The notes under the pieces were generated by a model that did no database searches, was not told the DNA's origin, and saw nothing but the letters and a program-made list of their open reading frames with translations. A DNA stretch of 64,000 nucleotides from the NCBI RefSeq assembly GCF_003712195.1, contig NZ_RDSD01000017.1:1-64000 (forward strand). Direction: 5' to 3'. The translations under genes were made by a program, and so were the position numbers. Positions 1 through 64,000 of the stretch are shown piece after piece (position 1 is the stretch's first letter; each line of letters begins with the position of its first letter). The stretch comes from Proteiniphilum sp. X52. GTDB taxonomy: Bacteria; Bacteroidota; Bacteroidia; Bacteroidales; Dysgonomonadaceae.

Positions 1-4
1 CGGG

Positions 5-20
5 TTTTTTTTTTTTTTTT
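5..20. repeat. T16 homopolymer tract
   Basis: A run of sixteen T followed by five A lies at the window edge, about 90 bp from a C14 tract. Both sit where the leader of a minus-strand operon further left would be. Such tracts are prone to slippage and to miscounting in assembly, so the length is uncertain. Confidence 0.6.
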
Positions 21-111
21 AAAAACAGAAACCGACAAAATTTTTTAAAATATCTGTCTAATTTAAGGGTAAAATTGACTGGTAAAAAACGGTTTTATCT
101 ATTAAATATTT

Positions 112-291
112 CCCCCCCCCCCCCCGTTAACTTTAATTAACACAAAAGGGGGTTTGAATTTATTCTTGACTGTGTTTGTTCTCATTGACTACAAATTCAG
201 TATGGCATTAATATCCTTAATTTCTGCAGTAAAAGCAGCTTTGCTTTCGTATAATTTATAAAGAAAAATAAAAAAAATTAAACAATAAAGA
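112..291 (-). promoter_or_regulatory. Conserved operon leader, copy 1 (C14 + GTTAAC + AT block)
   Basis: Seen: C14 at 112-125, directly followed by GTTAAC, then about 135 bp, then a 32-nt AT-rich block at 260-291 that is identical to 9942-9973. The order and spacing match the leader of the minus-strand operon that starts at 9412. Read on the minus strand the order is AT block, spacer, GTTAAC, G-tract. By analogy this copy should be the leader of a minus-strand operon lying to the left of the window. No exact TAnnTTTG box was found, so the promoter itself is not placed. The rest of 1-568 holds a T16 tract, an AAGCGTTTT cluster and a terminator, and no gene that I can see. Confidence 0.5.
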
Positions 292-360
292 CATATAAAA
301 ACAAATTATAAAAATATTTAGTGTATAAAGAAAACCTATAACTCGCCCTTTGCTACCGAT

Positions 361-502
361 TGTAAAAGCGTTTCAATGATAACAAAACGCTTGGTGACCT
401 TCAGATGTCTTTATTTCCCATATAGAAAGCGTTTTATCTGTGATAACAGCCTGGATTAAGGGAAGAATAGATGATGAGAGACAACGTAATGGTAAGCGTT
501 TT
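361..502. promoter_or_regulatory. Cluster of four AAGCGTTT-type motifs
   Basis: The core AAGCGTTT or its complement occurs four times in about 140 bp: 366-373 (within TGTAAAAGCGTTTCA), 385-392 (reverse), 427-434 and 494-501. The first lies in an imperfect dyad TGTAAA..TTTCA, resembling LacI/GntR-family operators. The cluster falls between the terminator of locus A and the conserved leader, so it would be upstream of the next minus-strand operon. A regulator-binding role is inference; no LacI-type gene is in the window. Confidence 0.3.
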
Positions 503-514
503 AAGGAATATGTA

Positions 515-551
515 TAAAAATATCGGGGGTATCATGATAGACACCCCCGAT
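515..551 (-). terminator. Rho-independent terminator of locus A operon
   Basis: Perfect 9-bp stem ATCGGGGGT (522-530) / ACCCCCGAT (543-551) with a 12-nt loop. On the minus strand it is followed by ATTTTT. It starts 17 bp past the last stop codon of the operon, as expected for its terminator. Confidence 0.85.
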
Positions 552-568
552 AGATATGTCAAACCTAA

Positions 569-1654
569 TTAATCTTTAAAAATATAAACGCTGAAATCTC
601 CGACCATGGCAAAATTATTACTACCTCTATATTTATCGTCTATAAATACCTTTATATAACGAGCCATTGGAAAATTGCTCAAAGGTTGTATCTGTATTCC
701 ATCTTTACCTGAATCGAAAGGAATATCGCCCTGATCCTGCCAATCCCATGTATCAGGATCTGTTAAATCTACTGCTCCTTCTTCCCTACAGGTAAAAACC
801 TGATAGCCTTTTTGACCACGACCATCACCAGTGCGTCTGGCCATTCCTACCTGAGCTATTGTAACCTCTTCTCCCAAGTCAATGATAAACCAATGTGGAT
901 AATTGCTGGCAGATCCGCTCCATCTGGCATGCCAATATGTGTTTATATCTTCATCTATAATGGATGGTACACCACCGCCATCATTTCTTTGCTGCGAGCT
1001 ATAACCGATAGTACCATCATCACTGTTCGGATCATAACCGGGAATGCTCCAACCCGATTTACTCATTTTCACCGGAGGTGCGGGAACCCAGACATCCACC
1101 GACTGCTCGATATCGCCATATTTTGCAGTTACAGTAGCTCTTCCTTCTTCCAATGTCTTAATCAACCCATTACTGTAAACTTCTGCAACACTTCGATCGG
1201 ACGAAGACCATTCAATTGCCACATCGGTGGCATTATCAGGAATATATGTTACGAACACATATGTTGTATTTTGCCAAAATCCTATTACAGAATAAGTACT
1301 CAATGTAAAACCGGTAAGGGGAATATATTCCCTTACGTTCACGTCAATAATTATCTGGTCATCAGCCGACGCAACCGTAACAGTAGTAATACCCTCACCT
1401 ACGGCTGTCAACAAACCCGATTGATTAACCGTAACCACGGAGGGATCCTGGCTGGTCCATAGATAGGATTTTCCTATAGGGCTACTTATAAGTTGAATTG
1501 TATTCCGATCGCCGGCATGTTCACCTATGTATAATTTTACTGATGTTTGATTCACATACGGTTTTTCGGTCACAACAAACGGATCGAAATTATTGCATCC
1601 TGCCATAATTGCAAGCATAACAATCGTTAGATATTTAAAATGCTTCATATTCAT
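569..1654 (-). CDS. Surface lipoprotein with Big2 Ig-like repeats and F5/8 type C domain
   Basis: Predicted 361-aa lipoprotein: a lipobox AIMAGC ends a signal peptide at about residue 20. Residues about 35-107 and 113-190 look like two bacterial Ig-like group 2 domains; each carries the W(T/S)S.D.SV..V..(S/N)GL pattern and a following G.(T/A)T(V)T strand. Residues about 200-358 look like an F5/8 type C (discoidin, CBM32-like) module, with DEDINTYWHARW and the HWFIIDLG strand typical of these. Last gene of the locus A operon, 17 bp after the DUF1735-type gene and followed by a terminator. In SusC/D loci the last lipoproteins often bind glycan at the surface; that role is inferred. No catalytic domain is visible. 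Confidence 0.8.
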   Translation of the reverse strand: MNMKHFKYLTIVMLAIMAGCNNFDPFVVTEKPYVNQTSVKLYIGEHAGDRNTIQLISSPIGKSYLWTSQDPSVVTVNQSGLLTAVGEGITTVTVASADDQIIIDVNVREYIPLTGFTLSTYSVIGFWQNTTYVFVTYIPDNATDVAIEWSSSDRSVAEVYSNGLIKTLEEGRATVTAKYGDIEQSVDVWVPAPPVKMSKSGWSIPGYDPNSDDGTIGYSSQQRNDGGGVPSIIDEDINTYWHARWSGSASNYPHWFIIDLGEEVTIAQVGMARRTGDGRGQKGYQVFTCREEGAVDLTDPDTWDWQDQGDIPFDSGKDGIQIQPLSNFPMARYIKVFIDDKYRGSNNFAMVGDFSVYIFKD

Positions 1655-1671
1655 TGCTGATAAATGGTTTT

Positions 1672-2619
1672 TTAATATTTATCTCTCTCACTGAATTGCA
1701 ATCTCAGTTCTTCCGACATTTCATACGTATTGCCATCATCCGGATCGATATAATTATACCGAAGCAGAAACGTTTTATATGTGTTGTATCCATCGTCGAC
1801 TATACTGAATGTATTGGGAAAATCTGCATCTCCGTCTATTTGGGTAACTTTCATACCATACTCTGACTTATTCCAGGGCAGGATAGTTACTTTATTATCC
1901 TCACCCACCACGATTCGGATAGACCACCTGTTTATCAGCGCTTCCTCTGTTTGAAATTCCTTAATCCCTGCCATAATCCTCACCTCATTCCTTGCCGTAG
2001 GAAAGACTTTTTTCTGTACCATAGTGTTGGTCGTTCCTCTTTTCCCACGATGATTGTATATAGTAGCCCCATCTCCATCCTTCGTGGACGCATAATCATT
2101 TTTCAGATACAAGCGATACAGGACCGTACTCTTTTCAGAGTTAAATTCATAAGCAGAAAAAGTATTTACCCGGAAGGGGATAAAATAGACCGAATCGGGA
2201 GACAATCCTGCTGTATGCAGACGGATATGCATCCTACCCGTTCTTTCCCCGGCAGGTATGGTTATACTATACTTTTCGATCTCATACCTGTCAGAACTCA
2301 AATAAAGAGCATAACGTTCCGCATCAGTATCAAAATTACTCACATTGTATTGGTTAAGCAGGCTTGCGTCTTCAACGATACTTATGTCTATCGGCTCAGT
2401 CGTCGGCAGAACACCCCCGCAGGAAGCCGCAATATATCCGTCCGCTCCGTCTTCCGAAAATGGCAGTTCCTCTGCAAAAATATTAAAGCCGTCATCACTG
2501 AGTAAAGCAACCACAGCCTTGTATTGCTCCCGCTCAAAGATCTCGTCCCTGTTACATGACAACAAGACAAATACAAGGACAGGAACAAACAATAGGTGTA
2601 TAAATCTTATATGTTTCAT
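1672..2619 (-). CDS. DUF1735 / DUF4361-type surface lipoprotein
   Basis: 315-aa lipoprotein with a signal peptide ending in the lipobox VLLSC. The N-terminal half has the layout of the BT_3987-like DUF1735 domain: a GG-containing strand, then ISIVEDASLLNQYN, and a ..YEI....I.IPAG..TG.. strand before an ordered sandwich. The C-terminal half resembles DUF4361. Such proteins follow SusD in many loci and act as surface glycan-binding proteins in the cases studied; the ligand here is unknown. It lies 154 bp after SusD and 17 bp before the next lipoprotein. Family assignment is from pattern memory. Confidence 0.75.
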   Translation of the reverse strand: MKHIRFIHLLFVPVLVFVLLSCNRDEIFEREQYKAVVALLSDDGFNIFAEELPFSEDGADGYIAASCGGVLPTTEPIDISIVEDASLLNQYNVSNFDTDAERYALYLSSDRYEIEKYSITIPAGERTGRMHIRLHTAGLSPDSVYFIPFRVNTFSAYEFNSEKSTVLYRLYLKNDYASTKDGDGATIYNHRGKRGTTNTMVQKKVFPTARNEVRIMAGIKEFQTEEALINRWSIRIVVGEDNKVTILPWNKSEYGMKVTQIDGDADFPNTFSIVDDGYNTYKTFLLRYNYIDPDDGNTYEMSEELRLQFSERDKY

Positions 2620-2773
2620 ATTATTATTTTATTTTGGTATATGGAAACTTTGATGTTCAAAATAATCATTCCCTTCTGCTGTTTAATGATTATTTTAAAC
2701 AGGCCGGTTTCACACGATTAATCCATTTATTTTCATTGTTCATTTTCATTGTTCATTAAAATATATGAATGAG

Positions 2774-4807
2774 TTACCAACCGGGATTCTGATCGAATGA
2801 AGGCAAACGCAGCATTTCTGCTTTGGGGATTGGCAAGAATATCATCTTCCGGTTGACAACCCTGTTAGAGATACGGTAACTGGTTGGCACAACACGCTGA
2901 TAATAAGTATCCCTCGTACCCGCTGTGTTCATTCCTTTGATAGGTTCACTTTCTGATGTTTCATAATCGCCCCATCGGCGCACATCGAAATATCGTCGGT
3001 TCTCATACAGGAATTCCACCATACGTTCCTTTTTAATTTTATTCAGGACTATTGCTTGATCTGCTAAATCAGCATCCTGAAGTCCCGGCAGGCCGGCGCG
3101 ATAACGCACTAGGTTAATCGCCTTTTTAATCTCGCCGATATCTCTGCTAAAAGTTTGTGCCTGTCCGTCAACCTCAATTGTAAAAGTTTCTCCTCCAAGC
3201 TGATTCACTGCCTCTGCGTATGACAACAGGATCTCGGCATAACGGATAATGGGGAATGGTTTATCAATCCTTCTCGCCGAAGTACCCGCCCATGCATCAA
3301 TCGGGTTGACATATTTTCTCAAAACATAGCCCGTCATAGGATGGTCGTTCGGGTTAGGCGCTCCACTTTTCCCATTCGGAGAATCATTATAATAAGTAAC
3401 TGTCAGGTTTTTTTGTGTATTGTCGGAGGTAGATCCCATCAACCAAAAGCCTTCACTAAAGCCGACTGATGCGTAGAAACGCGCCTCCCTGTTCACATAC
3501 ATATTGTAAACATTGGCATTCAGGTAATATTCGCGGTACAACTCTTTCCTCTCGTTTGTAAAACCGCTTTCGTCATAAGGATACTCTTCACTGGCATCAT
3601 TGATAGTACGGCCGTCAACCATCTCATAGGCATCCACAATCTTCTGGGTCACGCACATACCATTCCAGCCTCCGTTGGCCACAGGGAAAGAATGTCTGGT
3701 ATAATCTCTAAGAATAGTTGAATTTCTCGCCCAGATGAATTCCGGATTGATATTCATCACGGTTTCACCGTTAAACATATCCAGATAAGAATGGAAAGGA
3801 TCGATACCCGCGGCTCCCTCCGGAAAAGTTTTAAGGTAATCCGGATCGTTCACATTGGTCGGTAACGGAGGCGTTTTGTCATCGGCCTCCACTGTGTGCA
3901 GACGGTACATTGGCAAACCATCCTGTTGAAGATCTATCACCCGTTTGGCGGCGGCGGCGGCAACTGCCCAGCGTCTTGGATCGTAAGTCTGCTGAATGTA
4001 GTGCTGTCCGTCCGTTTTCCGCGTCCAACTACCGAAATAGGTACGAGCCGAGCGCCCTCCATTGAAAAGGTCACTGGCATGTATTAGCCTGAGCCTGGCC
4101 ACTAAAGCGAGCGCTGCACCTTTGGTAGGGCGTCCGTATTCCAATACCGAGTTGACTTTTGGCGGAAGATATAAGGCCGCTTCTTCAAACTCGGAACAGA
4201 TATATTCCATACAATCGTCATACAGGTCACGCGGACGGTCATAATAGGTAATGTCTTCATTGTTGTTAAGCATCTCATCCCCAAGCAAAACAACCGGGCC
4301 GAAATTCATCAAGAGGTTATAATAGGCATAAGCCCTGATAAAGCGGGTATAAGATATCACATTCAGACGTTCCACGGCTGTCCAGTCGGAAGCCTCATCA
4401 ATACGGGCAAAAATAGTATTACATTGCCGAATAATCCTGTACCATTGTCCCCATCTGTTGAAATTACCCAGATTCGCATCGTTCAGTTCGCCGAGGACAA
4501 ACGCCATTCCCTGAAACTCCCCGGAACCAAACAGACAAAAAGCTTCGTCTGTCGCCATCGGCCCCGGTGTGTACATATTTCCACCACCGAATATGGCTCC
4601 CTCATCCGGGAATTGCGCTGCGGCATCCCACATAAAGGCCTCAATATACCGTTTGGACGCAAAGATTGAATCCAGTTTCAATTCATTGTCAACATAACCG
4701 TCGATATTCAAAAAATCGCAAGAGGATAGCGCCCATGCAACTGACAGAGAAAGAGTTATCAGCTTAATCACAACGGCTTTTTTTATATTATATATTTTCA
4801 TATTCAT
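2774..4807 (-). CDS. SusD/RagB-family nutrient-binding lipoprotein (locus A)
   Basis: About 677 aa. Lipobox LSSC at about residue 30, then TPR-rich SusD core (QCNTIFARIDEA, AYAYYNLLMNFGPVVLL, TKGAALALVARLRL) and the C-terminal RagB signature (IRYAEILLSYAEAVNQLGG, IKKERMVEFLYENRRYFDVRRWGDY, FLPIPKAEM..N..FDQNPGW). SusD caps the SusC barrel and captures glycan at the surface. An in-frame reading extends upstream to 4840; I prefer the ATG at 4807 (another at 4801) because it puts a normal signal sequence at the N-terminus. 37 bp downstream of SusC, same operon. Longer than a typical 500-600-aa SusD because of loops between residues 330 and 500. Confidence 0.93.
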   Translation of the reverse strand: MNMKIYNIKKAVVIKLITLSLSVAWALSSCDFLNIDGYVDNELKLDSIFASKRYIEAFMWDAAAQFPDEGAIFGGGNMYTPGPMATDEAFCLFGSGEFQGMAFVLGELNDANLGNFNRWGQWYRIIRQCNTIFARIDEASDWTAVERLNVISYTRFIRAYAYYNLLMNFGPVVLLGDEMLNNNEDITYYDRPRDLYDDCMEYICSEFEEAALYLPPKVNSVLEYGRPTKGAALALVARLRLIHASDLFNGGRSARTYFGSWTRKTDGQHYIQQTYDPRRWAVAAAAAKRVIDLQQDGLPMYRLHTVEADDKTPPLPTNVNDPDYLKTFPEGAAGIDPFHSYLDMFNGETVMNINPEFIWARNSTILRDYTRHSFPVANGGWNGMCVTQKIVDAYEMVDGRTINDASEEYPYDESGFTNERKELYREYYLNANVYNMYVNREARFYASVGFSEGFWLMGSTSDNTQKNLTVTYYNDSPNGKSGAPNPNDHPMTGYVLRKYVNPIDAWAGTSARRIDKPFPIIRYAEILLSYAEAVNQLGGETFTIEVDGQAQTFSRDIGEIKKAINLVRYRAGLPGLQDADLADQAIVLNKIKKERMVEFLYENRRYFDVRRWGDYETSESEPIKGMNTAGTRDTYYQRVVPTSYRISNRVVNRKMIFLPIPKAEMLRLPSFDQNPGW

Positions 4808-4844
4808 CTTTGTATTTATTGCAATAATTATGTAATCCAATTCT

Positions 4845-7800
4845 TTAGAAATTCACATACATCTGAAAAGAATAAATGGCAGGGATAGGATAAACACGCC
4901 CCACCTTATCGGCCTGTTCCGGATCAAATATTTTCACCTTATCCCACACATAAAGATTATTGCCTACCAGTTGTAAATCCAGAGAAGTGATACCTGTTTT
5001 TTTCAGGAAGTCTTTTTTCAGGTTGTAGTTTATTGTCACCTCCTGGAGGCGCAGATAACGGGCATCCCCTTTCCAGAAATCTGACAATTGCGTATTGTTA
5101 GCGTTATTTCCATATTGCAGGCGCGGCAATTGAGCGTTCGGATTCTCTGCCAATGAAAGATCGATTCCATGCGCCTCGGCATAGGCTCTCGGGATCCATC
5201 GGGTGGAAGGATCTTTAAACTGAACCAGCACATTTCCCCTCTCTCCATCATTAAAAGGTATATACCCTGTATTATTTCTAAAATAATCAACTTTTCCCGT
5301 ACCTTTAAACAGAATGCCTAACGTTATATTTTTATAACGGAACTGCCCTCCGAATCCATACATGAGTTGAGGATACATTTGTTGGTAAGAAATAGGAACT
5401 TGGTCGTTCTGGTCAACTTTTCCGTCCCCATTGATATCCTTGTATTTCAGGTCGCCGGGTTTCACTTCTCCCCAACTTTGTTTAGGGCTGTATTTTATAT
5501 CATCCTCATCTTTAAAGAATCCAATGCACTGATATCCCCGCCATACATTGTTAGGCAATCCGGTATAATCCTGATAGGGATATTCATCATAAGTCTTTTC
5601 GTAGTTTAAGATTTTATTTTGCGCGAAAGTATAATTACCCCGCACAGTAAAATCCACATCTTTGTTGATTATATGAGTATAGGCAGCGTTACCGTCTGAC
5701 CCCCAGCTCTCCATTTTTCCGACATTCCCGTATGGCATATTCGGAAGCCCTACAAAATCGGGAACCTGCACGCGTTGTTGGAAAATTCCATCCCGACGGT
5801 TTTTAAAAAACTCCACGGTACCCGTCAGGTTGCTATCAAAGAATGCGGTTTCAAGAGCTATATTCGCTTGTTTTGCAACTTCCCATATCAGATTATCGGC
5901 TCCAACACGGGCAATGCCGACTCTTTCCACTGAAGTTGAGGCACCCCATACAGAGGTGTACCCTTGGGAAACACGGTTCAGATAAGGGAAGCGTTCTCCA
6001 CCGATACGATCGTTCCCCACCGTACCGTAAGATGCTCTGAATTTAATGAGATTGATCCATTTATAGTTATCCTGCATGTATTGATAGCCAGTCGGTATCC
6101 AACCTAAAGCTACAGAGGGGAAAAAACCAAATTGTTTGCCCGGTATAAAGTTTTCCGATCCGGTATATCCGAAGTTCACATCTACCATATAAGTATCCTG
6201 AAATCCATAGGTCAGGCGACTTGACACCCCCATATATCTTTTAGGAATTTGGGCAAGACTCATACTTAAATTTGCATTTTCATCATCTGAATATTGGTTA
6301 GTTCCCTGCTGATCACTGAGATAATAATAAACCAACCCTCCCACTCTGTGATCTTCATTGAATACCCGGTCGTAATTCAAAGTAGACTCAAAGTGAAATT
6401 TTCTCCACTGGGCCTGAGAACTTGCATATAAAGCGGAGGTGCTTTGCGATACTTGTTCCCGTGTCAATAATTCTCCATTTGGGTTACGTCCGATTGCCCT
6501 ATATTGAGCCGGAAAGGTAAAACGCCTTTCCGTAAAGTCCCCATTCCGATTATAGGCTCCCTGGGCCCTTATCCTCAACCCTTCGGTAATATGTCCTAAA
6601 TCCTGATTGACAGCTATGGTATACATGCTGCTGTTATGATTGATGGTGGTTTTACCCGTATGATTAATCAACACATAGGGAGACATACCGCTCCCTGTAC
6701 CGGCAGCAGGAAGCTGGCCGTTGGAAAAACGTACTGGAAAGATCAAAGGAGTGAGACTTGCCTGTGATTCCCAAATATAATCCGTATTGATCTGTCCGGG
6801 ACGATTATTGACGGAAATAAAGCCGTCCGCACCAAAATACAATACGGTGCTTTTGGTCAGATTAATATCCAAGTTCAAACGTAAAGAGTAGGTGTTATAC
6901 CCTGTATTGGACGCATAAGGATTATTTTTTTCGGCTTTGTAAGCTGCAGATTCATTGGAGGCTGCAAGACTCACAAAATATTTTGCCACATTTCCTCCAC
7001 CCCGAGCACTGACATAGTAATTCTGTTTAAACGATAAATCATTGATCATTTCATCCTGCCAACTGACATCCGGATATAAATCAGGATCCAAGCCATCCCT
7101 AATCACATTTAACTGAACATCATTATACATGGGATCTTCTCCGCGCACTTCCTTGGCCTCATTGACCAATAATGCATAATCATAAGCCCTCAGGTACTTG
7201 GGTAAACGGCGTATTTGCGAAATCGAATAATTTACCCTGGCAGTAAGGCTTAACTTGTCTGTTAATCCCCGTTTGGTAGTAATAAGTACCACCCCATTTG
7301 CGCCACGCACGCCATACACAGCTGTGGCCGAGGCATCTTTTAATACGGAGAAACTTTCGATATCTGCGGGGTCTATCGAGTTAATATTTCCTTCCAGACC
7401 ATCTATCAGCACCAATGCGCTGCTATTTGCCCCAAAAGTACCTATGCCGCGAACCCAAAACTCGGCAAGATTCTTTCCCGGCTCACCACTGTTCACCATT
7501 GAAATAACTCCGGCCACACGCCCCCCCAACAGATTGGCGATGGAAGGTGTAGGCACTTGCAGTTCCTCTGGCGATACGGAGGAAATGGATGCCAGAGTAG
7601 AAATTTTACGCTGGGTCCCCATTGCCGTCACAACAACTTCATCTATCCCAATAGCAGTACTCTCAAGCTTGATTTCTAAATTCTGAACTTCTTCAGTTAC
7701 CAGATACTCTACCGTTTCATAACCGACATATGAAAAAACCAATTTGTCTCCTTTGGATGCCCGAATTGTAAAACTTCCGTTCATATCGGTTACAGTACCT

Positions 7801-7949
7801 CCCATTTTTCCCTGTACCGTTATGGTCACACCGATCAATGGCTCCACATCGTCAGTGACTCTACCCTTAATCGTATAGAGGGTTTCCTGCGCTAACAATA
7901 CTGAAGCTACCACTAAGAAAAAAATCAAGAAACAATATATTTTTTGCAT
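4845..7949 (-). CDS. SusC/RagA-family TonB-dependent outer-membrane transporter (locus A)
   Basis: 1034 aa. Signal peptide (about residues 1-20), CarboxypepD_reg-like domain (about 25-100, ending in the FSYVGYETVEY strand), the TonB plug with LIDGLEGNINSIDPADIESFSVLKDASATAVYGVRGANGVVLITTK (split across about residues 175-225), then a 22-strand barrel ending in the aromatic YSFQMYVNF. No STN domain, so control is not by an anti-sigma partner. It sits 26 bp after the NHL-repeat lipoprotein gene and 37 bp before SusD. It imports the oligomer captured by its SusD in a TonB-dependent way; the substrate cannot be read from sequence. Confidence 0.95.
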   Translation of the reverse strand: MQKIYCFLIFFLVVASVLLAQETLYTIKGRVTDDVEPLIGVTITVQGKMGGTVTDMNGSFTIRASKGDKLVFSYVGYETVEYLVTEEVQNLEIKLESTAIGIDEVVVTAMGTQRKISTLASISSVSPEELQVPTPSIANLLGGRVAGVISMVNSGEPGKNLAEFWVRGIGTFGANSSALVLIDGLEGNINSIDPADIESFSVLKDASATAVYGVRGANGVVLITTKRGLTDKLSLTARVNYSISQIRRLPKYLRAYDYALLVNEAKEVRGEDPMYNDVQLNVIRDGLDPDLYPDVSWQDEMINDLSFKQNYYVSARGGGNVAKYFVSLAASNESAAYKAEKNNPYASNTGYNTYSLRLNLDINLTKSTVLYFGADGFISVNNRPGQINTDYIWESQASLTPLIFPVRFSNGQLPAAGTGSGMSPYVLINHTGKTTINHNSSMYTIAVNQDLGHITEGLRIRAQGAYNRNGDFTERRFTFPAQYRAIGRNPNGELLTREQVSQSTSALYASSQAQWRKFHFESTLNYDRVFNEDHRVGGLVYYYLSDQQGTNQYSDDENANLSMSLAQIPKRYMGVSSRLTYGFQDTYMVDVNFGYTGSENFIPGKQFGFFPSVALGWIPTGYQYMQDNYKWINLIKFRASYGTVGNDRIGGERFPYLNRVSQGYTSVWGASTSVERVGIARVGADNLIWEVAKQANIALETAFFDSNLTGTVEFFKNRRDGIFQQRVQVPDFVGLPNMPYGNVGKMESWGSDGNAAYTHIINKDVDFTVRGNYTFAQNKILNYEKTYDEYPYQDYTGLPNNVWRGYQCIGFFKDEDDIKYSPKQSWGEVKPGDLKYKDINGDGKVDQNDQVPISYQQMYPQLMYGFGGQFRYKNITLGILFKGTGKVDYFRNNTGYIPFNDGERGNVLVQFKDPSTRWIPRAYAEAHGIDLSLAENPNAQLPRLQYGNNANNTQLSDFWKGDARYLRLQEVTINYNLKKDFLKKTGITSLDLQLVGNNLYVWDKVKIFDPEQADKVGRVYPIPAIYSFQMYVNF

Positions 7950-7975
7950 ATTATAAGAAATTTACCCGTTATTGT

Positions 7976-9412
7976 TTATTCAATAGCAATTCTGCGAATC
8001 CTTTTATTACCATAGTCAGATACAAAAATATTTCCTTCAGCATCCACAACAATCCCGTGAGGTTCACTAAAAAGGGCATCATCTTTGGAGCCGTCTTTAA
8101 ATCCGCGTTGTTCAGGTATCCCTATCATCGTTTCCACCATCATTGTATGTGTGTTTATCATTCGAATACACTGATTTTGATTGTCTCCCACATATAAATT
8201 ACCATCAGAATCGAAGCTGATTCCACGCGGTTGATTGAACTGAGCAATCGACAAAGGGCCATCACGGTGTGCACCGTTAGTAGCACCGGAGAGTTTTTGA
8301 AACGAGGCAAGTCGAACACCATCGCTTCCAACGGTACTATCGGTCACATCCACCTTGCAGATACTATTGGACACATCTCCTGCTCCGCTTGAATATGCAA
8401 TCCACAATTCATTCTGATTGATCGGATGCATGGCCATACCATAGGCAATTCCACTCGGTGTCATCCCTACAATGGAAGCCTTCCACGTTGCCGGATTTAT
8501 CCTTACCAATTCTCCACTGTTGTAACGGGTATAATAGTTTCCGTCCGCTTCGCTCAAAAGACAATGGTAATGAATAACACTGGTTGGCATATCATATTCT
8601 TTACCACTTACACTGTTAAAGCCCCGATCCCACTCTTTAATAAAATAAAGTTTTGGTATCCAGCCTGTCCTGGGATCCATAAAGCAAAAACGATCACGCT
8701 CTTGTTCCGAACCCGTCTGCAGTACATTTGTAAGAGGATTGGCGATAGGAGGACAACGATGGTTGTAGCCCTGTGCGCCGGTAGCCACAACCGTGGCGCT
8801 ATTCTCTGCCACATTTAATCTTAACAGGTTATCATTTCCCAGCGACACGAAAATATTGAAATCTTTATCCATTCCAATATAAACTGGTACTAATTGTATC
8901 TTATCCAAACCTACTCCATAGTTAGGAGGATCAGTGGGATTATTCCCGTTACCGGCAACAGTGGTAACTGAAGCTGCGACTTTGTACAAGAAATGACCGG
9001 AATATTCCTTTTGCTGATCTCCAATTTCCACACTCAAAATACAGGTATCACCCGGAAGACGGGGAACCAATGCAAGTATACGCTTTCCATTGGAATTGAC
9101 TACCGCGGCTTCCTTCGCATTGAAGAAAACTTTGATCTTAGAAGGATCCGTCCCAAAATTATCTCCATCTAACAGTACCATCTCGGAGATCCGCCCTGAA
9201 TCGGGCATAAAGGAAGTAAGCACAATCGGCTTATTCGGATCGTGCGCTTCACCACCGGTTTCTTCCTCCCCTTTACAGGAACAAAGAAAAAACAACGGCA
9301 CAACCATCCATAACAAGAACACAATATTCACATTTTTTCTCCTCTTTATTCCTGAAAAAAAATGAATCATTGTTTCCACATGTGTCGAAACATAATTTTG
9401 CTTGTTTTTCAT
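7976..9412 (-). CDS. Lipoprotein with IPT/TIG domain and NHL-repeat propeller
   Basis: 478 aa from the ATG at 9412. A hydrophobic stretch ends in the lipobox FLCSC (about residue 46). Residues about 57-140 read as an IPT/TIG domain (PDSGRISEMVLLDGDNFG). Residues about 150-478 carry NHL repeats, clearest at the end: FNQPRGISFDSDGNLYVGD, FSEPHGIVVDAEGNIFVSD, each followed by ..N..IR.I. The reading frame stays open upstream to 9631, but that part looks like a remnant of another gene, so 9412 (or 9370) is preferred. First gene of the locus A operon, 26 bp before SusC. Such proteins often sit with SusC/D pairs; binding or scaffolding is likely, catalysis not shown. Confidence 0.8.
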   Translation of the reverse strand: MKNKQNYVSTHVETMIHFFSGIKRRKNVNIVFLLWMVVPLFFLCSCKGEEETGGEAHDPNKPIVLTSFMPDSGRISEMVLLDGDNFGTDPSKIKVFFNAKEAAVVNSNGKRILALVPRLPGDTCILSVEIGDQQKEYSGHFLYKVAASVTTVAGNGNNPTDPPNYGVGLDKIQLVPVYIGMDKDFNIFVSLGNDNLLRLNVAENSATVVATGAQGYNHRCPPIANPLTNVLQTGSEQERDRFCFMDPRTGWIPKLYFIKEWDRGFNSVSGKEYDMPTSVIHYHCLLSEADGNYYTRYNSGELVRINPATWKASIVGMTPSGIAYGMAMHPINQNELWIAYSSGAGDVSNSICKVDVTDSTVGSDGVRLASFQKLSGATNGAHRDGPLSIAQFNQPRGISFDSDGNLYVGDNQNQCIRMINTHTMMVETMIGIPEQRGFKDGSKDDALFSEPHGIVVDAEGNIFVSDYGNKRIRRIAIE

Positions 9413-9631
9413 ATTCACCTTATTTATTAAAAAATATTTGTTTTTGTAATATGGAGTTATACTTTGTGCTTTCCCTGAACAGCCCAACAATCCGATCAGG
9501 ATGACCACAGCCATGACAAAAGGCACGATCCACACAGAAACCCAGTTGTATGCACCCTGGGCGGTAATGTATTGATGCACCCCGTTCCCGGCAACCAGTG
9601 TTCCCAGGTACAAAAAACAAGCATTATCCAA
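9413..9631 (-). pseudogene. Remnant of an MFS-type transporter C-terminus
   Basis: Upstream of and in frame with the NHL gene, about 72 codons read as a membrane segment: GTLVAG, then a G.YNW.S(V)W.(V)PF motif and VMAVVILIGLLG. This resembles the last two helices of MFS nucleoside-symporter-like proteins. The frame is closed upstream by a TAA, and no start or further transporter sequence is seen. It looks like the 3' stub left after a deletion or insertion. An alternative is that it forms an N-terminal extension of the NHL protein from a TTG start; this is less likely because the lipobox would then be internal. Confidence 0.4.
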
Positions 9632-9801
9632 ACAGCAATTTGGATAGCTTTAGGTACTAGTTTGTGTGGGGCAGAAAAAGCTCGACAAATATTAATAAAA
9701 GATTGGTCGCCCAAAGGGAAGGAAAAAAATAAGAAATAAAGGTTTTGTTTTCCAAGTAAACACCTGGATAAAAGCAGATTATAAGTCAAATAAGGAGAAT
9801 A

Positions 9802-9973
9802 CCCCCCCCCCCGTTAACAGGTGTTAACATTCCAAGGGCTTTAAACTGGTTATCTATAGGACTTGTTCTCATCGAATAAGATTTTTATACGGTATTATAA
9901 ACTTTTATTTCATGTATGAAAGGAAAAATTTTCATCCTCACAAAGAAAAATAAAAAAAATTAAACAATAAAGA
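9802..9973 (-). promoter_or_regulatory. Conserved operon leader, copy 2 (C11 + GTTAAC + AT block)
   Basis: C11 at 9802-9812, GTTAAC, then about 130 bp including CTTGTTCTCATCGA (copy 1 has TTTGTTCTCATTGA at the matching place), then the 32-nt AT block at 9942-9973 identical to 260-291. It lies 390 bp upstream of the first gene of locus A and points the same way, so it probably holds the operon promoter or a long 5' leader. The spacer 9413-10412 otherwise contains a transporter remnant, a 16-bp direct repeat and a MITE-like element, and no other gene. Confidence 0.5.
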
Positions 9974-10176
9974 TATATAGAAATAAGCCATAAAACCTTT
10001 TCAACCATAAATAATATAAATAAGACATTATTAGCAAAAAGAAAGCCGAATTCCCGCATATTTATTCTTATTTAACCAAACAATCAGGAATAACTGAGAA
10101 ACTGTGTTGAATTTGCCGAGAAATAATATCACACTTATTTCAAGACATTGTGGGCTTACCGGACGGACACTTTGAT

Positions 10177-10207
10177 CCGCCCAGTAATATAACCGCCCAG
10201 TAATATA
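10177..10207. repeat. Two tandem copies of a 16-bp unit
   Basis: CCGCCCAGTAATATA occurs at 10177-10191 and again at 10193-10207 with one A between. It lies just left of the MITE-like element, in the leader region of locus A. No function can be read from it. Confidence 0.7.
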
Positions 10208-10230
10208 AGACAAGAAAGAATAAATAATTT

Positions 10231-10413
10231 AGAAGCTGTTTTGAATTTTTTCATCCATTGTTTTTTAGCCATTTTTTGATGGATTTGGATTTTCATTGAT
10301 TGAAATGTGGCGGGCCACTTAAAAGAAATGAAAGTTCAAAGGCGCAAAAAAGAATATGAAAGAGTGGAAAAATAAGCGTAAAATAATCACTCGTAAAATT
10401 CAAAACAGTTTCT
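10231..10413 (+). mobile_element. MITE-like element, copy A (183 bp)
   Basis: A 183-bp element bounded by inverted repeats: left AGAAGCTGTTTTGAATTTT, right AAAATTCAAAACAGTTTCT. A second copy, reversed, lies at 61646-61837 and is nearly identical apart from a 9-bp insertion. Inside is the palindrome GTGGC-GG-GCCAC (10307-10318). No transposase is encoded, as in MITEs mobilised in trans. The right end runs into the stop codon of the FAD oxidoreductase gene (TTA at 10413-10415 on this strand). A TA or TTA target duplication is possible but not clear, since the flanks are AT-rich. Confidence 0.75.
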
Positions 10414-12302
10414 TAATCTTTATCATAAAGAGGTATCTCTATACTGTGTATTTTTGGCCCCAATGATCCGCCTAAATTATAATTTTGCATGTCCTCTACC
10501 TCATATTTCCCCACGCCCTTTTTCATCAGTTTTTTCAACTCACCCAGATAGTTATTATACACACCGCGCGGATTTGTATTGTTCCTGGCTGCTATCGACG
10601 CGGCCATTCCTACCACTTCTCCCATGATACCTGTCGTGCGCATTACCCTTACAGTACCTAAGGCGACATGAGTCACACTGATGTTCCTTCCCGCCATGAA
10701 AAGGTTGTCAATATTCCGTGAATAAAGACAGCGATAAGGAATCGGATAAGGATGAATGGGTTTATGTATGGCTATAGATAAAAATTCATTTTCAGGGAAA
10801 TGTTCCGTGTTCTGAGGATCCGGATAATGCAGGTCAATTGTCCAGGTTGTGGGTGCGGAAGCATCGGGGTAAATAACGAAATCCGTCAGATCCTGTTCTT
10901 TCAAAATGTGGTCACCCAGCAACCGGCGGGATTCTCTTTTACCGGCAATATAAGCAACCCAATCCAGTCTCCGATTAGCGTATTTTTCTTTATCAGCACT
11001 GAAATTCTTCAACCATGACCAGTTGGAATAGACCACCATAAGGCCATAATCACGTATCCGTTCAAACTCATTGATCTGATCATAATTCATTCCGGTTTCC
11101 CATGTCCATTCACCCATAGCCACCTGTTTCACACTTTCGTCGTTGAATTCCACACCATATTGGAATACCGGGAAATCAACAGGTTGACTTTCTTCCGCCG
11201 AATACCATTGTACGGACGCACCCATGGTCATTTTGTCCGGTGTCTCGGGAGCAGTGGGTTCCCCGAACTCATCCTTGGACTCCCGCCCCATGGCATAATC
11301 GGCTCCGGCAAGGAACCCGATCGTCCCGTCGCCGGTACAATCCGCGAACAATGGTGCTGCAAAGGAGAGCTCTTCTGAAGTTTCAATATGCCGTGCCTGC
11401 ACTTCGGTAATGGATGAACCTTCTGTTTTGACGGCAAATGCCCGGTAATTGGTAAAAAGCGAAATATTCTCCTCTGCCAGCACCATCTGCATTTTTTTCC
11501 CATCCTCATAATAATCTGCCGGCTGGGCATTCCCACCACGCGCGGGACCGATTTCCTTGACCACATCACCCAATGCAGGATAAGGTTCCACTTTAATTCT
11601 TCCCCCAAGATGCACACGCACTTCCGAGCTGTTGTTTCCTCCAAGTACGGGCCGATCCTGGATTAACGCGACTTTCAGTCCTGATCTTGCGGCAGATATG
11701 GCTGCTGTGGTCCCGGCCACTCCGCCGCCCACCACCACCAGATCAAATTCACCCGCTTGTTGCGGTTCTTCGGGTATATCCAGCATCTGTTTTCTGAAAT
11801 GACCCAAAGTTGCCGGTTCGTTGGGAGGAGATATGTTATCCTGCGTAAAATAAATGGCATCCACCCGACCGTTAAAGCCAGTCAAATCCTGCAGGGTGAT
11901 CACATTATCTTTTTTCCTGACCTCTACTTTTCCTGCTTTCTGCCAATACCATTCATTACCCCTACTACCCAGTACAGATCCTATTTTTTCTCCATTTAAC
12001 CTGATTTGGAATTTGCCCGGTCCCTCACCCTCATACCATGGTGAGGTCCAGTTAAATGTACGGACATATACATCATATTCCCCGGTTGAGGGAAATTCGA
12101 CAGATATTTCCGCATCGGCTACCGGCACGCCCATTCCATGCGCCATCAGGTAAGGAGAGCCCATCAGATCCATAAACTGTTGATCGACCACCCAACCGCC
12201 TTTCTTACTGAAATTCTCCGCCTCCACCAAAAGAGAAGGTGATTGTGCGATTATCCCATTCGCGACCATTGCGAACAATAAAACTAAACCATATTTCTTC
12301 AT
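10413..12302 (-). CDS. Secreted FAD-dependent oxidoreductase with N-terminal carbohydrate-binding-like domain
   Basis: 629 aa with a signal peptide ending in ..GIIAQS. Residues about 22-160 form a beta-rich module (LLVEAENFSKKGGW, then YDVYVRTFNW) like the CBM-type domains attached to secreted enzymes. Residues about 182-600 are an FAD_oxidored (PF12831-like) domain: the dinucleotide motif DLVVVGGGVAGTTAAISAAR, then the FAD-loop ..VLGGNNSSEVRVHLGG, the acid-containing DCTGDGTIGFLAGA, and near the end NLFMAGRNISVTHVALGTVRVM. Last gene of the locus B operon, downstream of a heptanucleotide array. Substrate unknown; oxidation of a sugar or sugar acid in the periplasm is a guess. Its stop codon lies at the edge of the MITE-like element. 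Confidence 0.85.
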   Translation of the reverse strand: MKKYGLVLLFAMVANGIIAQSPSLLVEAENFSKKGGWVVDQQFMDLMGSPYLMAHGMGVPVADAEISVEFPSTGEYDVYVRTFNWTSPWYEGEGPGKFQIRLNGEKIGSVLGSRGNEWYWQKAGKVEVRKKDNVITLQDLTGFNGRVDAIYFTQDNISPPNEPATLGHFRKQMLDIPEEPQQAGEFDLVVVGGGVAGTTAAISAARSGLKVALIQDRPVLGGNNSSEVRVHLGGRIKVEPYPALGDVVKEIGPARGGNAQPADYYEDGKKMQMVLAEENISLFTNYRAFAVKTEGSSITEVQARHIETSEELSFAAPLFADCTGDGTIGFLAGADYAMGRESKDEFGEPTAPETPDKMTMGASVQWYSAEESQPVDFPVFQYGVEFNDESVKQVAMGEWTWETGMNYDQINEFERIRDYGLMVVYSNWSWLKNFSADKEKYANRRLDWVAYIAGKRESRRLLGDHILKEQDLTDFVIYPDASAPTTWTIDLHYPDPQNTEHFPENEFLSIAIHKPIHPYPIPYRCLYSRNIDNLFMAGRNISVTHVALGTVRVMRTTGIMGEVVGMAASIAARNNTNPRGVYNNYLGELKKLMKKGVGKYEVEDMQNYNLGGSLGPKIHSIEIPLYDKD

Positions 12303-12322
12303 ATAATTAAGGATTTAGACAT

Positions 12323-12461
12323 AAGAATCAAGAACTAAGAACTAAGAACTAAGAACCAAGAGCCAAGAGCCAAGAGTCAAGAGCCAAGAGCCAAGAGCCA
12401 AGAGTCAAGAGCCAAGAACCAAGAGTCAAGAGCCAAGAACCAAGAGCCAAGAGCCAAGACT
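12323..12461. repeat. Heptanucleotide tandem array, 19 units
   Basis: Nineteen consecutive 7-bp units from 12323 to 12455, then a partial unit. Every unit begins AAGA; the last three bases vary: ACT (3), ACC (3), ATC (1), GTC (3), GCC (9). There are no indels in 133 bp. The array lies in the 218-bp spacer between the 823-aa lipoprotein and the FAD oxidoreductase, so it is transcribed within the locus B operon as a GGCTCTT-type repeat. Seven is not a multiple of three, so coding is unlikely. Confidence 0.9.
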
Positions 12462-12520
12462 AGTACGATTATTTATTCAACTTTCTCATATTCATGGGTT
12501 GCGCATGCGACTAAGACGGG

Positions 12521-14992
12521 TTATCTATATTCCAACCATGCGGTTACGTTTGTATCGGTATCGGAAATAAACCGTATCCAGCGCGCATGGAAGGAGGAGG
12601 GGAACTGATGATGCTGCTGTTGTCCCGGTTCCACAGTATAAACCGCATATCCCATCCAGTCACCGTTTCCAGTCGGATCTACCTCGACTGAGATCTTTAC
12701 CGCCTTTTCCGACGTATGAGACAAGGTTAATTCCCGTTGATCATAAAAACCGATCAGGTAAGGATCGGAAGCAACCTGTGCTTTTACGTTTGACCCCACC
12801 CACGGCCCCCCTTTTCCTGTGGGTTTTCCTAATTTCCACAGGTCGTCGATGACACCAGCCCATACGGCTGCTTTACCGTCTTGCGAAACAATGACATGAG
12901 CATTTCCCTTTCCTTCTTCCGGGCTAATACCCGTTAGTATAAGCATCCCGCGATAGGAAGCATAGTCATTGATACGGTAATGGTGGGTAGCTACCGGCCG
13001 GATCTTGGCATATCCGTCAGCATTCTCCGCCGGCAGCTCGTAAAAGGTTCCGTGGCAACTGAAAAGATCCCGCTCTGTGGCTACTTCACGACATACGCGT
13101 AACCGTCCCTCGTCGGTCAAAGAACTGTAAGCATCCTCCCCCAGGGGTAATCTCCACCGCCGGTTTTTATCATCGATCACCAGAACGGAACCTTTTTCTC
13201 TTTCCACTACCTGCCGGGGTATCGCAAATCGGTGACGGATAAAATCGGCTGTTGAAACATCCTCTTTTCGTTCCAGTTTCAGTTCTTCTCCCATTTCATA
13301 ATATCCGGTTTCCCACACTTCCCCATCAGTAGTTGTATTCGCCAATAAGCCCAGTGCGCGGCGGTTTTCACCTAAACCATATAACAATCCGCCCAGATTA
13401 GATTCCGATTCCACATCAGCCAATCCCTTGAAAATTTTATCCGGAACAGTACTCCTTCTATCGTTATCTTTATAGGTAAAGGCAAGAGTAAGTGTAGCCG
13501 GCCTGTCCGGTTTGGCGCGTACCCACTCACCTGTTTCCGATGAAGAAAACTCAATGTGGGTCGATTCTCCCGCAGCCAGTTCTATATTTTTCAGCCTGCT
13601 CCATTCATTATTTCCCTTTTTATCCACTTCATAGGTGACCGTTACCGGAGCAGAGCCTTCATTCCTTATCCAACTGCCGCGATGCGGCCAACCGGAAAAC
13701 AGGAATGGTTCCGAGTATTCATCAGCATCCACCTTCTCTGCCGCCCAAACAGCTCCCCCTGCCGTAGTAGGGCCCAACTCGTCTGGTGTGGAGACGGAAG
13801 TAAACCAGAGATTTGAATTGGATTGGCCAGGACCTTCAATATATCCTTTTGCCTCACGCCTGTTAAGGAATTCCCGTTGGGCCGAGTCATCACAGCCGAA
13901 AACCAACTGATTCTCCCATCTTGCAAAATCACCGATCACTTTCAGATAAGCGGAACGGGGACGTATGCCAGCGCTGTTCGTCGCTGTGAACGTACCGGGA
14001 AAATTCCAGAACATACCATGCATCATCATCAGATAATCCGGTCGCTTTTGGGTGCCTATATCGCGAATACGGGGCCACTCGGTATTCCATCCGTGTGCGC
14101 CGTCGTAACTGTGACTTGCTTTGGGCAAACGGTAAAATCTCCATCCCCGCGTCGCATCCCGCACACCGAGGAGAAGGGACTTATGGTCCCACCCCGTCGC
14201 CCAGATCGGGTCGGTTTCAGGATCCGAATTACCATATATTCCCCCCGGACCGGTTACCTCAACAAACTGATTCCGTCGCACTAATTTCCACTCTTTTCCG
14301 TCCCATTCGGAAAGGGATCCGGCCTCCACATCAAATTTATGCAACGCTTCCTGTGTGGCTTCCCCGTTATTGGAATAGACCAGTACTCCCTGCCCCGAAT
14401 AAAGGCCTTTACCGTGCGCACCGGGCAACAACGCTGCTTCCTGAGCCATTTCCCCGGGCTTGCGATCCACATTACCGTCACGGAACAGTTCTTTTACTTC
14501 GAGCGTATTCACATCCACTTCATAAAATCCCTCTTCCATTGTGCCGTAGTAGATCTTATTGGCAGGGTCCGTCAAATGACGCGCGTTCCCCGTATGCCTT
14601 CCGGGCATAACGGTATATGGAATAACACGCACGTTCCCTTCCGCGCTAATGGCATAGGGTCCGATAAAAAGCTGGTTACTTTCTTTGTGTATCATCCGGT
14701 TCGCAGGAGTGCCTCCGACACTTTCTTCACGGACTATCTTCTCCAAACCCGACGTGATCTGGTATAATTTGTCGGATGAACCGAAGGGCAAATGAGGGCC
14801 ATAGGTAATCATCCACAGGCTCCCCGCCCAGGGGACTACTGCCCCTGTACCACACTCGCCTTCGTCATTATAATAAGCCAATCGAGGATAAACACCCGAA
14901 ATAGAACCAGATAATCCTGTATTGTTTTTTTGCGCCGTACATGCTAAGATCCATATCGTTCCAACTGCAAAAAACAATTTCTTTAAATCCAT
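12521..14992 (-). CDS. Large lipoprotein of unknown function (locus B)
   Basis: 823 aa. Signal peptide with lipobox ILAC at about residue 18. I do not recognise the family with confidence. Visible features: a beta-propeller-like N-terminal two thirds with repeated blade ends (GTGAVVPWAGSLWMITYG, NQLFIGPYAIS, NKIYYGTMEEGFYEVD, GVLVYSNNGE), and a C-terminal part with two similar beta modules: V.VEVD..G.(N)W, once near residue 465 and once near 770, each followed by a WIR(F) or WVRA strand. It follows SusD in the same operon and precedes the oxidoreductase. No classical glycosidase motif was found. A polysaccharide lyase with a propeller fold (PL27-like) is one candidate from size and fold only; a binding protein is another. 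Confidence 0.75.
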   Translation of the reverse strand: MDLKKLFFAVGTIWILACTAQKNNTGLSGSISGVYPRLAYYNDEGECGTGAVVPWAGSLWMITYGPHLPFGSSDKLYQITSGLEKIVREESVGGTPANRMIHKESNQLFIGPYAISAEGNVRVIPYTVMPGRHTGNARHLTDPANKIYYGTMEEGFYEVDVNTLEVKELFRDGNVDRKPGEMAQEAALLPGAHGKGLYSGQGVLVYSNNGEATQEALHKFDVEAGSLSEWDGKEWKLVRRNQFVEVTGPGGIYGNSDPETDPIWATGWDHKSLLLGVRDATRGWRFYRLPKASHSYDGAHGWNTEWPRIRDIGTQKRPDYLMMMHGMFWNFPGTFTATNSAGIRPRSAYLKVIGDFARWENQLVFGCDDSAQREFLNRREAKGYIEGPGQSNSNLWFTSVSTPDELGPTTAGGAVWAAEKVDADEYSEPFLFSGWPHRGSWIRNEGSAPVTVTYEVDKKGNNEWSRLKNIELAAGESTHIEFSSSETGEWVRAKPDRPATLTLAFTYKDNDRRSTVPDKIFKGLADVESESNLGGLLYGLGENRRALGLLANTTTDGEVWETGYYEMGEELKLERKEDVSTADFIRHRFAIPRQVVEREKGSVLVIDDKNRRWRLPLGEDAYSSLTDEGRLRVCREVATERDLFSCHGTFYELPAENADGYAKIRPVATHHYRINDYASYRGMLILTGISPEEGKGNAHVIVSQDGKAAVWAGVIDDLWKLGKPTGKGGPWVGSNVKAQVASDPYLIGFYDQRELTLSHTSEKAVKISVEVDPTGNGDWMGYAVYTVEPGQQQHHQFPSSFHARWIRFISDTDTNVTAWLEYR

Positions 14993-15016
14993 AAAATTTC
15001 TAATTTAGAAAATATC

Positions 15017-15053
15017 AGATCCCTCAAATTTAAGCATATAAATAGAGGGATCT
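15017..15053. other. Intercistronic hairpin between SusD and the next lipoprotein
   Basis: Perfect 9-bp stem AGATCCCTC (15017-15025) / GAGGGATCT (15045-15053) with a 19-nt AT-rich loop. No T-run follows on either strand. It lies between the SusD stop and the start of the 823-aa lipoprotein, and could lower downstream expression or protect the susCD part of the transcript. Confidence 0.6.
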
Positions 15054-15159
15054 GCATTCATTGATTAATTTTCGCCAAAATATGGCAATATTCCCATTGG
15101 ACACCGTTATTTTGAATACCTATAAAATCTATCGGATAAGCACCGACAAGCATTTTCCA

Positions 15160-16953
15160 CTACCATTCTGGATTTTGGTCGAGATTTTCGTTGATCAAAC
15201 GGTCAGCAGCAGGCACAGGCCACAGGTAGTCGCGCTCGGCATTGAACTTACGCTCACTCGCCACAACGATATAACCCGCATTAACCATATACCTGAGATC
15301 CGCTATACCGTTTTCATCAATCGCGGGTATGCCCCCGATAGGATAGTTTCCGTCTTTCCAATTTTGGATCAACTGACGATATTCTACTGACACAGAGGAT
15401 TCGTCACCATCCCATGAAGCTGAACCTGACCATGCGCGACGCAGGAAATAACTGGGCGTATTGTAAACCTTTTCGGCCAGTCTCCAACGTATCAAATCGG
15501 CATAGCGATGTCCCTCCCAGGCAAGTTCGATGAAGCGTTCAGTACGGAGGATCGTGCGCATAGCGCTCCGCGAGCCAACCATAACGCGAGGGTATGTAAT
15601 TCCTGTACCGGCATAAGCTCTTTCACGCAGTTTGTTGATTGTGGCATCCAGCACGTCCTGAGTACATCTGTCAAGTTCGATCATAGCTTCGGCATACATC
15701 AGCAACACGTCACCGTAACGCAACATGGGATATGTGGTTGGCGCTCCCGCACGTCCGTTTTCAAGGAATGATTCATCAATATACTTTTTAAAGCAAAAGC
15801 CATTGTAAGCGGCGTGTTCGGCCCGTGCTTTCGAATCGGTGTTACTCACTTGCGCGCCGTCTGAAGCACGGTAGACAGTAGTCCGGGTCGGATCCGGAGA
15901 ATATTCATAGCCAAGCCATACATAATCCCTGGGATCATACGTTCCGTCGAGAACGCTCTTATTGTAAGCCGTAGCAAAAGGTACAATGGTCATGGCCATA
16001 CGCGGGTCCCGGTTTTCAAAAAAGTCTTTTGGATTATAAAGTGGCGACTTGTCGATAGGTTGGCCGTCGATACAGGGATAGGCGCATACCAATTCGAAAG
16101 AGGGAGCGGCCACGCCACCCCATCCTCCTGCAAGACGGGTAATACAGTTCAGTACGTCGGAAGCAGCCCAATAATACCTTCTCAGGGCCACATCACCACG
16201 GAAGAAAAATATCCATTCATCCGACCACGAGGCAGTGAATAAATCCCGGTAATTATCGTGGAGTTTATAGACATTCAGATCCATACAAGCTTTTGCTGCC
16301 GTTGCTGCCGTTTCGTAATCACCGTTTCTGAGGGCGATACGCGCTTTGAATGCAAGAGCCGCACCTTTTGTAGCTCTTTGTATTCCCGCGTAGCTGGTCG
16401 GTAGACGCTTGGCAGCCTCATCCAAACACTCGTAACTGTACGCCAGTACTTCAGCTTTTGGCGAACGTGACATAGCGTAGGCCTGATCAAGTGTCATACC
16501 TGACTTATCAAGGATGGCATCCCCCCAGTGGAACGCCAACATGCCATAAGCATATCCTATATAAAAATAAGCTTCACCCTCATACCGGGTGATATCCGCT
16601 TCCGGCACTCCCATGGCACGCGCATTATCCATATTATTCAGGAGGCGTAACGCACGGGCAATACCTTTATAGAAACTTTGCCAACGAGTGGCCACGGTAC
16701 CATTCTCAGCCGTCATTGTCCCATTCTGCACGCTTGTACTGGTATTGCGCCACACCATATCGTCGCTCCAGCCCCAATGGTCAATAGGGAAAAAATCGGT
16801 ACGGTAAAAGTCGTTCAGCGACATTTCGATCTCTTGCTGCGATGAATACCAACTTCCACTTGATCCTTCAGACAACGGATTAAGATCAAGATCGACACAA
16901 CCCGAAAGGATGGACATTGATATTATGTTGATAATTAGCAATATCTTCTTCAT
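15160..16953 (-). CDS. SusD/RagB-family nutrient-binding lipoprotein (locus B)
   Basis: 597 aa. Lipobox ILSGC at about residue 19. SusD core with ALRLLNNMDNARA, YFYIGYAYGMLAFHWGDA, ATKGAALAFKARIALRNGDY, and the C-terminal signature MLRYGDVLLMYAEAMIEL, ILRTERFIELAWEGHRYADLIRWRLAE, LWPVPAADRLINENLDQNPEW. Twelve bp downstream of its SusC in the same operon. It should bind the ligand of locus B at the cell surface. Confidence 0.95.
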   Translation of the reverse strand: MKKILLIINIISMSILSGCVDLDLNPLSEGSSGSWYSSQQEIEMSLNDFYRTDFFPIDHWGWSDDMVWRNTSTSVQNGTMTAENGTVATRWQSFYKGIARALRLLNNMDNARAMGVPEADITRYEGEAYFYIGYAYGMLAFHWGDAILDKSGMTLDQAYAMSRSPKAEVLAYSYECLDEAAKRLPTSYAGIQRATKGAALAFKARIALRNGDYETAATAAKACMDLNVYKLHDNYRDLFTASWSDEWIFFFRGDVALRRYYWAASDVLNCITRLAGGWGGVAAPSFELVCAYPCIDGQPIDKSPLYNPKDFFENRDPRMAMTIVPFATAYNKSVLDGTYDPRDYVWLGYEYSPDPTRTTVYRASDGAQVSNTDSKARAEHAAYNGFCFKKYIDESFLENGRAGAPTTYPMLRYGDVLLMYAEAMIELDRCTQDVLDATINKLRERAYAGTGITYPRVMVGSRSAMRTILRTERFIELAWEGHRYADLIRWRLAEKVYNTPSYFLRRAWSGSASWDGDESSVSVEYRQLIQNWKDGNYPIGGIPAIDENGIADLRYMVNAGYIVVASERKFNAERDYLWPVPAADRLINENLDQNPEW

Positions 16954-16965
16954 ATAAATAAGTAT

Positions 16966-19900
16966 TTAAAATTTAACATTCACTCCCAAAACGAAAGAAG
17001 TTGATATGAAGTCTGACGATGAACCGACCTCGGGATCCCATCCTTTCGGAAAGTTACTAATGGCCGGCAGGTCATTTATACTGAGATATAAACGCATATC
17101 CTTGACCCTCATTCCACTCAACAGATCATTGGGCAGTGAGTAACCAAGCGTGATATTTTTCGCGCGGAAATAAGCACCATTGAAGAGCCAGTAATCTGAT
17201 CCGGCATAAGTATTCGTTGTATTGGTATAGGTCAGACGCGGATACTTGGCATTGCGATTTTGCTCTTCGGTGTTGTGCTGGCTCCAGTAGTTACCCAATA
17301 CAAGTTCCGGGACGGCGCCCCATTGTTCTTTGAGAGGTTGAATCCAGTCCGAATTAAACAACACACGCTGGTGACCTACACCTTGAAATGAAAAACTGAA
17401 ATCAAAATTTCTCCAACCTAAAGAGATATTACCTCCATAAAGGTATTCCGGTTGCGAGTTTCCCAGAGGCACCTTGTCATCAGCGTTAATAATACCGTTT
17501 CCATCCACATCGACATACTTAATGTTACCTGCCTTATCATTCGGTGTAAGTGTCGGATACTTTTTGCCGTTCGCATCATAGAGATCCGCATCGGTCAGGA
17601 ACAGACCATCACTTTTGTACATATACCATTCATAGTAATATGATCCCTTTTCGTAGATACGGTTACCATCGATAGTACGCTTGTCACCCAGGTAACCCAT
17701 TTTTGAACGGTAATCCGACAGATTCGCCGAAACGCTATACCACAGATCACCCAGTCTGTCAGACCAGCCTACTTCCAGGTCCCAGCCTTTGGTATACATA
17801 TCACCGGCATTCTGTTGAGGAGCTGAAAATCCGGCATAGGAGGGAAAACCGAGTTCAAGTAACATATCGGAAGTCTTTTTGTAATAATAATCGCCGGTAA
17901 AGCTCAAACGGTTATTCAACAATGCCAGGTCGAGACCCATCCCATAGGTTGTGGTGGTTTCCCATGTAATATTCTCAAATGCATAATGAACTTGTGCGGC
18001 ATTCTGCAAAGCCGTCACGGTTTGTGACGATTTATCGTACATATAACTGTTTCCAAAGGTAATGGCAGCCAGATAAGGGAACTCCGAACCAATACGCTCG
18101 TTGCCGAGTTGACCGATAGAACCGCGTATCTTCAGGTAATCTGCCAGATTATTTTTGAACCACGACTCTTCCGACATGACCCATCCGGCAGATGCAGAAT
18201 AGAATGTGCCCCAACGGTTTTCCTTGGCAAATCGTGACGACCCGTCGGTGCGTACATTACCCTGAAGCATGTACTTGTTTTTATAGGAATACATCAATCG
18301 CCCGAATACCGACTCATAAGCGTTGTGTCCGGCCTTACCCTTATTATATTGATAATCTTCTGGGCCAATATTGAGATAAGGATAGCTATCAAGCAGGTAG
18401 TTTGAGCGTGAAGCTTCCGTTTCTTCCCATTTATAGGAATACCCCTCGTAACCAACCATGGCGTTGAACGAGTGACTACCCCAGATATTCTGGTAATTAC
18501 CATAGAACTGGTATGTCTGGCTGTTATTATCGTTTCTCTTTTCTTCAAGGTTCGTTGTCTTGTGCAGTTGCATATAGGTATAAGATCCGTCTTCGTAATA
18601 GACAGGGACGGCGCGTGAGAATTTCTTCCCTTTGGTGAACGAGAAGCGGGGAGCAAAGATAGCTGTCAGGGTAAGACCTTTCAATGGAGTGAGATCTATT
18701 TGCGCCTTACCCCCAAACTTATAATAACCTATTCTATTGGAACCTCCTTGTTGCAGCCCGGCAAGCGGATTGGCTCCATCTTTCGAATCGGCGTAGCGAC
18801 CGTCTTTCCAGAATGGGGTATAATAAGGTGCCGCCAAATAGGCCCAATATATGACATCCATTTGCGAGGGACTGATCGAATTGGATTTTGAGAAATCGAC
18901 GTCGATATTGGCACGAAGCCAATCCGTTATGTTATAATCATTGTTGACACGGCCAGCAATACGCTCATAGGATTTGTTTTCGTAATATCCGTCGCCTTTT
19001 TGATAATTGAAGGTTGATTTGGTCCGGAGTTTTTCAGTGCCCCCCGAAACACTCAACACATGTTGCTCATGTGTAGTCGACTTCTTCAATAGCAGATTAA
19101 CCCAGTCCGTATTGGGATAATGATAAGGATCGGTAGCATTTTTATCGAGCCAGGAGGCAATAGTCTCCTGTGAATACTGAGAATAAGGATCCGCGGCACC
19201 GTCATTCCATTTTATTTCGTTTTGTATGTTCATCCAGTCGATCACGTCACCGTTTTTGGGTCGGGTTGTGGGTCTGTCAATGCCATATTCATAGTTGTAA
19301 TCAAAAGTGAATTGGCGATCTTTGGCCCGCTTGGTAGTGATAAGGATGACACCTGCCGCTGCCCGTGATCCGTAAATGGAGGCAGAAGCAGCGTCCTTCA
19401 AGACAGTCATCGTTTCCACATCGGATGCCACCACATCATCAAGAGACGACGGCACACCGTCGACAATTACCAGAGGATCATTGTTCGAGAGTGTAGTAAT
19501 ACCCCGGATACGCACAGTGGCCGAAGCACCCGGCGCACCGGAATCCCGGGTCACCTGAACGCCCGCAATCTGTCCCTGCATGGCAGTAGATATCTGCTGG
19601 GTGGAACGATTAGTCAAAGTCTCGCCTTTTATACTTGATATGGCACCGGTGAGATCCCCCTTGCGGGCAGTACCGTAACCTACCACCACTACTTCTTCCA
19701 ATGTTTTTGTATCTTCCTGAAGAATGATATCCATAGCCGTTTTACCAGCCGTACTGACATTTTGGGGCAAATAACCGATATAGGAGATATGAAGAACGGC
19801 ATTATCTGCCACCTGCAGGGAGAAACTTCCACTTATATCGGTCACGGTACCGTTCGTTGTACCTTCCTCAACAATATTGGCCCCGATAATGGGATCTCCC

Positions 19901-20289
19901 TGTTCATCGACAATCGTGCCGTTTATGGTCTTTCTCACCACCTGTGACACTACCGGCGCCTTGGTGATAATTATATGGTTCTCACGCACGGCATAAATAC
20001 ATCCCGTATCCCGAAGTAATGCTGTCATAATATCAGCTAAGGAACCGTTTTTTTGAGGTATTGAAACCGTTTTGCTTACATCAATGATTTCACGATTATA
20101 GTCGACTGACATCTTCGTTTGCTTTTCTATCTCGGCAAAAGCGGTCCTGAGTGTTAATCGGGTATTTGTCAGGGAAACAGATTGTCCCCAAGAAAGTTGT
20201 GCCTGAAAAAAAGAAAAGGTTATTAACAGAAATAAGAACCGACACAAATAATTTATTCTTAATCTGCCTTTATTGTCATTTATTTTCAT
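16966..20289 (-). CDS. SusC/RagA-family transporter with STN domain (locus B)
   Basis: 1107 aa. After a signal peptide (to about residue 36, ..LSWGQS) comes an STN secretin/TonB N-terminal domain (about 40-110: LTLRTAFAEIEKQTKMSVDY..IIDVSKTVSI..IIITK). Then a CarboxypepD_reg domain (about 118-200), the plug (VEEVVVVGYGTARKGDLTGAISSI, ..TVRIRGITTLSNNDPLVIVDGVP, DAASASIYGSRAAAGVILITTK) and the barrel ending in ..FVLGVNVKF. An STN domain normally contacts a FecR-type anti-sigma factor, and a FecR gene lies directly upstream. This points to substrate-triggered sigma release rather than HTCS control. Confidence 0.96.
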   Translation of the reverse strand: MKINDNKGRLRINYLCRFLFLLITFSFFQAQLSWGQSVSLTNTRLTLRTAFAEIEKQTKMSVDYNREIIDVSKTVSIPQKNGSLADIMTALLRDTGCIYAVRENHIIITKAPVVSQVVRKTINGTIVDEQGDPIIGANIVEEGTTNGTVTDISGSFSLQVADNAVLHISYIGYLPQNVSTAGKTAMDIILQEDTKTLEEVVVVGYGTARKGDLTGAISSIKGETLTNRSTQQISTAMQGQIAGVQVTRDSGAPGASATVRIRGITTLSNNDPLVIVDGVPSSLDDVVASDVETMTVLKDAASASIYGSRAAAGVILITTKRAKDRQFTFDYNYEYGIDRPTTRPKNGDVIDWMNIQNEIKWNDGAADPYSQYSQETIASWLDKNATDPYHYPNTDWVNLLLKKSTTHEQHVLSVSGGTEKLRTKSTFNYQKGDGYYENKSYERIAGRVNNDYNITDWLRANIDVDFSKSNSISPSQMDVIYWAYLAAPYYTPFWKDGRYADSKDGANPLAGLQQGGSNRIGYYKFGGKAQIDLTPLKGLTLTAIFAPRFSFTKGKKFSRAVPVYYEDGSYTYMQLHKTTNLEEKRNDNNSQTYQFYGNYQNIWGSHSFNAMVGYEGYSYKWEETEASRSNYLLDSYPYLNIGPEDYQYNKGKAGHNAYESVFGRLMYSYKNKYMLQGNVRTDGSSRFAKENRWGTFYSASAGWVMSEESWFKNNLADYLKIRGSIGQLGNERIGSEFPYLAAITFGNSYMYDKSSQTVTALQNAAQVHYAFENITWETTTTYGMGLDLALLNNRLSFTGDYYYKKTSDMLLELGFPSYAGFSAPQQNAGDMYTKGWDLEVGWSDRLGDLWYSVSANLSDYRSKMGYLGDKRTIDGNRIYEKGSYYYEWYMYKSDGLFLTDADLYDANGKKYPTLTPNDKAGNIKYVDVDGNGIINADDKVPLGNSQPEYLYGGNISLGWRNFDFSFSFQGVGHQRVLFNSDWIQPLKEQWGAVPELVLGNYWSQHNTEEQNRNAKYPRLTYTNTTNTYAGSDYWLFNGAYFRAKNITLGYSLPNDLLSGMRVKDMRLYLSINDLPAISNFPKGWDPEVGSSSDFISTSFVLGVNVKF

Positions 20290-20379
20290 AATTTTGTAAG
20301 TTGATTGTTAGTATTTTATACAACTATCCCTGTATTGACTCCATGGATATGAACTGTGTAAATATTTAACGATTTCAAT

Positions 20380-20411
20380 CCGGGGAGCTTTTCACGACAC
20401 AAGCTTCCCGG
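20380..20411. other. Hairpin in the FecR-SusC spacer
   Basis: CCGGGGAGCTT (20380-20390) pairs with AAGCTTCCCGG (20401-20411) with one mismatch and a 10-nt loop. The T-run (TCTTTTTTTC) lies on the plus-strand side, although both flanking genes are on the minus strand. It could act as an RNA structure in the SusC leader. Confidence 0.55.
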
Positions 20412-20456
20412 ATCTTTTTTTCATGAGCCTACCTCCTCTTGTTCAATTCATTATTT

Positions 20457-21461
20457 TTATTTTATATAAATCACATCATCTTCGATTGTCCACTGTAATT
20501 CCGGATTCAAAGCCTCCAAAACGGTCAATACCTGGTTTACATTTTCATAAGGCATGTATTTGATAGAAAAAACTCCTCCGCCGTATTTTCTTATGTCATA
20601 AGAGACGGTAACATTGAAGCGACGTTCCACAGTACGTATAATCTCCTCAAAGGATGCATCATTGAATACAAGATAGCCCTCTTTCCACTTCGAAACCAGT
20701 TCCGCATCAATCTCCAACTTTGATATTTTCCCTTTGCGATGATCGTAAACGAGCTGCTCGTTGGGACTGATTACTTCCGATACGCTCACTTTCCCGGCGA
20801 CATCCACTCTCACCGATCCTTCTTCCAAGGTAACTGCCATAGTACCCAGATCCACGTATGACTTCACATTAAATGTTGTTCCCAGCGCCTCTATATCCAT
20901 ATATTGGGTTTTCACGATAAAAGGCCTTCCCGGATCTTTTTCAACCCGGAAAGTGGCTTCTCCATTCAGAAACAGGCGCCGTGTCGATCCCGAGAAGTCA
21001 CCCGGGTACAGTAACATGGAGCCGGCATTCAACCACACTTCAGATCCGTCGGGCAAAACCACCTGCCTTATTTCTCCGTCGGGGACAATATGTTCCACCA
21101 TTTCTGTCTGGGGTGTGGCCGGCACCGAAGACCCCGATTGATTATTCATCAGCCAACAGGTAAACAATCCACCTGCAACCGGCAACAGGAGTATGGAAGC
21201 GATGCGAAGCAACCTTCGGGATAATGGCGGTTTCACCGTTTTCTCGTCCCTCCCGATTCTTTTATTCATTTCCTTTAAAGCCAATAAGGTGCGGGCGTTA
21301 GCTTCAGCCGCTTCCCGGTTCCACACTTCTTCCAGCACCTCGTTCTTTACCACGTTGTCCTCATTACGTGTAAACCAATGTTGAAATTTAAGAATCGACT
21401 CTTTGGGAAAATCATTCTCGAAAAAACGGGTCATCAATATGCGGATACGGTGCTTATCCAT
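20457..21461 (-). CDS. FecR-family anti-sigma factor
   Basis: 334 aa. Cytoplasmic N-terminal part (about 1-85), one membrane helix (about 86-106, IASILLLPVAGGLFTCWLM), then a periplasmic FecR domain (about 125-225: DGSEVWLNAGSMLLYP, RRLFLNGEATFRVEKDPGRPFIVKT, LGTTFNVKSY) and a C-terminal DUF4974-type domain (about 255-334, LVFNDASFEEIIRTVERRFNVTV). It should hold the upstream sigma factor until the STN domain of the downstream SusC signals. 123 bp after the sigma gene and 167 bp before SusC. Confidence 0.95.
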   Translation of the reverse strand: MDKHRIRILMTRFFENDFPKESILKFQHWFTRNEDNVVKNEVLEEVWNREAAEANARTLLALKEMNKRIGRDEKTVKPPLSRRLLRIASILLLPVAGGLFTCWLMNNQSGSSVPATPQTEMVEHIVPDGEIRQVVLPDGSEVWLNAGSMLLYPGDFSGSTRRLFLNGEATFRVEKDPGRPFIVKTQYMDIEALGTTFNVKSYVDLGTMAVTLEEGSVRVDVAGKVSVSEVISPNEQLVYDHRKGKISKLEIDAELVSKWKEGYLVFNDASFEEIIRTVERRFNVTVSYDIRKYGGGVFSIKYMPYENVNQVLTVLEALNPELQWTIEDDVIYIK

Positions 21462-21584
21462 TGTATATAATATCTATTCTTCACACCGGTTATTGAAAGA
21501 TCGTTTCAATCATGCCGGATTCATTCTCTATATCATGGTAGACAAGAAACCCGGGAGTAACGCACAAACAAATGTGTGATTTTT

Positions 21585-22136
21585 TCAAAAAAATAAAAAA
21601 GAAATACGCTGAAGTGCTTTTCTCAAATCGCTCAACGCATGGGAAATATGATTCTCTACCGTTCGTTTATTGATATTAAGACGGCAGGCAATTTCATCAC
21701 TTGAAAAGCCATCTTTGCGGCTCATCTTAAATACTCGCTGACGCTGTTCCGGCATTTGTGAAATCACCAGGTCGATTAATAGGGAAAGGTCTTTGGCAAA
21801 CATATCCTGTTCCGGCTCATACGTCGCCGGCTGATCCAACCGGCTGAGGGTATATTTTTCCTCCACAAGATTATGTTCGTAGTGATTATAAATCATGTGC
21901 CTTGCCATGGTAAATAAATATGCTTTAAACGATTTGATTTCTCTCATCATTTCACGGTTCATCCATACTTTATAAAATATCTCCTGGGTCATATCATACG
22001 CCTCCTCTTCATTTTTTATAAAACCACATAAAAAATGATAAATCTTAGGGTGATATGCTAGAAATAATAATTCGTACGACCGATGGTCTCCCTCAGAAAG
22101 ATTTGTCAGGCATTCTATTTCAAGTTGTTTGTCCAT
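21585..22136 (-). CDS. ECF-type RNA polymerase sigma-70 factor
   Basis: 183 aa. Region 2 at about residues 22-90 (YHPKIYHFLCGFIKNEEEAYDMTQEIFYKVW, then FKAYLFTMARHMIYNHYE) and region 4 at about 118-170 (PEQRQRVFKMSRKDGFSSDEIACRLNINKRTVENHISHAL). It belongs to the Bacteroidota ECF group paired with FecR and STN-type SusC, and should drive transcription of locus B. The C-terminus ends in an unusually hydrophobic ..RISFLFF. First gene of the sigma/anti-sigma/SusC/SusD series. Confidence 0.95.
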   Translation of the reverse strand: MDKQLEIECLTNLSEGDHRSYELLFLAYHPKIYHFLCGFIKNEEEAYDMTQEIFYKVWMNREMMREIKSFKAYLFTMARHMIYNHYEHNLVEEKYTLSRLDQPATYEPEQDMFAKDLSLLIDLVISQMPEQRQRVFKMSRKDGFSSDEIACRLNINKRTVENHISHALSDLRKALQRISFLFF

Positions 22137-22311
22137 GTAAAACTACTCACATGCAAAAAGAGAGTTCCCATAGGGGATAGATCTCATAGATTATCATCAG
22201 GATATCAAACCAGAACTATTTCGTTAAGCAATGCAAACAGAAGACAAGTTCACTTGGATTATATAGTTACGAGAAAATGTCTGATGTAATCGAACATATT
22301 TTGCAAAGATG

Positions 22312-22319
22312 CAAAAATA
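22312..22319 (-). promoter_or_regulatory. Possible -7 box for the ECF sigma gene
   Basis: The minus strand reads TATTTTTG, matching TAnnTTTG, 175 bp upstream of the sigma gene start. No convincing -33 TTTG was found at the usual spacing, so this is tentative. Confidence 0.3.
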
Positions 22320-22328
22320 TTATGAAAA

Positions 22329-22457
22329 TAAGAAAACGCTTACACCGATTTTGTACCTTTGGTATCTGGAACAACTTGAAAATAGGAATACATCATCCTT
22401 ATTCCGTTGTGATTGGCTCTCAAAAGTTTGTACCTTTGTTTGGTATCTGGAACAACT
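22329..22457. CRISPR. Possible orphan, degenerate type II-C-like CRISPR remnant (two repeats, one spacer)
   Basis: Copy 2 at 22406-22457 begins GTTGTGATTGGCTCTCAAAA, continues TTTGTACCTTTG and ends TCTGGAACAACT. From memory this layout matches the 47-nt Bacteroidota type II-C repeats that begin GTTGTGATTTGCT, have TATCTTTG in the middle and end TTGGAAACAGC. Copy 1 keeps the last 26 nt well (22351-22376); its first half (from about 22329) is badly degraded. The gap between copies is 29 bp and the repeat-to-repeat period is 77 bp, fitting 47 + 30. Copy 2 has an extra TTTG. There is no cas gene or further repeat. The 'spacer' is weakly similar to the sequence after copy 2, so an old tandem duplication remains possible. 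Confidence 0.4.
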
Positions 22458-22571
22458 GGATTTGAAGCGAAAGCACCACCTCTACTCCACTTACCTATAT
22501 CAAGAGGCGGGGGCAGTCAGCCAGGTTAGAACCTTTACCGCCGGTGCAAAATATCAACTCAATTAAAAGAG

Positions 22572-22612
22572 GCGGGAGCGTCTCTTGTTATCCGATGAGA
22601 CATTGCTGCCGC
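22572..22612. other. Strong RNA-like hairpin right of the CRISPR-like repeats
   Basis: GCGGGAGC-GTCTC (22572-22584) pairs with GAGAC-(ATT)-GCTGCCGC (22597-22612): thirteen positions with one mismatch and a 3-nt bulge, around a 12-nt loop. The motif AAGAGGCGGG occurs both at this hairpin (22567-22576) and at 22501-22510. I see no gene in 22137-22788; the CRISPR-like repeats and this hairpin are its main content. A small structured RNA is possible. Confidence 0.45.
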
Positions 22613-22788
22613 TCTTCAGGGCAGGCACACTCAAAGAAGCATCAAAATAAAAAAAACATTCAAACCTTGAACTCTCTAACCCCACTGTTCTGGTAAGGGA
22701 GCTTTTAGTGAAGTAGATATCCAGAGCTCAGAAATCGTAATAACCAGGCAATGTAATATTATTCTAAATACGGGATAGATGCTCGGTC

Positions 22789-23565
22789 TTACACCAACCC
22801 AAAATGTTGTAATGCTTTTAGCACGCCGTCATCATCGATAGAGTCGGTCACATGATCTGCCGCCTGTTTGACATCCTCCTTTGCATTTCCCATTGCCACC
22901 CCCACACCGGCATGACGGAGCATCTCAATGTCGTTTCCTCCATCACCGAAAGCCATGGTCTCTTCCAGGGAGAATCCATAATAATTACAGAATTGGTCTA
23001 TTCCGACACCTTTATCCACCCCTTTGGCTATGACATCGGCAAAAGTAGGATACCATCGCATAGCTGAACAGTTCGGCAACAGGCTCATCACTTCCTCTTC
23101 CTGAGAATCTTTGAAAAACGCCGTCAATTGGAATAATTCCTTGTCCCGGTAATAATCAAGATCATTGATCTGAGGCATCTCCTGTTTCAACAAGCTTATC
23201 AGAAATTTCACATCTTCATCGATATAATTAAAAGAAAGACGATGTTCTTCCACAAAGAGGCAGGGAAATTCCCTTTCCTGTTGTAAGTAATCGATAAAGC
23301 GATTGACATCCGACCGATCGATACTTTTTTTGAATATGACATTATCGTTACCCTGCAAACAGTAACAACCGTTCAAGGTGATATATCCGTCAAACTCCAA
23401 GTTTCCCAGATTATTGATTACCGAAAAATGCCTGCCGGTGGCGATAAATACTTTGATCCCGTTACTCCTGATCGTCTCGATCGCTTTCCGGGTAGAATCG
23501 GGTATCCGATGCGTTTTGAAACTGACTAACGTGCCGTCAATATCAAAAAATATTGCTTTAACCAT
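22789..23565 (-). CDS. HAD-superfamily phosphatase, Cof/YidA type
   Basis: 258 aa. HAD motif I FFDIDGTL at residues 6-13 (nucleophile Asp and acid/base Asp), motif II in FIATGR, and motif [27 protein letters not shown] near residues 205-225 for Mg2+ binding. The C2B cap lies between. Cof-type enzymes dephosphorylate sugar phosphates, FMN or pyridoxal phosphate; the substrate here is not readable. Monocistronic, with its own promoter-like box at 23591-23598; a housekeeping gene rather than part of loci B or C. Confidence 0.92.
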
Positions 23566-23590
23566 AAATGTCTATAACCTAAATTTTGTA

Positions 23591-23598
23591 CAAAGATA
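23591..23598 (-). promoter_or_regulatory. -7 box for the HAD phosphatase gene
   Basis: The minus strand reads TATCTTTG (TAnnTTTG), 25 bp upstream of the ATG at 23565. A TTG-like element lies about 16 bp further upstream. Confidence 0.55.
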
Positions 23599-23687
23599 CA
23601 AAATATATAACGAACAATAGGTGTAAATATCAGAGTAATAATAAATTTAGGGTATGAACAGGAAGAATTCACCTTGCTCATGCCCTT

Positions 23688-23989
23688 TAAGTGGCAACCA
23701 CAAGAGGCTACGCCCACCTTGTAAAAATCAGGATGGAACAAAAGCGCCGCCATGGCATTCTGCCCTCCGGCAGATCCGCCGTAGATCCCTACCCGATCGA
23801 TATCCATCTCCGGATATTTCTCTGCAGCCGCCTTTATCCAAGCAATCCTGTCAGGGAAACCTGCATCTTTCAGGTTTTCATTATAACGATCTGCCAATTG
23901 GTATAAACTATCCGTGTTCTGTGCGGAAACGCATAGCACAAAAATAGGGAAGAAAAAAAACAGGTAAATACAAGCTTCATTTTATTCAT
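23688..23989 (-). pseudogene. Internally deleted remnant of a prolyl oligopeptidase-family (S9) protein
   Basis: From ATG 23989 ([10 protein letters not shown]) a signal peptide begins, but a T8 run at 23953-23960 shifts the frame. With nine T the peptide would read on as [14 protein letters not shown] and join the following frame. That frame then goes straight to the C-terminal S9 region: [19 protein letters not shown], the nucleophile motif [10 protein letters not shown] (Ser), [16 protein letters not shown], and then unrelated residues to a stop. Intact relatives have several hundred residues between the signal and this domain, plus Asp and His beyond it. Here both are gone. Last member of the minus-strand series of locus C. 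Confidence 0.75.
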
Positions 23990-24016
23990 TGTTTATGATT
24001 TTATTGTCTAACTGGT

Positions 24017-26710
24017 CTATTTAATTTTGACACTTAAAATATTTTTCTTTCCTTTTGAGGATTTTACTTCATAATATCCTCTTGTATTTTTTATAATTCC
24101 GGTTGGGAGTATTACTTCTTTGCCCTCAGGCACCTTTACCCCGAACAATGCATCTCCGTTAAATTCGACAATCGTTTCTCTCGTTTTCGGATTATAATCA
24201 ACTTGTTGCATCTGTCCGGCAACAGTTGTCAGATGAAGGGATTCCGGTGCAATAAATACGCTGTTTTTCCCTGCCGTAGTAATTTCTGTCCTGACCCATT
24301 CTCCCTCTTTTTCAATATTGCCACTGAAGGCAACCCATCCGAATTCAGGATGATGATAGATATAGGTAGCTGAATTGACCGCATAGCCATAAAATCCGCT
24401 GCCGTAATCTCCGGCATAACCGTCGATAGCCAGCGTGGAAGGATAGGAATGGAAAGCGGCCGAGCCGAAGCCGTCTTCAGTCACATTGGCCAATGGCCCC
24501 ATCGATCCGGCATGTCCCACCCTCAGCAGGTAGAAATCATCCGGATTAGCCCTATAGGCAGAGAGTACGGGTATCGCATTTAATCCTGAACCGTAATGAT
24601 GTAACTGGCGTTCAATCCGGGCCAGTTTCCCGCCATACACAAAATCCCAGTATCTGCGGGCGCTCCCGTTATACCCCCAATGGGGAAGCGTTGGCATATA
24701 GGCGAGGATCGCGTTGAGGGTGACATCCGCTTTATCGGCATAACCGAAGTAGGATGTCCACATATACACTTCCTCCTGTCCGGTAGAATCCCACGGCATC
24801 TCACTTCCAAACGGATAGTTCAACGAACGCCAGTGATCCGCCCGTTTTTTCATTTCCGCCTCCAGATCGGCAGCCATTTCCGTAAATCCTTCCCGTTGCA
24901 GATCGAGGAGGATATAGAGGAAAACGGAACCTTCCATTTGTCCGAATTGTGCATAGTAGGGAGCGAATTTCATCATCGCAATGGCTGTATGATAAGCGTT
25001 TTCCAGACTTTGCCTCCAGTCGATACCGGTAAAACCTCGATTTCTACCCAAATGGTACATCACCCAATGGGCGGCGGCCACATGCGGATAGTTATAGGAA
25101 CGGCCAAGGTCTTCGGCATTTTCTTTCGACCAAGCTTCCCATCCGCTAAACCGGATGGAATCGCTATAAGTACCTTTCGGCATCAATTCCGGTTCATAAT
25201 AGAACAGGCTCTTTCTCACGCCGTATTTTGTTGAATCGGAGTTATGCTGGATCCGGCCCCACATTGTTTCATTGATGAATCTTTTTATTTTCTCAACCTC
25301 CTGATGGTCGGGCCGTACAAGCTGCTTCATCACGGCAGCCAGCCAACTCCCGGCTCCCGCTTCGTCACTCAGGCCAACAAACCAGGAACGCCTCTCCTGT
25401 GTAAGTATCTGTTTCCTGTCATAATCATAGTTTATAATGGAGGGTGAACGTCCGAAAGGATCATCCCTGTTTTCATACCATTGTGCTGTAGTAAGGAAGT
25501 TTCCCAAGTCATCCACCACTTCTTCCTGTGATTTAATTACCTTATAATTAATCGTCTGCAACGTATTGTCTTCATAACGGACGGAAAGCCGGGCTCTTCC
25601 CCAACTATTCCCTTTCACTTCATATTCCAACCATCCATTGGGTGTTTCTCCTTTTTTTGTCAATGTCAGCGCATTTTCGGGATGGACGGAAATGCTGCTT
25701 ATCTTTTCCGGATATTTTATAAATAGCCTGCCTATTTCGTTTATGGGCAGAACATACCCGGGAAGTCCGATTGCCACAGGCCTTTTCCGACGGATCAACT
25801 CATCTTCTATTTTCCTGATAGAAGGTGCAAGTACAAACTTGAGAGAAAAGCTCTTCGATTCTCCCGGAACCAAGTCGGTCGAGGTCGGCTCGTTCCATTG
25901 TTCAACACCTTTCCATTCTGTCTCCGCATTTGCCTTGCTATGGATAAGCCATTCATGGAATCCCTCAAATACCACGCCTTTTGGCGTCGGATCGTCATTG
26001 AGAGGGTTGTAAGCCTCAAACGAAGCATTTTCCTGAGGTAGCACCAATAAACTGGGTCCCTCGCCATGTAAACGGTTTACCTGAAGATAGCCTGCATCTT
26101 TTCCTATATAAGGATCAAAAAATACATTTTCATGATGCGCCTGATCCAGATTTTTTCCTTCCAGTATATTATTAAAAACAAGTGGGATGCCCAACGAGCC
26201 TATTTCTATATTACCGGTAGAGATATTTGTAATCTCAAACCGCAGCACCAGGTCTCCGTTATCTGTCTCCCAGAATCTTTTTATGCCAACGGGTATGTCC
26301 GCGGGCAAAGTGGCGGCAAGGTCGGCCGCGGCAATTACATTGCCATTCACGGCCAATTTCACAACCGGTTTACGATTATACGCGGTAGCATATTGTTTCC
26401 AGTTCCCTTTTCCTGATTCTCTCAGAGTAATATTTATATCTCCCAAATGGTACAATCCATCTTTATCCCTTTGTGCTATCCTGTCAGCGGGTGTATAATC
26501 AAATGATGTATCTGAAAGCGGTTTCAGATGTTTCACCGTTTGGGAAGCATTCACTAAGGTCAGAGAGAAGTTTTTTGTCATAAACGTCTCCGCCCCCATC
26601 CCCATAAAAAGCGTCGAGGGCTTTTGTGCCATTCTTTCCCAGGGGGACTGGGCAAAAGAGACAAGGACAAAAGCAAAAACAGAAAAGATTATTACTGTTA
26701 TTCGTTTCAT
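24017..26710 (-). CDS. Large secreted protein, probably DUF5695-type glycoside hydrolase-like
   Basis: 897 aa from the ATG at 26710, which gives a clean signal peptide (MKRITVIIFSVFAFVLVSFAQ); the frame extends 7 codons further. An N-terminal beta-rich part (about 25-330) contains LVLRFEITNISTGNIEIGSLGIPL, typical of the beta-sandwich before an alpha/alpha barrel. A helical part (about 430-750) has WFVGLSDEAGAGSWLAAVMKQL, NYPHVAAAHWVMYHLGRNRG and MWTSYFGYADKADVTLNAILAYMP. The C-terminus is again beta-rich. From memory this fits DUF5695 proteins found in glycan loci. Activity not established; catalytic residues unassigned. It lies after the metallopeptidase fragment in locus C. Confidence 0.75.
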   Translation of the reverse strand: MKRITVIIFSVFAFVLVSFAQSPWERMAQKPSTLFMGMGAETFMTKNFSLTLVNASQTVKHLKPLSDTSFDYTPADRIAQRDKDGLYHLGDINITLRESGKGNWKQYATAYNRKPVVKLAVNGNVIAAADLAATLPADIPVGIKRFWETDNGDLVLRFEITNISTGNIEIGSLGIPLVFNNILEGKNLDQAHHENVFFDPYIGKDAGYLQVNRLHGEGPSLLVLPQENASFEAYNPLNDDPTPKGVVFEGFHEWLIHSKANAETEWKGVEQWNEPTSTDLVPGESKSFSLKFVLAPSIRKIEDELIRRKRPVAIGLPGYVLPINEIGRLFIKYPEKISSISVHPENALTLTKKGETPNGWLEYEVKGNSWGRARLSVRYEDNTLQTINYKVIKSQEEVVDDLGNFLTTAQWYENRDDPFGRSPSIINYDYDRKQILTQERRSWFVGLSDEAGAGSWLAAVMKQLVRPDHQEVEKIKRFINETMWGRIQHNSDSTKYGVRKSLFYYEPELMPKGTYSDSIRFSGWEAWSKENAEDLGRSYNYPHVAAAHWVMYHLGRNRGFTGIDWRQSLENAYHTAIAMMKFAPYYAQFGQMEGSVFLYILLDLQREGFTEMAADLEAEMKKRADHWRSLNYPFGSEMPWDSTGQEEVYMWTSYFGYADKADVTLNAILAYMPTLPHWGYNGSARRYWDFVYGGKLARIERQLHHYGSGLNAIPVLSAYRANPDDFYLLRVGHAGSMGPLANVTEDGFGSAAFHSYPSTLAIDGYAGDYGSGFYGYAVNSATYIYHHPEFGWVAFSGNIEKEGEWVRTEITTAGKNSVFIAPESLHLTTVAGQMQQVDYNPKTRETIVEFNGDALFGVKVPEGKEVILPTGIIKNTRGYYEVKSSKGKKNILSVKIK

Positions 26711-26870
26711 ACGATAATAAATTAGACACAAGACTTTATAAACTAAAAGCTAAAGTGATTTATTCCTATTCTCTATTGATTTCTCAATTTTTCACCACGC
26801 ACGTGAATTTTCTGTCGTCACTCGGTATATTCGAATAAACTCAGTTGTTTTCTTTGCTCAACATAGTAAG

Positions 26871-26928
26871 ACAAGTTTTTCCCCTCTGTTCGCTTATCAA
26901 AAACATTCAAAACAAGTTTTTTCCTCTG
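26871..26928. repeat. Short direct repeat in the spacer upstream of the DUF5695-like gene
   Basis: ACAAGTTTTT.CC.CTCTG occurs at 26871-26888 and 26912-26928. Function unknown; it lies within the 276-bp spacer between two minus-strand genes. Confidence 0.5.
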
Positions 26929-26944
26929 CCCTCATTCTTAAGAA

Positions 26945-26986
26945 AATTCACTATTAATTTTTCACTTTTAACTTTTCATTTTTCAC
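26945..26986. repeat. Short AT-rich heptanucleotide array, 6 units
   Basis: Six consecutive 7-bp units read AATTCAC, TATTAAT, TTTTCAC, TTTTAAC, TTTTCAT, TTTTCAC. The array ends at 26986, directly against the stop codon of the metallopeptidase fragment (26987). Like the array at 12323, the period is exactly seven without indels, though the sequence is different. Confidence 0.6.
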
Positions 26987-27553
26987 TCAATTATCCCAAT
27001 TATACAAATTTTCCGTTTTATGACGGCTGATCCTTTTATCCGTTTCAGGAAAGTATTCGGACAAGATCCCATACAATCCGGGATCATATACTTTCAGCTC
27101 TTCCCGGGTATTCACTTTATTATGCTTCCCGTCACCTCCGTCATTATCTACTTCAGCATTGACATTAAACCAACTCTGCACGCCTTCCGCCCAATATTCC
27201 CAGATATTGGTCGCGGCATACGTATTCAGCCATCGTCCGTTTTTGAGGGCGGTATCCAGCAATGTTTTCAGACGATCGTTGAAATCATGGTTTATCGGAG
27301 ATATACCGACATCGTGTATCGTATGCGCGAATTCATGGATCAGAATATCTTCCGCATGATATTTATCGATCTGATACGCCAGGATATTCTCTTCGGCACA
27401 GGTAGTCAGTGGTAAATCAAGCGTTCCTCCCAATCCCCTGGCACGCACATCCCAATTCAGGGAAGTGTCATTGGCGAGATGGGCATGTTCGGGTATATCG
27501 GTGGTTCCTTCGTAACGCGCGATTGTCAAACAGTGATTGAAATCCATTGACAT
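26987..27553 (-). pseudogene. Fragment of a zinc metallopeptidase-like protein (HExxH), N-terminus missing
   Basis: 188 aa, no signal peptide. HEFAHTIHDVG (about residues 73-83) is an HExxH zinc motif; about 45 residues later WEYWAEGVQSWF offers the Glu typical of gluzincins. The beginning (CLTIARYEGTTDIPEHAHLA, then RARGLGGTL) reads like the middle of a longer secreted protein, so the 5' part seems to be lost. It starts 7 bp after the stop of the GH127 gene, so it is probably still translated with it. I do not recognise a named family. It could be a functional short protein, but the missing export signal argues against that. Confidence 0.6.
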
Positions 27554-27560
27554 TCAATAT

Positions 27561-30500
27561 TTAGTTAATAAATTTCCTCAACCTTTCAGTCGCATTTTGT
27601 ATCATATCATGGGTACCGCTACCGTCGTTTACATAAGATACAACCATCCTGGCGTATTCAACAGCCTCATGCAAGTCCGTCGACGTCTCACTGGAAGTAA
27701 GCCTATCAGCCTGCCTGAGTAAAGTAGACAACGGATAAAGATCTTCCGGTTCGGGCAAATTCCCCGGCCTCATCGTGTTGATAGCGGCATTGAGGACCGA
27801 AGCCGCCAGGTTAACTTCATTTTGACTGTAGTTTTTACCCCTGTTCTCGTATATTTTTTGCGATTCCCGAAGTTGTTCCTCAAGACGTCTGAAAGCATGC
27901 GGGGCCCAAGGCGAATATTCCGGTATCTTTACAGTAAGGGCATTCCATGCTTCTTGCATCTTTTTTCTCTCGATAGCAAGGTTCAGTACTTCACCAAGGT
28001 AACTTTTATCGACGCTACTTGCCAATACCAAGTCGTTCATGGCTTTACGTACCAGTAGTATTTGTCTATCGACTGATAACTGAGATTTCCCTTTTTCTTC
28101 CACTTCCTTTGCCGCGGTTATTGCCATTTGCAGTGCGAGATACTTGTCCCATGTAAAATCCTTTGCATCCTTCGATTCTGCCTCTCTTATAGCGGCAGAC
28201 AGTCGTGATTTATCCAGTTTGACAGGCTGCAGCCCATGCACGCTATTATCTATCGCAGCGATTTGGGCAACGATTTGTTTTTGGGTAGCGTTTTCGGAGC
28301 GACTCAGTTCCCGGCCGGCCTCAACAGATACTTTCAGGGCCTCATAAGACTCTTTGGTATAATTATCAGGCAGGAATACAGTCGCCTCTTGTAATTTGTC
28401 CGACAGCATTGTCTTGAACTCGGCAAGAAGGTCGTCAACAATATCTATCCTGAAATAATGGGTAGAATTCTTGTCCCTGTAATAATCCGGCTCAAACGTC
28501 CTATCGCCCACCGTCAATGTATAGAGGTTGCCATCAGTGCCGTGCGAACCGCCGCTGGGACCATTGAGCACAATATTATTCAAATAAGGATCGATCGCAA
28601 GCGTTGCCTCTTCCCAACTGTTTACGCCTGTAGCGGTCATGGCCAGCGGACCGTACATAATAGTACCTGTCCACATAGGATCAAACCGGATATCGGGTTG
28701 TTTTTCTCCAGCAGTGGCTGTCTCCATTTTATCGGGGCCATAATCGATATGCTTGCCAAAAGGCATGATGATCTCCACGATGTCGGAGTCTGTCCAGTCA
28801 CGCGCGGGAATGGTCACATAAGAACTTGGCTGATAGGAGGAAGCAATGGGAACACCATTCAGCCGGATATCGAACCCTTCAGTAGCCCAATACGGCACAC
28901 GCAGCTTCATCGCAAAATTCGCCTTACCATCTGTAACCCTGATAGTAGAGCTTTCAGCCGGCCATAAACAATCCTGCCGGATAGTGACACCTTTGGCATC
29001 CCACTGGAGGACAGTAGGCATATACAAAGCAAGCCAAAGCGTATTCTCCGACACGAAATACGTGGCTTCCTGATACTTGACATGGTTTTCGGATCCCGTA
29101 CCTCCACAACATGTAGATTGAGGAGTTCTATTGCCCCAGGGCTTTGAAGCGTTGAGTCCCACTGCATAATGATAGATCGTAAGGTAGCAAGTACTGTGGA
29201 GTGATCCCACGAGTTGGTTATACAGGACACGTTCGTAGTAATCCATATATCGGGCATCGTCAGGATCAAAGCAGTTTAGGTCCTTAGTCAGTTTAGCCAA
29301 ATTATAAGCACAACAAGTCTCGTTTAAAGTGGGGGTAGGATTGGTGGCCATGCTTAGTATCTGGGTATAAGGTTGCCTGAACATCTCACCATTACCCACA
29401 CCGCCGGTAGAGTAGCGGTAACGCCCCTGTATCATTTCCCAAAAATTTTGAGACAAATGATAATAATACGGATTATGGTTTCCTCTGAAACTGCGAAGCG
29501 CGCTGGTGATCTTGGGAATATGTTGGTTGGCATGCCGCATGCGTATATCATCAATGTTGCTTGCCAACGGATCATAGAAAGCCGGACTATCGAAAAAATT
29601 CGATGCTTCGAGCAGGTGTGCTTTCTCAACGGGATCGTCCACCATTTCGGAGAGCCTCGCCAACGATTCTCCGGTTCCGCCATCTTCCCCCGCGATATAC
29701 ATATTCCACATTTCATAACGGTTGCCGGGGCGGGTCCTCCGCTCCTCCTGCGTCCCGTCTGTCATCACGTAGGTGCGGTAATGCAACCGGTTCCATATCC
29801 ATAGGCCCATGTCTTTGGCTATGAGAAGGGCTTTGGCCGCCACTTCCGGATCATCGACATAGGTGGCGATATCGATCAGTCCGGCCAACTGTTTATGGAT
29901 AGAGTAATAAGGCGCCCACACCCAACTCTCGTTGTTATACGCGCGGTACATCTCTATCAGAACCGCATGGTGTGCAGGAATTGCGTTGAGATAACCGTAA
30001 CCGTATTTCGTCCATTCTGTTTTATGCACGTTGAAATCCTCCCAGGTACCCTTCATGTCCCGTAGTTCGGCTTCGGGTGCAAAGTCGCGTGCCTCCCAGT
30101 ACCTGCCGAGCTCCTCATTCCAGACAAACGTCCTTTCCTGGCATTCCCGCAACTCGTTGACCATCCGGGTCATATTGTCACGCAGTTTATTTTTTTGTTC
30201 CGGGTCGGCAGCGCTGGCGAAAGCCAAAGCCAGCGCAGACATATAATGTCCCGACCCGTGTCCTTTCAGCTTGGTGGTGGGAGAATCCCAGCCATCGGAT
30301 TTCGTGTACCCTTCGGTACTCAGGCCATACGTATCCCTGTAATTATAGAGTTGCTGGGTAACATCCCAGCTTATAATTTCACGGATGGCCAGTTCCCTAT
30401 TGGAAGTCAGTCGGTTGTCGCCGATGATCATCACCTTGTTTAACGGAACCGCTTCAGCCACCGGAACAGGAGATGGAGCGGCCTGTCCTCCTGAAACCAC

Positions 30501-30881
30501 TTTAACATTGGCCGTGACCGGATAACCGTGGGGCGTGGTATTATCGCCTGTGATAAAACCACTGACGGTATATTTATGGCCGACAGGGTTCATATCCGGA
30601 TTGGCCTGGTCTTCTTCCACGTTACGCGCCGAATTGGACCATCGGGTCTGGCGGAATTCCGATTTCCCGTCGGAATAAGTCACCCAAAGCTGATAAGGTA
30701 ATTTCGGCGCCGTACCAACCGGGCATTCCACTAACACCGGTTCAACCCGGACAATTTCCCTGGATCCGGAGGGATTGGAGATTGTTACAGCAAAAGAAAT
30801 TGAAGCGACACCAAACAATGGTATCAGCAACAATACACCGGCCAATACAACCATTATACGGTTTGATCTGTTCATCATCAC
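27561..30881 (-). CDS. GH127 (DUF1680) beta-L-arabinofuranosidase-like enzyme, multidomain
   Basis: 1106 aa. Signal/anchor (about 1-32), Ig-like domain (about 35-135, ending in NVKVVSGG), GH127 alpha/alpha barrel and sandwich (about 150-800), then a helical C-terminal region (about 850-1105) with FIVAR-like units. Characterised GH127 enzymes use a Cys nucleophile and a Zn site of Glu and three Cys. Here E521-T-C523 in NETCCAYN and C591-C592 in STCCGGTG fit that layout; C591 or its neighbour would be the nucleophile. Substrates in the family are beta-L-arabinofuranosides; related families differ, so the exact sugar is open. Follows a GH43 stub and is 7 bp ahead of the metallopeptidase fragment. 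Confidence 0.88.
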   Translation of the reverse strand: MMMNRSNRIMVVLAGVLLLIPLFGVASISFAVTISNPSGSREIVRVEPVLVECPVGTAPKLPYQLWVTYSDGKSEFRQTRWSNSARNVEEDQANPDMNPVGHKYTVSGFITGDNTTPHGYPVTANVKVVSGGQAAPSPVPVAEAVPLNKVMIIGDNRLTSNRELAIREIISWDVTQQLYNYRDTYGLSTEGYTKSDGWDSPTTKLKGHGSGHYMSALALAFASAADPEQKNKLRDNMTRMVNELRECQERTFVWNEELGRYWEARDFAPEAELRDMKGTWEDFNVHKTEWTKYGYGYLNAIPAHHAVLIEMYRAYNNESWVWAPYYSIHKQLAGLIDIATYVDDPEVAAKALLIAKDMGLWIWNRLHYRTYVMTDGTQEERRTRPGNRYEMWNMYIAGEDGGTGESLARLSEMVDDPVEKAHLLEASNFFDSPAFYDPLASNIDDIRMRHANQHIPKITSALRSFRGNHNPYYYHLSQNFWEMIQGRYRYSTGGVGNGEMFRQPYTQILSMATNPTPTLNETCCAYNLAKLTKDLNCFDPDDARYMDYYERVLYNQLVGSLHSTCYLTIYHYAVGLNASKPWGNRTPQSTCCGGTGSENHVKYQEATYFVSENTLWLALYMPTVLQWDAKGVTIRQDCLWPAESSTIRVTDGKANFAMKLRVPYWATEGFDIRLNGVPIASSYQPSSYVTIPARDWTDSDIVEIIMPFGKHIDYGPDKMETATAGEKQPDIRFDPMWTGTIMYGPLAMTATGVNSWEEATLAIDPYLNNIVLNGPSGGSHGTDGNLYTLTVGDRTFEPDYYRDKNSTHYFRIDIVDDLLAEFKTMLSDKLQEATVFLPDNYTKESYEALKVSVEAGRELSRSENATQKQIVAQIAAIDNSVHGLQPVKLDKSRLSAAIREAESKDAKDFTWDKYLALQMAITAAKEVEEKGKSQLSVDRQILLVRKAMNDLVLASSVDKSYLGEVLNLAIERKKMQEAWNALTVKIPEYSPWAPHAFRRLEEQLRESQKIYENRGKNYSQNEVNLAASVLNAAINTMRPGNLPEPEDLYPLSTLLRQADRLTSSETSTDLHEAVEYARMVVSYVNDGSGTHDMIQNATERLRKFIN

Positions 30882-30887
30882 TTATTT

Positions 30888-31313
30888 TTATTTAAATGAA
30901 TTTTCATTTTGCATATTCGCTCTAATCGCCTCCAAAGGATTAAAAATACAGGAATTTAACATCATTGCTGAATCCGACATATATCCGTAGACATTGCATC
31001 CGAACTGGCAATTGCCCATAAAATAATAATATTTCCCATCATCCCCTTTCAAGACGTCTGGTGCCCAACAGTTTGTCAACCCGTCGGGGAGGTCGATCTC
31101 CATCTCATAGTTATACCAATTCACAAAATCCTTACTGATCCAAACCTGAGGATCGAGGATCAGCACATCAGCTTCATCCGGTTGTTCCGCCTCTCCATTC
31201 CCTTCCGGTTTTTCCGGATCAATCAGTGGTTCATCTGAATTACAGTTATGAAAACTGATAAAGAGGCAGAATAAAAGATAACATGTAAGCCGTCTTTTCA
31301 CAAAAAAAATCAA
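30888..31313 (-). pseudogene. GH43-type lipoprotein stub
   Basis: 141 aa. A signal peptide and a Cys near residue 24 (FHNCNSDE) are followed by an acidic linker, then abruptly by the interior of a five-bladed GH43-like enzyme: WISKDFVNWYNYEME, NCWAPDVLKGDDGKYYYFMG, VYGYMSDS. The first-blade catalytic Asp region and everything after the second blade are missing, and the tail (FNPLEAIRANM..) is unrelated. Two deletions, one at each side, would explain it. It lies 6 bp upstream of the GH127 gene and 66 bp after the DUF4859 gene, in locus C. Confidence 0.75.
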
Positions 31314-31379
31314 TCAAGTTACATATCTATGCGTAGGAGGATAAATGCTTGTAGGCATATATCCTCCTGTTTAATTTAA

Positions 31380-32378
31380 TTATGCCAAAGTAACGCCAAT
31401 AATAAAGCGGAAGAAATAATTTACACTCTCCATATTCCGGTAACCGATGCTTATCGCATACTTATTCCCGGCAGTCAATTCCGGCGCTCTGCCTATATAG
31501 AGAAGCTGATCGTCTGTATTCAATTCGGCAAAGACGGTGAAGCCCGTATCTCCCCAATTGCATACAGCTCCCGAATTGTTCATCCAGTATCCGGGAGCAT
31601 TTGCCGTATAACTACTGGTTTCATCCCATTCCCCACTTTGAGGATTGACGGCATACATACGAATTTTTCCTCCGTTCGTATCCATATTTGCAAGGAATTC
31701 CTCTACAGTCATCTCCATGCAAAGAGCGATCGTTTCCGCATAATTATTCAAGTCTATACCGTAGGATGCGTAATCGCCGGCAGGAATCGTTATATTTAAC
31801 ATTACGATTGTCGGATCAGTATAAGAAACCTGAAATGAGAAACGGACATAGTCGTCATAATCGTCCCCATTGACTGCAAATCCCACATTGAAAGCAACAG
31901 ATGTCCCGACGGCCACATTTTCTATAGGAGTTACAATAAGGGTTTTGTTGTTGGTATCAATATCCAGACTGGCCGTTTTGGCGTTATCTGACTCTGTGGT
32001 TACTCCACCGGCTGTATTATAATACCACCCGGTGTTTCCCTTTGTTTTTCCGGACTTATTCCAATGGTTCCTCGTTGTATTGATGTTGTAAAACACAACC
32101 GAACCATTGTTTAAACCACTTATCACCTGTTCTACAGTCATACCCATTTTTTCCTGAAACAATTCATTGTGATCATCCAGACTGACAACATAAGGCTCTA
32201 AACGCTCAACCGCAAACTCAATATTTGTAGTGATGGTTGCCTCCTGGTCTACCCGTAAATATGGGTTTTCGTCTTCACCGTATACATGTTTACTCGTGGC
32301 CTCTTCGTAGTGGTCACTACATGTTAAAAAATTAAATGACAGTGAAATAGCAAATATATAAATTAAAATTCTTCTCAT
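31380..32378 (-). CDS. Lipoprotein with two DUF4859-type domains
   Basis: 332 aa; signal peptide with lipobox NFLTC at about residue 20. Two similar beta-sandwich units: about 60-190 (QEKMGMTVEQVISGLNNGSV..NTGWYYNTAGGVTT) and about 198-330 (CMEMTVEEFLANMDTNGGKI..APGYWMNNSGAVCNWGD). Each pairs an M(T)VE(Q/E) helix with a W(M/Y).N..G strand. DUF4859 proteins occur after SusD genes and are presumed surface glycan binders. Follows SusD by 27 bp. Confidence 0.8.
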   Translation of the reverse strand: MRRILIYIFAISLSFNFLTCSDHYEEATSKHVYGEDENPYLRVDQEATITTNIEFAVERLEPYVVSLDDHNELFQEKMGMTVEQVISGLNNGSVVFYNINTTRNHWNKSGKTKGNTGWYYNTAGGVTTESDNAKTASLDIDTNNKTLIVTPIENVAVGTSVAFNVGFAVNGDDYDDYVRFSFQVSYTDPTIVMLNITIPAGDYASYGIDLNNYAETIALCMEMTVEEFLANMDTNGGKIRMYAVNPQSGEWDETSSYTANAPGYWMNNSGAVCNWGDTGFTVFAELNTDDQLLYIGRAPELTAGNKYAISIGYRNMESVNYFFRFIIGVTLA

Positions 32379-32405
32379 ATGATTTATTTTTTACATTAAT
32401 CTGAA

Positions 32406-34079
32406 TTATTCACCATAACCAGGATTCTGCACCAGATTCGGATTTCCATCCAAGAATGTTTTATAAATGGGAAAAATATCACAATGGTTATCCGACGGAT
32501 CTGTTTTAGCCGTTTTACAAAACCAGGACTTTCCATTGTATACATTCTGGTTTGTCCCTCTGATACGGAAACGGATCAGATCCTGCCGGCGGTGATGCTC
32601 CGCAACAAATTCCCAAGCCAGGTCGTCCAACAATCCCCCCAACTCAATATCGTCTCCGCCTTCATAGGTAGTGACCCATTTATCCTCTTCACCCATTTTC
32701 CCCTGGTTTTCCCGGTATCCGTAGGCATACACGCTTCCGCCTTTCAATTGCTCCACCGTACGAACCGCTTTGCCCGGATTATTCTTAAAAGCACGTTGCC
32801 GTACTGCCGTCACCAAGTCCGCAGCAGTTTGTTCAGTTTCTCCCTTATATCCTCCCAAACGAAGCAAACATTCGGCTTTGATCATGTAAGCATCTGCCAA
32901 GCGGAAGAAAGGAATATCATCATAAGCGGAACCAAAATCACCCGACAAAATTTCATATTTTATCAAACGTCCACCTTCAAACGGATAGCACCCCGGATTA
33001 TCAATACTATGTATTTCTTTGGTATAGCTTAATGGCTCTCCTTCCACCATGATAGGGGCTCCGCTACGATCATATTGCTGTCCTAATGTCCAACACGCCG
33101 TATAGCGTCCGTCGTCTTCATCATAAGTATCAAGGAATTGGGGCAATGCGGTACTCCCTCCAGTAGCCCAACCGTTAAAATCCCAGACAGCCCTGCCAGC
33201 AACGTGTATCCATTTGTTGGCATAGTAATTTCCGCTTGCATATTTATTTTCAAAAGGAATTCCAAATATAATTTCAGGAGAACCGGAAATATCCTCCTTA
33301 AAGTTATCCGAATAATTGGCCGACAAAGAAAAACGTCCACTTTCAATAATCTCATTCACTTCATCGATGGCTTTTCCGTACCAAGAACTATCCGAATGAT
33401 CATTAAACCAAGCATTGTGATTCAGGTACATTTTTGCAAGAAGCATATTGACGGCATAATCGTTAATTTGTCCCATTCCATTGTCCGGTCCGCATTTCCC
33501 TTTAATATCAGTCAATTCATCAATAACAAAATCCCATGTTTCCTGCGGATCTGCCTGTTCCGGCATCCAACCGGCCGGGTGATCATAGGTGGTATCCAAA
33601 GGAATATTGCGGAACAAATCAAACAAAATATAATAATACAAAGCGCGGTAAGCTCTTAACTGGGAAGTCGCCGCTTCCGAAGCCTGTACAGCTTTATCTG
33701 CCAGCAGTTTATTACAGGCATTGATACCGGCATACGAATAATTCCACTCTGTCCAGAAATGCCCTATCTGTGAATGAAACTGATGTTTATGTAAAGAGAC
33801 ATACAAGTCTCCCCAGCCAATACCGATACGGTAAGGGGTACACCAAAGGTCTGAGGATTCGTCCTGGATATCGCAATAGCCGTTCCATCCCCAATAAACA
33901 TTTCTTAAATTACTGTATACCGGAGCAAACATACTGGCGGCATCTTTCTCCGTAAATTCATATTTCTCTGCGGCAAGTGTATCATAAATGGTCTCACTTA
34001 AATCAGTACAACTGTCGAAAGATAACACAGAAACCCCTATGACTATAGCTAAAATGGATTTATATATTTTCATGATCAT
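32406..34079 (-). CDS. SusD/RagB-family nutrient-binding lipoprotein (locus C)
   Basis: 557 aa; lipobox SFDSC at about residue 24. SusD core (YAGINACNKLLADKAV, QLRAYRALYYYILFDLFRNIPL, VNMLLAKMYLNHNAWF) and the C-terminal signature FRLADAYMIKAECLLRLGGY, AWEFVAEHHRRQDLIRFR, FPIYKTFLDGNPNLVQNPGY. Nine bp after SusC. Start could be 34079 or the second Met at 34073. Confidence 0.95.
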   Translation of the reverse strand: MIMKIYKSILAIVIGVSVLSFDSCTDLSETIYDTLAAEKYEFTEKDAASMFAPVYSNLRNVYWGWNGYCDIQDESSDLWCTPYRIGIGWGDLYVSLHKHQFHSQIGHFWTEWNYSYAGINACNKLLADKAVQASEAATSQLRAYRALYYYILFDLFRNIPLDTTYDHPAGWMPEQADPQETWDFVIDELTDIKGKCGPDNGMGQINDYAVNMLLAKMYLNHNAWFNDHSDSSWYGKAIDEVNEIIESGRFSLSANYSDNFKEDISGSPEIIFGIPFENKYASGNYYANKWIHVAGRAVWDFNGWATGGSTALPQFLDTYDEDDGRYTACWTLGQQYDRSGAPIMVEGEPLSYTKEIHSIDNPGCYPFEGGRLIKYEILSGDFGSAYDDIPFFRLADAYMIKAECLLRLGGYKGETEQTAADLVTAVRQRAFKNNPGKAVRTVEQLKGGSVYAYGYRENQGKMGEEDKWVTTYEGGDDIELGGLLDDLAWEFVAEHHRRQDLIRFRIRGTNQNVYNGKSWFCKTAKTDPSDNHCDIFPIYKTFLDGNPNLVQNPGYGE

Positions 34080-34088
34080 TTTATTTTT

Positions 34089-37000
34089 TTAGAATGTAAT
34101 ATTCACTCCGAACGTAAATGAACGAATAGACGGGTATCTGTCGCGCCAGTCGATACCGGCAGAGCGCGGGTCGCTATTTGACAACTCTGGATCTAACCCG
34201 CTATATTCAGTAATGGTAAACAGGTTATCTCCTGATATATAAGCCCTCAAACCCTTCACATAGGTAGTATTACGCAAAGGCACGCTATATCCCAGTGTAA
34301 GATTAGTCAACTTCACAAAATCGCCTTTCTCCATGTAGTAACTTACAATGGTCTGTTTTTGCGCGGTTGAAAGCGTATATTGTCCGCCATAAGGAGCCTT
34401 TTCAACTGATTTCAGACGGTTATAGGCGATGGAGTTATTTTCATAAAATGCACGCGGTTCATTGAGTATATCGAATCCGAATTGCCCGGTAAACTGCATG
34501 GATAAGTCAAAATTCTTGTAATAGAAGGTATTGCTCCATCCCATGTATATTTTAGGAAGAGAATTTCCCAAATACTGGCGATAGTCATCGTTATTCAGCA
34601 TGTTATCGGTAAATTCTTCCGCTTCTCCTGTTGCCGGGTTTTCAATCAACCAAAGTCCGTTCTCCGATACTCCTACCGATTTCAGGCCAAAGAACTGTCC
34701 GACGGTCTTCCCCACGATCAATCGTTGGGTTGCAATTGTAATGGGTTCTCCTAACCAGGCATCGTCCTTCTCGTTTGAGGTTTCATAAAGATCATTAGAC
34801 AAACTCAACAGTTTATTAGTAGTATAAGATCCGGTAAGAACGCTCTTCCACTCAAAATCTTTCGAACGTACCGGCGTTGCGTTAATCGCGACTTCAATCC
34901 CTCTGTTCCACATTTCGCCTACATTCGCTAATGTTTCCGTATGCAAATTTGGAGGAGCAGGAACCGTGTACCACCATAACAAATCGGATGTTTTCTTGTG
35001 GAACACATCAACAGATGCCCCCAAACGGTCATTCAATACACTTAAATCGACTCCGATATTAATTTCTCCCGATTTTTCCCATTTAAGGTCTGGATTGGGA
35101 TTGGAACCCACGACAAGGCCGGGCTTCCACACACCATTTTCATAATAGTAGGAAGTTCCCAGTTCATATCTTGTCAATGATTGATATGAATCATTGGGTA
35201 TTACTCCGGTAACACCATATCCGGCACGTAGTTTCAGATGATTCAACCAAGTAAGGTTCTTCATGAACTCTTCATTGCTTACTGTCCAGCCCAGAGAAAC
35301 GGAAGGGAAAGTACCCCATTTGTGATTTTCACCGAATTTGGATGACCCTTCCTGGCGAACACTTAGCAACACGTTGTATTTATCGGCGTAGCCATAACTG
35401 ATGCGGCCGAAAAAACCGATCAGTTTATTGTCGTTCTTATAACTTCCCATTCCTGCTTTCCCGTCTTTGAGCGCTGCTCCTACACCCAGATTATTATATT
35501 GAAAAAAGTCATTCTGAAAATCATAGTTATTGGCATTGAATCCCTCATTTACATCATACTGGTAACTATAACCCACAAGTCCGTCAATACGGTGCTGTCC
35601 AAGAAGGTTGTGGTATTTTGAAGTTACCTCCAGATTGTCTGTACGGCTTCCTGAGAAAGAATGATACGCATACCCGGTGTGGTTTTCCATCTTTTGGCTG
35701 TAATACTCAGAAGTATAATACCCTTTATTGTGGGCATTGAATCGACGGGTAGCCACCATCAGATTTGTTTGCCAGCCGGAGATCGGCTCAAAGGTAATAT
35801 TCCCTGTCATCCGGGTCCATTCAGTGTCGTATGAGCCGGTACGTTCCTTGATCATTCCTACGGGATTATAGTAATAGTTTACCTGAAAATTCTCAAAATA
35901 AGTACCGTCATTGTTCCATATCGGTTCTGTGGGATTGTGGATAATGGCCTGACGGTAGATGTTAGAGGCATCTGCATTACTCGCGTTTGTTGCACTGTTC
36001 TTGTGCAACCCCTTTACCACGTTCAGTTGAATCTTCAGCATATCATTGAACATCCAATGAGACAGGTCAAGATTTGCTTTTATATCCCTACTATAGGTAT
36101 CCATGATTACCCCATCTTCATTGCGAAAGGTAAAATCGGCGGCATAGGTTGTTTTACTGGTTCCACCGCGCATATTGATGTTGTGGTTATGCGTCATGGC
36201 CGTTCGCGTTACGGCATCCAGCCAATCGGTATCATACCCTTTATCCACAAAATTAGTTTTCCCTAACCTGATATCTTCCGGACCGTAAAAATCCAGCGTT
36301 TTCCCAAACCGGGACAGGGAAGCATAAGCGGAATAATTGGCGATTGTCTCCGCGCTTCTGTTACCTGATTTCGTAGTAATTAGAATTACTCCGTTCGCTC
36401 CCCGGGTACCGTAAATTGCCGCGGCGGAAGCATCTTTCAAAACATCGATTGAAGCAATATTCTCTGGTGCCACAGTACCCAAATTACCCTCAATTCCATC
36501 GATCAGCACTAAAGGGGTGGAACTTCCCTCCAATGATATTACACCCCGCAGACGAATGGTAGAAGAGTGGTTTGGATCACCTGATCCTTTGGTAATGTTC
36601 AACCCTGCCACTTTACCTTTGATCAGATCTGCGGCATCACCAATCTTACCTACTGTAAAATCTTCCGATTTAATACTCGAAATGGCACTTGTCACATCCC
36701 CCTTTCGTTGCATACCATATCCAATCACCACCAGTTCATCGATCAATTCCGTATCTTCGGTGAGTGAAATATTCAGATTATCCGAAGCCGCTATCTCCAC
36801 CGTTTGATAACCGATATAGGAAATGACAAGAGTAGCCCGACCATCCTTGACCGTCAGACTAAAAGAACCGTCGACATTCGTCACTGTTCCGTTTGAGGTT
36901 CCTTTTTCAATCACATTTGCTCCGATAAGCGGCTCTCCGGAGGCAGCATCCTCCACTCTTCCTTTTACCGTAAAAGGATTCTGTGACACCTCTTCATGTA

Positions 37001-37130
37001 CTATACCGGTAGTGGCATACGAAGAGAAAACAGGTTCAACACTTCCAAAGAAAGCAAGTATTGAAATCATTAATACCAATTTTCCCATCTTTAAAGAATG
37101 GGAATGATGAATAGACGTGTCCACTTTCAT
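34089..37130 (-). CDS. SusC/RagA-family TonB-dependent transporter (locus C)
   Basis: 1013 aa. Signal peptide (about 1-38), CarboxypepD_reg domain (about 52-130, ending ISYIGYQTVEI), plug (DELVVIGYGMQRKGDVTSAISSI, ..STIRLRGVISLEGSSTPLVLIDGIEG, DASAAAIYGTRGANGVILITTK) and barrel ending in RSFTFGVNITF. No STN domain; the divergent HTCS at 37472 is the likely regulator. First gene of locus C. Confidence 0.96.
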   Translation of the reverse strand: MKVDTSIHHSHSLKMGKLVLMISILAFFGSVEPVFSSYATTGIVHEEVSQNPFTVKGRVEDAASGEPLIGANVIEKGTSNGTVTNVDGSFSLTVKDGRATLVISYIGYQTVEIAASDNLNISLTEDTELIDELVVIGYGMQRKGDVTSAISSIKSEDFTVGKIGDAADLIKGKVAGLNITKGSGDPNHSSTIRLRGVISLEGSSTPLVLIDGIEGNLGTVAPENIASIDVLKDASAAAIYGTRGANGVILITTKSGNRSAETIANYSAYASLSRFGKTLDFYGPEDIRLGKTNFVDKGYDTDWLDAVTRTAMTHNHNINMRGGTSKTTYAADFTFRNEDGVIMDTYSRDIKANLDLSHWMFNDMLKIQLNVVKGLHKNSATNASNADASNIYRQAIIHNPTEPIWNNDGTYFENFQVNYYYNPVGMIKERTGSYDTEWTRMTGNITFEPISGWQTNLMVATRRFNAHNKGYYTSEYYSQKMENHTGYAYHSFSGSRTDNLEVTSKYHNLLGQHRIDGLVGYSYQYDVNEGFNANNYDFQNDFFQYNNLGVGAALKDGKAGMGSYKNDNKLIGFFGRISYGYADKYNVLLSVRQEGSSKFGENHKWGTFPSVSLGWTVSNEEFMKNLTWLNHLKLRAGYGVTGVIPNDSYQSLTRYELGTSYYYENGVWKPGLVVGSNPNPDLKWEKSGEINIGVDLSVLNDRLGASVDVFHKKTSDLLWWYTVPAPPNLHTETLANVGEMWNRGIEVAINATPVRSKDFEWKSVLTGSYTTNKLLSLSNDLYETSNEKDDAWLGEPITIATQRLIVGKTVGQFFGLKSVGVSENGLWLIENPATGEAEEFTDNMLNNDDYRQYLGNSLPKIYMGWSNTFYYKNFDLSMQFTGQFGFDILNEPRAFYENNSIAYNRLKSVEKAPYGGQYTLSTAQKQTIVSYYMEKGDFVKLTNLTLGYSVPLRNTTYVKGLRAYISGDNLFTITEYSGLDPELSNSDPRSAGIDWRDRYPSIRSFTFGVNITF

Positions 37131-37423
37131 AGATTTTAATCAATTTTACGTTATTTACTTTCCTTTCATTCTCTCTTTTCAGCTTTCGTTATCAAATGGT
37201 TACCCAATCGACACAAGATCCACTATTTATTTCATTCCATGTTTGTTGTTTTTTGAATTTGCTCTCATAGGGTTAAAAATATAAAAAAGTAAAAAAAATA
37301 ATACTCGAAGCAATGTACAACTCCCTGATCCTGTTTGCAAATTTGAGGTAAAAAAAAAACTTGCAATACAAAAAAAATCCAAAAAAATAACACAATTCTA
37401 TTTTAAGTGTCAATTCAACACTA

Positions 37424-37431
37424 TATATTTG
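37424..37431 (+). promoter_or_regulatory. -7 box of the HTCS gene
   Basis: TATATTTG matches TAnnTTTG exactly, 40 bp upstream of the HTCS start. The divergent spacer 37131-37471 is very AT-rich and otherwise shows no gene; the promoter for the SusC operon must also be in it, but I could not place an exact box. Confidence 0.5.
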
Positions 37432-37471
37432 TAGAAAATTTAAAATGAGCCTGATATAGACGTAAAAATCC

Positions 37472-40400
37472 ATGCGAACAATACTTTCCATATTCTTTCT
37501 ATTTTCGATATCGTGTTTGAAATCATTCTCCATTGAACTGAATTTCAAATATTACAAGGTAGAGGACGGTTTATCCTCGAATACGGTGTATGCCGTTCTC
37601 CAAGACTCGAAAGGATTTATGTGGTTCGGGACCGAAAACGGGTTGAACCGATTCGACGGTTACACGTTTACCGCCTACCGGAATATACCCCGGAATGAAA
37701 ATTCCCTGGTCAATAACTACGTATATTGTCTAATTGAAGATGAGGATCAAACACTCTGGATCGGAACCGAACGGGGCGTATGCACGTTTGACCTGGGAAA
37801 AGAGGGGTTCAATCCATTTATATTAAAAACTGAAAAAGGGACTCCGGTTTCAGGAAGAATACAAAACCTGATCTCCGATAACGGGAAAATATGGATCGCA
37901 TCCGCAAGGCAAGGGGTTTTTGTGTATGAAAACAATAAGCTATTCCTCCATTCTTTCGAGAAATTCAAAACGAACCCGGACGAACAGATATGGGTAACAT
38001 ATATCTATAAAGACAAAGAAAATATTATTTGGACCTCGGTAGATAATACCCGGCATCAAATATACAAGTTTGACAGGAAATCAGGCCAATTTACTCCCGG
38101 CTTTCCGAATATGCCCTTCAACGAACAAAAGGAGTTACGCGCATACAGTATGCTGGAGGATACTTTCGGCACATTGTGGTTCGGAACATGGACAAACGGC
38201 CTGATCGCAGTAGATAAACACAAAGGGATCATCACCGAAAGACATTTACATATCCCCGGTAAAGACCGGATCCTGCATATCCATCAATTGACGGAATACG
38301 ATGCGGGCACCCTACTGATCGGGTCGAACGACGGGCTTACTTCCTTCAAAATATCACCCATAGCTGGCAACCGGCCGGACCAGCATTTCCGGGAACCGAT
38401 GCTCTCCAATTGTTTTGTGTATCCCATTTATAAGGATAACGAAGGCGGGCTCTGGATCGGGACATATTATGGTGGAATAAATTATGCGTCGCCCAACAGG
38501 AACTATTTCACAGGATATACGTATATCAAACATGAAAATTCTGTTACGGGAAACGTGGTCAGCTGTTTTTGCGAAGACCCGTACGGCAATATATGGATCG
38601 GAACGGAAGACGGGGGATTAAACGAAATGAATGTAAAAACCGGAAAATTCCACGCATATAGTTATAAGGATAAAACGAATGGCCTCTCCTTTGATAATGT
38701 GCATGCCCTCGTGATAGATAACAACAACCTGTGGGTCGGAACATATACGGGAGGACTCAATGTGATGGATCTTCACACGAAGAAGATCAAACATTATGTT
38801 TCGGTTCATGCAGATAAAAACACACTGGATGCGAATAACATCTATTCGATATATCGTGATTCGCTGGCAAATATCTGGATTGGCACCTCGTCAGGAATAA
38901 ACCTGTATAACCGGCAATCGGATAATTTCACCCGTGTCCGTCTCCTGAATGAAATAGTAATGGATATTTTACAGACAGGAAACCATATCTGGTTTGCGAC
39001 GATCAATAGGGGATTACAAAAGCTCGATCTCGAATCCGGCCAATGGACGGAATATCTGTTCGAATCTGATGACGAGAATTCATTAATCAGTAACGATGTG
39101 ATTTGCCTGGGAACCGATGAAAAGCAACAACTATGGATCGGAACAAACCACGGCCTATGCCGGTATGACCCCGAAAAGGATATCTTTATCGATGAAAAGA
39201 TGGAATTCCAAAGCAATTATATCTGTAAGATCTTAGCCGAAAACGAAAACCTGTGGATTGCCACGCTGAAGGGTTTGATCTGTTATACACCTTCCACAAA
39301 GCAATACCGCCAATTCACCAAAAGCGATGGATTGCTGAGCGACCTGTTCACGCCAAACTCCGGATTCAAAACCTCTTCAGGAAAAATTTATATAGGCACG
39401 CCAAACGGATTCAACACCTTCTACCCCAAACAAATACCTAAGAACACGCACGTGCCTCCTATCGCGATAACAGATTTTCAACTGTTCAACAAGCCGGTGA
39501 ATATGGATAATTTTATCACCGGAAATAAACACAATCAACTTGTTCTTACACTGGCACACAATAAAAATTCATTCAGCTTTGGATTTACGGCGTTAAGTTT
39601 TTTTGCTCCCGAGAAAAACCTGTATTCCTTTATGTTGGAAGGATTCGACAAGAGCTGGAATGATGCCGGGAAAGAACGGAGAGCGACATACACGAACATT
39701 CCACCCGGAAACTACACTTTCAGGGTAAAAGCATCGAATAACGACGGGGTATGGAACGACGAAGGATATGCGCTGGGCGTCGTTGTAAAACCACCCCTCT
39801 GGTGGAATGGATGGTCGATTACGCTCTACATGCTGTTTCTCATTACCGGAATCTTATTCCTATTTCATTTTCTTCGGGAGAAAGAGAGACGGAAAAACGA
39901 GGAGAAAATCGCCAGTATCAGAAGCGAGCAGGAAAAAGAGATGTATCGCTCCAAGATAGAATTTTTCACCAATGTGGCCCATGAAATACGGACACCGCTA
40001 AGCCTGATCATTGCTCCTGCAGAACAAGTGATTGAAGCTTCAGGTGCAATGCCCGATACGATAACGGAAAACCTGGATATCATAAAAAGTAATAGCCAGA
40101 GGCTTTTAACATTAGTAAACCAGTTACTCGATTTTTCAAAGATTGAAAAGGGATGCGTTCAGATTTCATTATCATGGCAAAACATTCATCACTTACTGGT
40201 AGAGATATATAAACGATTCAGGCCGTTTGTGGAAAGTAAACATATCCGGTTCGAATATTTCTCCGACGACACAGATTTCGAAACGATGGCCGATGCGGAA
40301 AATCTGACAAAAGTGGTCAGTAACCTGCTGGGCAATGCATCAAAATACACGACCGACCTCATCGTTCTGAGACTCCAGGCCCATCTCGCCCCAGATTATT

Positions 40401-41512
40401 ACAAAATCTCGGTAACTGATAACGGCATCGGCTTACCTGAATCGGAAACCGGACATATATTCAAGCCGTTTTATCAGGTATCGGGACAATACAATTCCGG
40501 CACGGGACTCGGGTTGTATCTGGTAAAATCGATCGTGGATGCGTTCGAAGGAAAAATAGAAACGGTGAATCATCCCGGTGAAGGCTTTTCCATTTCGATC
40601 ATCCTTCCTAAAATGAACAGGCAGGATGAAGAGCATCTCCCAGGGGACTATTTCCCAGAGACACGGTTAAGTCACGATATAGAAACTGAAGATGATGATT
40701 CAGGAGAGGTCTGTTCCGGTCCGAATACCGGTGAAAAACCATCGTTGCTGATCGTGGAAGACGATGCGGACATGCAGGCTTTTATCCGTAAACAGTTCCT
40801 TAACGACTACCTCGTTTATATGGCAAACGATGGAAAGGAAGGCTTGAGCGTCCTGGAAAATCATCCAATAGATATCATCGTTACAGACATGATGATGCCG
40901 AATATGGACGGCATTGCATTTTGCAAAACCGTCAAACGAAATTTTCTATGGAGCCATATTCCGATTATTATGCTGACGGCAAAAACAAGCGTGGTTTCAA
41001 AGATCGAAGCGTTTGAAATAGGAGCGGACGCATATCTTGAAAAGCCTTTTCATATGTCTTATTTGTCCGCACGTATCCGTAATCTATTAAGATCAAGGCA
41101 ATTGTTATTCCAAAAATTCACCCAGACCCCTTATGCCACCCTGAAAAGTATTGCCGGAAACAAAACAGATGAAGATTTTCTGGTAAAACTAAATGAGATC
41201 ATTGAACGGAATATAGAAAATTCCGATTTTTCCATCGACGACTTGGCGAAAGAGATAGGCCTCAGCAGTTCGGGGCTGTTCGCAAAGATAAAGCAGATAT
41301 CGGGAGTGACACCCAATAAGCTCATCCAGTCCATGCGGCTGAAAAAATCTGCCGAACTGTTAAGCGAAGGAAGATACCGGGTGAATGAAGTGTGTTACCG
41401 GGTAGGTTTTAACAATCCGTCTTACTTTGCAAAATGTTTCCAGAAACAATTCGGGAAACTTCCAAAAGATTTTATCAGTGATCTCGATCCGAATGAAAAA
41501 ACGGAGGATTAA
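37472..41512 (+). CDS. Hybrid two-component system regulator (HTCS), locus C
   Basis: 1346 aa. Signal peptide (1-about 20); periplasmic two-propeller sensor of Reg_prop repeats (about 25-690; e.g. GLSSNTVYAVLQDSKGFMWF, NIWIGTEDGGLNEM); Y_Y_Y domain (about 695-765); one membrane helix (about 773-795); HisKA with NVAHEIRTPLSLI (His about 836); HATPase (DNGIGLP, GTGLGLYLVKSI); receiver from about 1090 with phospho-Asp about 1139 in IVTDMMMPNMDG; AraC-type HTH (about 1245-1340). All key residues are present, so it should be active. It senses an oligosaccharide and activates the divergent SusC operon. Its stop overlaps that of the convergent activase gene. Confidence 0.97.
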   Translation: MRTILSIFFLFSISCLKSFSIELNFKYYKVEDGLSSNTVYAVLQDSKGFMWFGTENGLNRFDGYTFTAYRNIPRNENSLVNNYVYCLIEDEDQTLWIGTERGVCTFDLGKEGFNPFILKTEKGTPVSGRIQNLISDNGKIWIASARQGVFVYENNKLFLHSFEKFKTNPDEQIWVTYIYKDKENIIWTSVDNTRHQIYKFDRKSGQFTPGFPNMPFNEQKELRAYSMLEDTFGTLWFGTWTNGLIAVDKHKGIITERHLHIPGKDRILHIHQLTEYDAGTLLIGSNDGLTSFKISPIAGNRPDQHFREPMLSNCFVYPIYKDNEGGLWIGTYYGGINYASPNRNYFTGYTYIKHENSVTGNVVSCFCEDPYGNIWIGTEDGGLNEMNVKTGKFHAYSYKDKTNGLSFDNVHALVIDNNNLWVGTYTGGLNVMDLHTKKIKHYVSVHADKNTLDANNIYSIYRDSLANIWIGTSSGINLYNRQSDNFTRVRLLNEIVMDILQTGNHIWFATINRGLQKLDLESGQWTEYLFESDDENSLISNDVICLGTDEKQQLWIGTNHGLCRYDPEKDIFIDEKMEFQSNYICKILAENENLWIATLKGLICYTPSTKQYRQFTKSDGLLSDLFTPNSGFKTSSGKIYIGTPNGFNTFYPKQIPKNTHVPPIAITDFQLFNKPVNMDNFITGNKHNQLVLTLAHNKNSFSFGFTALSFFAPEKNLYSFMLEGFDKSWNDAGKERRATYTNIPPGNYTFRVKASNNDGVWNDEGYALGVVVKPPLWWNGWSITLYMLFLITGILFLFHFLREKERRKNEEKIASIRSEQEKEMYRSKIEFFTNVAHEIRTPLSLIIAPAEQVIEASGAMPDTITENLDIIKSNSQRLLTLVNQLLDFSKIEKGCVQISLSWQNIHHLLVEIYKRFRPFVESKHIRFEYFSDDTDFETMADAENLTKVVSNLLGNASKYTTDLIVLRLQAHLAPDYYKISVTDNGIGLPESETGHIFKPFYQVSGQYNSGTGLGLYLVKSIVDAFEGKIETVNHPGEGFSISIILPKMNRQDEEHLPGDYFPETRLSHDIETEDDDSGEVCSGPNTGEKPSLLIVEDDADMQAFIRKQFLNDYLVYMANDGKEGLSVLENHPIDIIVTDMMMPNMDGIAFCKTVKRNFLWSHIPIIMLTAKTSVVSKIEAFEIGADAYLEKPFHMSYLSARIRNLLRSRQLLFQKFTQTPYATLKSIAGNKTDEDFLVKLNEIIERNIENSDFSIDDLAKEIGLSSSGLFAKIKQISGVTPNKLIQSMRLKKSAELLSEGRYRVNEVCYRVGFNNPSYFAKCFQKQFGKLPKDFISDLDPNEKTED

Positions 41513-42414
41513 CCTCCAATCACCGCATTCAACCCATTTGCTGTGAAAACAGAGAGAATTTGAGTCATACGTTCTTTGGATGGTTCCGCCATACCGTTTC
41601 CGTTGTAGGTCTTCCCCAGCTTCTCATATTTTTTGGAAGCGATATTATGATAAGGCAGCAATCCCACAACGGTCGGTTTTCGTTTCAACCCATTCAGAAA
41701 ATCTATCGTCTTTATTATATTTTCATCATCGGTATTTACCCCTTCCACCAAAGGAATACGGATATGATATTCTTTATCGTGATCGGAAATGAGTGCGAGG
41801 TTTTTCAGAATGAGTGTGTTATCCACTCCCACCCATTTACGATGATTCTGTGCATTCATCAGTTTCAGGTCATACAGGAAAAGGTCGGCATGGGGCAGGA
41901 TATCTTCCACCACCGGCGATTTCACACAGCCTGAGGTATCGATTGCCCGGTGGATACCCTCCATTCCGCACCGGATCAACAGGCTTTTCAATGCTTCGGG
42001 ATACATCAACGGTTCACCGCCCGAGAAAGTAACCCCGCCGCCCGAAGCATCCATGATATGGGTCTCTTTTAAGACGGCAGTCATCACTTCATCTTCGGAA
42101 TAATCCCGCCCGCTCATCTCAATGGCTTTGGTGGGACACACTTCGGCACATTTCCCGCAAAGGACACATTCCCCGGAATCCGTAACGACGCCACTCGTTT
42201 TAGTCAGCGTAAGTGCGTTTTCAGGGCATACGGCCACACACGATCCACATCCGATGCATTTGCTTTTATCATACAACTTCTCGGTTTTAAAGGAGATGCT
42301 CTCAGGATTATGACACCATCTGCACGAAAGCGGGCATCCCTTGAAAAAGACCGTCACCCTCACCCCGGGACCATCATTGATCGAATACCGTTTTATGTCA
42401 AATAGGAAAGGCAT
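41509..42414 (-). CDS. Glycyl-radical enzyme activating protein (radical SAM)
   Basis: 301 aa. Radical-SAM motif CPLSCRWC (CxxxCxxC, about residues 28-35), then an inserted two-cluster ferredoxin domain: CIGCGSCVAVCP and CVLCGKCAEVCP (about 55-105). The SAM-binding GGE appears in TFSGGEPLMYP. It would generate the glycyl radical on the enzyme encoded 12 bp upstream. The ferredoxin insert is typical of activases for dehydratase/decarboxylase-type glycyl radical enzymes, less so of classical PflA. Stop codons of this gene and the HTCS overlap in TTAA. Confidence 0.94.
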   Translation of the reverse strand: MPFLFDIKRYSINDGPGVRVTVFFKGCPLSCRWCHNPESISFKTEKLYDKSKCIGCGSCVAVCPENALTLTKTSGVVTDSGECVLCGKCAEVCPTKAIEMSGRDYSEDEVMTAVLKETHIMDASGGGVTFSGGEPLMYPEALKSLLIRCGMEGIHRAIDTSGCVKSPVVEDILPHADLFLYDLKLMNAQNHRKWVGVDNTLILKNLALISDHDKEYHIRIPLVEGVNTDDENIIKTIDFLNGLKRKPTVVGLLPYHNIASKKYEKLGKTYNGNGMAEPSKERMTQILSVFTANGLNAVIGG

Positions 42415-42426
42415 CGACTTTCGTTT

Positions 42427-44883
42427 TTAAAACGATTCGTTTTCGGTACGTTCGATGATCTCCTGCTTCAGGTTTTCGTGCATGTCATTGAAATAATCAC
42501 TGTATCCCGCCATCCTCACCAACAGGTCCTTGTACTCTTCGGGATTGTCGCGGGCAGCAATCAACGTGGCCGTATCCACAATATTGAATTGCACATGGTG
42601 CCCTCCTTGGGCAAAATAACTCCGGATAAGATTCCCGAGTTTTACCACATCTTCGTCACGTCGAAGCAGACTGGGGAGGAATCGTAAATTCAACAGTGTT
42701 CCACCCGATTTCACCTGATCCAGTTTACTCAAAGACCGGATCACCGCGGAAGGACCATGCGTATCGCATCCGTGCGAGGGGGACGTACCATCTGAAATGG
42801 CTTTTCCGGCCAAACGTCCGTTGGGCATAGCTCCCATCACGTTCCCGAAATAGTTGTGGCAGGTGGTGGACAACATGTTCAGATGGTATTTACCGCCTGG
42901 CTTTCCATTCGGACGGTTATCAATCAGGTCGAACATATCATCATATACCTTCACCGCGATCTCATCAGCGTAATCGTCGTCGTTTCCGAAGAAAGGGGTA
43001 TGGTTGATGATCCGCTGGCGCAACACCTCTTCTCCTTCAAAATTGACGGAAATCGCATACAGCAACTGATCCATTCCGATATCTTTCATCTCGAAGACAT
43101 GTTTCTTGAGAGAAGAGAGGGAATCGGTTACTGTTCCCAGGCCGGTACATTGGATATAGGTGGTATTGTAACGCGGGCCGCCGTTGTAATAATCCCGCCC
43201 CTTTTTAATGCAATCGTCCATCACTACGGACAGGAACGTCGCCGGATAATAGCGGGCATACATCCGGTCAATATAGTGATTAATCCTTATCTTCAGGTCG
43301 ATGATATATTTCAACTGGGCATGGAATGCGTCATACAACTCATCATACGAGGTAAAACCGCGCGGATCACCGGTTTCAATGCCCACCTTCTTGCCTGTCA
43401 CCGGATCCACACCATTAAAGAGTGTGATTTCCAGTATCTTTGGGACATTCAGATAGCCGGTCAGCAGATAAGCCTCTTTCCCGAATGCGCCCACCTCGAT
43501 ACATCCGCTGCACCCTCCCTCCCGCGCGTCGCACAGTGATTTTCCGGAACGCAGCATCTCCTGGATGTAGACGTCGGGGTTGAACACCGACGGGTAACCA
43601 TGCCCCTGACGGATTACTTTGATCGCCGCGTGCAGGAAACGGTTAGGGGTTACTGAGGCGATATGCACCGAATTGCCCGGTTGAAGGATATGCAACTCCT
43701 CGATCACCTCAAGCATCAGGTAGGAAACATCATTCACACCATCCGAGCCGTCAGGCTTCACACCTCCTATATTGATATTGGTGAAATCGTTATAGGTGCC
43801 GCTTTCATTGGCGGTAATTCCCACTTTCGGCGGAGCCGGCTGGTTGTTCACCTTGATCCAGAAACAGCAGAGCAGTTCCTTTGCCTCCTCGCGCGTCAAC
43901 GTGCCGTTTTCAAGGTCGTTTTGATAGAACGGCGCCAGATGCTGGTCGAAATGTCCGGGATTGAACGCGTCCCATCCGTTCAGTTCGGTAATCACCCCCA
44001 GATGAATAAACCAATACATCTGGATCGCTTCCCAAAAGTTGCGCGGTGCATGGGCCGGCACCCTCCGGCATACCTCGGCGATACGGTTCAATTCTTCCAC
44101 CCTTGCCGGGTTCTTTTCATGGCGGGCCATCTCTTCGGCTTTCCCGGCATGACGCTCGGCCAGCCGGATGATGGCATCGCAGGATATGGCCATGGCATGT
44201 AACTGGTCTTCTTTGTCGAGTGCTTCCGGATCATTGCAATAATCGAGTTTTGCCATTTCTTCCTCTATCTCCCTTTTGAAATCGAGCATCCCTTTCCGGT
44301 AGATCTTACCATCCATACAGGTATGTCCCGGTGCCCGCTGCTCCATGAACTCGGTGAACATGCCGGCTTCGTAAGCCGCTTTCCACTCGTGGGGGACATG
44401 CTCAAAAATACGGTCTCGCTGTGAACGGCCTTTCCAATAAGGGATCACCTCATGCCGGTAAATATCGATATCCTCCTCACTGATCACATAACGTTGCTGT
44501 TCACGTGTATTCAACACATGCAGATCTCCCACAGAATGGCAGGTCAGTTCGGGAAATGTGTATACTGCCTTGGGTTTCTCTCCGCGTTCACCGACGATCA
44601 GCTCATTCGTTCCGATGTAAATGCTCTTTTTTTCGCAGATCTCTAAAAAATTCAACGCGCGCATCACAGGAATAGCATATTTCCCGTCGTTCTCTTTATA
44701 GAATGCGGTTTCTATCAGTGCACGCTCGATAGAAAGGGACGCCGGGGTTGAGATACTCTCTTCCCTAAGAATACGTATCCGGTCGTTCATACCCGGCTTC
44801 AGAGAACTATTTTTATAGAAATTACCTTCTTGATTTGATTTTCGTTGAGGAATACGATTTTTTGTTTTAAGCTCTTCAAACAT
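42427..44883 (-). CDS. Glycyl radical enzyme, PFL superfamily; HypD-like or uncharacterised
   Basis: 818 aa from ATG 44883 (frame open 13 codons further). Active-site motif GCSGCIE: thiyl Cys about 461, next-but-one Glu about 463, as in dehydratases rather than pyruvate formate-lyase, which has two adjacent Cys. The glycyl loop RMAGYSDYF has the radical Gly at about 793, 25 residues from the end, as usual. A Tyr 16 residues after the Cys (KEAYLLTGY) agrees with what I recall of trans-4-hydroxy-L-proline dehydratase (HypD), but related decarboxylases share part of this. No proC or microcompartment gene is nearby. Operon with its activase; needs anaerobic conditions. Confidence 0.88.
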   Translation of the reverse strand: MFEELKTKNRIPQRKSNQEGNFYKNSSLKPGMNDRIRILREESISTPASLSIERALIETAFYKENDGKYAIPVMRALNFLEICEKKSIYIGTNELIVGERGEKPKAVYTFPELTCHSVGDLHVLNTREQQRYVISEEDIDIYRHEVIPYWKGRSQRDRIFEHVPHEWKAAYEAGMFTEFMEQRAPGHTCMDGKIYRKGMLDFKREIEEEMAKLDYCNDPEALDKEDQLHAMAISCDAIIRLAERHAGKAEEMARHEKNPARVEELNRIAEVCRRVPAHAPRNFWEAIQMYWFIHLGVITELNGWDAFNPGHFDQHLAPFYQNDLENGTLTREEAKELLCCFWIKVNNQPAPPKVGITANESGTYNDFTNINIGGVKPDGSDGVNDVSYLMLEVIEELHILQPGNSVHIASVTPNRFLHAAIKVIRQGHGYPSVFNPDVYIQEMLRSGKSLCDAREGGCSGCIEVGAFGKEAYLLTGYLNVPKILEITLFNGVDPVTGKKVGIETGDPRGFTSYDELYDAFHAQLKYIIDLKIRINHYIDRMYARYYPATFLSVVMDDCIKKGRDYYNGGPRYNTTYIQCTGLGTVTDSLSSLKKHVFEMKDIGMDQLLYAISVNFEGEEVLRQRIINHTPFFGNDDDYADEIAVKVYDDMFDLIDNRPNGKPGGKYHLNMLSTTCHNYFGNVMGAMPNGRLAGKAISDGTSPSHGCDTHGPSAVIRSLSKLDQVKSGGTLLNLRFLPSLLRRDEDVVKLGNLIRSYFAQGGHHVQFNIVDTATLIAARDNPEEYKDLLVRMAGYSDYFNDMHENLKQEIIERTENESF

Positions 44884-45157
44884 ATTCGTAAGTTTTAAGA
44901 TGGATGGATAAAAAGGAAACACCCGGACAGGTTCCGAGTAAACAAAAAGAACGAATATAAAGAGAGCATATCAACACATCCAACAGCAGAACAAGCGCTT
45001 GCCGTTGTTATGGTATAGGGATATTATGTGTTGACTACCTGTATTATTTGTTTTATGGTCTCTTGGCAAATCCATCATTACACAGTACTATATTATCGCA
45101 CGAAACGCATGATCTTCCTATCGGTGAAGCCACATCAGGAACCGCTATTACGCGGGG

Positions 45158-46174
45158 TCACTGATTTTTCAACCATGTCCGTGCCCTCTCGATTATCGTA
45201 TCCCGTTTTTTTTCCCTGTCTTCTCCCAGCATATCCACATAGATATGGGGTTCTACGCCAAATTCAATATGCTCTTTCTCCGCGTTGAACATGGGGGAGG
45301 CTGAGAAACGGATCGACCAGCCGTTGGGTAGTTCGGAGGTGAATGGCAATCCACTGCCTCCACCTGTCTTGTCGCCCATGACCGTTACATTCGGGGCGTA
45401 TTTCATTATGCTGACAAATTCATTGGTGGCACTGTAACATCCCCTGTTGGTGAGAACGACTACCGGCTTCTGATAACGCACCCTGTCGGAACTCTCCACA
45501 TATTTCGGATACAGGGAGGAGAAATCGTTATGACCGGGTCCGACTTTATGGGAGATATAACCGATAAGCCGGCGCTCGTTGAAAAAGCGGCTTGCAATCC
45601 TTTCCACATTGGTAAGGCTCCCTCCTCCGTTGTTTCTTATATCAATGATCAGTCCCTGGCAAATAGCCATCCTGTTCAACACCTGATCAAGGTTTCCATG
45701 TCCCACATCATTGGAAAAACTTCCGTAATAGAGATAACCGATGTTGTCTTCCAGTATCTTATACCTCATTCCGGAGGCAATACTGTAATCTTTCCCCAGA
45801 TAATATTCCTGGATCGATGAGTCAAAATTAGCAGGATACTCCTCCTGCCATTCCCAATAACGGGTTACATCATGGGCAGCGGATAAATTCACATGTCCGT
45901 CCTTTAATTCTGCGAGCATCTGTCCCATGAGCTTAAAGAGGGCGTCATTGTCCATCTCGGAAGTAACGCGCGCGCTGTACTTCTTGTAGACTTCACCCCA
46001 ATCGATATCCTTATATTCAAAAAAACAGTAATTCCTGTCCAGAATAGTCCATAACGCGTCGAAATTACCTTTCGGATGGTTATCGAATTGCATACCCATA
46101 TCATTACAACCCAGCCAAAAGACAAGTTGCAATAATAAAAGTGCAACGTACATTCTCCTCTTCTTCATGCGCAT
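45158..46174 (-). CDS. S41-family peptidase, lipoprotein
   Basis: 338 aa. Lipobox FWLGC at about residue 22. S41 core: GLIIDIRNNGGGSL, then the nucleophile in VVLTNRGCYSATNEF (Ser about 251) and the base in MGDKTGGGSGLP (Lys about 272). There is no recognisable PDZ domain, unlike CtpA-type enzymes; an N-terminal tricorn-like helical domain takes its place. Cleaves C-terminal regions of envelope proteins in relatives. 68 bp downstream of rpiB on the same strand. Confidence 0.88.
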   Translation of the reverse strand: MRMKKRRMYVALLLLQLVFWLGCNDMGMQFDNHPKGNFDALWTILDRNYCFFEYKDIDWGEVYKKYSARVTSEMDNDALFKLMGQMLAELKDGHVNLSAAHDVTRYWEWQEEYPANFDSSIQEYYLGKDYSIASGMRYKILEDNIGYLYYGSFSNDVGHGNLDQVLNRMAICQGLIIDIRNNGGGSLTNVERIASRFFNERRLIGYISHKVGPGHNDFSSLYPKYVESSDRVRYQKPVVVLTNRGCYSATNEFVSIMKYAPNVTVMGDKTGGGSGLPFTSELPNGWSIRFSASPMFNAEKEHIEFGVEPHIYVDMLGEDREKKRDTIIERARTWLKNQ

Positions 46175-46242
46175 ATTGAATTAGGGGAAGAGAGTTCCAA
46201 TGATAGAATTGAGCCGACTATATGAGCCGGACAGCATAACGT

Positions 46243-46698
46243 CTATCCGCAAGGGATCTTACTCACTCTCCTTCCGTGGCGTCCTCCTTCAAAAGGTGTA
46301 TTCAGGAACATCACCAGTATTTCATAGATTTCCTCCTCACTCAGCAATCTGCCCGGCAGTGCCAGCACATTTGCATCATTATGTGCCCTTGCCAGGGAAG
46401 CCACTTCGGGATTCCAGCACAAAGCGGCGCGGACTCCCTGGTGTTTATTCAGCGCCATGCTGATTCCTATTCCTGTCCCGCAAATAGCCACTCCCGGGTA
46501 ACATTCGCCCTCCTCGATAGCCTTTGCCAAAGGATGCGCGAAATCGGGATAGTCACTGCTTTCTTCAGAGTAGGCGCCAAAATCCCTGTAAGGGATTCCT
46601 TTTTCTTCAAACACCTTGATGATGAATTGCTTTACTTTATAGCCCGCATGATCGGACGCCAATCCTATAGGCTTTTCTGAATTATCGAATAAAGACAT
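46243..46698 (-). CDS. rpiB: Ribose-5-phosphate isomerase B
   Basis: 151 aa, the usual length. RpiB signatures: LASDHAGYKVK near the N-terminus, the catalytic Cys in AICGTGIGISMALNK, GVRAALCWNPEVASLARAHNDANVLALPGR and the C-terminal EGGRHGRRVSKI. It interconverts ribose 5-phosphate and ribulose 5-phosphate in the pentose phosphate pathway. 64 bp downstream of the transketolase gene and probably co-transcribed with it. Confidence 0.95.
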   Translation of the reverse strand: MSLFDNSEKPIGLASDHAGYKVKQFIIKVFEEKGIPYRDFGAYSEESSDYPDFAHPLAKAIEEGECYPGVAICGTGIGISMALNKHQGVRAALCWNPEVASLARAHNDANVLALPGRLLSEEEIYEILVMFLNTPFEGGRHGRRVSKIPCG

Positions 46699-46762
46699 GC
46701 TGATCAGTTTAAGTGGGAACGGTCATCCGCCATAAACGCCGACAACCGTCCGAGTCTTCTTA

Positions 46763-48787
46763 TTATAACAGTTTTTTCACCTGTTCGTAAACATTCTTTC
46801 CGGTATATCCCAGTTTCTCGTCGAGGACCTTATAAGGGGCGGAAAATCCAAAAGAGGTCATTCCCCATACTGCTCCGTCAGCACCGACCAACCCTTCCAA
46901 GGTCACGGGAAGTCCCGCGGTAAGGCCAAACTTTTTCTTTCCTTTGGGCAACACGGAATCCTGGTATTCGGCGGATTGAGCTCTGAATAATCCCTCTGAA
47001 GGAACGGAAACTATGCGTACTTTCACTCCATCGGCGCGTAACAGGTCCGCTCCTTCCACCAAAGTAGCCACTTCCGATCCTGACGCAAGCAATATCACCT
47101 CGTAATTCGTATCGTCCTGTACAATATAGGCTCCCTTTGCCGCATTCAGCGCCTCATTGAAACGCGACTCAACGGCCGGAAGGTCTTTGATATCCTGACG
47201 GGAGAGGATCAGCCCTGTTGGCGTTCCACTGTTTTCCATTGCCATTTTCCAGGCCACGGTCGTCTCATGGGCGTCGGCCGGACGAAGCACCAGCATGGAA
47301 TTTCTACCGTGATGATTCTGCAATTTCTCCAGCAGGCGTATCTGCGCCTCTTGTTCTACCGGTTGATGGGTAGGCCCGTCTTCCCCCACACGGAACGCGT
47401 CGTGCGTCCAGATAAAAATAACCGGTGTTTCCATTAACGCTGCTACCCGGATGGATGGTTTCATATAATCGGAGAAAGCGAAAAATGTTCCGCAAGCGGG
47501 AATAACACCTCCGTGAAGGCTCATTCCGATGCACAGGCAGGACATGGTAAATTCAGAAACTCCAACCTGCAGGAAAGCGCCAGAAAAATCATCCTTTGCC
47601 AAAGCTTTGGTATATTTCAAAAAACCGTCTGTTTTATCGGAATTGGAAAGGTCGGCCGATGCCACCACCATATTTTCCACCTGTTTAGCCAATTCGCCCA
47701 ACACCGCGGCCGAAGCTGCGCGGGTGGCGCAATTGGGTTTTTGCTGAATGGTTGACCAATCGATTCGCGGCAGTTCCCGGGCAAACCACTTACGTTTTTT
47801 CTCCGCCAGTCCGGGATTGGCTTTGGCCCATTCCTCCTGTTTCGCCCTTTTTGCCGATACGATCTCTTTCAGTTGCTCTTTCCGTCCGGCATACAGTTTT
47901 TCCGCCTCCGGGAAGATCACAAAAGGATTTTCGGGATCACCGCCTAAATTTTTGATTGTTTGGCCGAAATCAGCGCCCGCGGCACTTAATGGTTGTCCAT
48001 GTGTGGATACCTGGCATTCGAACGAAGTACAGTCTGCCGCCAAGGCGCCGCGTCCCATCACGGTATCCCCTATGATCAGTGTCGGTTTCTCTTTTTCGGC
48101 TTTCGCCTCTGTCAATGCGCTGCGGATCTCCTCCACATCATTACCATCGATAGATATCACTTTCCAGTTCCATGCTTCATACTTTTTGGCCACATCTTCA
48201 CTGGTGACCACGTCCGTGGTAGTGGAGAGCTGTATATTGTTGGAATCATAAAACATGATCAGGTTACCCAATCCCAAGTGGCCGGCAATACGCCCCACTC
48301 CCTGCGAAATTTCTTCCTGGATGCCTCCGTCGGAGATATAGGTGTAAATGGTATGATCTATGGGATCATCCAATCTCGCCTTCAAAAATCTGGCGGCAAT
48401 AGCCGCACCGGCGGCGTACGCATGGCCTTGTCCCAACGGGCCGGATGTATTCTCCACACCCCGCATCACATCGATCTCGGGATGCCCCGGTGTGGGGCTA
48501 CCCCACTGACGAAACTCTTTTAATTCATCCAGTGAAAATTTGCCGCTGAGACAAAGCACGGAGTACAGCATCGGCGACATATGTCCCGGATCGAGGAAAA
48601 ACCGGTCTCTCGATTCCCATGCCGGATCTTCGGGATCATATTCCAAAAACTCAGAAAAAAGGACATTGATAAAATCGGCTCCCCCCATTGGTCCGCCGGG
48701 ATGGCCTGATTTAGCCCGCTCTACCATCGATGCCGAAAGAATTCGAATATTATCGGCCGCTTTGTTCATTAAGGTGTTATCGTTCAT
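46763..48787 (-). CDS. tkt: Transketolase
   Basis: 674 aa, full length. N-terminal TPP domain (ERAKSGHPGGPMGGADF, VENTSGPLGQGHAYAAGAAIA, YDSNNIQLSTTTDV), central pyrimidine domain (SEFTMSCLCIGMSLHGGVIPACGTFFAFSDYMKPSIRVAALM, THDAFRVGEDGPTHQPVEQ) and C-terminal domain (LLASGSEVATLVEGADLL). Transfers two-carbon units between sugar phosphates with thiamine diphosphate. Leads an operon with rpiB; together they feed pentoses from loci C and D into central metabolism. Confidence 0.97.
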   Translation of the reverse strand: MNDNTLMNKAADNIRILSASMVERAKSGHPGGPMGGADFINVLFSEFLEYDPEDPAWESRDRFFLDPGHMSPMLYSVLCLSGKFSLDELKEFRQWGSPTPGHPEIDVMRGVENTSGPLGQGHAYAAGAAIAARFLKARLDDPIDHTIYTYISDGGIQEEISQGVGRIAGHLGLGNLIMFYDSNNIQLSTTTDVVTSEDVAKKYEAWNWKVISIDGNDVEEIRSALTEAKAEKEKPTLIIGDTVMGRGALAADCTSFECQVSTHGQPLSAAGADFGQTIKNLGGDPENPFVIFPEAEKLYAGRKEQLKEIVSAKRAKQEEWAKANPGLAEKKRKWFARELPRIDWSTIQQKPNCATRAASAAVLGELAKQVENMVVASADLSNSDKTDGFLKYTKALAKDDFSGAFLQVGVSEFTMSCLCIGMSLHGGVIPACGTFFAFSDYMKPSIRVAALMETPVIFIWTHDAFRVGEDGPTHQPVEQEAQIRLLEKLQNHHGRNSMLVLRPADAHETTVAWKMAMENSGTPTGLILSRQDIKDLPAVESRFNEALNAAKGAYIVQDDTNYEVILLASGSEVATLVEGADLLRADGVKVRIVSVPSEGLFRAQSAEYQDSVLPKGKKKFGLTAGLPVTLEGLVGADGAVWGMTSFGFSAPYKVLDEKLGYTGKNVYEQVKKLL

Positions 48788-48859
48788 AAAATATCGGTAA
48801 AATATAAAGTCTTAATTTACAATTCACATGTAATTTAATATCGAAAGGGTTATTATTCA

Positions 48860-48888
48860 CAAAGGTAATTCTTTTTTTAATTTTCAAA
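48860..48888 (-). promoter_or_regulatory. Promoter of the tkt-rpiB operon
   Basis: On the minus strand TTTG (48885-48888) is followed after 16-17 bp by TACCTTTG (48860-48867), matching the Bacteroidota -33/-7 pattern, 73 bp upstream of the tkt start. Confidence 0.6.
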
Positions 48889-48975
48889 CTTAAATAATTG
48901 ATATGTTTGAGACTTTTTTTGGCAGGATCTCACCGATTTTCATGTTAGATTGCCCATCTTACCAAGGAATATTGC

Positions 48976-48983
48976 TATTTTTG
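48976..48983 (+). promoter_or_regulatory. -7 box directly before the SpoU methyltransferase start
   Basis: TATTTTTG matches TAnnTTTG and ends 6 bp before the ATG at 48990. Transcription would begin within a few bases of the start codon, giving a leaderless or nearly leaderless mRNA. Confidence 0.45.
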
Positions 48984-48989
48984 CGGGTG

Positions 48990-49757
48990 ATGAGTTTAAG
49001 TAAAAGCAAAATAAAATATATCCGGTCGTTGAATGAAAAGAAATTCCGCAACGAACACAATACTTTCGTGGCCGAAGGGACAAAACTGGTTTTCGACCTG
49101 TTAACCACCTGCCGCTGTCAACTTATCGCGGCACTACCCTCCATCTTGTCGTCTCATCCCGAATTAAAGGCGGAGGAGGTTGTCACGGCGGATGAAAACG
49201 AATTAAAAAAGGCTACTTTTTTGAAAACAGCACCGCCAATCATGGCCGTCTTTTATCGTCCATCGCGACAGATTGAAAAAACTGATTTCGACAACCGGCT
49301 ATCCCTTGTGCTGGATGGCATTCAGGATCCGGGCAATATGGGAGCCATTGTCCGTATTGCCGACTGGTTCGGGATTGAGCATATCATCAGCTCTTACGAT
49401 ACGGTGGATATCTTTAATCCCAAAACCGTACAAGCTACCATGGGAGCCATTGCCCGGGTAAACGTATTTCACACCGATCTTGTTGAGTTCCTTCGGCAAC
49501 AATCGCATCTTCCCATTTACGGCACTTTCCTGGAAGGAGATGATATTTATTCTACCGCGCTTTCCGATAACGGTTTCATTGTGATGGGAAGTGAAGGCAG
49601 GGGTATTGGCAGTGAAACGAAGAAGTTGATCAACAAAAAACTTTTTATCCCGAATTTCCCGGAAGCAAGAGCTACTTCCGAATCATTGAACGTGGCGGCA
49701 GCCACGGCTATCACTTGCGCGGAGTTTCGGCGCAGGGCACGTTACAATTTACTGTAA
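48990..49757 (+). CDS. SpoU/TrmH-family RNA 2'-O-methyltransferase
   Basis: 255 aa from the ATG at 48990; the frame is open from 48903, but that extension does not look like the family and contains the promoter. N-terminal substrate-binding domain (KIKYIRSLNEKKFRNEHNTF), then the SPOUT knot with the three motifs: LDGIQDPGNMGAIVRIADW, IVMGSEGRGIG, and PNFPEARATSESLNVAAATAI. Transfers methyl from SAM to a ribose 2'-OH of rRNA or tRNA; the exact site (RlmB-like or otherwise) is not readable. Stands alone ahead of a small lipoprotein ORF. Confidence 0.93.
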   Translation: MSLSKSKIKYIRSLNEKKFRNEHNTFVAEGTKLVFDLLTTCRCQLIAALPSILSSHPELKAEEVVTADENELKKATFLKTAPPIMAVFYRPSRQIEKTDFDNRLSLVLDGIQDPGNMGAIVRIADWFGIEHIISSYDTVDIFNPKTVQATMGAIARVNVFHTDLVEFLRQQSHLPIYGTFLEGDDIYSTALSDNGFIVMGSEGRGIGSETKKLINKKLFIPNFPEARATSESLNVAAATAITCAEFRRRARYNLL

Positions 49758-49784
49758 AGTAAGCCGGCAGGTATATCCAAGATT

Positions 49785-49994
49785 TTGGCACGGTTATCCT
49801 TCCTTATTTCTCTGTTTTTACTGATTTCTTGTACTGGATCAAAGAAGGAGCATGCCGTTCAAACAACAAAGATCGAGGCCATGAATGTGGAACCGCCCCA
49901 TACGAAAGCGGCTCCAACGGATACCTTGTCGGATGTGCGAAAGAACAAAAAAAATCACGTATGTAAAATACGTGATCACCTAAAACAAATCTAA
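49785..49994 (+). CDS. Small putative lipoprotein
   Basis: 69 aa starting at a TTG (49785). Hydrophobic signal MARLSFLISLFLLISC with a lipobox-like LISC, then a short Thr/Lys-rich tail. It starts 28 bp after the methyltransferase stop on the same strand. The last 14 codons are encoded by the terminator hairpin of the opposite-strand tRNA-His gene, so the C-terminal tail may not be under selection. No ATG start and no known family; it could be a chance ORF, although the signal/lipobox combination argues for it. Confidence 0.45.
   Translation: MARLSFLISLFLLISCTGSKKEHAVQTTKIEAMNVEPPHTKAAPTDTLSDVRKNKKNHVCKIRDHLKQI
49947..49976 (-). terminator. Terminator of tRNA-His
   Basis: Perfect 9-bp stem ATCACGTAT (49954-49962) / ATACGTGAT (49968-49976) with a 5-nt loop. 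On the minus strand it is followed by seven T. It lies 49 bp beyond the 3' end of the tRNA. Confidence 0.85.
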
Positions 49995-50024
49995 AAAGGA
50001 TAAAAACTCACTTCTGTGAGAGTG

Positions 50025-50099
<75 letters not shown>

Positions 50100-50116
50100 G
50101 TGTTTCAAATCGAGTG

Positions 50117-50124
50117 CAAAGGTA
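50117..50124 (-). promoter_or_regulatory. -7 box of tRNA-His
   Basis: Minus strand TACCTTTG (TAnnTTTG), 18 bp upstream of the tRNA 5' end, with TTTG 23 bp further upstream. Confidence 0.6.
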
Positions 50125-50250
50125 CATATTTTTTATAAATTCCCATACAAATCAGCAAAAATTTCCTCTGATATATTCTTCTTGCACGAAAAAAATATTA
50201 TATTTACAGAATATTAAATATTCGATGTGCCTGGGACAAGCTCCCACAAG

Positions 50251-50282
50251 TTTGGCTTGTCTGTCGGCATTCACTATATTTG
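50251..50282 (+). promoter_or_regulatory. Promoter of the BFN-rsmE operon
   Basis: TTTG (50251-50254), 20-bp spacer, TATATTTG (50275-50282): exact match to the Bacteroidota -33/-7 consensus at ideal spacing, 33 bp before the GTG start at 50316. Confidence 0.75.
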
Positions 50283-50315
50283 AAGTTGTTTTAATCAAAA
50301 AAAAACGAATAGACT

Positions 50316-50909
50316 GTGTCAAAAAAAGTCAAACTGTCCGTATTGGGAATATCTTTCAGTCAGGTGCAGGCCGGAGCTTACGCGCTTATTTTTGCGGAGG
50401 AGAACGGTATACGCCGGCTACCGATTGTCATTGGTACACCTGAAGCACAATCCATTGCCATTGTAATGGAAGGAATTATCCCACCCCGACCTCTTTCGCA
50501 CGACCTTATTTGTGCTATCTGGAATGAACTGGGAGTTGAATTGTTGGAAGTGCTGATCCATAAGTTTGAAGACGGTGCATTTTTCTCGGAATTACTCCTG
50601 TTGCAGAACGGCAAAGAGTACCGCATCGACTCCCGCACCTCCGACGCGGTGGCATTGGCGATCCGCACCCACTCCCCGATTTTCACCACGGAGGAGATCA
50701 TGCAGAAAATGGCGATCGTATTTGACGAACAGACACCCGCTGGTTCACCGGAATTGAAAAGCAGCGAGCCCGTCCAGGAGGACGAGGAATTGTCGGATCT
50801 TCGGTTAGATGCCCTCAAAAATCGTCTTAATGATGCAGTGAAGGAAGAAAATTACGAGCTGGCGACCCGCTTACGTGATGAAATTAACCGAAGGGAGAAT
50901 AAATCCTGA
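50316..50909 (+). CDS. Bifunctional nuclease (BFN/DUF151) domain protein with UvrB/C motif
   Basis: 197 aa with a GTG start. Residues about 5-130 form the BFN/DUF151 domain (LPIVIGTPEAQSIAIVMEG, RPLSHDLICAIWNELGV, IDSRTSDAVALAIRTHSPIF). Residues about 155-192 form a UvrB/UvrC-type coiled-coil motif (LRLDALKNRLNDAVKEENYELATRLRDEI). A role in nucleic-acid or stress response is known for some relatives only. 10 bp upstream of rsmE, probably co-transcribed. Confidence 0.92.
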   Translation: MSKKVKLSVLGISFSQVQAGAYALIFAEENGIRRLPIVIGTPEAQSIAIVMEGIIPPRPLSHDLICAIWNELGVELLEVLIHKFEDGAFFSELLLLQNGKEYRIDSRTSDAVALAIRTHSPIFTTEEIMQKMAIVFDEQTPAGSPELKSSEPVQEDEELSDLRLDALKNRLNDAVKEENYELATRLRDEINRRENKS

Positions 50910-50919
50910 ATGTAGGCTT

Positions 50920-51627
50920 ATGGCTGATACACTCTTCTACTCTCCCGCCATCGGGCAAAACTCCCTGCTTCCCGAAAAGGAATCGCAACACTGTGTCAAA
51001 GTGCTCCGTATGCGGGAAGGGGACAAGTTGACCGTCACCGACGGGAAGGGTTTCTTTTACGAATGCATACTCGTCCAGGCCCATCCAAAGCAATGCATGG
51101 TGAGTATCCAAAACAGCATCGCGAAACGTAAAGGGTGGGATTATGATCTCCGGGTGGCTTTTGCCCCCGCCAAACAGACGGATCGAAACGAATGGTTTGT
51201 TGAAAAAGCCGTGGAAGTAGGGATTGACACCGTTATACCGATCCTTTGTCACTATTCCGAACGGAAAGAGATCAAAACAGAACGTTTGGAAAAAATTGCC
51301 GTTTCGGCAATGAAACAATCACAACAGGCCTTCCTTCCTGAGATTGAAAAGTTAAAAGGATTCAAGGATATCATATCCCGGCCGTTTAACGGTAAAAAAT
51401 GTATCGCCCATTGTCATGATCTTCCCAAAGTCCCCCTGGCACAACACTACAAAAAGGGTGAAAACCTCCTTATCCTTATCGGGCCCGAAGGAGATTTCAG
51501 CCAGGAGGAGGTAGAAGAAGCAATTGCCGCCGGTTTTGAGCCTGTCACCCTAAGCGAATCGCGCCTTCGGACTGAAACGGCTTGCCTTGTGGCAGTACAG
51601 ACTATACATGTGATAAACTCCCTATGA
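50920..51627 (+). CDS. rsmE: 16S rRNA m3U1498 methyltransferase RsmE
   Basis: 235 aa from ATG 50920, ten bp after the stop of the previous gene; the frame is open from 50875, but that start would overlap. RsmE features: N-terminal PUA-like domain (SQHCVKVLRMREGDKLTVTDG), then the SPOUT domain with KAVEVGIDTVIPILCHYSER, AMKQSQQAFLPEI, and the SAM-knot motifs IGPEGDFSQEEVEEAI and LSESRLRTETACLVAVQTI. It methylates U1498 of 16S rRNA in 30S subunits. Confidence 0.95.
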   Translation: MADTLFYSPAIGQNSLLPEKESQHCVKVLRMREGDKLTVTDGKGFFYECILVQAHPKQCMVSIQNSIAKRKGWDYDLRVAFAPAKQTDRNEWFVEKAVEVGIDTVIPILCHYSERKEIKTERLEKIAVSAMKQSQQAFLPEIEKLKGFKDIISRPFNGKKCIAHCHDLPKVPLAQHYKKGENLLILIGPEGDFSQEEVEEAIAAGFEPVTLSESRLRTETACLVAVQTIHVINSL

Positions 51628-51658
51628 TAACCTATCCCCTGACAAATCACCTTGCCAC

Positions 51659-51676
51659 AGCAGCTTAATAGCTGCT
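51659..51676. terminator. Bidirectional terminator between convergent genes
   Basis: AGCAGC (51659-51664) / GCTGCT (51671-51676) with a TTAATA loop and TTCT after it. The stop codon of the minus-strand MG2-type gene lies within the loop; the stem is short, so termination may be partial. Confidence 0.45.
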
Positions 51677-54304
51677 TTCTACCGTGACTTCTTTTTCCCA
51701 CCGGATTATTTTGCCGGCACTTGTAACGCCTTCGCCAATGAGCTGATAAGTGGTCGGCGTATCGGCAGAATAAAATTCCACCACCGCTTCCCCCTCCTTA
51801 GAGAACTGCACATTCGGTTTCCAAAAGATGGTCGTCCGCAGATCGGGTGTCGATGACTCTCGCTGCTCTTGTGTCTCATAGGCCGGCATATAAAATTCCG
51901 CGGGAAGCTGGTAGCCGAGGGGTCTTATCCTGTCGATATTCAACGATTTCACGTTTTTCTGAACAAAACCATGTTTTGTGGTTATTACAACAGCACCCTC
52001 GGTATTAGGAGCATAAGTAAACAAACCCAAATTATTTTTAAGAACAAACAAGTTATCGATATCACTTATATCAATCGATTCAATCTGGAAATCTTCGTAT
52101 TTTACACCATCAATAATAAATAACACGGGCTTACCAGATTGAGTAGTAGTCACTTTATCGGAGCCACTGACAACCAGACTGGGGTTAGAGACCAGCAACG
52201 ACCGGAAGCTGCTATAATTCCGTTTTTCCATATCTTCCGCGGTAACCAGTCCCGACGCATAGAGAGAAGAATAGTACATCGATTCTTTGTATTTTTCTAA
52301 TTTTGGAGCAGAGACAGTAACCTCTTCCAGCATAATTGTACGTATACCGTATTTCAAACTATACTCTTCATTGGCCTTCTTCATATAAGCATCCAAATCA
52401 ACAGTCGGCTGCTCCGCCCCCAGGCTGCCCAGGGGGATAGTAGAGAAAGTGTGATCAGGAAAAGTTTCCTGGTCTAAATGAATAGTATTACCTCTTCCTC
52501 CCTTCTTACTCAAGGATTGCACCGTAATTTCGGTGTTTTCAGGATATTCCACTTTAAACATAAAGCGCCCTTTCTCATCCGCCGTCGTTGTTTCCCCGCT
52601 ATACAGCGAGTCCAGGGTGGCATACAGGCTAATCTCTCCTTCCTTCAAACTGCCAAACAAAGCTTCAGATCTTCCACTTACTTCCTGAAATTCCTCAGGA
52701 CGAAACTGACCGGGAACAGCTATATTCCCCTTAAGTACTTCTGGAATATCGTATCGTCTCCATCCCTGGGTCAGCATTAACGCATCGAGCGCATATTTGT
52801 CCGCAACAGCATAGCCATTAAAATAACTGGCCGGTGATTCTATAAAACCTTTCAGTTCCGAAGAGAGTAAAAGGGTAGAAAGTAAATTGTTGGTCGTGTC
52901 CTGCCTGACAACGTTTTTATCGGTCACCGCCACTGCCATATTGTCGGAGAAGGCAATTGTGTCGGAATCTGCCAGTCGCAGCCTGAGACGGATGAGTTGT
53001 CTCCGCTTGTATGCCGGGGATGATAATTCTGTATCCAAAACGGCAAAATCATTTCGATTCAAATTAAATATCATCCGTTCGCTGAGAATTTCATTCTTAT
53101 CACTCAACAGGAGAATACTTATGATTCCGGTTGGGAAATTATTAGTAGCAAAGGAATAGGCTCTTGAGGGGTTTTCCCAGAGCTGATGGAAATAGACCAC
53201 GCCTTTGCTGTGTATGAGGATATATACAGGATCCTCCGGCGCCGCATTTCCTTTCAGCATCGAGACTACGATTCTATTTTCGCCGTTAAGCCTGGCAGAA
53301 ACCGTTCTTGAGCGAAAGTCGGGAATAGGGAGATCGATCCGTTTTGTGTCACTTCTTTTCGTCTTGCAGACAGCGTAATACTTTTCATTTGCCTGGGGAA
53401 TAAAATTAAAAAAACCCATGCCGAATTTCAAGGTTCTGAATTGTACGATCTCCTCGTCTTTCGAATTGAACAGGGTACCGGTCACCTCTTCACTCAATCC
53501 CGAAGGATTAATGGCTTTAAAACCCACCTGGCATGTCTGACCGGGAATGAGATAACCTCCCTCGGGGTGGAAAGTGATGTCAAAATCGTTTGTATCATAC
53601 GGTATCGGATAATATTTGTTATATTTTCTTCCGTTATGCACCACACCTAAGAGCAAGTTGCGGTTATTCCTTTTTCCCTTGAACATGAAATCCCATTTAA
53701 AATTGCTGTTTCCATCCGGAGAGATTCTCCTTTCAGCTTCATCTAAGAGTTGAAAAGTCACAATATCGGGGGTTATGGTATCTTTGCCAGCAGTGTCCAC
53801 GAATTTGAAATTCACATTTACCCTGTTTCCGTTTACCACAAAATGGGGGACAGGCTCAATCTGCAAGGAATAAGGATCCAACACCTGAATTGTCTTCTTA
53901 AAGAAAGCCTCATTCCCCTGATTTCTCATGTACCGGGTGTATGCCCTTATGGTATAATTGCCTTCGGGGAGCTCTTCATTCAGATCGAGATAACCCGAAT
54001 AAACACCGATACTGTCGGGTCTGATTTTGATCCGCTGTATCACCTGGTCAAAAGGACTGAACAATTCAACATACACATACCTGCTTAAAAAAGCGGGCAT
54101 ATTGGTGGTGGCTTCCACCAGATGACTTCGGAGCCAGACACGTTCGCCCGATAAATAAGCAGATTTATCCGTTTGGACGTGTATTTTCTCATGGGAAAAC
54201 CTGGCCAGTTGTTCCATAAACCGGGTGGCCACCTCATCGGGCTCCTGGGCGAAAATAATCCCGGCAATACCCAGAAGGAAAAGGATGGAGATTAACTTTT
54301 TCAT
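51665..54304 (-). CDS. Large periplasmic/outer-membrane MG2-type protein with TonB-plug-like module
   Basis: 879 aa with signal peptide (..GIIFAQ). Residues about 37-140 resemble an MG2 alpha-macroglobulin-like domain (IHVQTDKSAYLSGERVWLRSH, PEGNYTIRAYTRYMRN). The middle holds further beta-sandwich modules. Residues about 645-800 look like a plug domain (EEVTVSAPK, PVLFIIDGVKYEDF, IDISDIDNLFVLKN, EGAVVITTKHG) as in SusC but without a barrel. The C-terminus (TTIFWKPNV, then FYSADTPTTYQL) is typical of this Bacteroidota family. Function uncharacterised; binding of an outer-membrane partner is likely. Monocistronic. Confidence 0.85.
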   Translation of the reverse strand: MKKLISILFLLGIAGIIFAQEPDEVATRFMEQLARFSHEKIHVQTDKSAYLSGERVWLRSHLVEATTNMPAFLSRYVYVELFSPFDQVIQRIKIRPDSIGVYSGYLDLNEELPEGNYTIRAYTRYMRNQGNEAFFKKTIQVLDPYSLQIEPVPHFVVNGNRVNVNFKFVDTAGKDTITPDIVTFQLLDEAERRISPDGNSNFKWDFMFKGKRNNRNLLLGVVHNGRKYNKYYPIPYDTNDFDITFHPEGGYLIPGQTCQVGFKAINPSGLSEEVTGTLFNSKDEEIVQFRTLKFGMGFFNFIPQANEKYYAVCKTKRSDTKRIDLPIPDFRSRTVSARLNGENRIVVSMLKGNAAPEDPVYILIHSKGVVYFHQLWENPSRAYSFATNNFPTGIISILLLSDKNEILSERMIFNLNRNDFAVLDTELSSPAYKRRQLIRLRLRLADSDTIAFSDNMAVAVTDKNVVRQDTTNNLLSTLLLSSELKGFIESPASYFNGYAVADKYALDALMLTQGWRRYDIPEVLKGNIAVPGQFRPEEFQEVSGRSEALFGSLKEGEISLYATLDSLYSGETTTADEKGRFMFKVEYPENTEITVQSLSKKGGRGNTIHLDQETFPDHTFSTIPLGSLGAEQPTVDLDAYMKKANEEYSLKYGIRTIMLEEVTVSAPKLEKYKESMYYSSLYASGLVTAEDMEKRNYSSFRSLLVSNPSLVVSGSDKVTTTQSGKPVLFIIDGVKYEDFQIESIDISDIDNLFVLKNNLGLFTYAPNTEGAVVITTKHGFVQKNVKSLNIDRIRPLGYQLPAEFYMPAYETQEQRESSTPDLRTTIFWKPNVQFSKEGEAVVEFYSADTPTTYQLIGEGVTSAGKIIRWEKEVTVESSY

Positions 54305-54335
54305 GACACAAGAAATTTATCACCAATCACTAAGG

Positions 54336-54343
54336 CAAATATA
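54336..54343 (-). promoter_or_regulatory. -7 box of the MG2-type gene
   Basis: Minus strand TATATTTG, 31 bp upstream of the ATG at 54304. A TTTG lies 14 bp upstream, closer than usual. Confidence 0.5.
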
Positions 54344-54467
54344 AGGCATTTTTCCGACAAACGTAAAGATTTCGTCGGATTTTACATCCCTTGAGAAAGT
54401 TTGCCTCTTTCTGACCTTGTCAGACTTCTTTCCTTACCCGTACAGGAAAAAATGATATTTTTTTTTG

Positions 54468-54475
54468 TATTTTTG
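54468..54475 (+). promoter_or_regulatory. -7 box of the MlrC-type gene
   Basis: TATTTTTG matches TAnnTTTG, 105 bp upstream of the start at 54581. The -33 part is within a T-rich stretch and cannot be fixed. Confidence 0.45.
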
Positions 54476-54580
54476 TCTTAGTATTATGCTTGGGTAAATG
54501 TTTCTCTGATTCAACATTTTGATAATCAAAATTTTACTCAAAATATCCAACTTTTATTAATTTTTTCAGGTATTACCGCA

Positions 54581-56143
54581 ATGAAAAAGAATTTTTTTAT
54601 CCTCACTCTTGGCCTGTTATTTCTTGCCACAGGTTGCCATGTTGACAGTGCGAAAAAAGAGTTGCCGAGAATTGCCATCGCAGGCATTGCCATCGAATCC
54701 AGCACATTTTCACCGGCGGTGACCCATGAAGAGGCTTTCAGAGCGCGCACAGGGGAAGATATCTTCTCTTACTATCCCTTTATGTCCCCCGACTCGGGAA
54801 TAATTAACCGTGCCGAATGGCTTCCCACCCTCCGGGGACATGCCATGCCTGGAGGTATTGTCACCCGAGAGGCATATGAATCGTTGGTGACAAAGACTTT
54901 GGACATGTTGAAAGAGATATTGCCTTTGGACGCAATTTTCTTCGATATTCACGGCGCAATGAGCGTGCAGGGGTTAGATGATCCGGAAGGTGATTTTCTG
55001 GTTCGCATTCGTGACGTGGTAGGCACTGATGTATTGATCTCCACATCGATGGATCCGCACGGAAGTGTCTCACCCCGCCTGGCACAGAATACCGACCTGA
55101 TAACCAGCTACCGGCTCTCTCCCCACGAAGATGCTATCGAAACGAAAAAAAGGGCCGTCACCAACCTGCTCGACAGGCTGGAAGGCGGAAAGGGAAAACC
55201 GGCTTATAAAGCGTGGATCCCTGTTCCCATTCTGCTGCCGGGTGAAAAAACAAGTACCCGCATCGAACCGGGGAAGACTCTTACCGGCCAGATTCCCGGG
55301 CTGCTTGAAGGGGATAAGGTGATCGATGCCTCCGTCTGGTTATCTTACCCTTGGGCTGACGCGCCGCGGAACCATGGAGTGGTAATGGCATATGGAGACG
55401 ATAAGGAAGCAGTAGCCAGGGTGGCAGAAAAGCTGGCCCATCATTTCTGGGACGTAAGGAAAGAATTTGATTTTGTAGCTCCCACTACTTATCTGGACGA
55501 TGCGTTGGCACGAGCATTGGCAAGCGATAAAAAACCATTTGTCATTAGTGATATGGGAGATAATCCCACTGCCGGTGGCGCGGGAGATGTCACCTGGACA
55601 TTGCATGAGCTTTTCAAACGCCCCGAGTTCCGGTCGTCCGGGAACAAGACTTTGATCTATGCGTCCATTCCCGGCCCGGAATTGGTCAGACAAGCCATTG
55701 AAGCGGGGGTTGGCGGACAGGTCGATGGCCTGGCAGGTGCCGAAGTGGATAATCGTTATGCGCCGCCGGTTCGCCTGAAGGGAGAGGTCACGGCCATTGA
55801 TGAAGATGAGGACAATGCCAAAGCTGTGGTGAAAAGCGGCAACATCCACACCATTGTGACGGAAAAAAGGACGGCCTATCACTACGAGAAAAACTTCACC
55901 GACCTGGGATTAAATCCGAGAGACGCGGATATTTTAGTGGTGAAGATAGGATACCTTGTGCCGGAATTGTACGATATGCGCGGTGATTGGGTGATGGCGC
56001 TTACACCCGGCGGTGTGGATCAGGATCTGTTGAGGTTACCTTATGAGAGAGTTCAACGCCCCATCTATCCGCTTGACCCGGATATGGAAGATCCCGATCT
56101 CAGTGCGCGGTTTATTCCTCTTTCAGACGAAACGAGCAGATAA
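54581..56143 (+). CDS. MlrC-type (M81) metallopeptidase family lipoprotein
   Basis: 520 aa. Lipobox ATGCH at about residue 19. M81/MlrC N-terminal domain: IAIAGIAIESSTFSP, then putative zinc ligands in FFDIHGAM and TSMDPHGS, ITSYRLSPHEDAIET. The MlrC C-terminal domain starts near residue 310 (VISDMGDNPTAGGAGDVTWTLHEL) and runs to PGGVDQDLLRLPYERVQRP. The name comes from microcystin degradation, but most members have other, unknown amide or ester substrates. Lipoprotein anchoring is unusual for the family and suggests an envelope substrate. Confidence 0.88.
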   Translation: MKKNFFILTLGLLFLATGCHVDSAKKELPRIAIAGIAIESSTFSPAVTHEEAFRARTGEDIFSYYPFMSPDSGIINRAEWLPTLRGHAMPGGIVTREAYESLVTKTLDMLKEILPLDAIFFDIHGAMSVQGLDDPEGDFLVRIRDVVGTDVLISTSMDPHGSVSPRLAQNTDLITSYRLSPHEDAIETKKRAVTNLLDRLEGGKGKPAYKAWIPVPILLPGEKTSTRIEPGKTLTGQIPGLLEGDKVIDASVWLSYPWADAPRNHGVVMAYGDDKEAVARVAEKLAHHFWDVRKEFDFVAPTTYLDDALARALASDKKPFVISDMGDNPTAGGAGDVTWTLHELFKRPEFRSSGNKTLIYASIPGPELVRQAIEAGVGGQVDGLAGAEVDNRYAPPVRLKGEVTAIDEDEDNAKAVVKSGNIHTIVTEKRTAYHYEKNFTDLGLNPRDADILVVKIGYLVPELYDMRGDWVMALTPGGVDQDLLRLPYERVQRPIYPLDPDMEDPDLSARFIPLSDETSR

Positions 56144-56275
56144 CCGTTCTCACAAAAGAAGATAATTAGGAGCGAGTTCCATTTGATACATTTGAAAATC
56201 AATAATGCTAATCAAATGAAATAAAAAGATAAAGTGAGTTGGAAAAATGATAGTGCGGAATTAATCAGCTGAATA

Positions 56276-56935
56276 ATGACCAAAAAGGAGCGTTACAGAA
56301 AAGTACTCGACTGGTTTATGGAAAATGCGGAATCAGCCGAGACGGAATTGCATTACCAAAACGATTATCAATTGTTGGTGGCGGTAATACTCTCCGCGCA
56401 GTGTACCGACAGGCGGGTGAATATGGTCACGCCTGCTTTGTTCGAAGCGTTTCCCACACCTGAGGTGATGGCTGTTTCAACCCCCGAAGCAGTTTTCGAA
56501 CACATCAAATCCTGCTCCTATCCCAATAACAAAGCAAAAAATCTGGTCGGGATGGCAAGAAAGCTGCTCTCCGACTTCGGGGGTGAAGTGCCCAACGATA
56601 TCGACTCGTTGCTTACCATCCCGGGCGTTGGCCGTAAAACAGCCAACGTGATGTTGGCTGTCGCATTTAATAAACCTGCCATGCCCGTGGACACGCATGT
56701 TTTCCGGGTGGCAAACCGCATCGGATTGACCGACAATTCCAAAACACCGCTTGAAACAGAACGGCAACTGGTGAAACATATTCCGGCAGAATTGCTCTCA
56801 AAAGCACATCATTGGCTTATCCTGCATGGGCGATACATCTGCCTGGCGCGAAGACCGAAATGTGAGATCTGCGGTCTCAGTCCATGGTGCAAGTATTACA
56901 AGAAAAAAGAGGAGGGTTATCCGGTGTTACGATAA
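56276..56935 (+). CDS. nth: Endonuclease III
   Basis: 219 aa. Helix-hairpin-helix motif IPGVGRKTANVML with the catalytic Lys in it, then the catalytic Asp in PVDTHVFRVANRIG. C-terminal [4Fe-4S] loop CLARRPKCEICGLSPWC (C-x6-C-x2-C-x5-C). Removes oxidised pyrimidines and nicks the strand in base excision repair. The stop codon lies in a hairpin shared with the convergent gene. Confidence 0.97.
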   Translation: MTKKERYRKVLDWFMENAESAETELHYQNDYQLLVAVILSAQCTDRRVNMVTPALFEAFPTPEVMAVSTPEAVFEHIKSCSYPNNKAKNLVGMARKLLSDFGGEVPNDIDSLLTIPGVGRKTANVMLAVAFNKPAMPVDTHVFRVANRIGLTDNSKTPLETERQLVKHIPAELLSKAHHWLILHGRYICLARRPKCEICGLSPWCKYYKKKEEGYPVLR

Positions 56936-56944
56936 TCCCTCCTC
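56903..56944 (-). terminator. Terminator of the minus-strand aldose epimerase operon
   Basis: GAGGAGGG (56909-56916) / CCCTCCTC (56937-56944), extended by partial AT pairing. On the minus strand it is followed by TCTTTTTTCT. It overlaps the last codons of nth, so it is embedded in a coding region. Confidence 0.65.
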
Positions 56945-56966
56945 CATAAGCCCTTCATTTTTCAGT

Positions 56967-57185
56967 CTATTCTGCTTCAGGTATTTCTTTTTTCCTATGC
57001 AGCACCAGGTACACGATCGGCAGAATTCCAACGGTATTGAATATCGCAATAAGGATAAACCACACCAGATGGTTGTTTCGTGCCGATTTCCACATAGCGA
57101 TCACTTTCATCACCGCATCGAATAGTGCAAGCACCACAATTACAATGATGCCCCAAATCGGGAGATTGGCTAAGCTGTCGGGCAT
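56967..57185 (-). CDS. Small PLDc_N-type membrane protein
   Basis: 72 aa with two helices (about 8-26, WGIIVIVVLALFDAVMKVIA; about 38-62, HLVWFILIAIFNTVGILPIVYLVL) and a charged tail. The pattern W...I...N..G...Y......... is that of the cardiolipin-synthase N-terminal (PLDc_N) family as a free-standing protein. Function unknown. 18 bp after the aldose epimerase gene. Confidence 0.75.
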   Translation of the reverse strand: MPDSLANLPIWGIIVIVVLALFDAVMKVIAMWKSARNNHLVWFILIAIFNTVGILPIVYLVLHRKKEIPEAE

Positions 57186-57203
57186 AATTAAAAACTTTTT
57201 AAA

Positions 57204-58355
57204 TTATTGAACTGAAAATTTGTAAATACACCGGCTGGTATATTTCTCCCCAGGCTTAAGGTAGGGCGATGGCCAGTCCGGCTTGTTAGGAGAGTCCGGA
57301 TATTTTTGTGTTTCCAGACAAATAGCATTGCGTTTATTATATACGGCACCATACTTGCCGGTTACCGTTCCATCAAGGAAGTTTCCTGTATACACCTGCA
57401 CTCCCGGTTCAATTGTGTATACTTCCAGCTGAATGCCCGTAACAGGTGAATAAACCGTAGCCGCCACCTGCGAAATGTCGCCTTTGGTATTCAGCACCCA
57501 ATTGTGGTCGTAACCGTCACCATTTTTCAACTGATCAAAATCATACCAGTCGATACGCCCACCTATGGCAGTAGGTGTCCTGAAATCCATCGGCGTACCC
57601 TCCACTTTTTCGATTTTCCCTGTCGTCATGAACGTGTCATCCACCGGAGTGTACTCATCCGCATTGATCATCAACAGGTCATTGAGTACAGTGTTATTGG
57701 CGTCACCCGACAGATTGAAATAAGAGTGATTGGTCAGATTAACCACCGTCTCCTTGTCCGTTTCAGCTTCATATTGCAGATCGATGGCATTATCATTTGT
57801 CAACGTCATCGTCACCTTCACATTCAGGTTACCGGGAAATCCGGCTTCTCCGTCTTCCGACAGGTAAGTGAATACCACTGACTGGTCGTTAGGCTGGACA
57901 GCATCGAAAACTTTAGAATCAAATCCTTCCGGCCCCCCATGCAGGGTATGTCCGAAATTGTTCTGGGGCAATTCATATTCCACACCGTCCACCGTAATCT
58001 TTCCGTGTGCGATCCGATTGCCGTAACGGCCGATAGTTGCACCGAAATTATTGTTGACATTGATATAGTCCCGTATGTTATCAAACCCAAGCACTACATC
58101 CTGTAATTTACCATCCCTGTCGGGAACCATCACCGAGACAATTCTTCCACCGTAGTTGGTTACGGTAACCTCCACACCGTTGGCATTCTTCAGCACATAC
58201 AGGTCGACCGAGTCGCCGTTTACGACAGTCTGAAAGTCGCCCTTCTTCAATCCCGACAGTGTTGTTTCCTCCGCGGGAGCCTCTTTTTGTCTGTTGGCAC
58301 ATCCGGCTATGGCCATGATTGCCAGCAGCAGGATGAATCGATTGATTTTTATCAT
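57204..58355 (-). CDS. galM: Aldose 1-epimerase (mutarotase), exported lipoprotein
   Basis: 383 aa. Lipobox AIAGC at about residue 19, so it acts outside the cytoplasm, unlike E. coli GalM. Family motifs: VTNYGGRIVSVMVPDRDGK, NNFGATIGRYGNRIAHGK, LPQNNFGHTLHGG (substrate His), VVNLTNHSYFNLSG (catalytic His), YDHNWVLN and AICLETQKYPDSPNKPDWP (catalytic Glu). Interconverts alpha and beta anomers of released sugars. Follows GH43 on the same strand across a terminator, with its own promoter-like box. Confidence 0.94.
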   Translation of the reverse strand: MIKINRFILLLAIMAIAGCANRQKEAPAEETTLSGLKKGDFQTVVNGDSVDLYVLKNANGVEVTVTNYGGRIVSVMVPDRDGKLQDVVLGFDNIRDYINVNNNFGATIGRYGNRIAHGKITVDGVEYELPQNNFGHTLHGGPEGFDSKVFDAVQPNDQSVVFTYLSEDGEAGFPGNLNVKVTMTLTNDNAIDLQYEAETDKETVVNLTNHSYFNLSGDANNTVLNDLLMINADEYTPVDDTFMTTGKIEKVEGTPMDFRTPTAIGGRIDWYDFDQLKNGDGYDHNWVLNTKGDISQVAATVYSPVTGIQLEVYTIEPGVQVYTGNFLDGTVTGKYGAVYNKRNAICLETQKYPDSPNKPDWPSPYLKPGEKYTSRCIYKFSVQ

Positions 58356-58384
58356 TTTTCCTTTATATTTAATAAATTCTCTCG

Positions 58385-58392
58385 CAAATTTA
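58385..58392 (-). promoter_or_regulatory. -7 box of the aldose epimerase gene
   Basis: Minus strand TAAATTTG (TAnnTTTG), 29 bp upstream of the ATG at 58355. Confidence 0.45.
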
Positions 58393-58428
58393 CATGATTT
58401 TATTTATGTACCGATGATTTACTTCGAT

Positions 58429-58469
58429 AAAAATTTTTCAGCGCTGCCGGGAGATAGCGGTTCCCGGCA
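58429..58469 (-). terminator. Terminator of the GH2-GH43 operon
   Basis: Perfect 8-bp stem TGCCGGGA (58445-58452) / TCCCGGCA (58462-58469) with a 9-nt loop. On the minus strand GCGCTG and then AAAAATTTTT follow. It lies 90 bp after the GH43 stop. Confidence 0.6.
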
Positions 58470-58558
58470 TCGAGAATTGAAATCGGGGATCGAAGGCGAC
58501 TCAGATAGCGCAACCTTAGTGATCACGGTTATCATGCTCGTTTCATACAAAACTTATC

Positions 58559-59566
58559 TTATTTGAATAGGGGTTTTTCGGCTTCAAAAGAGGGGCTTCC
58601 CCCTTCAATATAAGGCCAGTGGTTATCCCAACGCACCTGATCCATTACCAGCACCCGCCCTTTGGGATTATCCACGGATACAGCGTGATAGAAGATCCAG
58701 TCCTGACCTTTTGAATCCTGCACAATCTCCGAGTTATGCCCTGTTCCCACAAATTTCTGATTTTTTTGGATAATTATTTCATGATGGTTATCCATCATCG
58801 GCCTGCCCTGCTTGTCAAGATAAGGGCCGAAAAGATTATCGGAGCGACCTGCCACAGTGGTATAGGTGCTGTTGAGTCCTTCACAGCAGGATCCGGTAGA
58901 GGCAAACATATAATAGTAACCGTTCCGTTTGTGTATATACACTCCTTCGTACGCTGTCCCGGCCACCTGTTGTTTCTCTGCTCCCGGCTTCAGGGAAAGG
59001 CCATCGTCCGAAAGTTCAATGGCATAAATGCCGCGGAAACTTCCCCAAAAGAGATATTTCTTCCCTTCCTCATCGATATAAAAAGGATCGATAGAGTTTT
59101 GCACATTGATCTCGTTGCTGCGGAAAAGCTTGCCGTGATCGGTATAAGGTCCTTCGGGCTTATCCGCTGTCGCAACACCGATGCCGCATGTCCATTCGCC
59201 ACCCCAGACCGACATGGAATAGTACAGCACATACTTTCCGTCGATGAAATTGATATCGGGTGCCCACAATCCGCCATTGGGTTCAAACGTGGGGCGGGTC
59301 GCATTGGTAAATGCGGTGCCTGTCATTTCCCAGTTGACCAGATCTTCAGAACGGTGAATAGGTATGTTCCTGATATCTTCTGTTGCAAAGAGATAGAAAT
59401 AACCGTCATCCGCCCGTAGAATGGTGGGATCAGGAAGACTGTAATTAACTACGGGATTTTTATAAAGGTTCTCTTTACCATTAACAGGTTTATTATCTAC
59501 CGGTTCAACACTTTTACATGAAGTAAATGCGGTGATTATAAAAAGAAATGTAATTAAGCGAATCAT
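58559..59566 (-). CDS. GH43-family glycoside hydrolase, lipoprotein
   Basis: 335 aa. Signal peptide with Cys in AFTSCKSVE. Five-bladed GH43 features: catalytic base Asp in YSLPDPTILRADDGYFYLF, pKa-modulating Asp in QNSIDPFYID, acid Glu in GTAYEGVYIHKRNGYYYMF, plus WAPDINFIDGKYVLYYS and GHNSEIVQDSKGQDWIFYH. Single-domain, 335 aa as usual for the compact GH43 arabinofuranosidases/arabinanases. Anchored at the outer membrane or facing the periplasm. Downstream of GH2 and the 58-aa stub. Confidence 0.93.
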   Translation of the reverse strand: MIRLITFLFIITAFTSCKSVEPVDNKPVNGKENLYKNPVVNYSLPDPTILRADDGYFYLFATEDIRNIPIHRSEDLVNWEMTGTAFTNATRPTFEPNGGLWAPDINFIDGKYVLYYSMSVWGGEWTCGIGVATADKPEGPYTDHGKLFRSNEINVQNSIDPFYIDEEGKKYLFWGSFRGIYAIELSDDGLSLKPGAEKQQVAGTAYEGVYIHKRNGYYYMFASTGSCCEGLNSTYTTVAGRSDNLFGPYLDKQGRPMMDNHHEIIIQKNQKFVGTGHNSEIVQDSKGQDWIFYHAVSVDNPKGRVLVMDQVRWDNHWPYIEGGSPSFEAEKPLFK

Positions 59567-59576
59567 TTTTTATTTT

Positions 59577-59753
59577 TTAACGATTTTCCCTTTGATCAAC
59601 AATGGTATAGCCACCCTCATCCGCGATGCAGACGAGGGTATTCTTTTCCCATTCAATGAAATAATCCTCACTTCCCTGATTTTCCTCACTTTGACAAGTA
59701 ATGAAAGTCAAAAACAGGAACAGAAATAGAATTATTTGCTTAATATGTTGCAT
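59577..59753 (-). pseudogene. 58-aa lipoprotein stub, probable truncated BNR/sialidase-type gene
   Basis: ATG 59753 overlaps the 3' end of the GH2 gene by 22 bp. Signal peptide MQHIKQIILFLFLFLTFITC with a lipobox-like FITC, then about 38 residues including IEWEKNTLVCIADEGGY, which resembles the start of BNR-repeat/sialidase-like proteins (..TLV.IADEGGY..). It then ends after IVDQRENR, so a long C-terminal part would be missing. A complete small lipoprotein is the alternative. Overlap with GH2 suggests translation-coupled expression. Confidence 0.55.
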
Positions 59754-61543
59754 ATCTCCTGATTCACTTTTCTCACTCTATCCTCATCCACTTTCAGCAG
59801 TTTCCTGTCATAAGTCAATAACCCGTTTACTTCGACTTCGACATCGGTAGTCTGGGTATACACAGCGGCGGAGAATCCCTGACGGATCAGTTGTTTCAGT
59901 TGTTCGGCATATTTGACATACTCATCGGTCACTTCTTTGGCACTGTTGAACTGTATATAACCCCAGTTGCGATCGGGTTCCCAGAGATGTTCCTTGTTAG
60001 CCCATCCGATCCCGCCATATTCACCAAGCACGGTAGCCCGTTGGGCATCGTAGAGATAGAGCTGGGGAGCAGGATATTGGTGCAGGTCGAGTATATCCCC
60101 TACCGGATAGTGGTTACCACCGCTGGCCGGATTCACCAGGCGGGAGGGATCGTATTGCTTGGTCCATTCGGTAATCTCCCGGGTTTTGAATTGCCCCCAC
60201 GCTTCATTAAAGGGCACCCACACACCTATCGACGGATAAGAATAGAGATAGTCCATAATCTCTTTCCATTCTTTACGGAAATTAGCTTCCGACTCGGCGG
60301 AGCGCACCCTTTCCACACCGTCGAAATACTTTCGCATCTGCCATTCGGGCCCCCTGTCACCATTGGGCATATCCTGCCATACAATTATTCCGTGACGGTC
60401 GCAGTGTGTGTACCACCGTGCCGGTTCCACTTTCACATGCTTACGGATCATGTTGAAGCCGAGTTCCTTGGTTTTCAACACATCGTACTCCAAAGCCTCA
60501 TCGGAAGGCGCGGTATAAAGTCCGTCGGGCCACCATCCCTGGTCGAGGGGGCCGAAATGGAAAAGATCTTTGTCATTGAGTTGCAAACGCACAATTCCCT
60601 TATCGTCGCGCTTCATGGAATATTTACGCATAGCGGCATAACTTGCCACTTTATCGAGTTGCTTATTACCATCCCAAAGAGTAATCTCCAAGTCGTAGAG
60701 ATGCGGACTGTCAGGCGACCAGAGTTTTACATTTTCCGGCATCGCGATCTCCACTGGCAGGTTATTGATGGCCTGTCCCGTCGCGACCACACGGGAGCCT
60801 TCCTTTACTTTCACCTCTATTTTGGCGGCAGAAGCGCGCCCATTAGTGATAGCCCGCACCGCTAACATATTTTTATCGACATCAGGCGTGATCCTGATAT
60901 TTTCGATATGGGTTTCAGGCACCGGCTCCAGCCATACGGTCTGCCAGATCCCGGTCACGGGCGTATACCAGATACCTTCCGGTTTATTCACTTGTTTTCC
61001 GCGGGGTTGGTACCCCTCGTCAGTGGAATCCCACACTTTTACCACGAGTGTGTTATTGCCATTGACCAGTGCGGGAGTAATATCGAAAGAGAAAGGGGTA
61101 TATCCACCGGTATGTTGTCCTACTTTCACACCGTTCACCCATACATCCGCTTTCCAGTCCACCGCCCCAAAATGGAGGAGTATCTTATGGTTTCTCCATT
61201 TGGACGGTACGGTAAACTCACGCTGATACCATAGTTCATTGTCGCTGCCCACCCTTTTTTGTACTCCCGAGAGGCTTGATTCTACGGCAAACGGCACCAG
61301 GATCTGGCCGTCGAAATGAGTCGGTTTTTGTTTTCCAACCGGAAGGATGGCATAATTCCACAACCCGTTAAGATTCTGCCATTCACCGCGCTCCATAATA
61401 GGTCTTGGATACTCCGGTAACACATTATCCACATCGATTTGTGTTGCCCACCGGGTTTTAATCTTGTCTCCAGCCGGTTGCCACTGGGCTGAGAGAGTAA
61501 AAGTTGCTACAAGTAAAACAAATAAAACTAGTTTCGATTTCAT
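59732..61543 (-). CDS. GH2-family glycoside hydrolase (beta-galactosidase/glucuronidase-like)
   Basis: 603 aa from the internal ATG near 61543 (frame open to 61564 via GTG). Signal peptide (MKSKLVLFVLLVATFTLSAQ). N-terminal jelly roll (WYQREFTVPSKW, DVWVNGVKVGQHTGGYTPFSFDITP), immunoglobulin-like domain, then the TIM barrel with the acid/base Glu in VWVPFNEAWGQFKT and nucleophile Glu in ATVLGEYGGIGWANK. It lacks the C-terminal small-chain domains of LacZ. Close relatives are found in many glycan loci with differing specificity. First gene after the HTCS; a MITE lies in its upstream region. Confidence 0.93.
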   Translation of the reverse strand: MKSKLVLFVLLVATFTLSAQWQPAGDKIKTRWATQIDVDNVLPEYPRPIMERGEWQNLNGLWNYAILPVGKQKPTHFDGQILVPFAVESSLSGVQKRVGSDNELWYQREFTVPSKWRNHKILLHFGAVDWKADVWVNGVKVGQHTGGYTPFSFDITPALVNGNNTLVVKVWDSTDEGYQPRGKQVNKPEGIWYTPVTGIWQTVWLEPVPETHIENIRITPDVDKNMLAVRAITNGRASAAKIEVKVKEGSRVVATGQAINNLPVEIAMPENVKLWSPDSPHLYDLEITLWDGNKQLDKVASYAAMRKYSMKRDDKGIVRLQLNDKDLFHFGPLDQGWWPDGLYTAPSDEALEYDVLKTKELGFNMIRKHVKVEPARWYTHCDRHGIIVWQDMPNGDRGPEWQMRKYFDGVERVRSAESEANFRKEWKEIMDYLYSYPSIGVWVPFNEAWGQFKTREITEWTKQYDPSRLVNPASGGNHYPVGDILDLHQYPAPQLYLYDAQRATVLGEYGGIGWANKEHLWEPDRNWGYIQFNSAKEVTDEYVKYAEQLKQLIRQGFSAAVYTQTTDVEVEVNGLLTYDRKLLKVDEDRVRKVNQEICNILSK

Positions 61544-61645
61544 AAGACAATATTCATTATTCACATTAAAGTCATAGGGAACTCGCGTTGAATCATTATC
61601 CTTAGTGTAATAATCTTCCCGCTCATTTCATGTGGATATTATTTT

Positions 61646-61837
61646 AGAAACTGTTTTGAATTTTACGAGTAATTATTTCACGCTTGTTTTTTCACTCTTT
61701 CATATTGTTTTTGCCCTTTTTCGCGCCTTTGAACTTTCATTTCTTTTAAGTGGCCCGCCACATTTCAATCAATGAAAATCCAAATCCATCAAAAAATGGC
61801 TACAAAACAATGGATGAAAAAATTCAAAACAACTTCT
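61646..61837 (-). mobile_element. MITE-like element, copy B (192 bp)
   Basis: Reverse complement of the element at 10231-10413, nearly identical apart from 9 extra bases. Ends AGAAACTGTTTTGAATTTT and AAAATTCAAAACAACTTCT are inverted repeats. It lies in the 397-bp spacer between the HTCS stop and the GH2 start, so the GH2 promoter is next to or inside it. Apart from this element I see nothing in the spacer. Confidence 0.75.
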
Positions 61838-61940
61838 AAATAAAATTATAATTTTGAGTTTACGAAAATAGATGTTTATAAATAAACAAAAAAGTACAAA
61901 TTAGTCAAAAAGTAAAAATATAATCTCATTCTGACTTCTT

Positions 61941-64000
61941 TTATTCAAAATCTTTGGGTAAAACCCCGAATTGCTGTTGAAAACACTTGGTGAAGTAAGA
62001 AGGTGAATTAAATCCAACCATATAACTGATCTCATTTACTTTGTAAACTTTTTCCTTGAGCAACTGTGCCGCTTTTTTCAGACGCTCCACCCTGATATAT
62101 TCGTTAGGGGTCAGATCCAGCACACCTTTTATTTTCCGGTAAAAACTGGCACGGCTCATATTGAACTGTCCCGATATATCTTCCACAATAAATTCGGAAT
62201 TGTCGATATTTTCCTGTACGATGGCATGTAGTTTTTTAACAAATTCTTCATCCGATTTGGTACGTACTATGCTGTTGGCGCCGATAAACGGATTTTTCAG
62301 AAATGTTTCGCGTAGTTTTTCCCGGTTCTGCAGCAGATTGGCGATCTGCGCCATCAGCACTTCCAAAGAAAAGGGTTTATCGATATAGGCATCGGCGCCT
62401 GTCTCAAATCCCTGTACTTTGGATTCTACATTTACTTTTGCCGTGAGCAGTATCACCGGTATATGGCTGAATTCAACATCGAGTTTCACCCTCTTGGTCA
62501 GTTCCAGACCATCCATTTCTGGCATCATAATATCGCTCACAATAAGACTCACATTTTCCTCACGGAGTATTTCCAGGGCCTGTATCCCGTTTTCCGCCGT
62601 CTTTATATGATAATGTGACGAGAGAAACTTTTCTTCAAACCGCAACAATTCCACATCATCGTCGACCAAAAGTATGGTATAAGCCGCTACCGTTTTTTCA
62701 ACATGTGTATCCGGCTCCCTTTTTCCCAATTCTCTCGCTGGTTCAGATACAGCTTTATCGGTCTCACCAACCGGCAGTGTGAGGTGAAAAAGAATCCATT
62801 CATCGTCATTTTCCAAAACCAGATTTCCTTTATGCAGTTCAGCCAAAGATTTGGAAAGGGCCAACCCGATACCTGTGCCCGCAGTTTTACCATCTTTCTC
62901 CTTATCGAGATGCACAAAAGGTTTGAAGATCTCCTCCCTGTATTCATCCGGAATTTTCTCTCCGTCGTTTTCCGTAAGCAGATGAAACATGCCGTTCTGT
63001 TCATCGGTTGAAATATACGCCTTCATCCGCACACAGCTATCGCAATACTTAATGGCATTGTTCACCAAATTACTGACTATCTTCAGGAAAGCTTCTTTGT
63101 CAAGCAGCATAAAGATATCATTATCAGGCAGATCAAGTTCAAAGGTCAAATTACGTTGCCTCGCCAGAGGGGTGAACCGCAGAAATGTCTCCCTGATCAG
63201 TCCCGAAGCATTCTGCCTGCGGAGGTTCAGAGAATAAGCATCCGATTCGGTCTTGCGGAAATCCAACAACTGATTGGCCAGATTGAGCAGTCTATCGGTA
63301 TTCTTACTCATAATTTGAAGGTTCTCCTTTATGTTATCGGAGACCTCTCCAGTCATGATCACATGATCGAGTGGCGCTTTAATTAATGACAAAGGTGTGC
63401 GTATCTCATGTGCCACGTTGGTGAAAAAATCGATCTTCGACCGGTATAATTCCCGTTCTTTCTCATTCTCAAATATCCTCATTTTACGTCGTTGGACACG
63501 TTGTTCACGCATCTTTAAAACACGGAATAAGAGTATCATTGAAAATGCAACCAGCAAGAAATAAATTAAATAAGCCCATCCGCTTAACCAGAATGGCGGA
63601 CGTATCTGAATGGCAAGCGTCTTTATATTCGCCGCATTTTCATTTTCTTCATCTCCATTCAATTTGACTATAAGCCTGTATTTCCCCGGCATCAGATTTG
63701 AATATATGATATCTTGTTTATCCTTTACACGAATCCACTCTTTATCAAACCCTTCCAGTTTATATAAGATATTATTGGCATTCAAGTTGGAATAGTTGAG
63801 CACGGCATATTCCAATCTGAAAGAATTCTTATTGTAGGGCAAGATCAATTCATTGGCATAGAGAATACTTCCCTTCAATAATGATCTTTCGTCGGCGGGA
63901 CTTACCCGCTCATTTTTCACAAATAACTCCGTAAAGACAATGGGTACGTCAAGTTTTGTTTCACTAAAAGCGGAAGGATTAAAACGGACAAAACCATCGG
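61941..64000 (-). CDS. Hybrid two-component system regulator (HTCS), C-terminal part, locus D
   Basis: The frame is open to the window edge, so about 686 C-terminal residues are visible and the true start is outside. Order: end of the last Reg_prop propeller (GFVRFNPSAF), Y_Y_Y domain (YKLEGFDKEWIRVKDKQDI, LMPGKYRLIVKLNGD), one membrane helix (LSGWAYLIYFLLVAFSMILL), HisKA with NVAHEIRTPLSLI, HATPase (GTGIGLALSKSL), receiver with phospho-Asp in LIVSDIMMPEMDG, AraC HTH (FNMSRASFYRKIKGVLDLTPNEYI..YMVGFNSPSYFTKCFQ). Key residues intact. Should control the GH2/GH43 operon. Confidence 0.96.
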   Translation of the reverse strand, partial: DGFVRFNPSAFSETKLDVPIVFTELFVKNERVSPADERSLLKGSILYANELILPYNKNSFRLEYAVLNYSNLNANNILYKLEGFDKEWIRVKDKQDIIYSNLMPGKYRLIVKLNGDEENENAANIKTLAIQIRPPFWLSGWAYLIYFLLVAFSMILLFRVLKMREQRVQRRKMRIFENEKERELYRSKIDFFTNVAHEIRTPLSLIKAPLDHVIMTGEVSDNIKENLQIMSKNTDRLLNLANQLLDFRKTESDAYSLNLRRQNASGLIRETFLRFTPLARQRNLTFELDLPDNDIFMLLDKEAFLKIVSNLVNNAIKYCDSCVRMKAYISTDEQNGMFHLLTENDGEKIPDEYREEIFKPFVHLDKEKDGKTAGTGIGLALSKSLAELHKGNLVLENDDEWILFHLTLPVGETDKAVSEPARELGKREPDTHVEKTVAAYTILLVDDDVELLRFEEKFLSSHYHIKTAENGIQALEILREENVSLIVSDIMMPEMDGLELTKRVKLDVEFSHIPVILLTAKVNVESKVQGFETGADAYIDKPFSLEVLMAQIANLLQNREKLRETFLKNPFIGANSIVRTKSDEEFVKKLHAIVQENIDNSEFIVEDISGQFNMSRASFYRKIKGVLDLTPNEYIRVERLKKAAQLLKEKVYKVNEISYMVGFNSPSYFTKCFQQQFGVLPKDFE

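Follow-up and report, generated by a model that had tools for sequence, protein, structure and literature searches.

Within the window, by which we mean the whole 64,000-nucleotide stretch of Proteiniphilum DNA analysed here, a row of minus-strand genes comprises, in order, a SusC-like gene (16966..20289), a SusD-like gene (15160..16953), an ORF for an 823 aa protein (12521..14992) and an ORF for a 629 aa FAD-dependent oxidoreductase, assigned by Pfam (10413..12302; PF12831). The 823 aa protein matched no Pfam family at E 0.001. The last two genes are separated by a spacer of 218 nt, which holds a heptanucleotide array 13 nt before the oxidoreductase start codon. Both flanking ORFs (14992-12521 and 12302-10413) lie on the minus strand, in agreement with an earlier sequence-only reading that had placed the array between two co-directional genes. 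Past the end of the oxidoreductase gene, at 10177-10208, a 16-bp unit, CCGCCCAGTAATATAA, is present in two exact copies.

Direct reading resolves the spacer, from the oxidoreductase start outwards, into an AT-rich leader of 13 nt (12303..12315), a terminal unit TAGACAT (12316..12322), 19 AAGANNN units in perfect register over 133 bp (12323..12455), a terminal unit AAGACTA on the spacer side (12456..12462) and a remaining array-free stretch of 58 nt (12463..12520), all annotated on the minus strand. The unit sequences are those of the plus strand; in the sense of the flanking genes the array reads NNNTCTT. Including its bounding units, the whole repeat spans 12316-12462. Tandem Repeats Finder placed two calls over the array (12329-12459 and 12322-12361), both of period 7 with 0% indels, which together with direct reading confirms the 133-bp run without an indel that had been claimed. 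The start at 12323 and the length of that run were also correct, but the proposed end at 12461 cuts into the terminal unit AAGACTA. The outermost unit (ATGTCTA in sense) opens a 7-codon upstream ORF, MSKSLII (12299-12322, minus strand), the TGA of which overlaps the oxidoreductase start codon.

The AAGA core is intact in all 19 units (76/76 letters), although 10/19 units deviate from the commonest last three letters (GCC in 9 units, ACT, ACC and GTC in 3 each, ATC in 1). The view that the mixed variants are older units with point changes is thus not supported, because free mutation would strike AAGA as well. A four-unit AAGA pattern with at most one mismatch matches the window 18 times, in every case within the array, compared with an average of 0.01 matches in shuffles (n=100). 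Exact block duplications within the array gave p 0.03 for block size and no significance on two other measures; as proof of slippage they were rejected on account of these weak statistics.

The promoter box of the host's phylum is TANNTTTG. Neither the 218-nt spacer nor the preceding 200 nt contains such a box, and read-through from the upstream genes across the array is therefore likely. Rfam returned a single match over the window, a tRNA (tRNA-His), and a known RNA family was accordingly rejected as the identity of the array. The spacer folds worse than 200/200 shuffles (z 2.96). In a comparison of 69 heptamer spacers with 144 tract-free spacers, from which 19 intermediate spacers were omitted, neither end-to-end distance (p 0.96) nor fold energy (p 0.18) differed; an earlier, smaller run had given, among the results listed, a mean z of -1.83 for 66 array spacers vs -1.12 for 60 controls, but no general effect was seen in the larger comparison. 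A spacer-spanning hairpin joining the stop codon to the next start was rejected on the p value of 0.96 and on the poor folding of the window spacer, the RNA of which remains, as predicted by folding, an unstructured UC-rich leader. The repetitive RNA that had been suggested for the array is likely to be made, in poorly structured form, if the gene row is one transcript.

The orthologous site and the AAGANNC family

Among named organisms, Proteiniphilum acetatigenes DSM 18083 is the closest relative (oxidoreductase, 91%). For the orthologous site, the best 80 of 204 oxidoreductase loci were fetched, and 17 of these 80, all of them Bacteroidales loci, have an adjacent, script-called homologue of the 823 aa protein, with spacers of 7-590 nt. 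None of the 17 holds a period-7 tract in the spacer of this gene pair. Two congeners, G021 (91%) and G014 (93%), share the same 13-nt spacer, in which the site is empty. The array at this site is therefore specific to the source lineage. Variation of the site among relatives, and absence of the array from them, had both been raised beforehand, and both are borne out by the 0/17 count. The further proposal, of a device of the oxidoreductase gene, is not supported: elsewhere the same pair lacks the array, and arrays like it stand beside many other genes. The window array says little about the oxidoreductase, and its interest lies in a direction law common to unrelated units, which is described below. 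At this one gene pair, moreover, both filled and empty sites occur naturally within the genus, and the type strain P. acetatigenes DSM 18083 has an empty one, so that the origin of such arrays and any effect on operon expression are directly testable.

The search for other heptamer arrays that had been proposed detected 40 AAGANNC arrays by script in the genome parts read, 36 outside ORFs and 4 inside. Source genome and three congeners together gave 115 arrays, a set in which orthologues are not collapsed and loci were partly chosen for arrays. The window array is the longest detected, at 22 units by a script count that includes degenerate edge units; the runner-up in the set of 115 has 14. 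Five is the commonest unit number (52/115), the first unit starts with T in 61/115 and the last starts with AAGAC in 72/115. The outer unit in this family is usually TAGA and the inner one AAGAC, as in the TAGACAT and AAGACTA that bound the window array. Part of the genus Proteiniphilum carries the family in its spacers, most often in those that separate co-directional genes.

Pattern searches gave 66 matches, at 20 places by our own count, for four units with at most three mismatches, and 144 matches for a looser AAGANNC pattern (100 of the 144 listed). Three units with one mismatch match in 13/41 genomes, and four exact units in 10/395 genomes of the phylum and 9/171 genera, the own genome being included in each case. 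Backward-read controls were discarded as not neutral, because they fit a sister family, GAACT. Among the titles and abstract openings of open-licence papers that our literature search listed, none concerned AAGANNC repeats in Proteiniphilum or its family.

The preference for seven letters extends beyond this unit. Over 464 kb (20 stretches of 20 kb plus the window), 13 period-7 tracts were found vs 0 in simulated sequence, with one simulated sequence per stretch. Period 8 gave 8 tracts, periods 5, 6 and 9-13 gave 0-2 each, and periods 14 and 21 merely repeat the period-7 tracts. The period-7 scan yielded 11 tracts in 400 kb of the source genome vs 6 in 869 kb of loci mostly from other genera. 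Sister families in spacers have units that include AAGARTG, GGAACTT and AATTACC, together with octamers such as AATGTGCC. At 26947-26987 of the window, in a spacer of 276 nt and just past a stop codon, lies a weaker tract of period 7/14, TTCACTTTTAACTT, which belongs to the AAAAGTG family. In G149, a genome of another family, AAGANNC arrays at L224, L225, L227 and L228 run into CAGATAT heptamers; the four loci hardly differ in their flanks, have an ORF of 132 aa at a distance of 484-485 nt, and are probably copies of a mobile element.

Orientation of arrays at gene edges

Orientation was scored in spacers under 500 nt by comparing the distance from the 5' end of the AAGA strand to its neighbouring gene with the distance from the 3' end to its own. 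The 5' end faces the nearer gene edge in 31/34 spacer arrays of the source genome (p 8e-7) and in 97/105 arrays when three congeners are included. Before start codons the sense strand reads GNNTCTT (66 arrays at a median of 12 nt from the start; 62/66 fit), and after stop codons it reads AAGANNC (32 arrays at a median of 4.5 nt from the stop; 31/32 fit). Between convergent genes 2/2 arrays fit, and between divergent genes only 2/5.

The same rule is obeyed by 30/32 tracts of other heptamer and octamer families in the source genome, a count for which the family strands were named after inspection of the tracts. In the stretches unselected for arrays (20 plus the window), 5/8 purine-rich tracts lie near a stop codon and 4/5 pyrimidine-rich tracts near a start, and this purine/pyrimidine form of the rule is only suggestive. 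Outside the genus 6/9 fit, which is not significant: G433 and G315 follow the rule, G358 and G157 do not, and L236, a near tie, was scored against it. A general purine skew of spacers was rejected as the cause of direction, the skew being slight (0.54 after stops and 0.47-0.49 at 20-50 nt before starts).

Spacers filled by an inverted pair of arrays occur at L047, L184/L219, L201 and L240; two more, L234 and L236, come from outside the genus, in other families. Such pairs would be expected of a mobile inverted-repeat element of MITE or REPIN type, in which AAGANNC and its complement form the arms and single arrays are decayed halves. Composite copies with common flanks and empty sites in congeners, both described below, would also suit such an element. 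However, the majority of arrays are single, unit order varies between copies, and the RAYT-type transposase PF01797 occurs in only 6/39 genus genomes and in neither of the array-rich G014 and G021. We therefore consider such an element distinctly improbable. An origin through RAYT/REP was rejected, as PF01797, with a partial match in G000, does not track the arrays.

Turnover of arrays between species

Array sequences were compared between species in 31 pairs with homologous flanks, which are not independent, since a single locus may be represented by as many as three or four species. Differing letters numbered 17/612 in the core, 30/288 at the NN positions, 1/130 at position 7 and 282/3592 in the flanks, in a comparison that is biased toward intact cores because a pair counted only if an array was detectable in each of its two species. 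Many orthologous pairs have the same unit number in both species; at several loci the number differs.

These observations bear on two functional readings. In the first, the array is a contingency (phase-variation) locus at which unit number switches the oxidoreductase. A long array immediately before a start codon, and the loci at which unit numbers differ between species, are as such a switch would have them; against this stand the lack of a promoter-like box around the array, the variant units that break its homogeneity and the constancy of unit number in many orthologous pairs, and we regard phase variation as extremely unlikely.

The second takes the arrays for functional mRNA elements, in which tandem UCUUGNN units some 12 nt before starts, and AAGANNC after stops, tune translation as binding sites for ribosomal protein S1 or some other RNA-binding protein. 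Its premise is that the host phylum has no Shine-Dalgarno sequences. Initiation in Bacteroidetes depends on leader structure and on letters near the start, according to the accessible part of PMC6847099, and an unstructured leader, the median of 12 nt between array and start in the 66 arrays with a start on that side, and the slower change of core than of NN letters would all accord with such an element. On the other hand, the array is absent from the same gene pair at 17/17 other loci, arrays adjoin many kinds of genes, 32 arrays lie in the opposite orientation directly after stop codons, and the estimate of core constraint carries the bias toward intact cores noted above. A role of this kind is in our judgement unlikely.

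In a second set, the condition of an array in both species was lifted. Here 19 source-genome arrays were taken and 16 had usable orthologous spacers; L040, which had no match, and L049 and L059, with unusable flanks, were left out. Judged by eye, 11/16 spacers retain AAGANNC-type units in at least one congener, often in different number. At L061 the orthologous spacer holds an AAGANNC array, though not the same one, retention at L037 is doubtful, and no AAGANNC units were seen at the orthologous sites of L031 (one congener read), L042 and L062. The composite array L043 is absent at its site in both congeners checked, where the spacers measure 78 and 105 nt. At L042 the left module is shared with the congeners, whose GTAATTG units occupy the place of the AAGANNC and AAGTTCC units. 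G014 matches the region of L045 without a difference across 3000 bases; in G021 no clear counterpart of it was seen.

Five loci (L034, L036, L042, L043 and L062) have array-adjacent sequence in common, with flanks 73-88% alike. Together with the exchange of modules at L042, this suggests that arrays may be copied between spacers that have modules in common. The order of parts in these composites is GGTGG-type octamers or AAAAGTG units, the AAGANNC array, TTAAATTTCTTCACTTT and AGTTCCC units, and G021 carries related copies. At the congener loci L289 and L306 only the array after the stop codon is kept; by comparison, L061 in G000 has acquired a further stretch ahead of the start codon, and this bears an AAGANNC array of its own.

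Taken together, the window array is probably a lineage-specific, unusually expanded member of a dispersed AAGANNC family that occupies spacers in part of Proteiniphilum. The 40 arrays, the 13 period-7 tracts vs 0 simulated, the 0/17 loci with the same gene pair, the empty site of L043, the swap at L042, the composite copies, the direction counts and the poor folding all favour this. Its most likely nature is that of spacer DNA whose turnover comes from slippage and from copying between loci. Arrays would grow from short seeds through replication slippage or unequal exchange, and would spread by copying between spacers that already have repeat modules in common. They would be tolerated because the stop codon and some 12 nt before the start codon stay intact, and a copying or recognition process, rather than the gene next to the array, would maintain the AAGA..C core. 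If both genes share one mRNA, the distance from stop to start would have grown from the 13 nt of the congeners to a poorly structured, UC-rich leader of 218 nt, which would be expected to loosen translational coupling rather than regulate the oxidoreductase gene.

Some evidence points the other way. The weakly significant block duplications fall short of proving slippage, and the constant unit number in many pairs does not resemble a repeat with fast slippage. Among nine genus genomes no donor or second copy was found for the 58-nt array-free part of the spacer (12463..12520), which may count against copying. A functional element would also account for the sharply defined distance of 12 nt to starts and for the constraint on the core.

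Relation to known heptamer repeats

Cyanobacterial short tandemly repeated repetitive (STRR) heptamers form arrays dispersed between genes, with unit sequences that are probably different from AAGANNC. The closest counterparts are those of two Xanthomonas species, with GGGAATC units, and of Nostoc (Anabaena), with GGGGAYT units; both are described in PMC4692102, which also mentions heptanucleotides in Calothrix. According to the accessible sections of that paper, the repeats lie close, at 28 nt, to the ORF on their 5' side and much farther, at 160 nt, from the next one, regardless of ORF orientation, four units are preferred in Xanthomonas, 70 and 75 inverted pairs occur, length varies between related species, and most copies are transcribed in one species; those sections give no function as found and discuss the direction law in terms of G-quadruplex formation.

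AAGANNC resembles these repeats, as far as those sections describe them, in being dispersed and intergenic (36/40 outside ORFs) with fixed AAGA..C and free NN letters, in lying nearer the 5' neighbouring ORF (31/34), and in having a preferred short unit number and inverted pairs. It differs in its commonest number, five (52/115) instead of the four preferred in Xanthomonas, and in having no GGG on either strand, so that it cannot form G-quadruplexes. Unlike in Xanthomonas and Nostoc as covered there, several unrelated unit families obey the direction rule in one genome, here in the phylum Bacteroidota. AAGANNC hence stands outside the quadruplex repeats and within a wider kind of gene-edge heptamer. 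The gene-edge direction law in unrelated bacteria was already known; its occurrence in AAGANNC, a non-quadruplex unit, and in Bacteroidota appears to be new. Given that the law holds for AAGANNC and for 30/32 tracts of other families, quadruplexes are unlikely to be its common cause.

A more speculative proposal, which we rate as very improbable, is that a directional process lays heptamers outward from gene edges, in that 3' ends at spacer breaks are extended in the fashion of telomeres, with seven-letter units, by a polymerase that acts in repair or by reverse transcription; one and the same strand would then always point away from the gene. One-sided addition would then yield single arrays like that of the window, and two-sided addition inverted pairs. 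If true, directional addition alone would explain the direction law, the many families and the TAGA outer and AAGAC inner ends, and also why units are seven letters long in Bacteroidota, Xanthomonas and Nostoc alike.

Porphyromonas gingivalis belongs to the same order as the source organism. Its BrickBuilt element, a MITE with a minisatellite (PMC4596501), likewise places a tandem repeat in intergenic elements. As described in the accessible part of that work, it is unlike AAGANNC in its 23-nt unit, its leader and tail with inverted ends and its distance of 49-591 nt from genes.

TAACTGA direct repeats are reported from marine Beggiatoaceae, Cyanobacteria and five Bacteroidetes (MacGregor, PMC4679880). 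The accessible sections describe related heptamers as rare in the main genome, propose that the upstream orientation is a site for a translational regulator, and refer to a proposal that links the unit size of 7 nt to polymerase contact and slippage. These repeats share with the present ones the intergenic position, with many directly upstream of start codons and other heptamers in the same spacers, and there too long arrays occur in some Bacteroidetes; the unit of the window array, in contrast, is AAGANNN.
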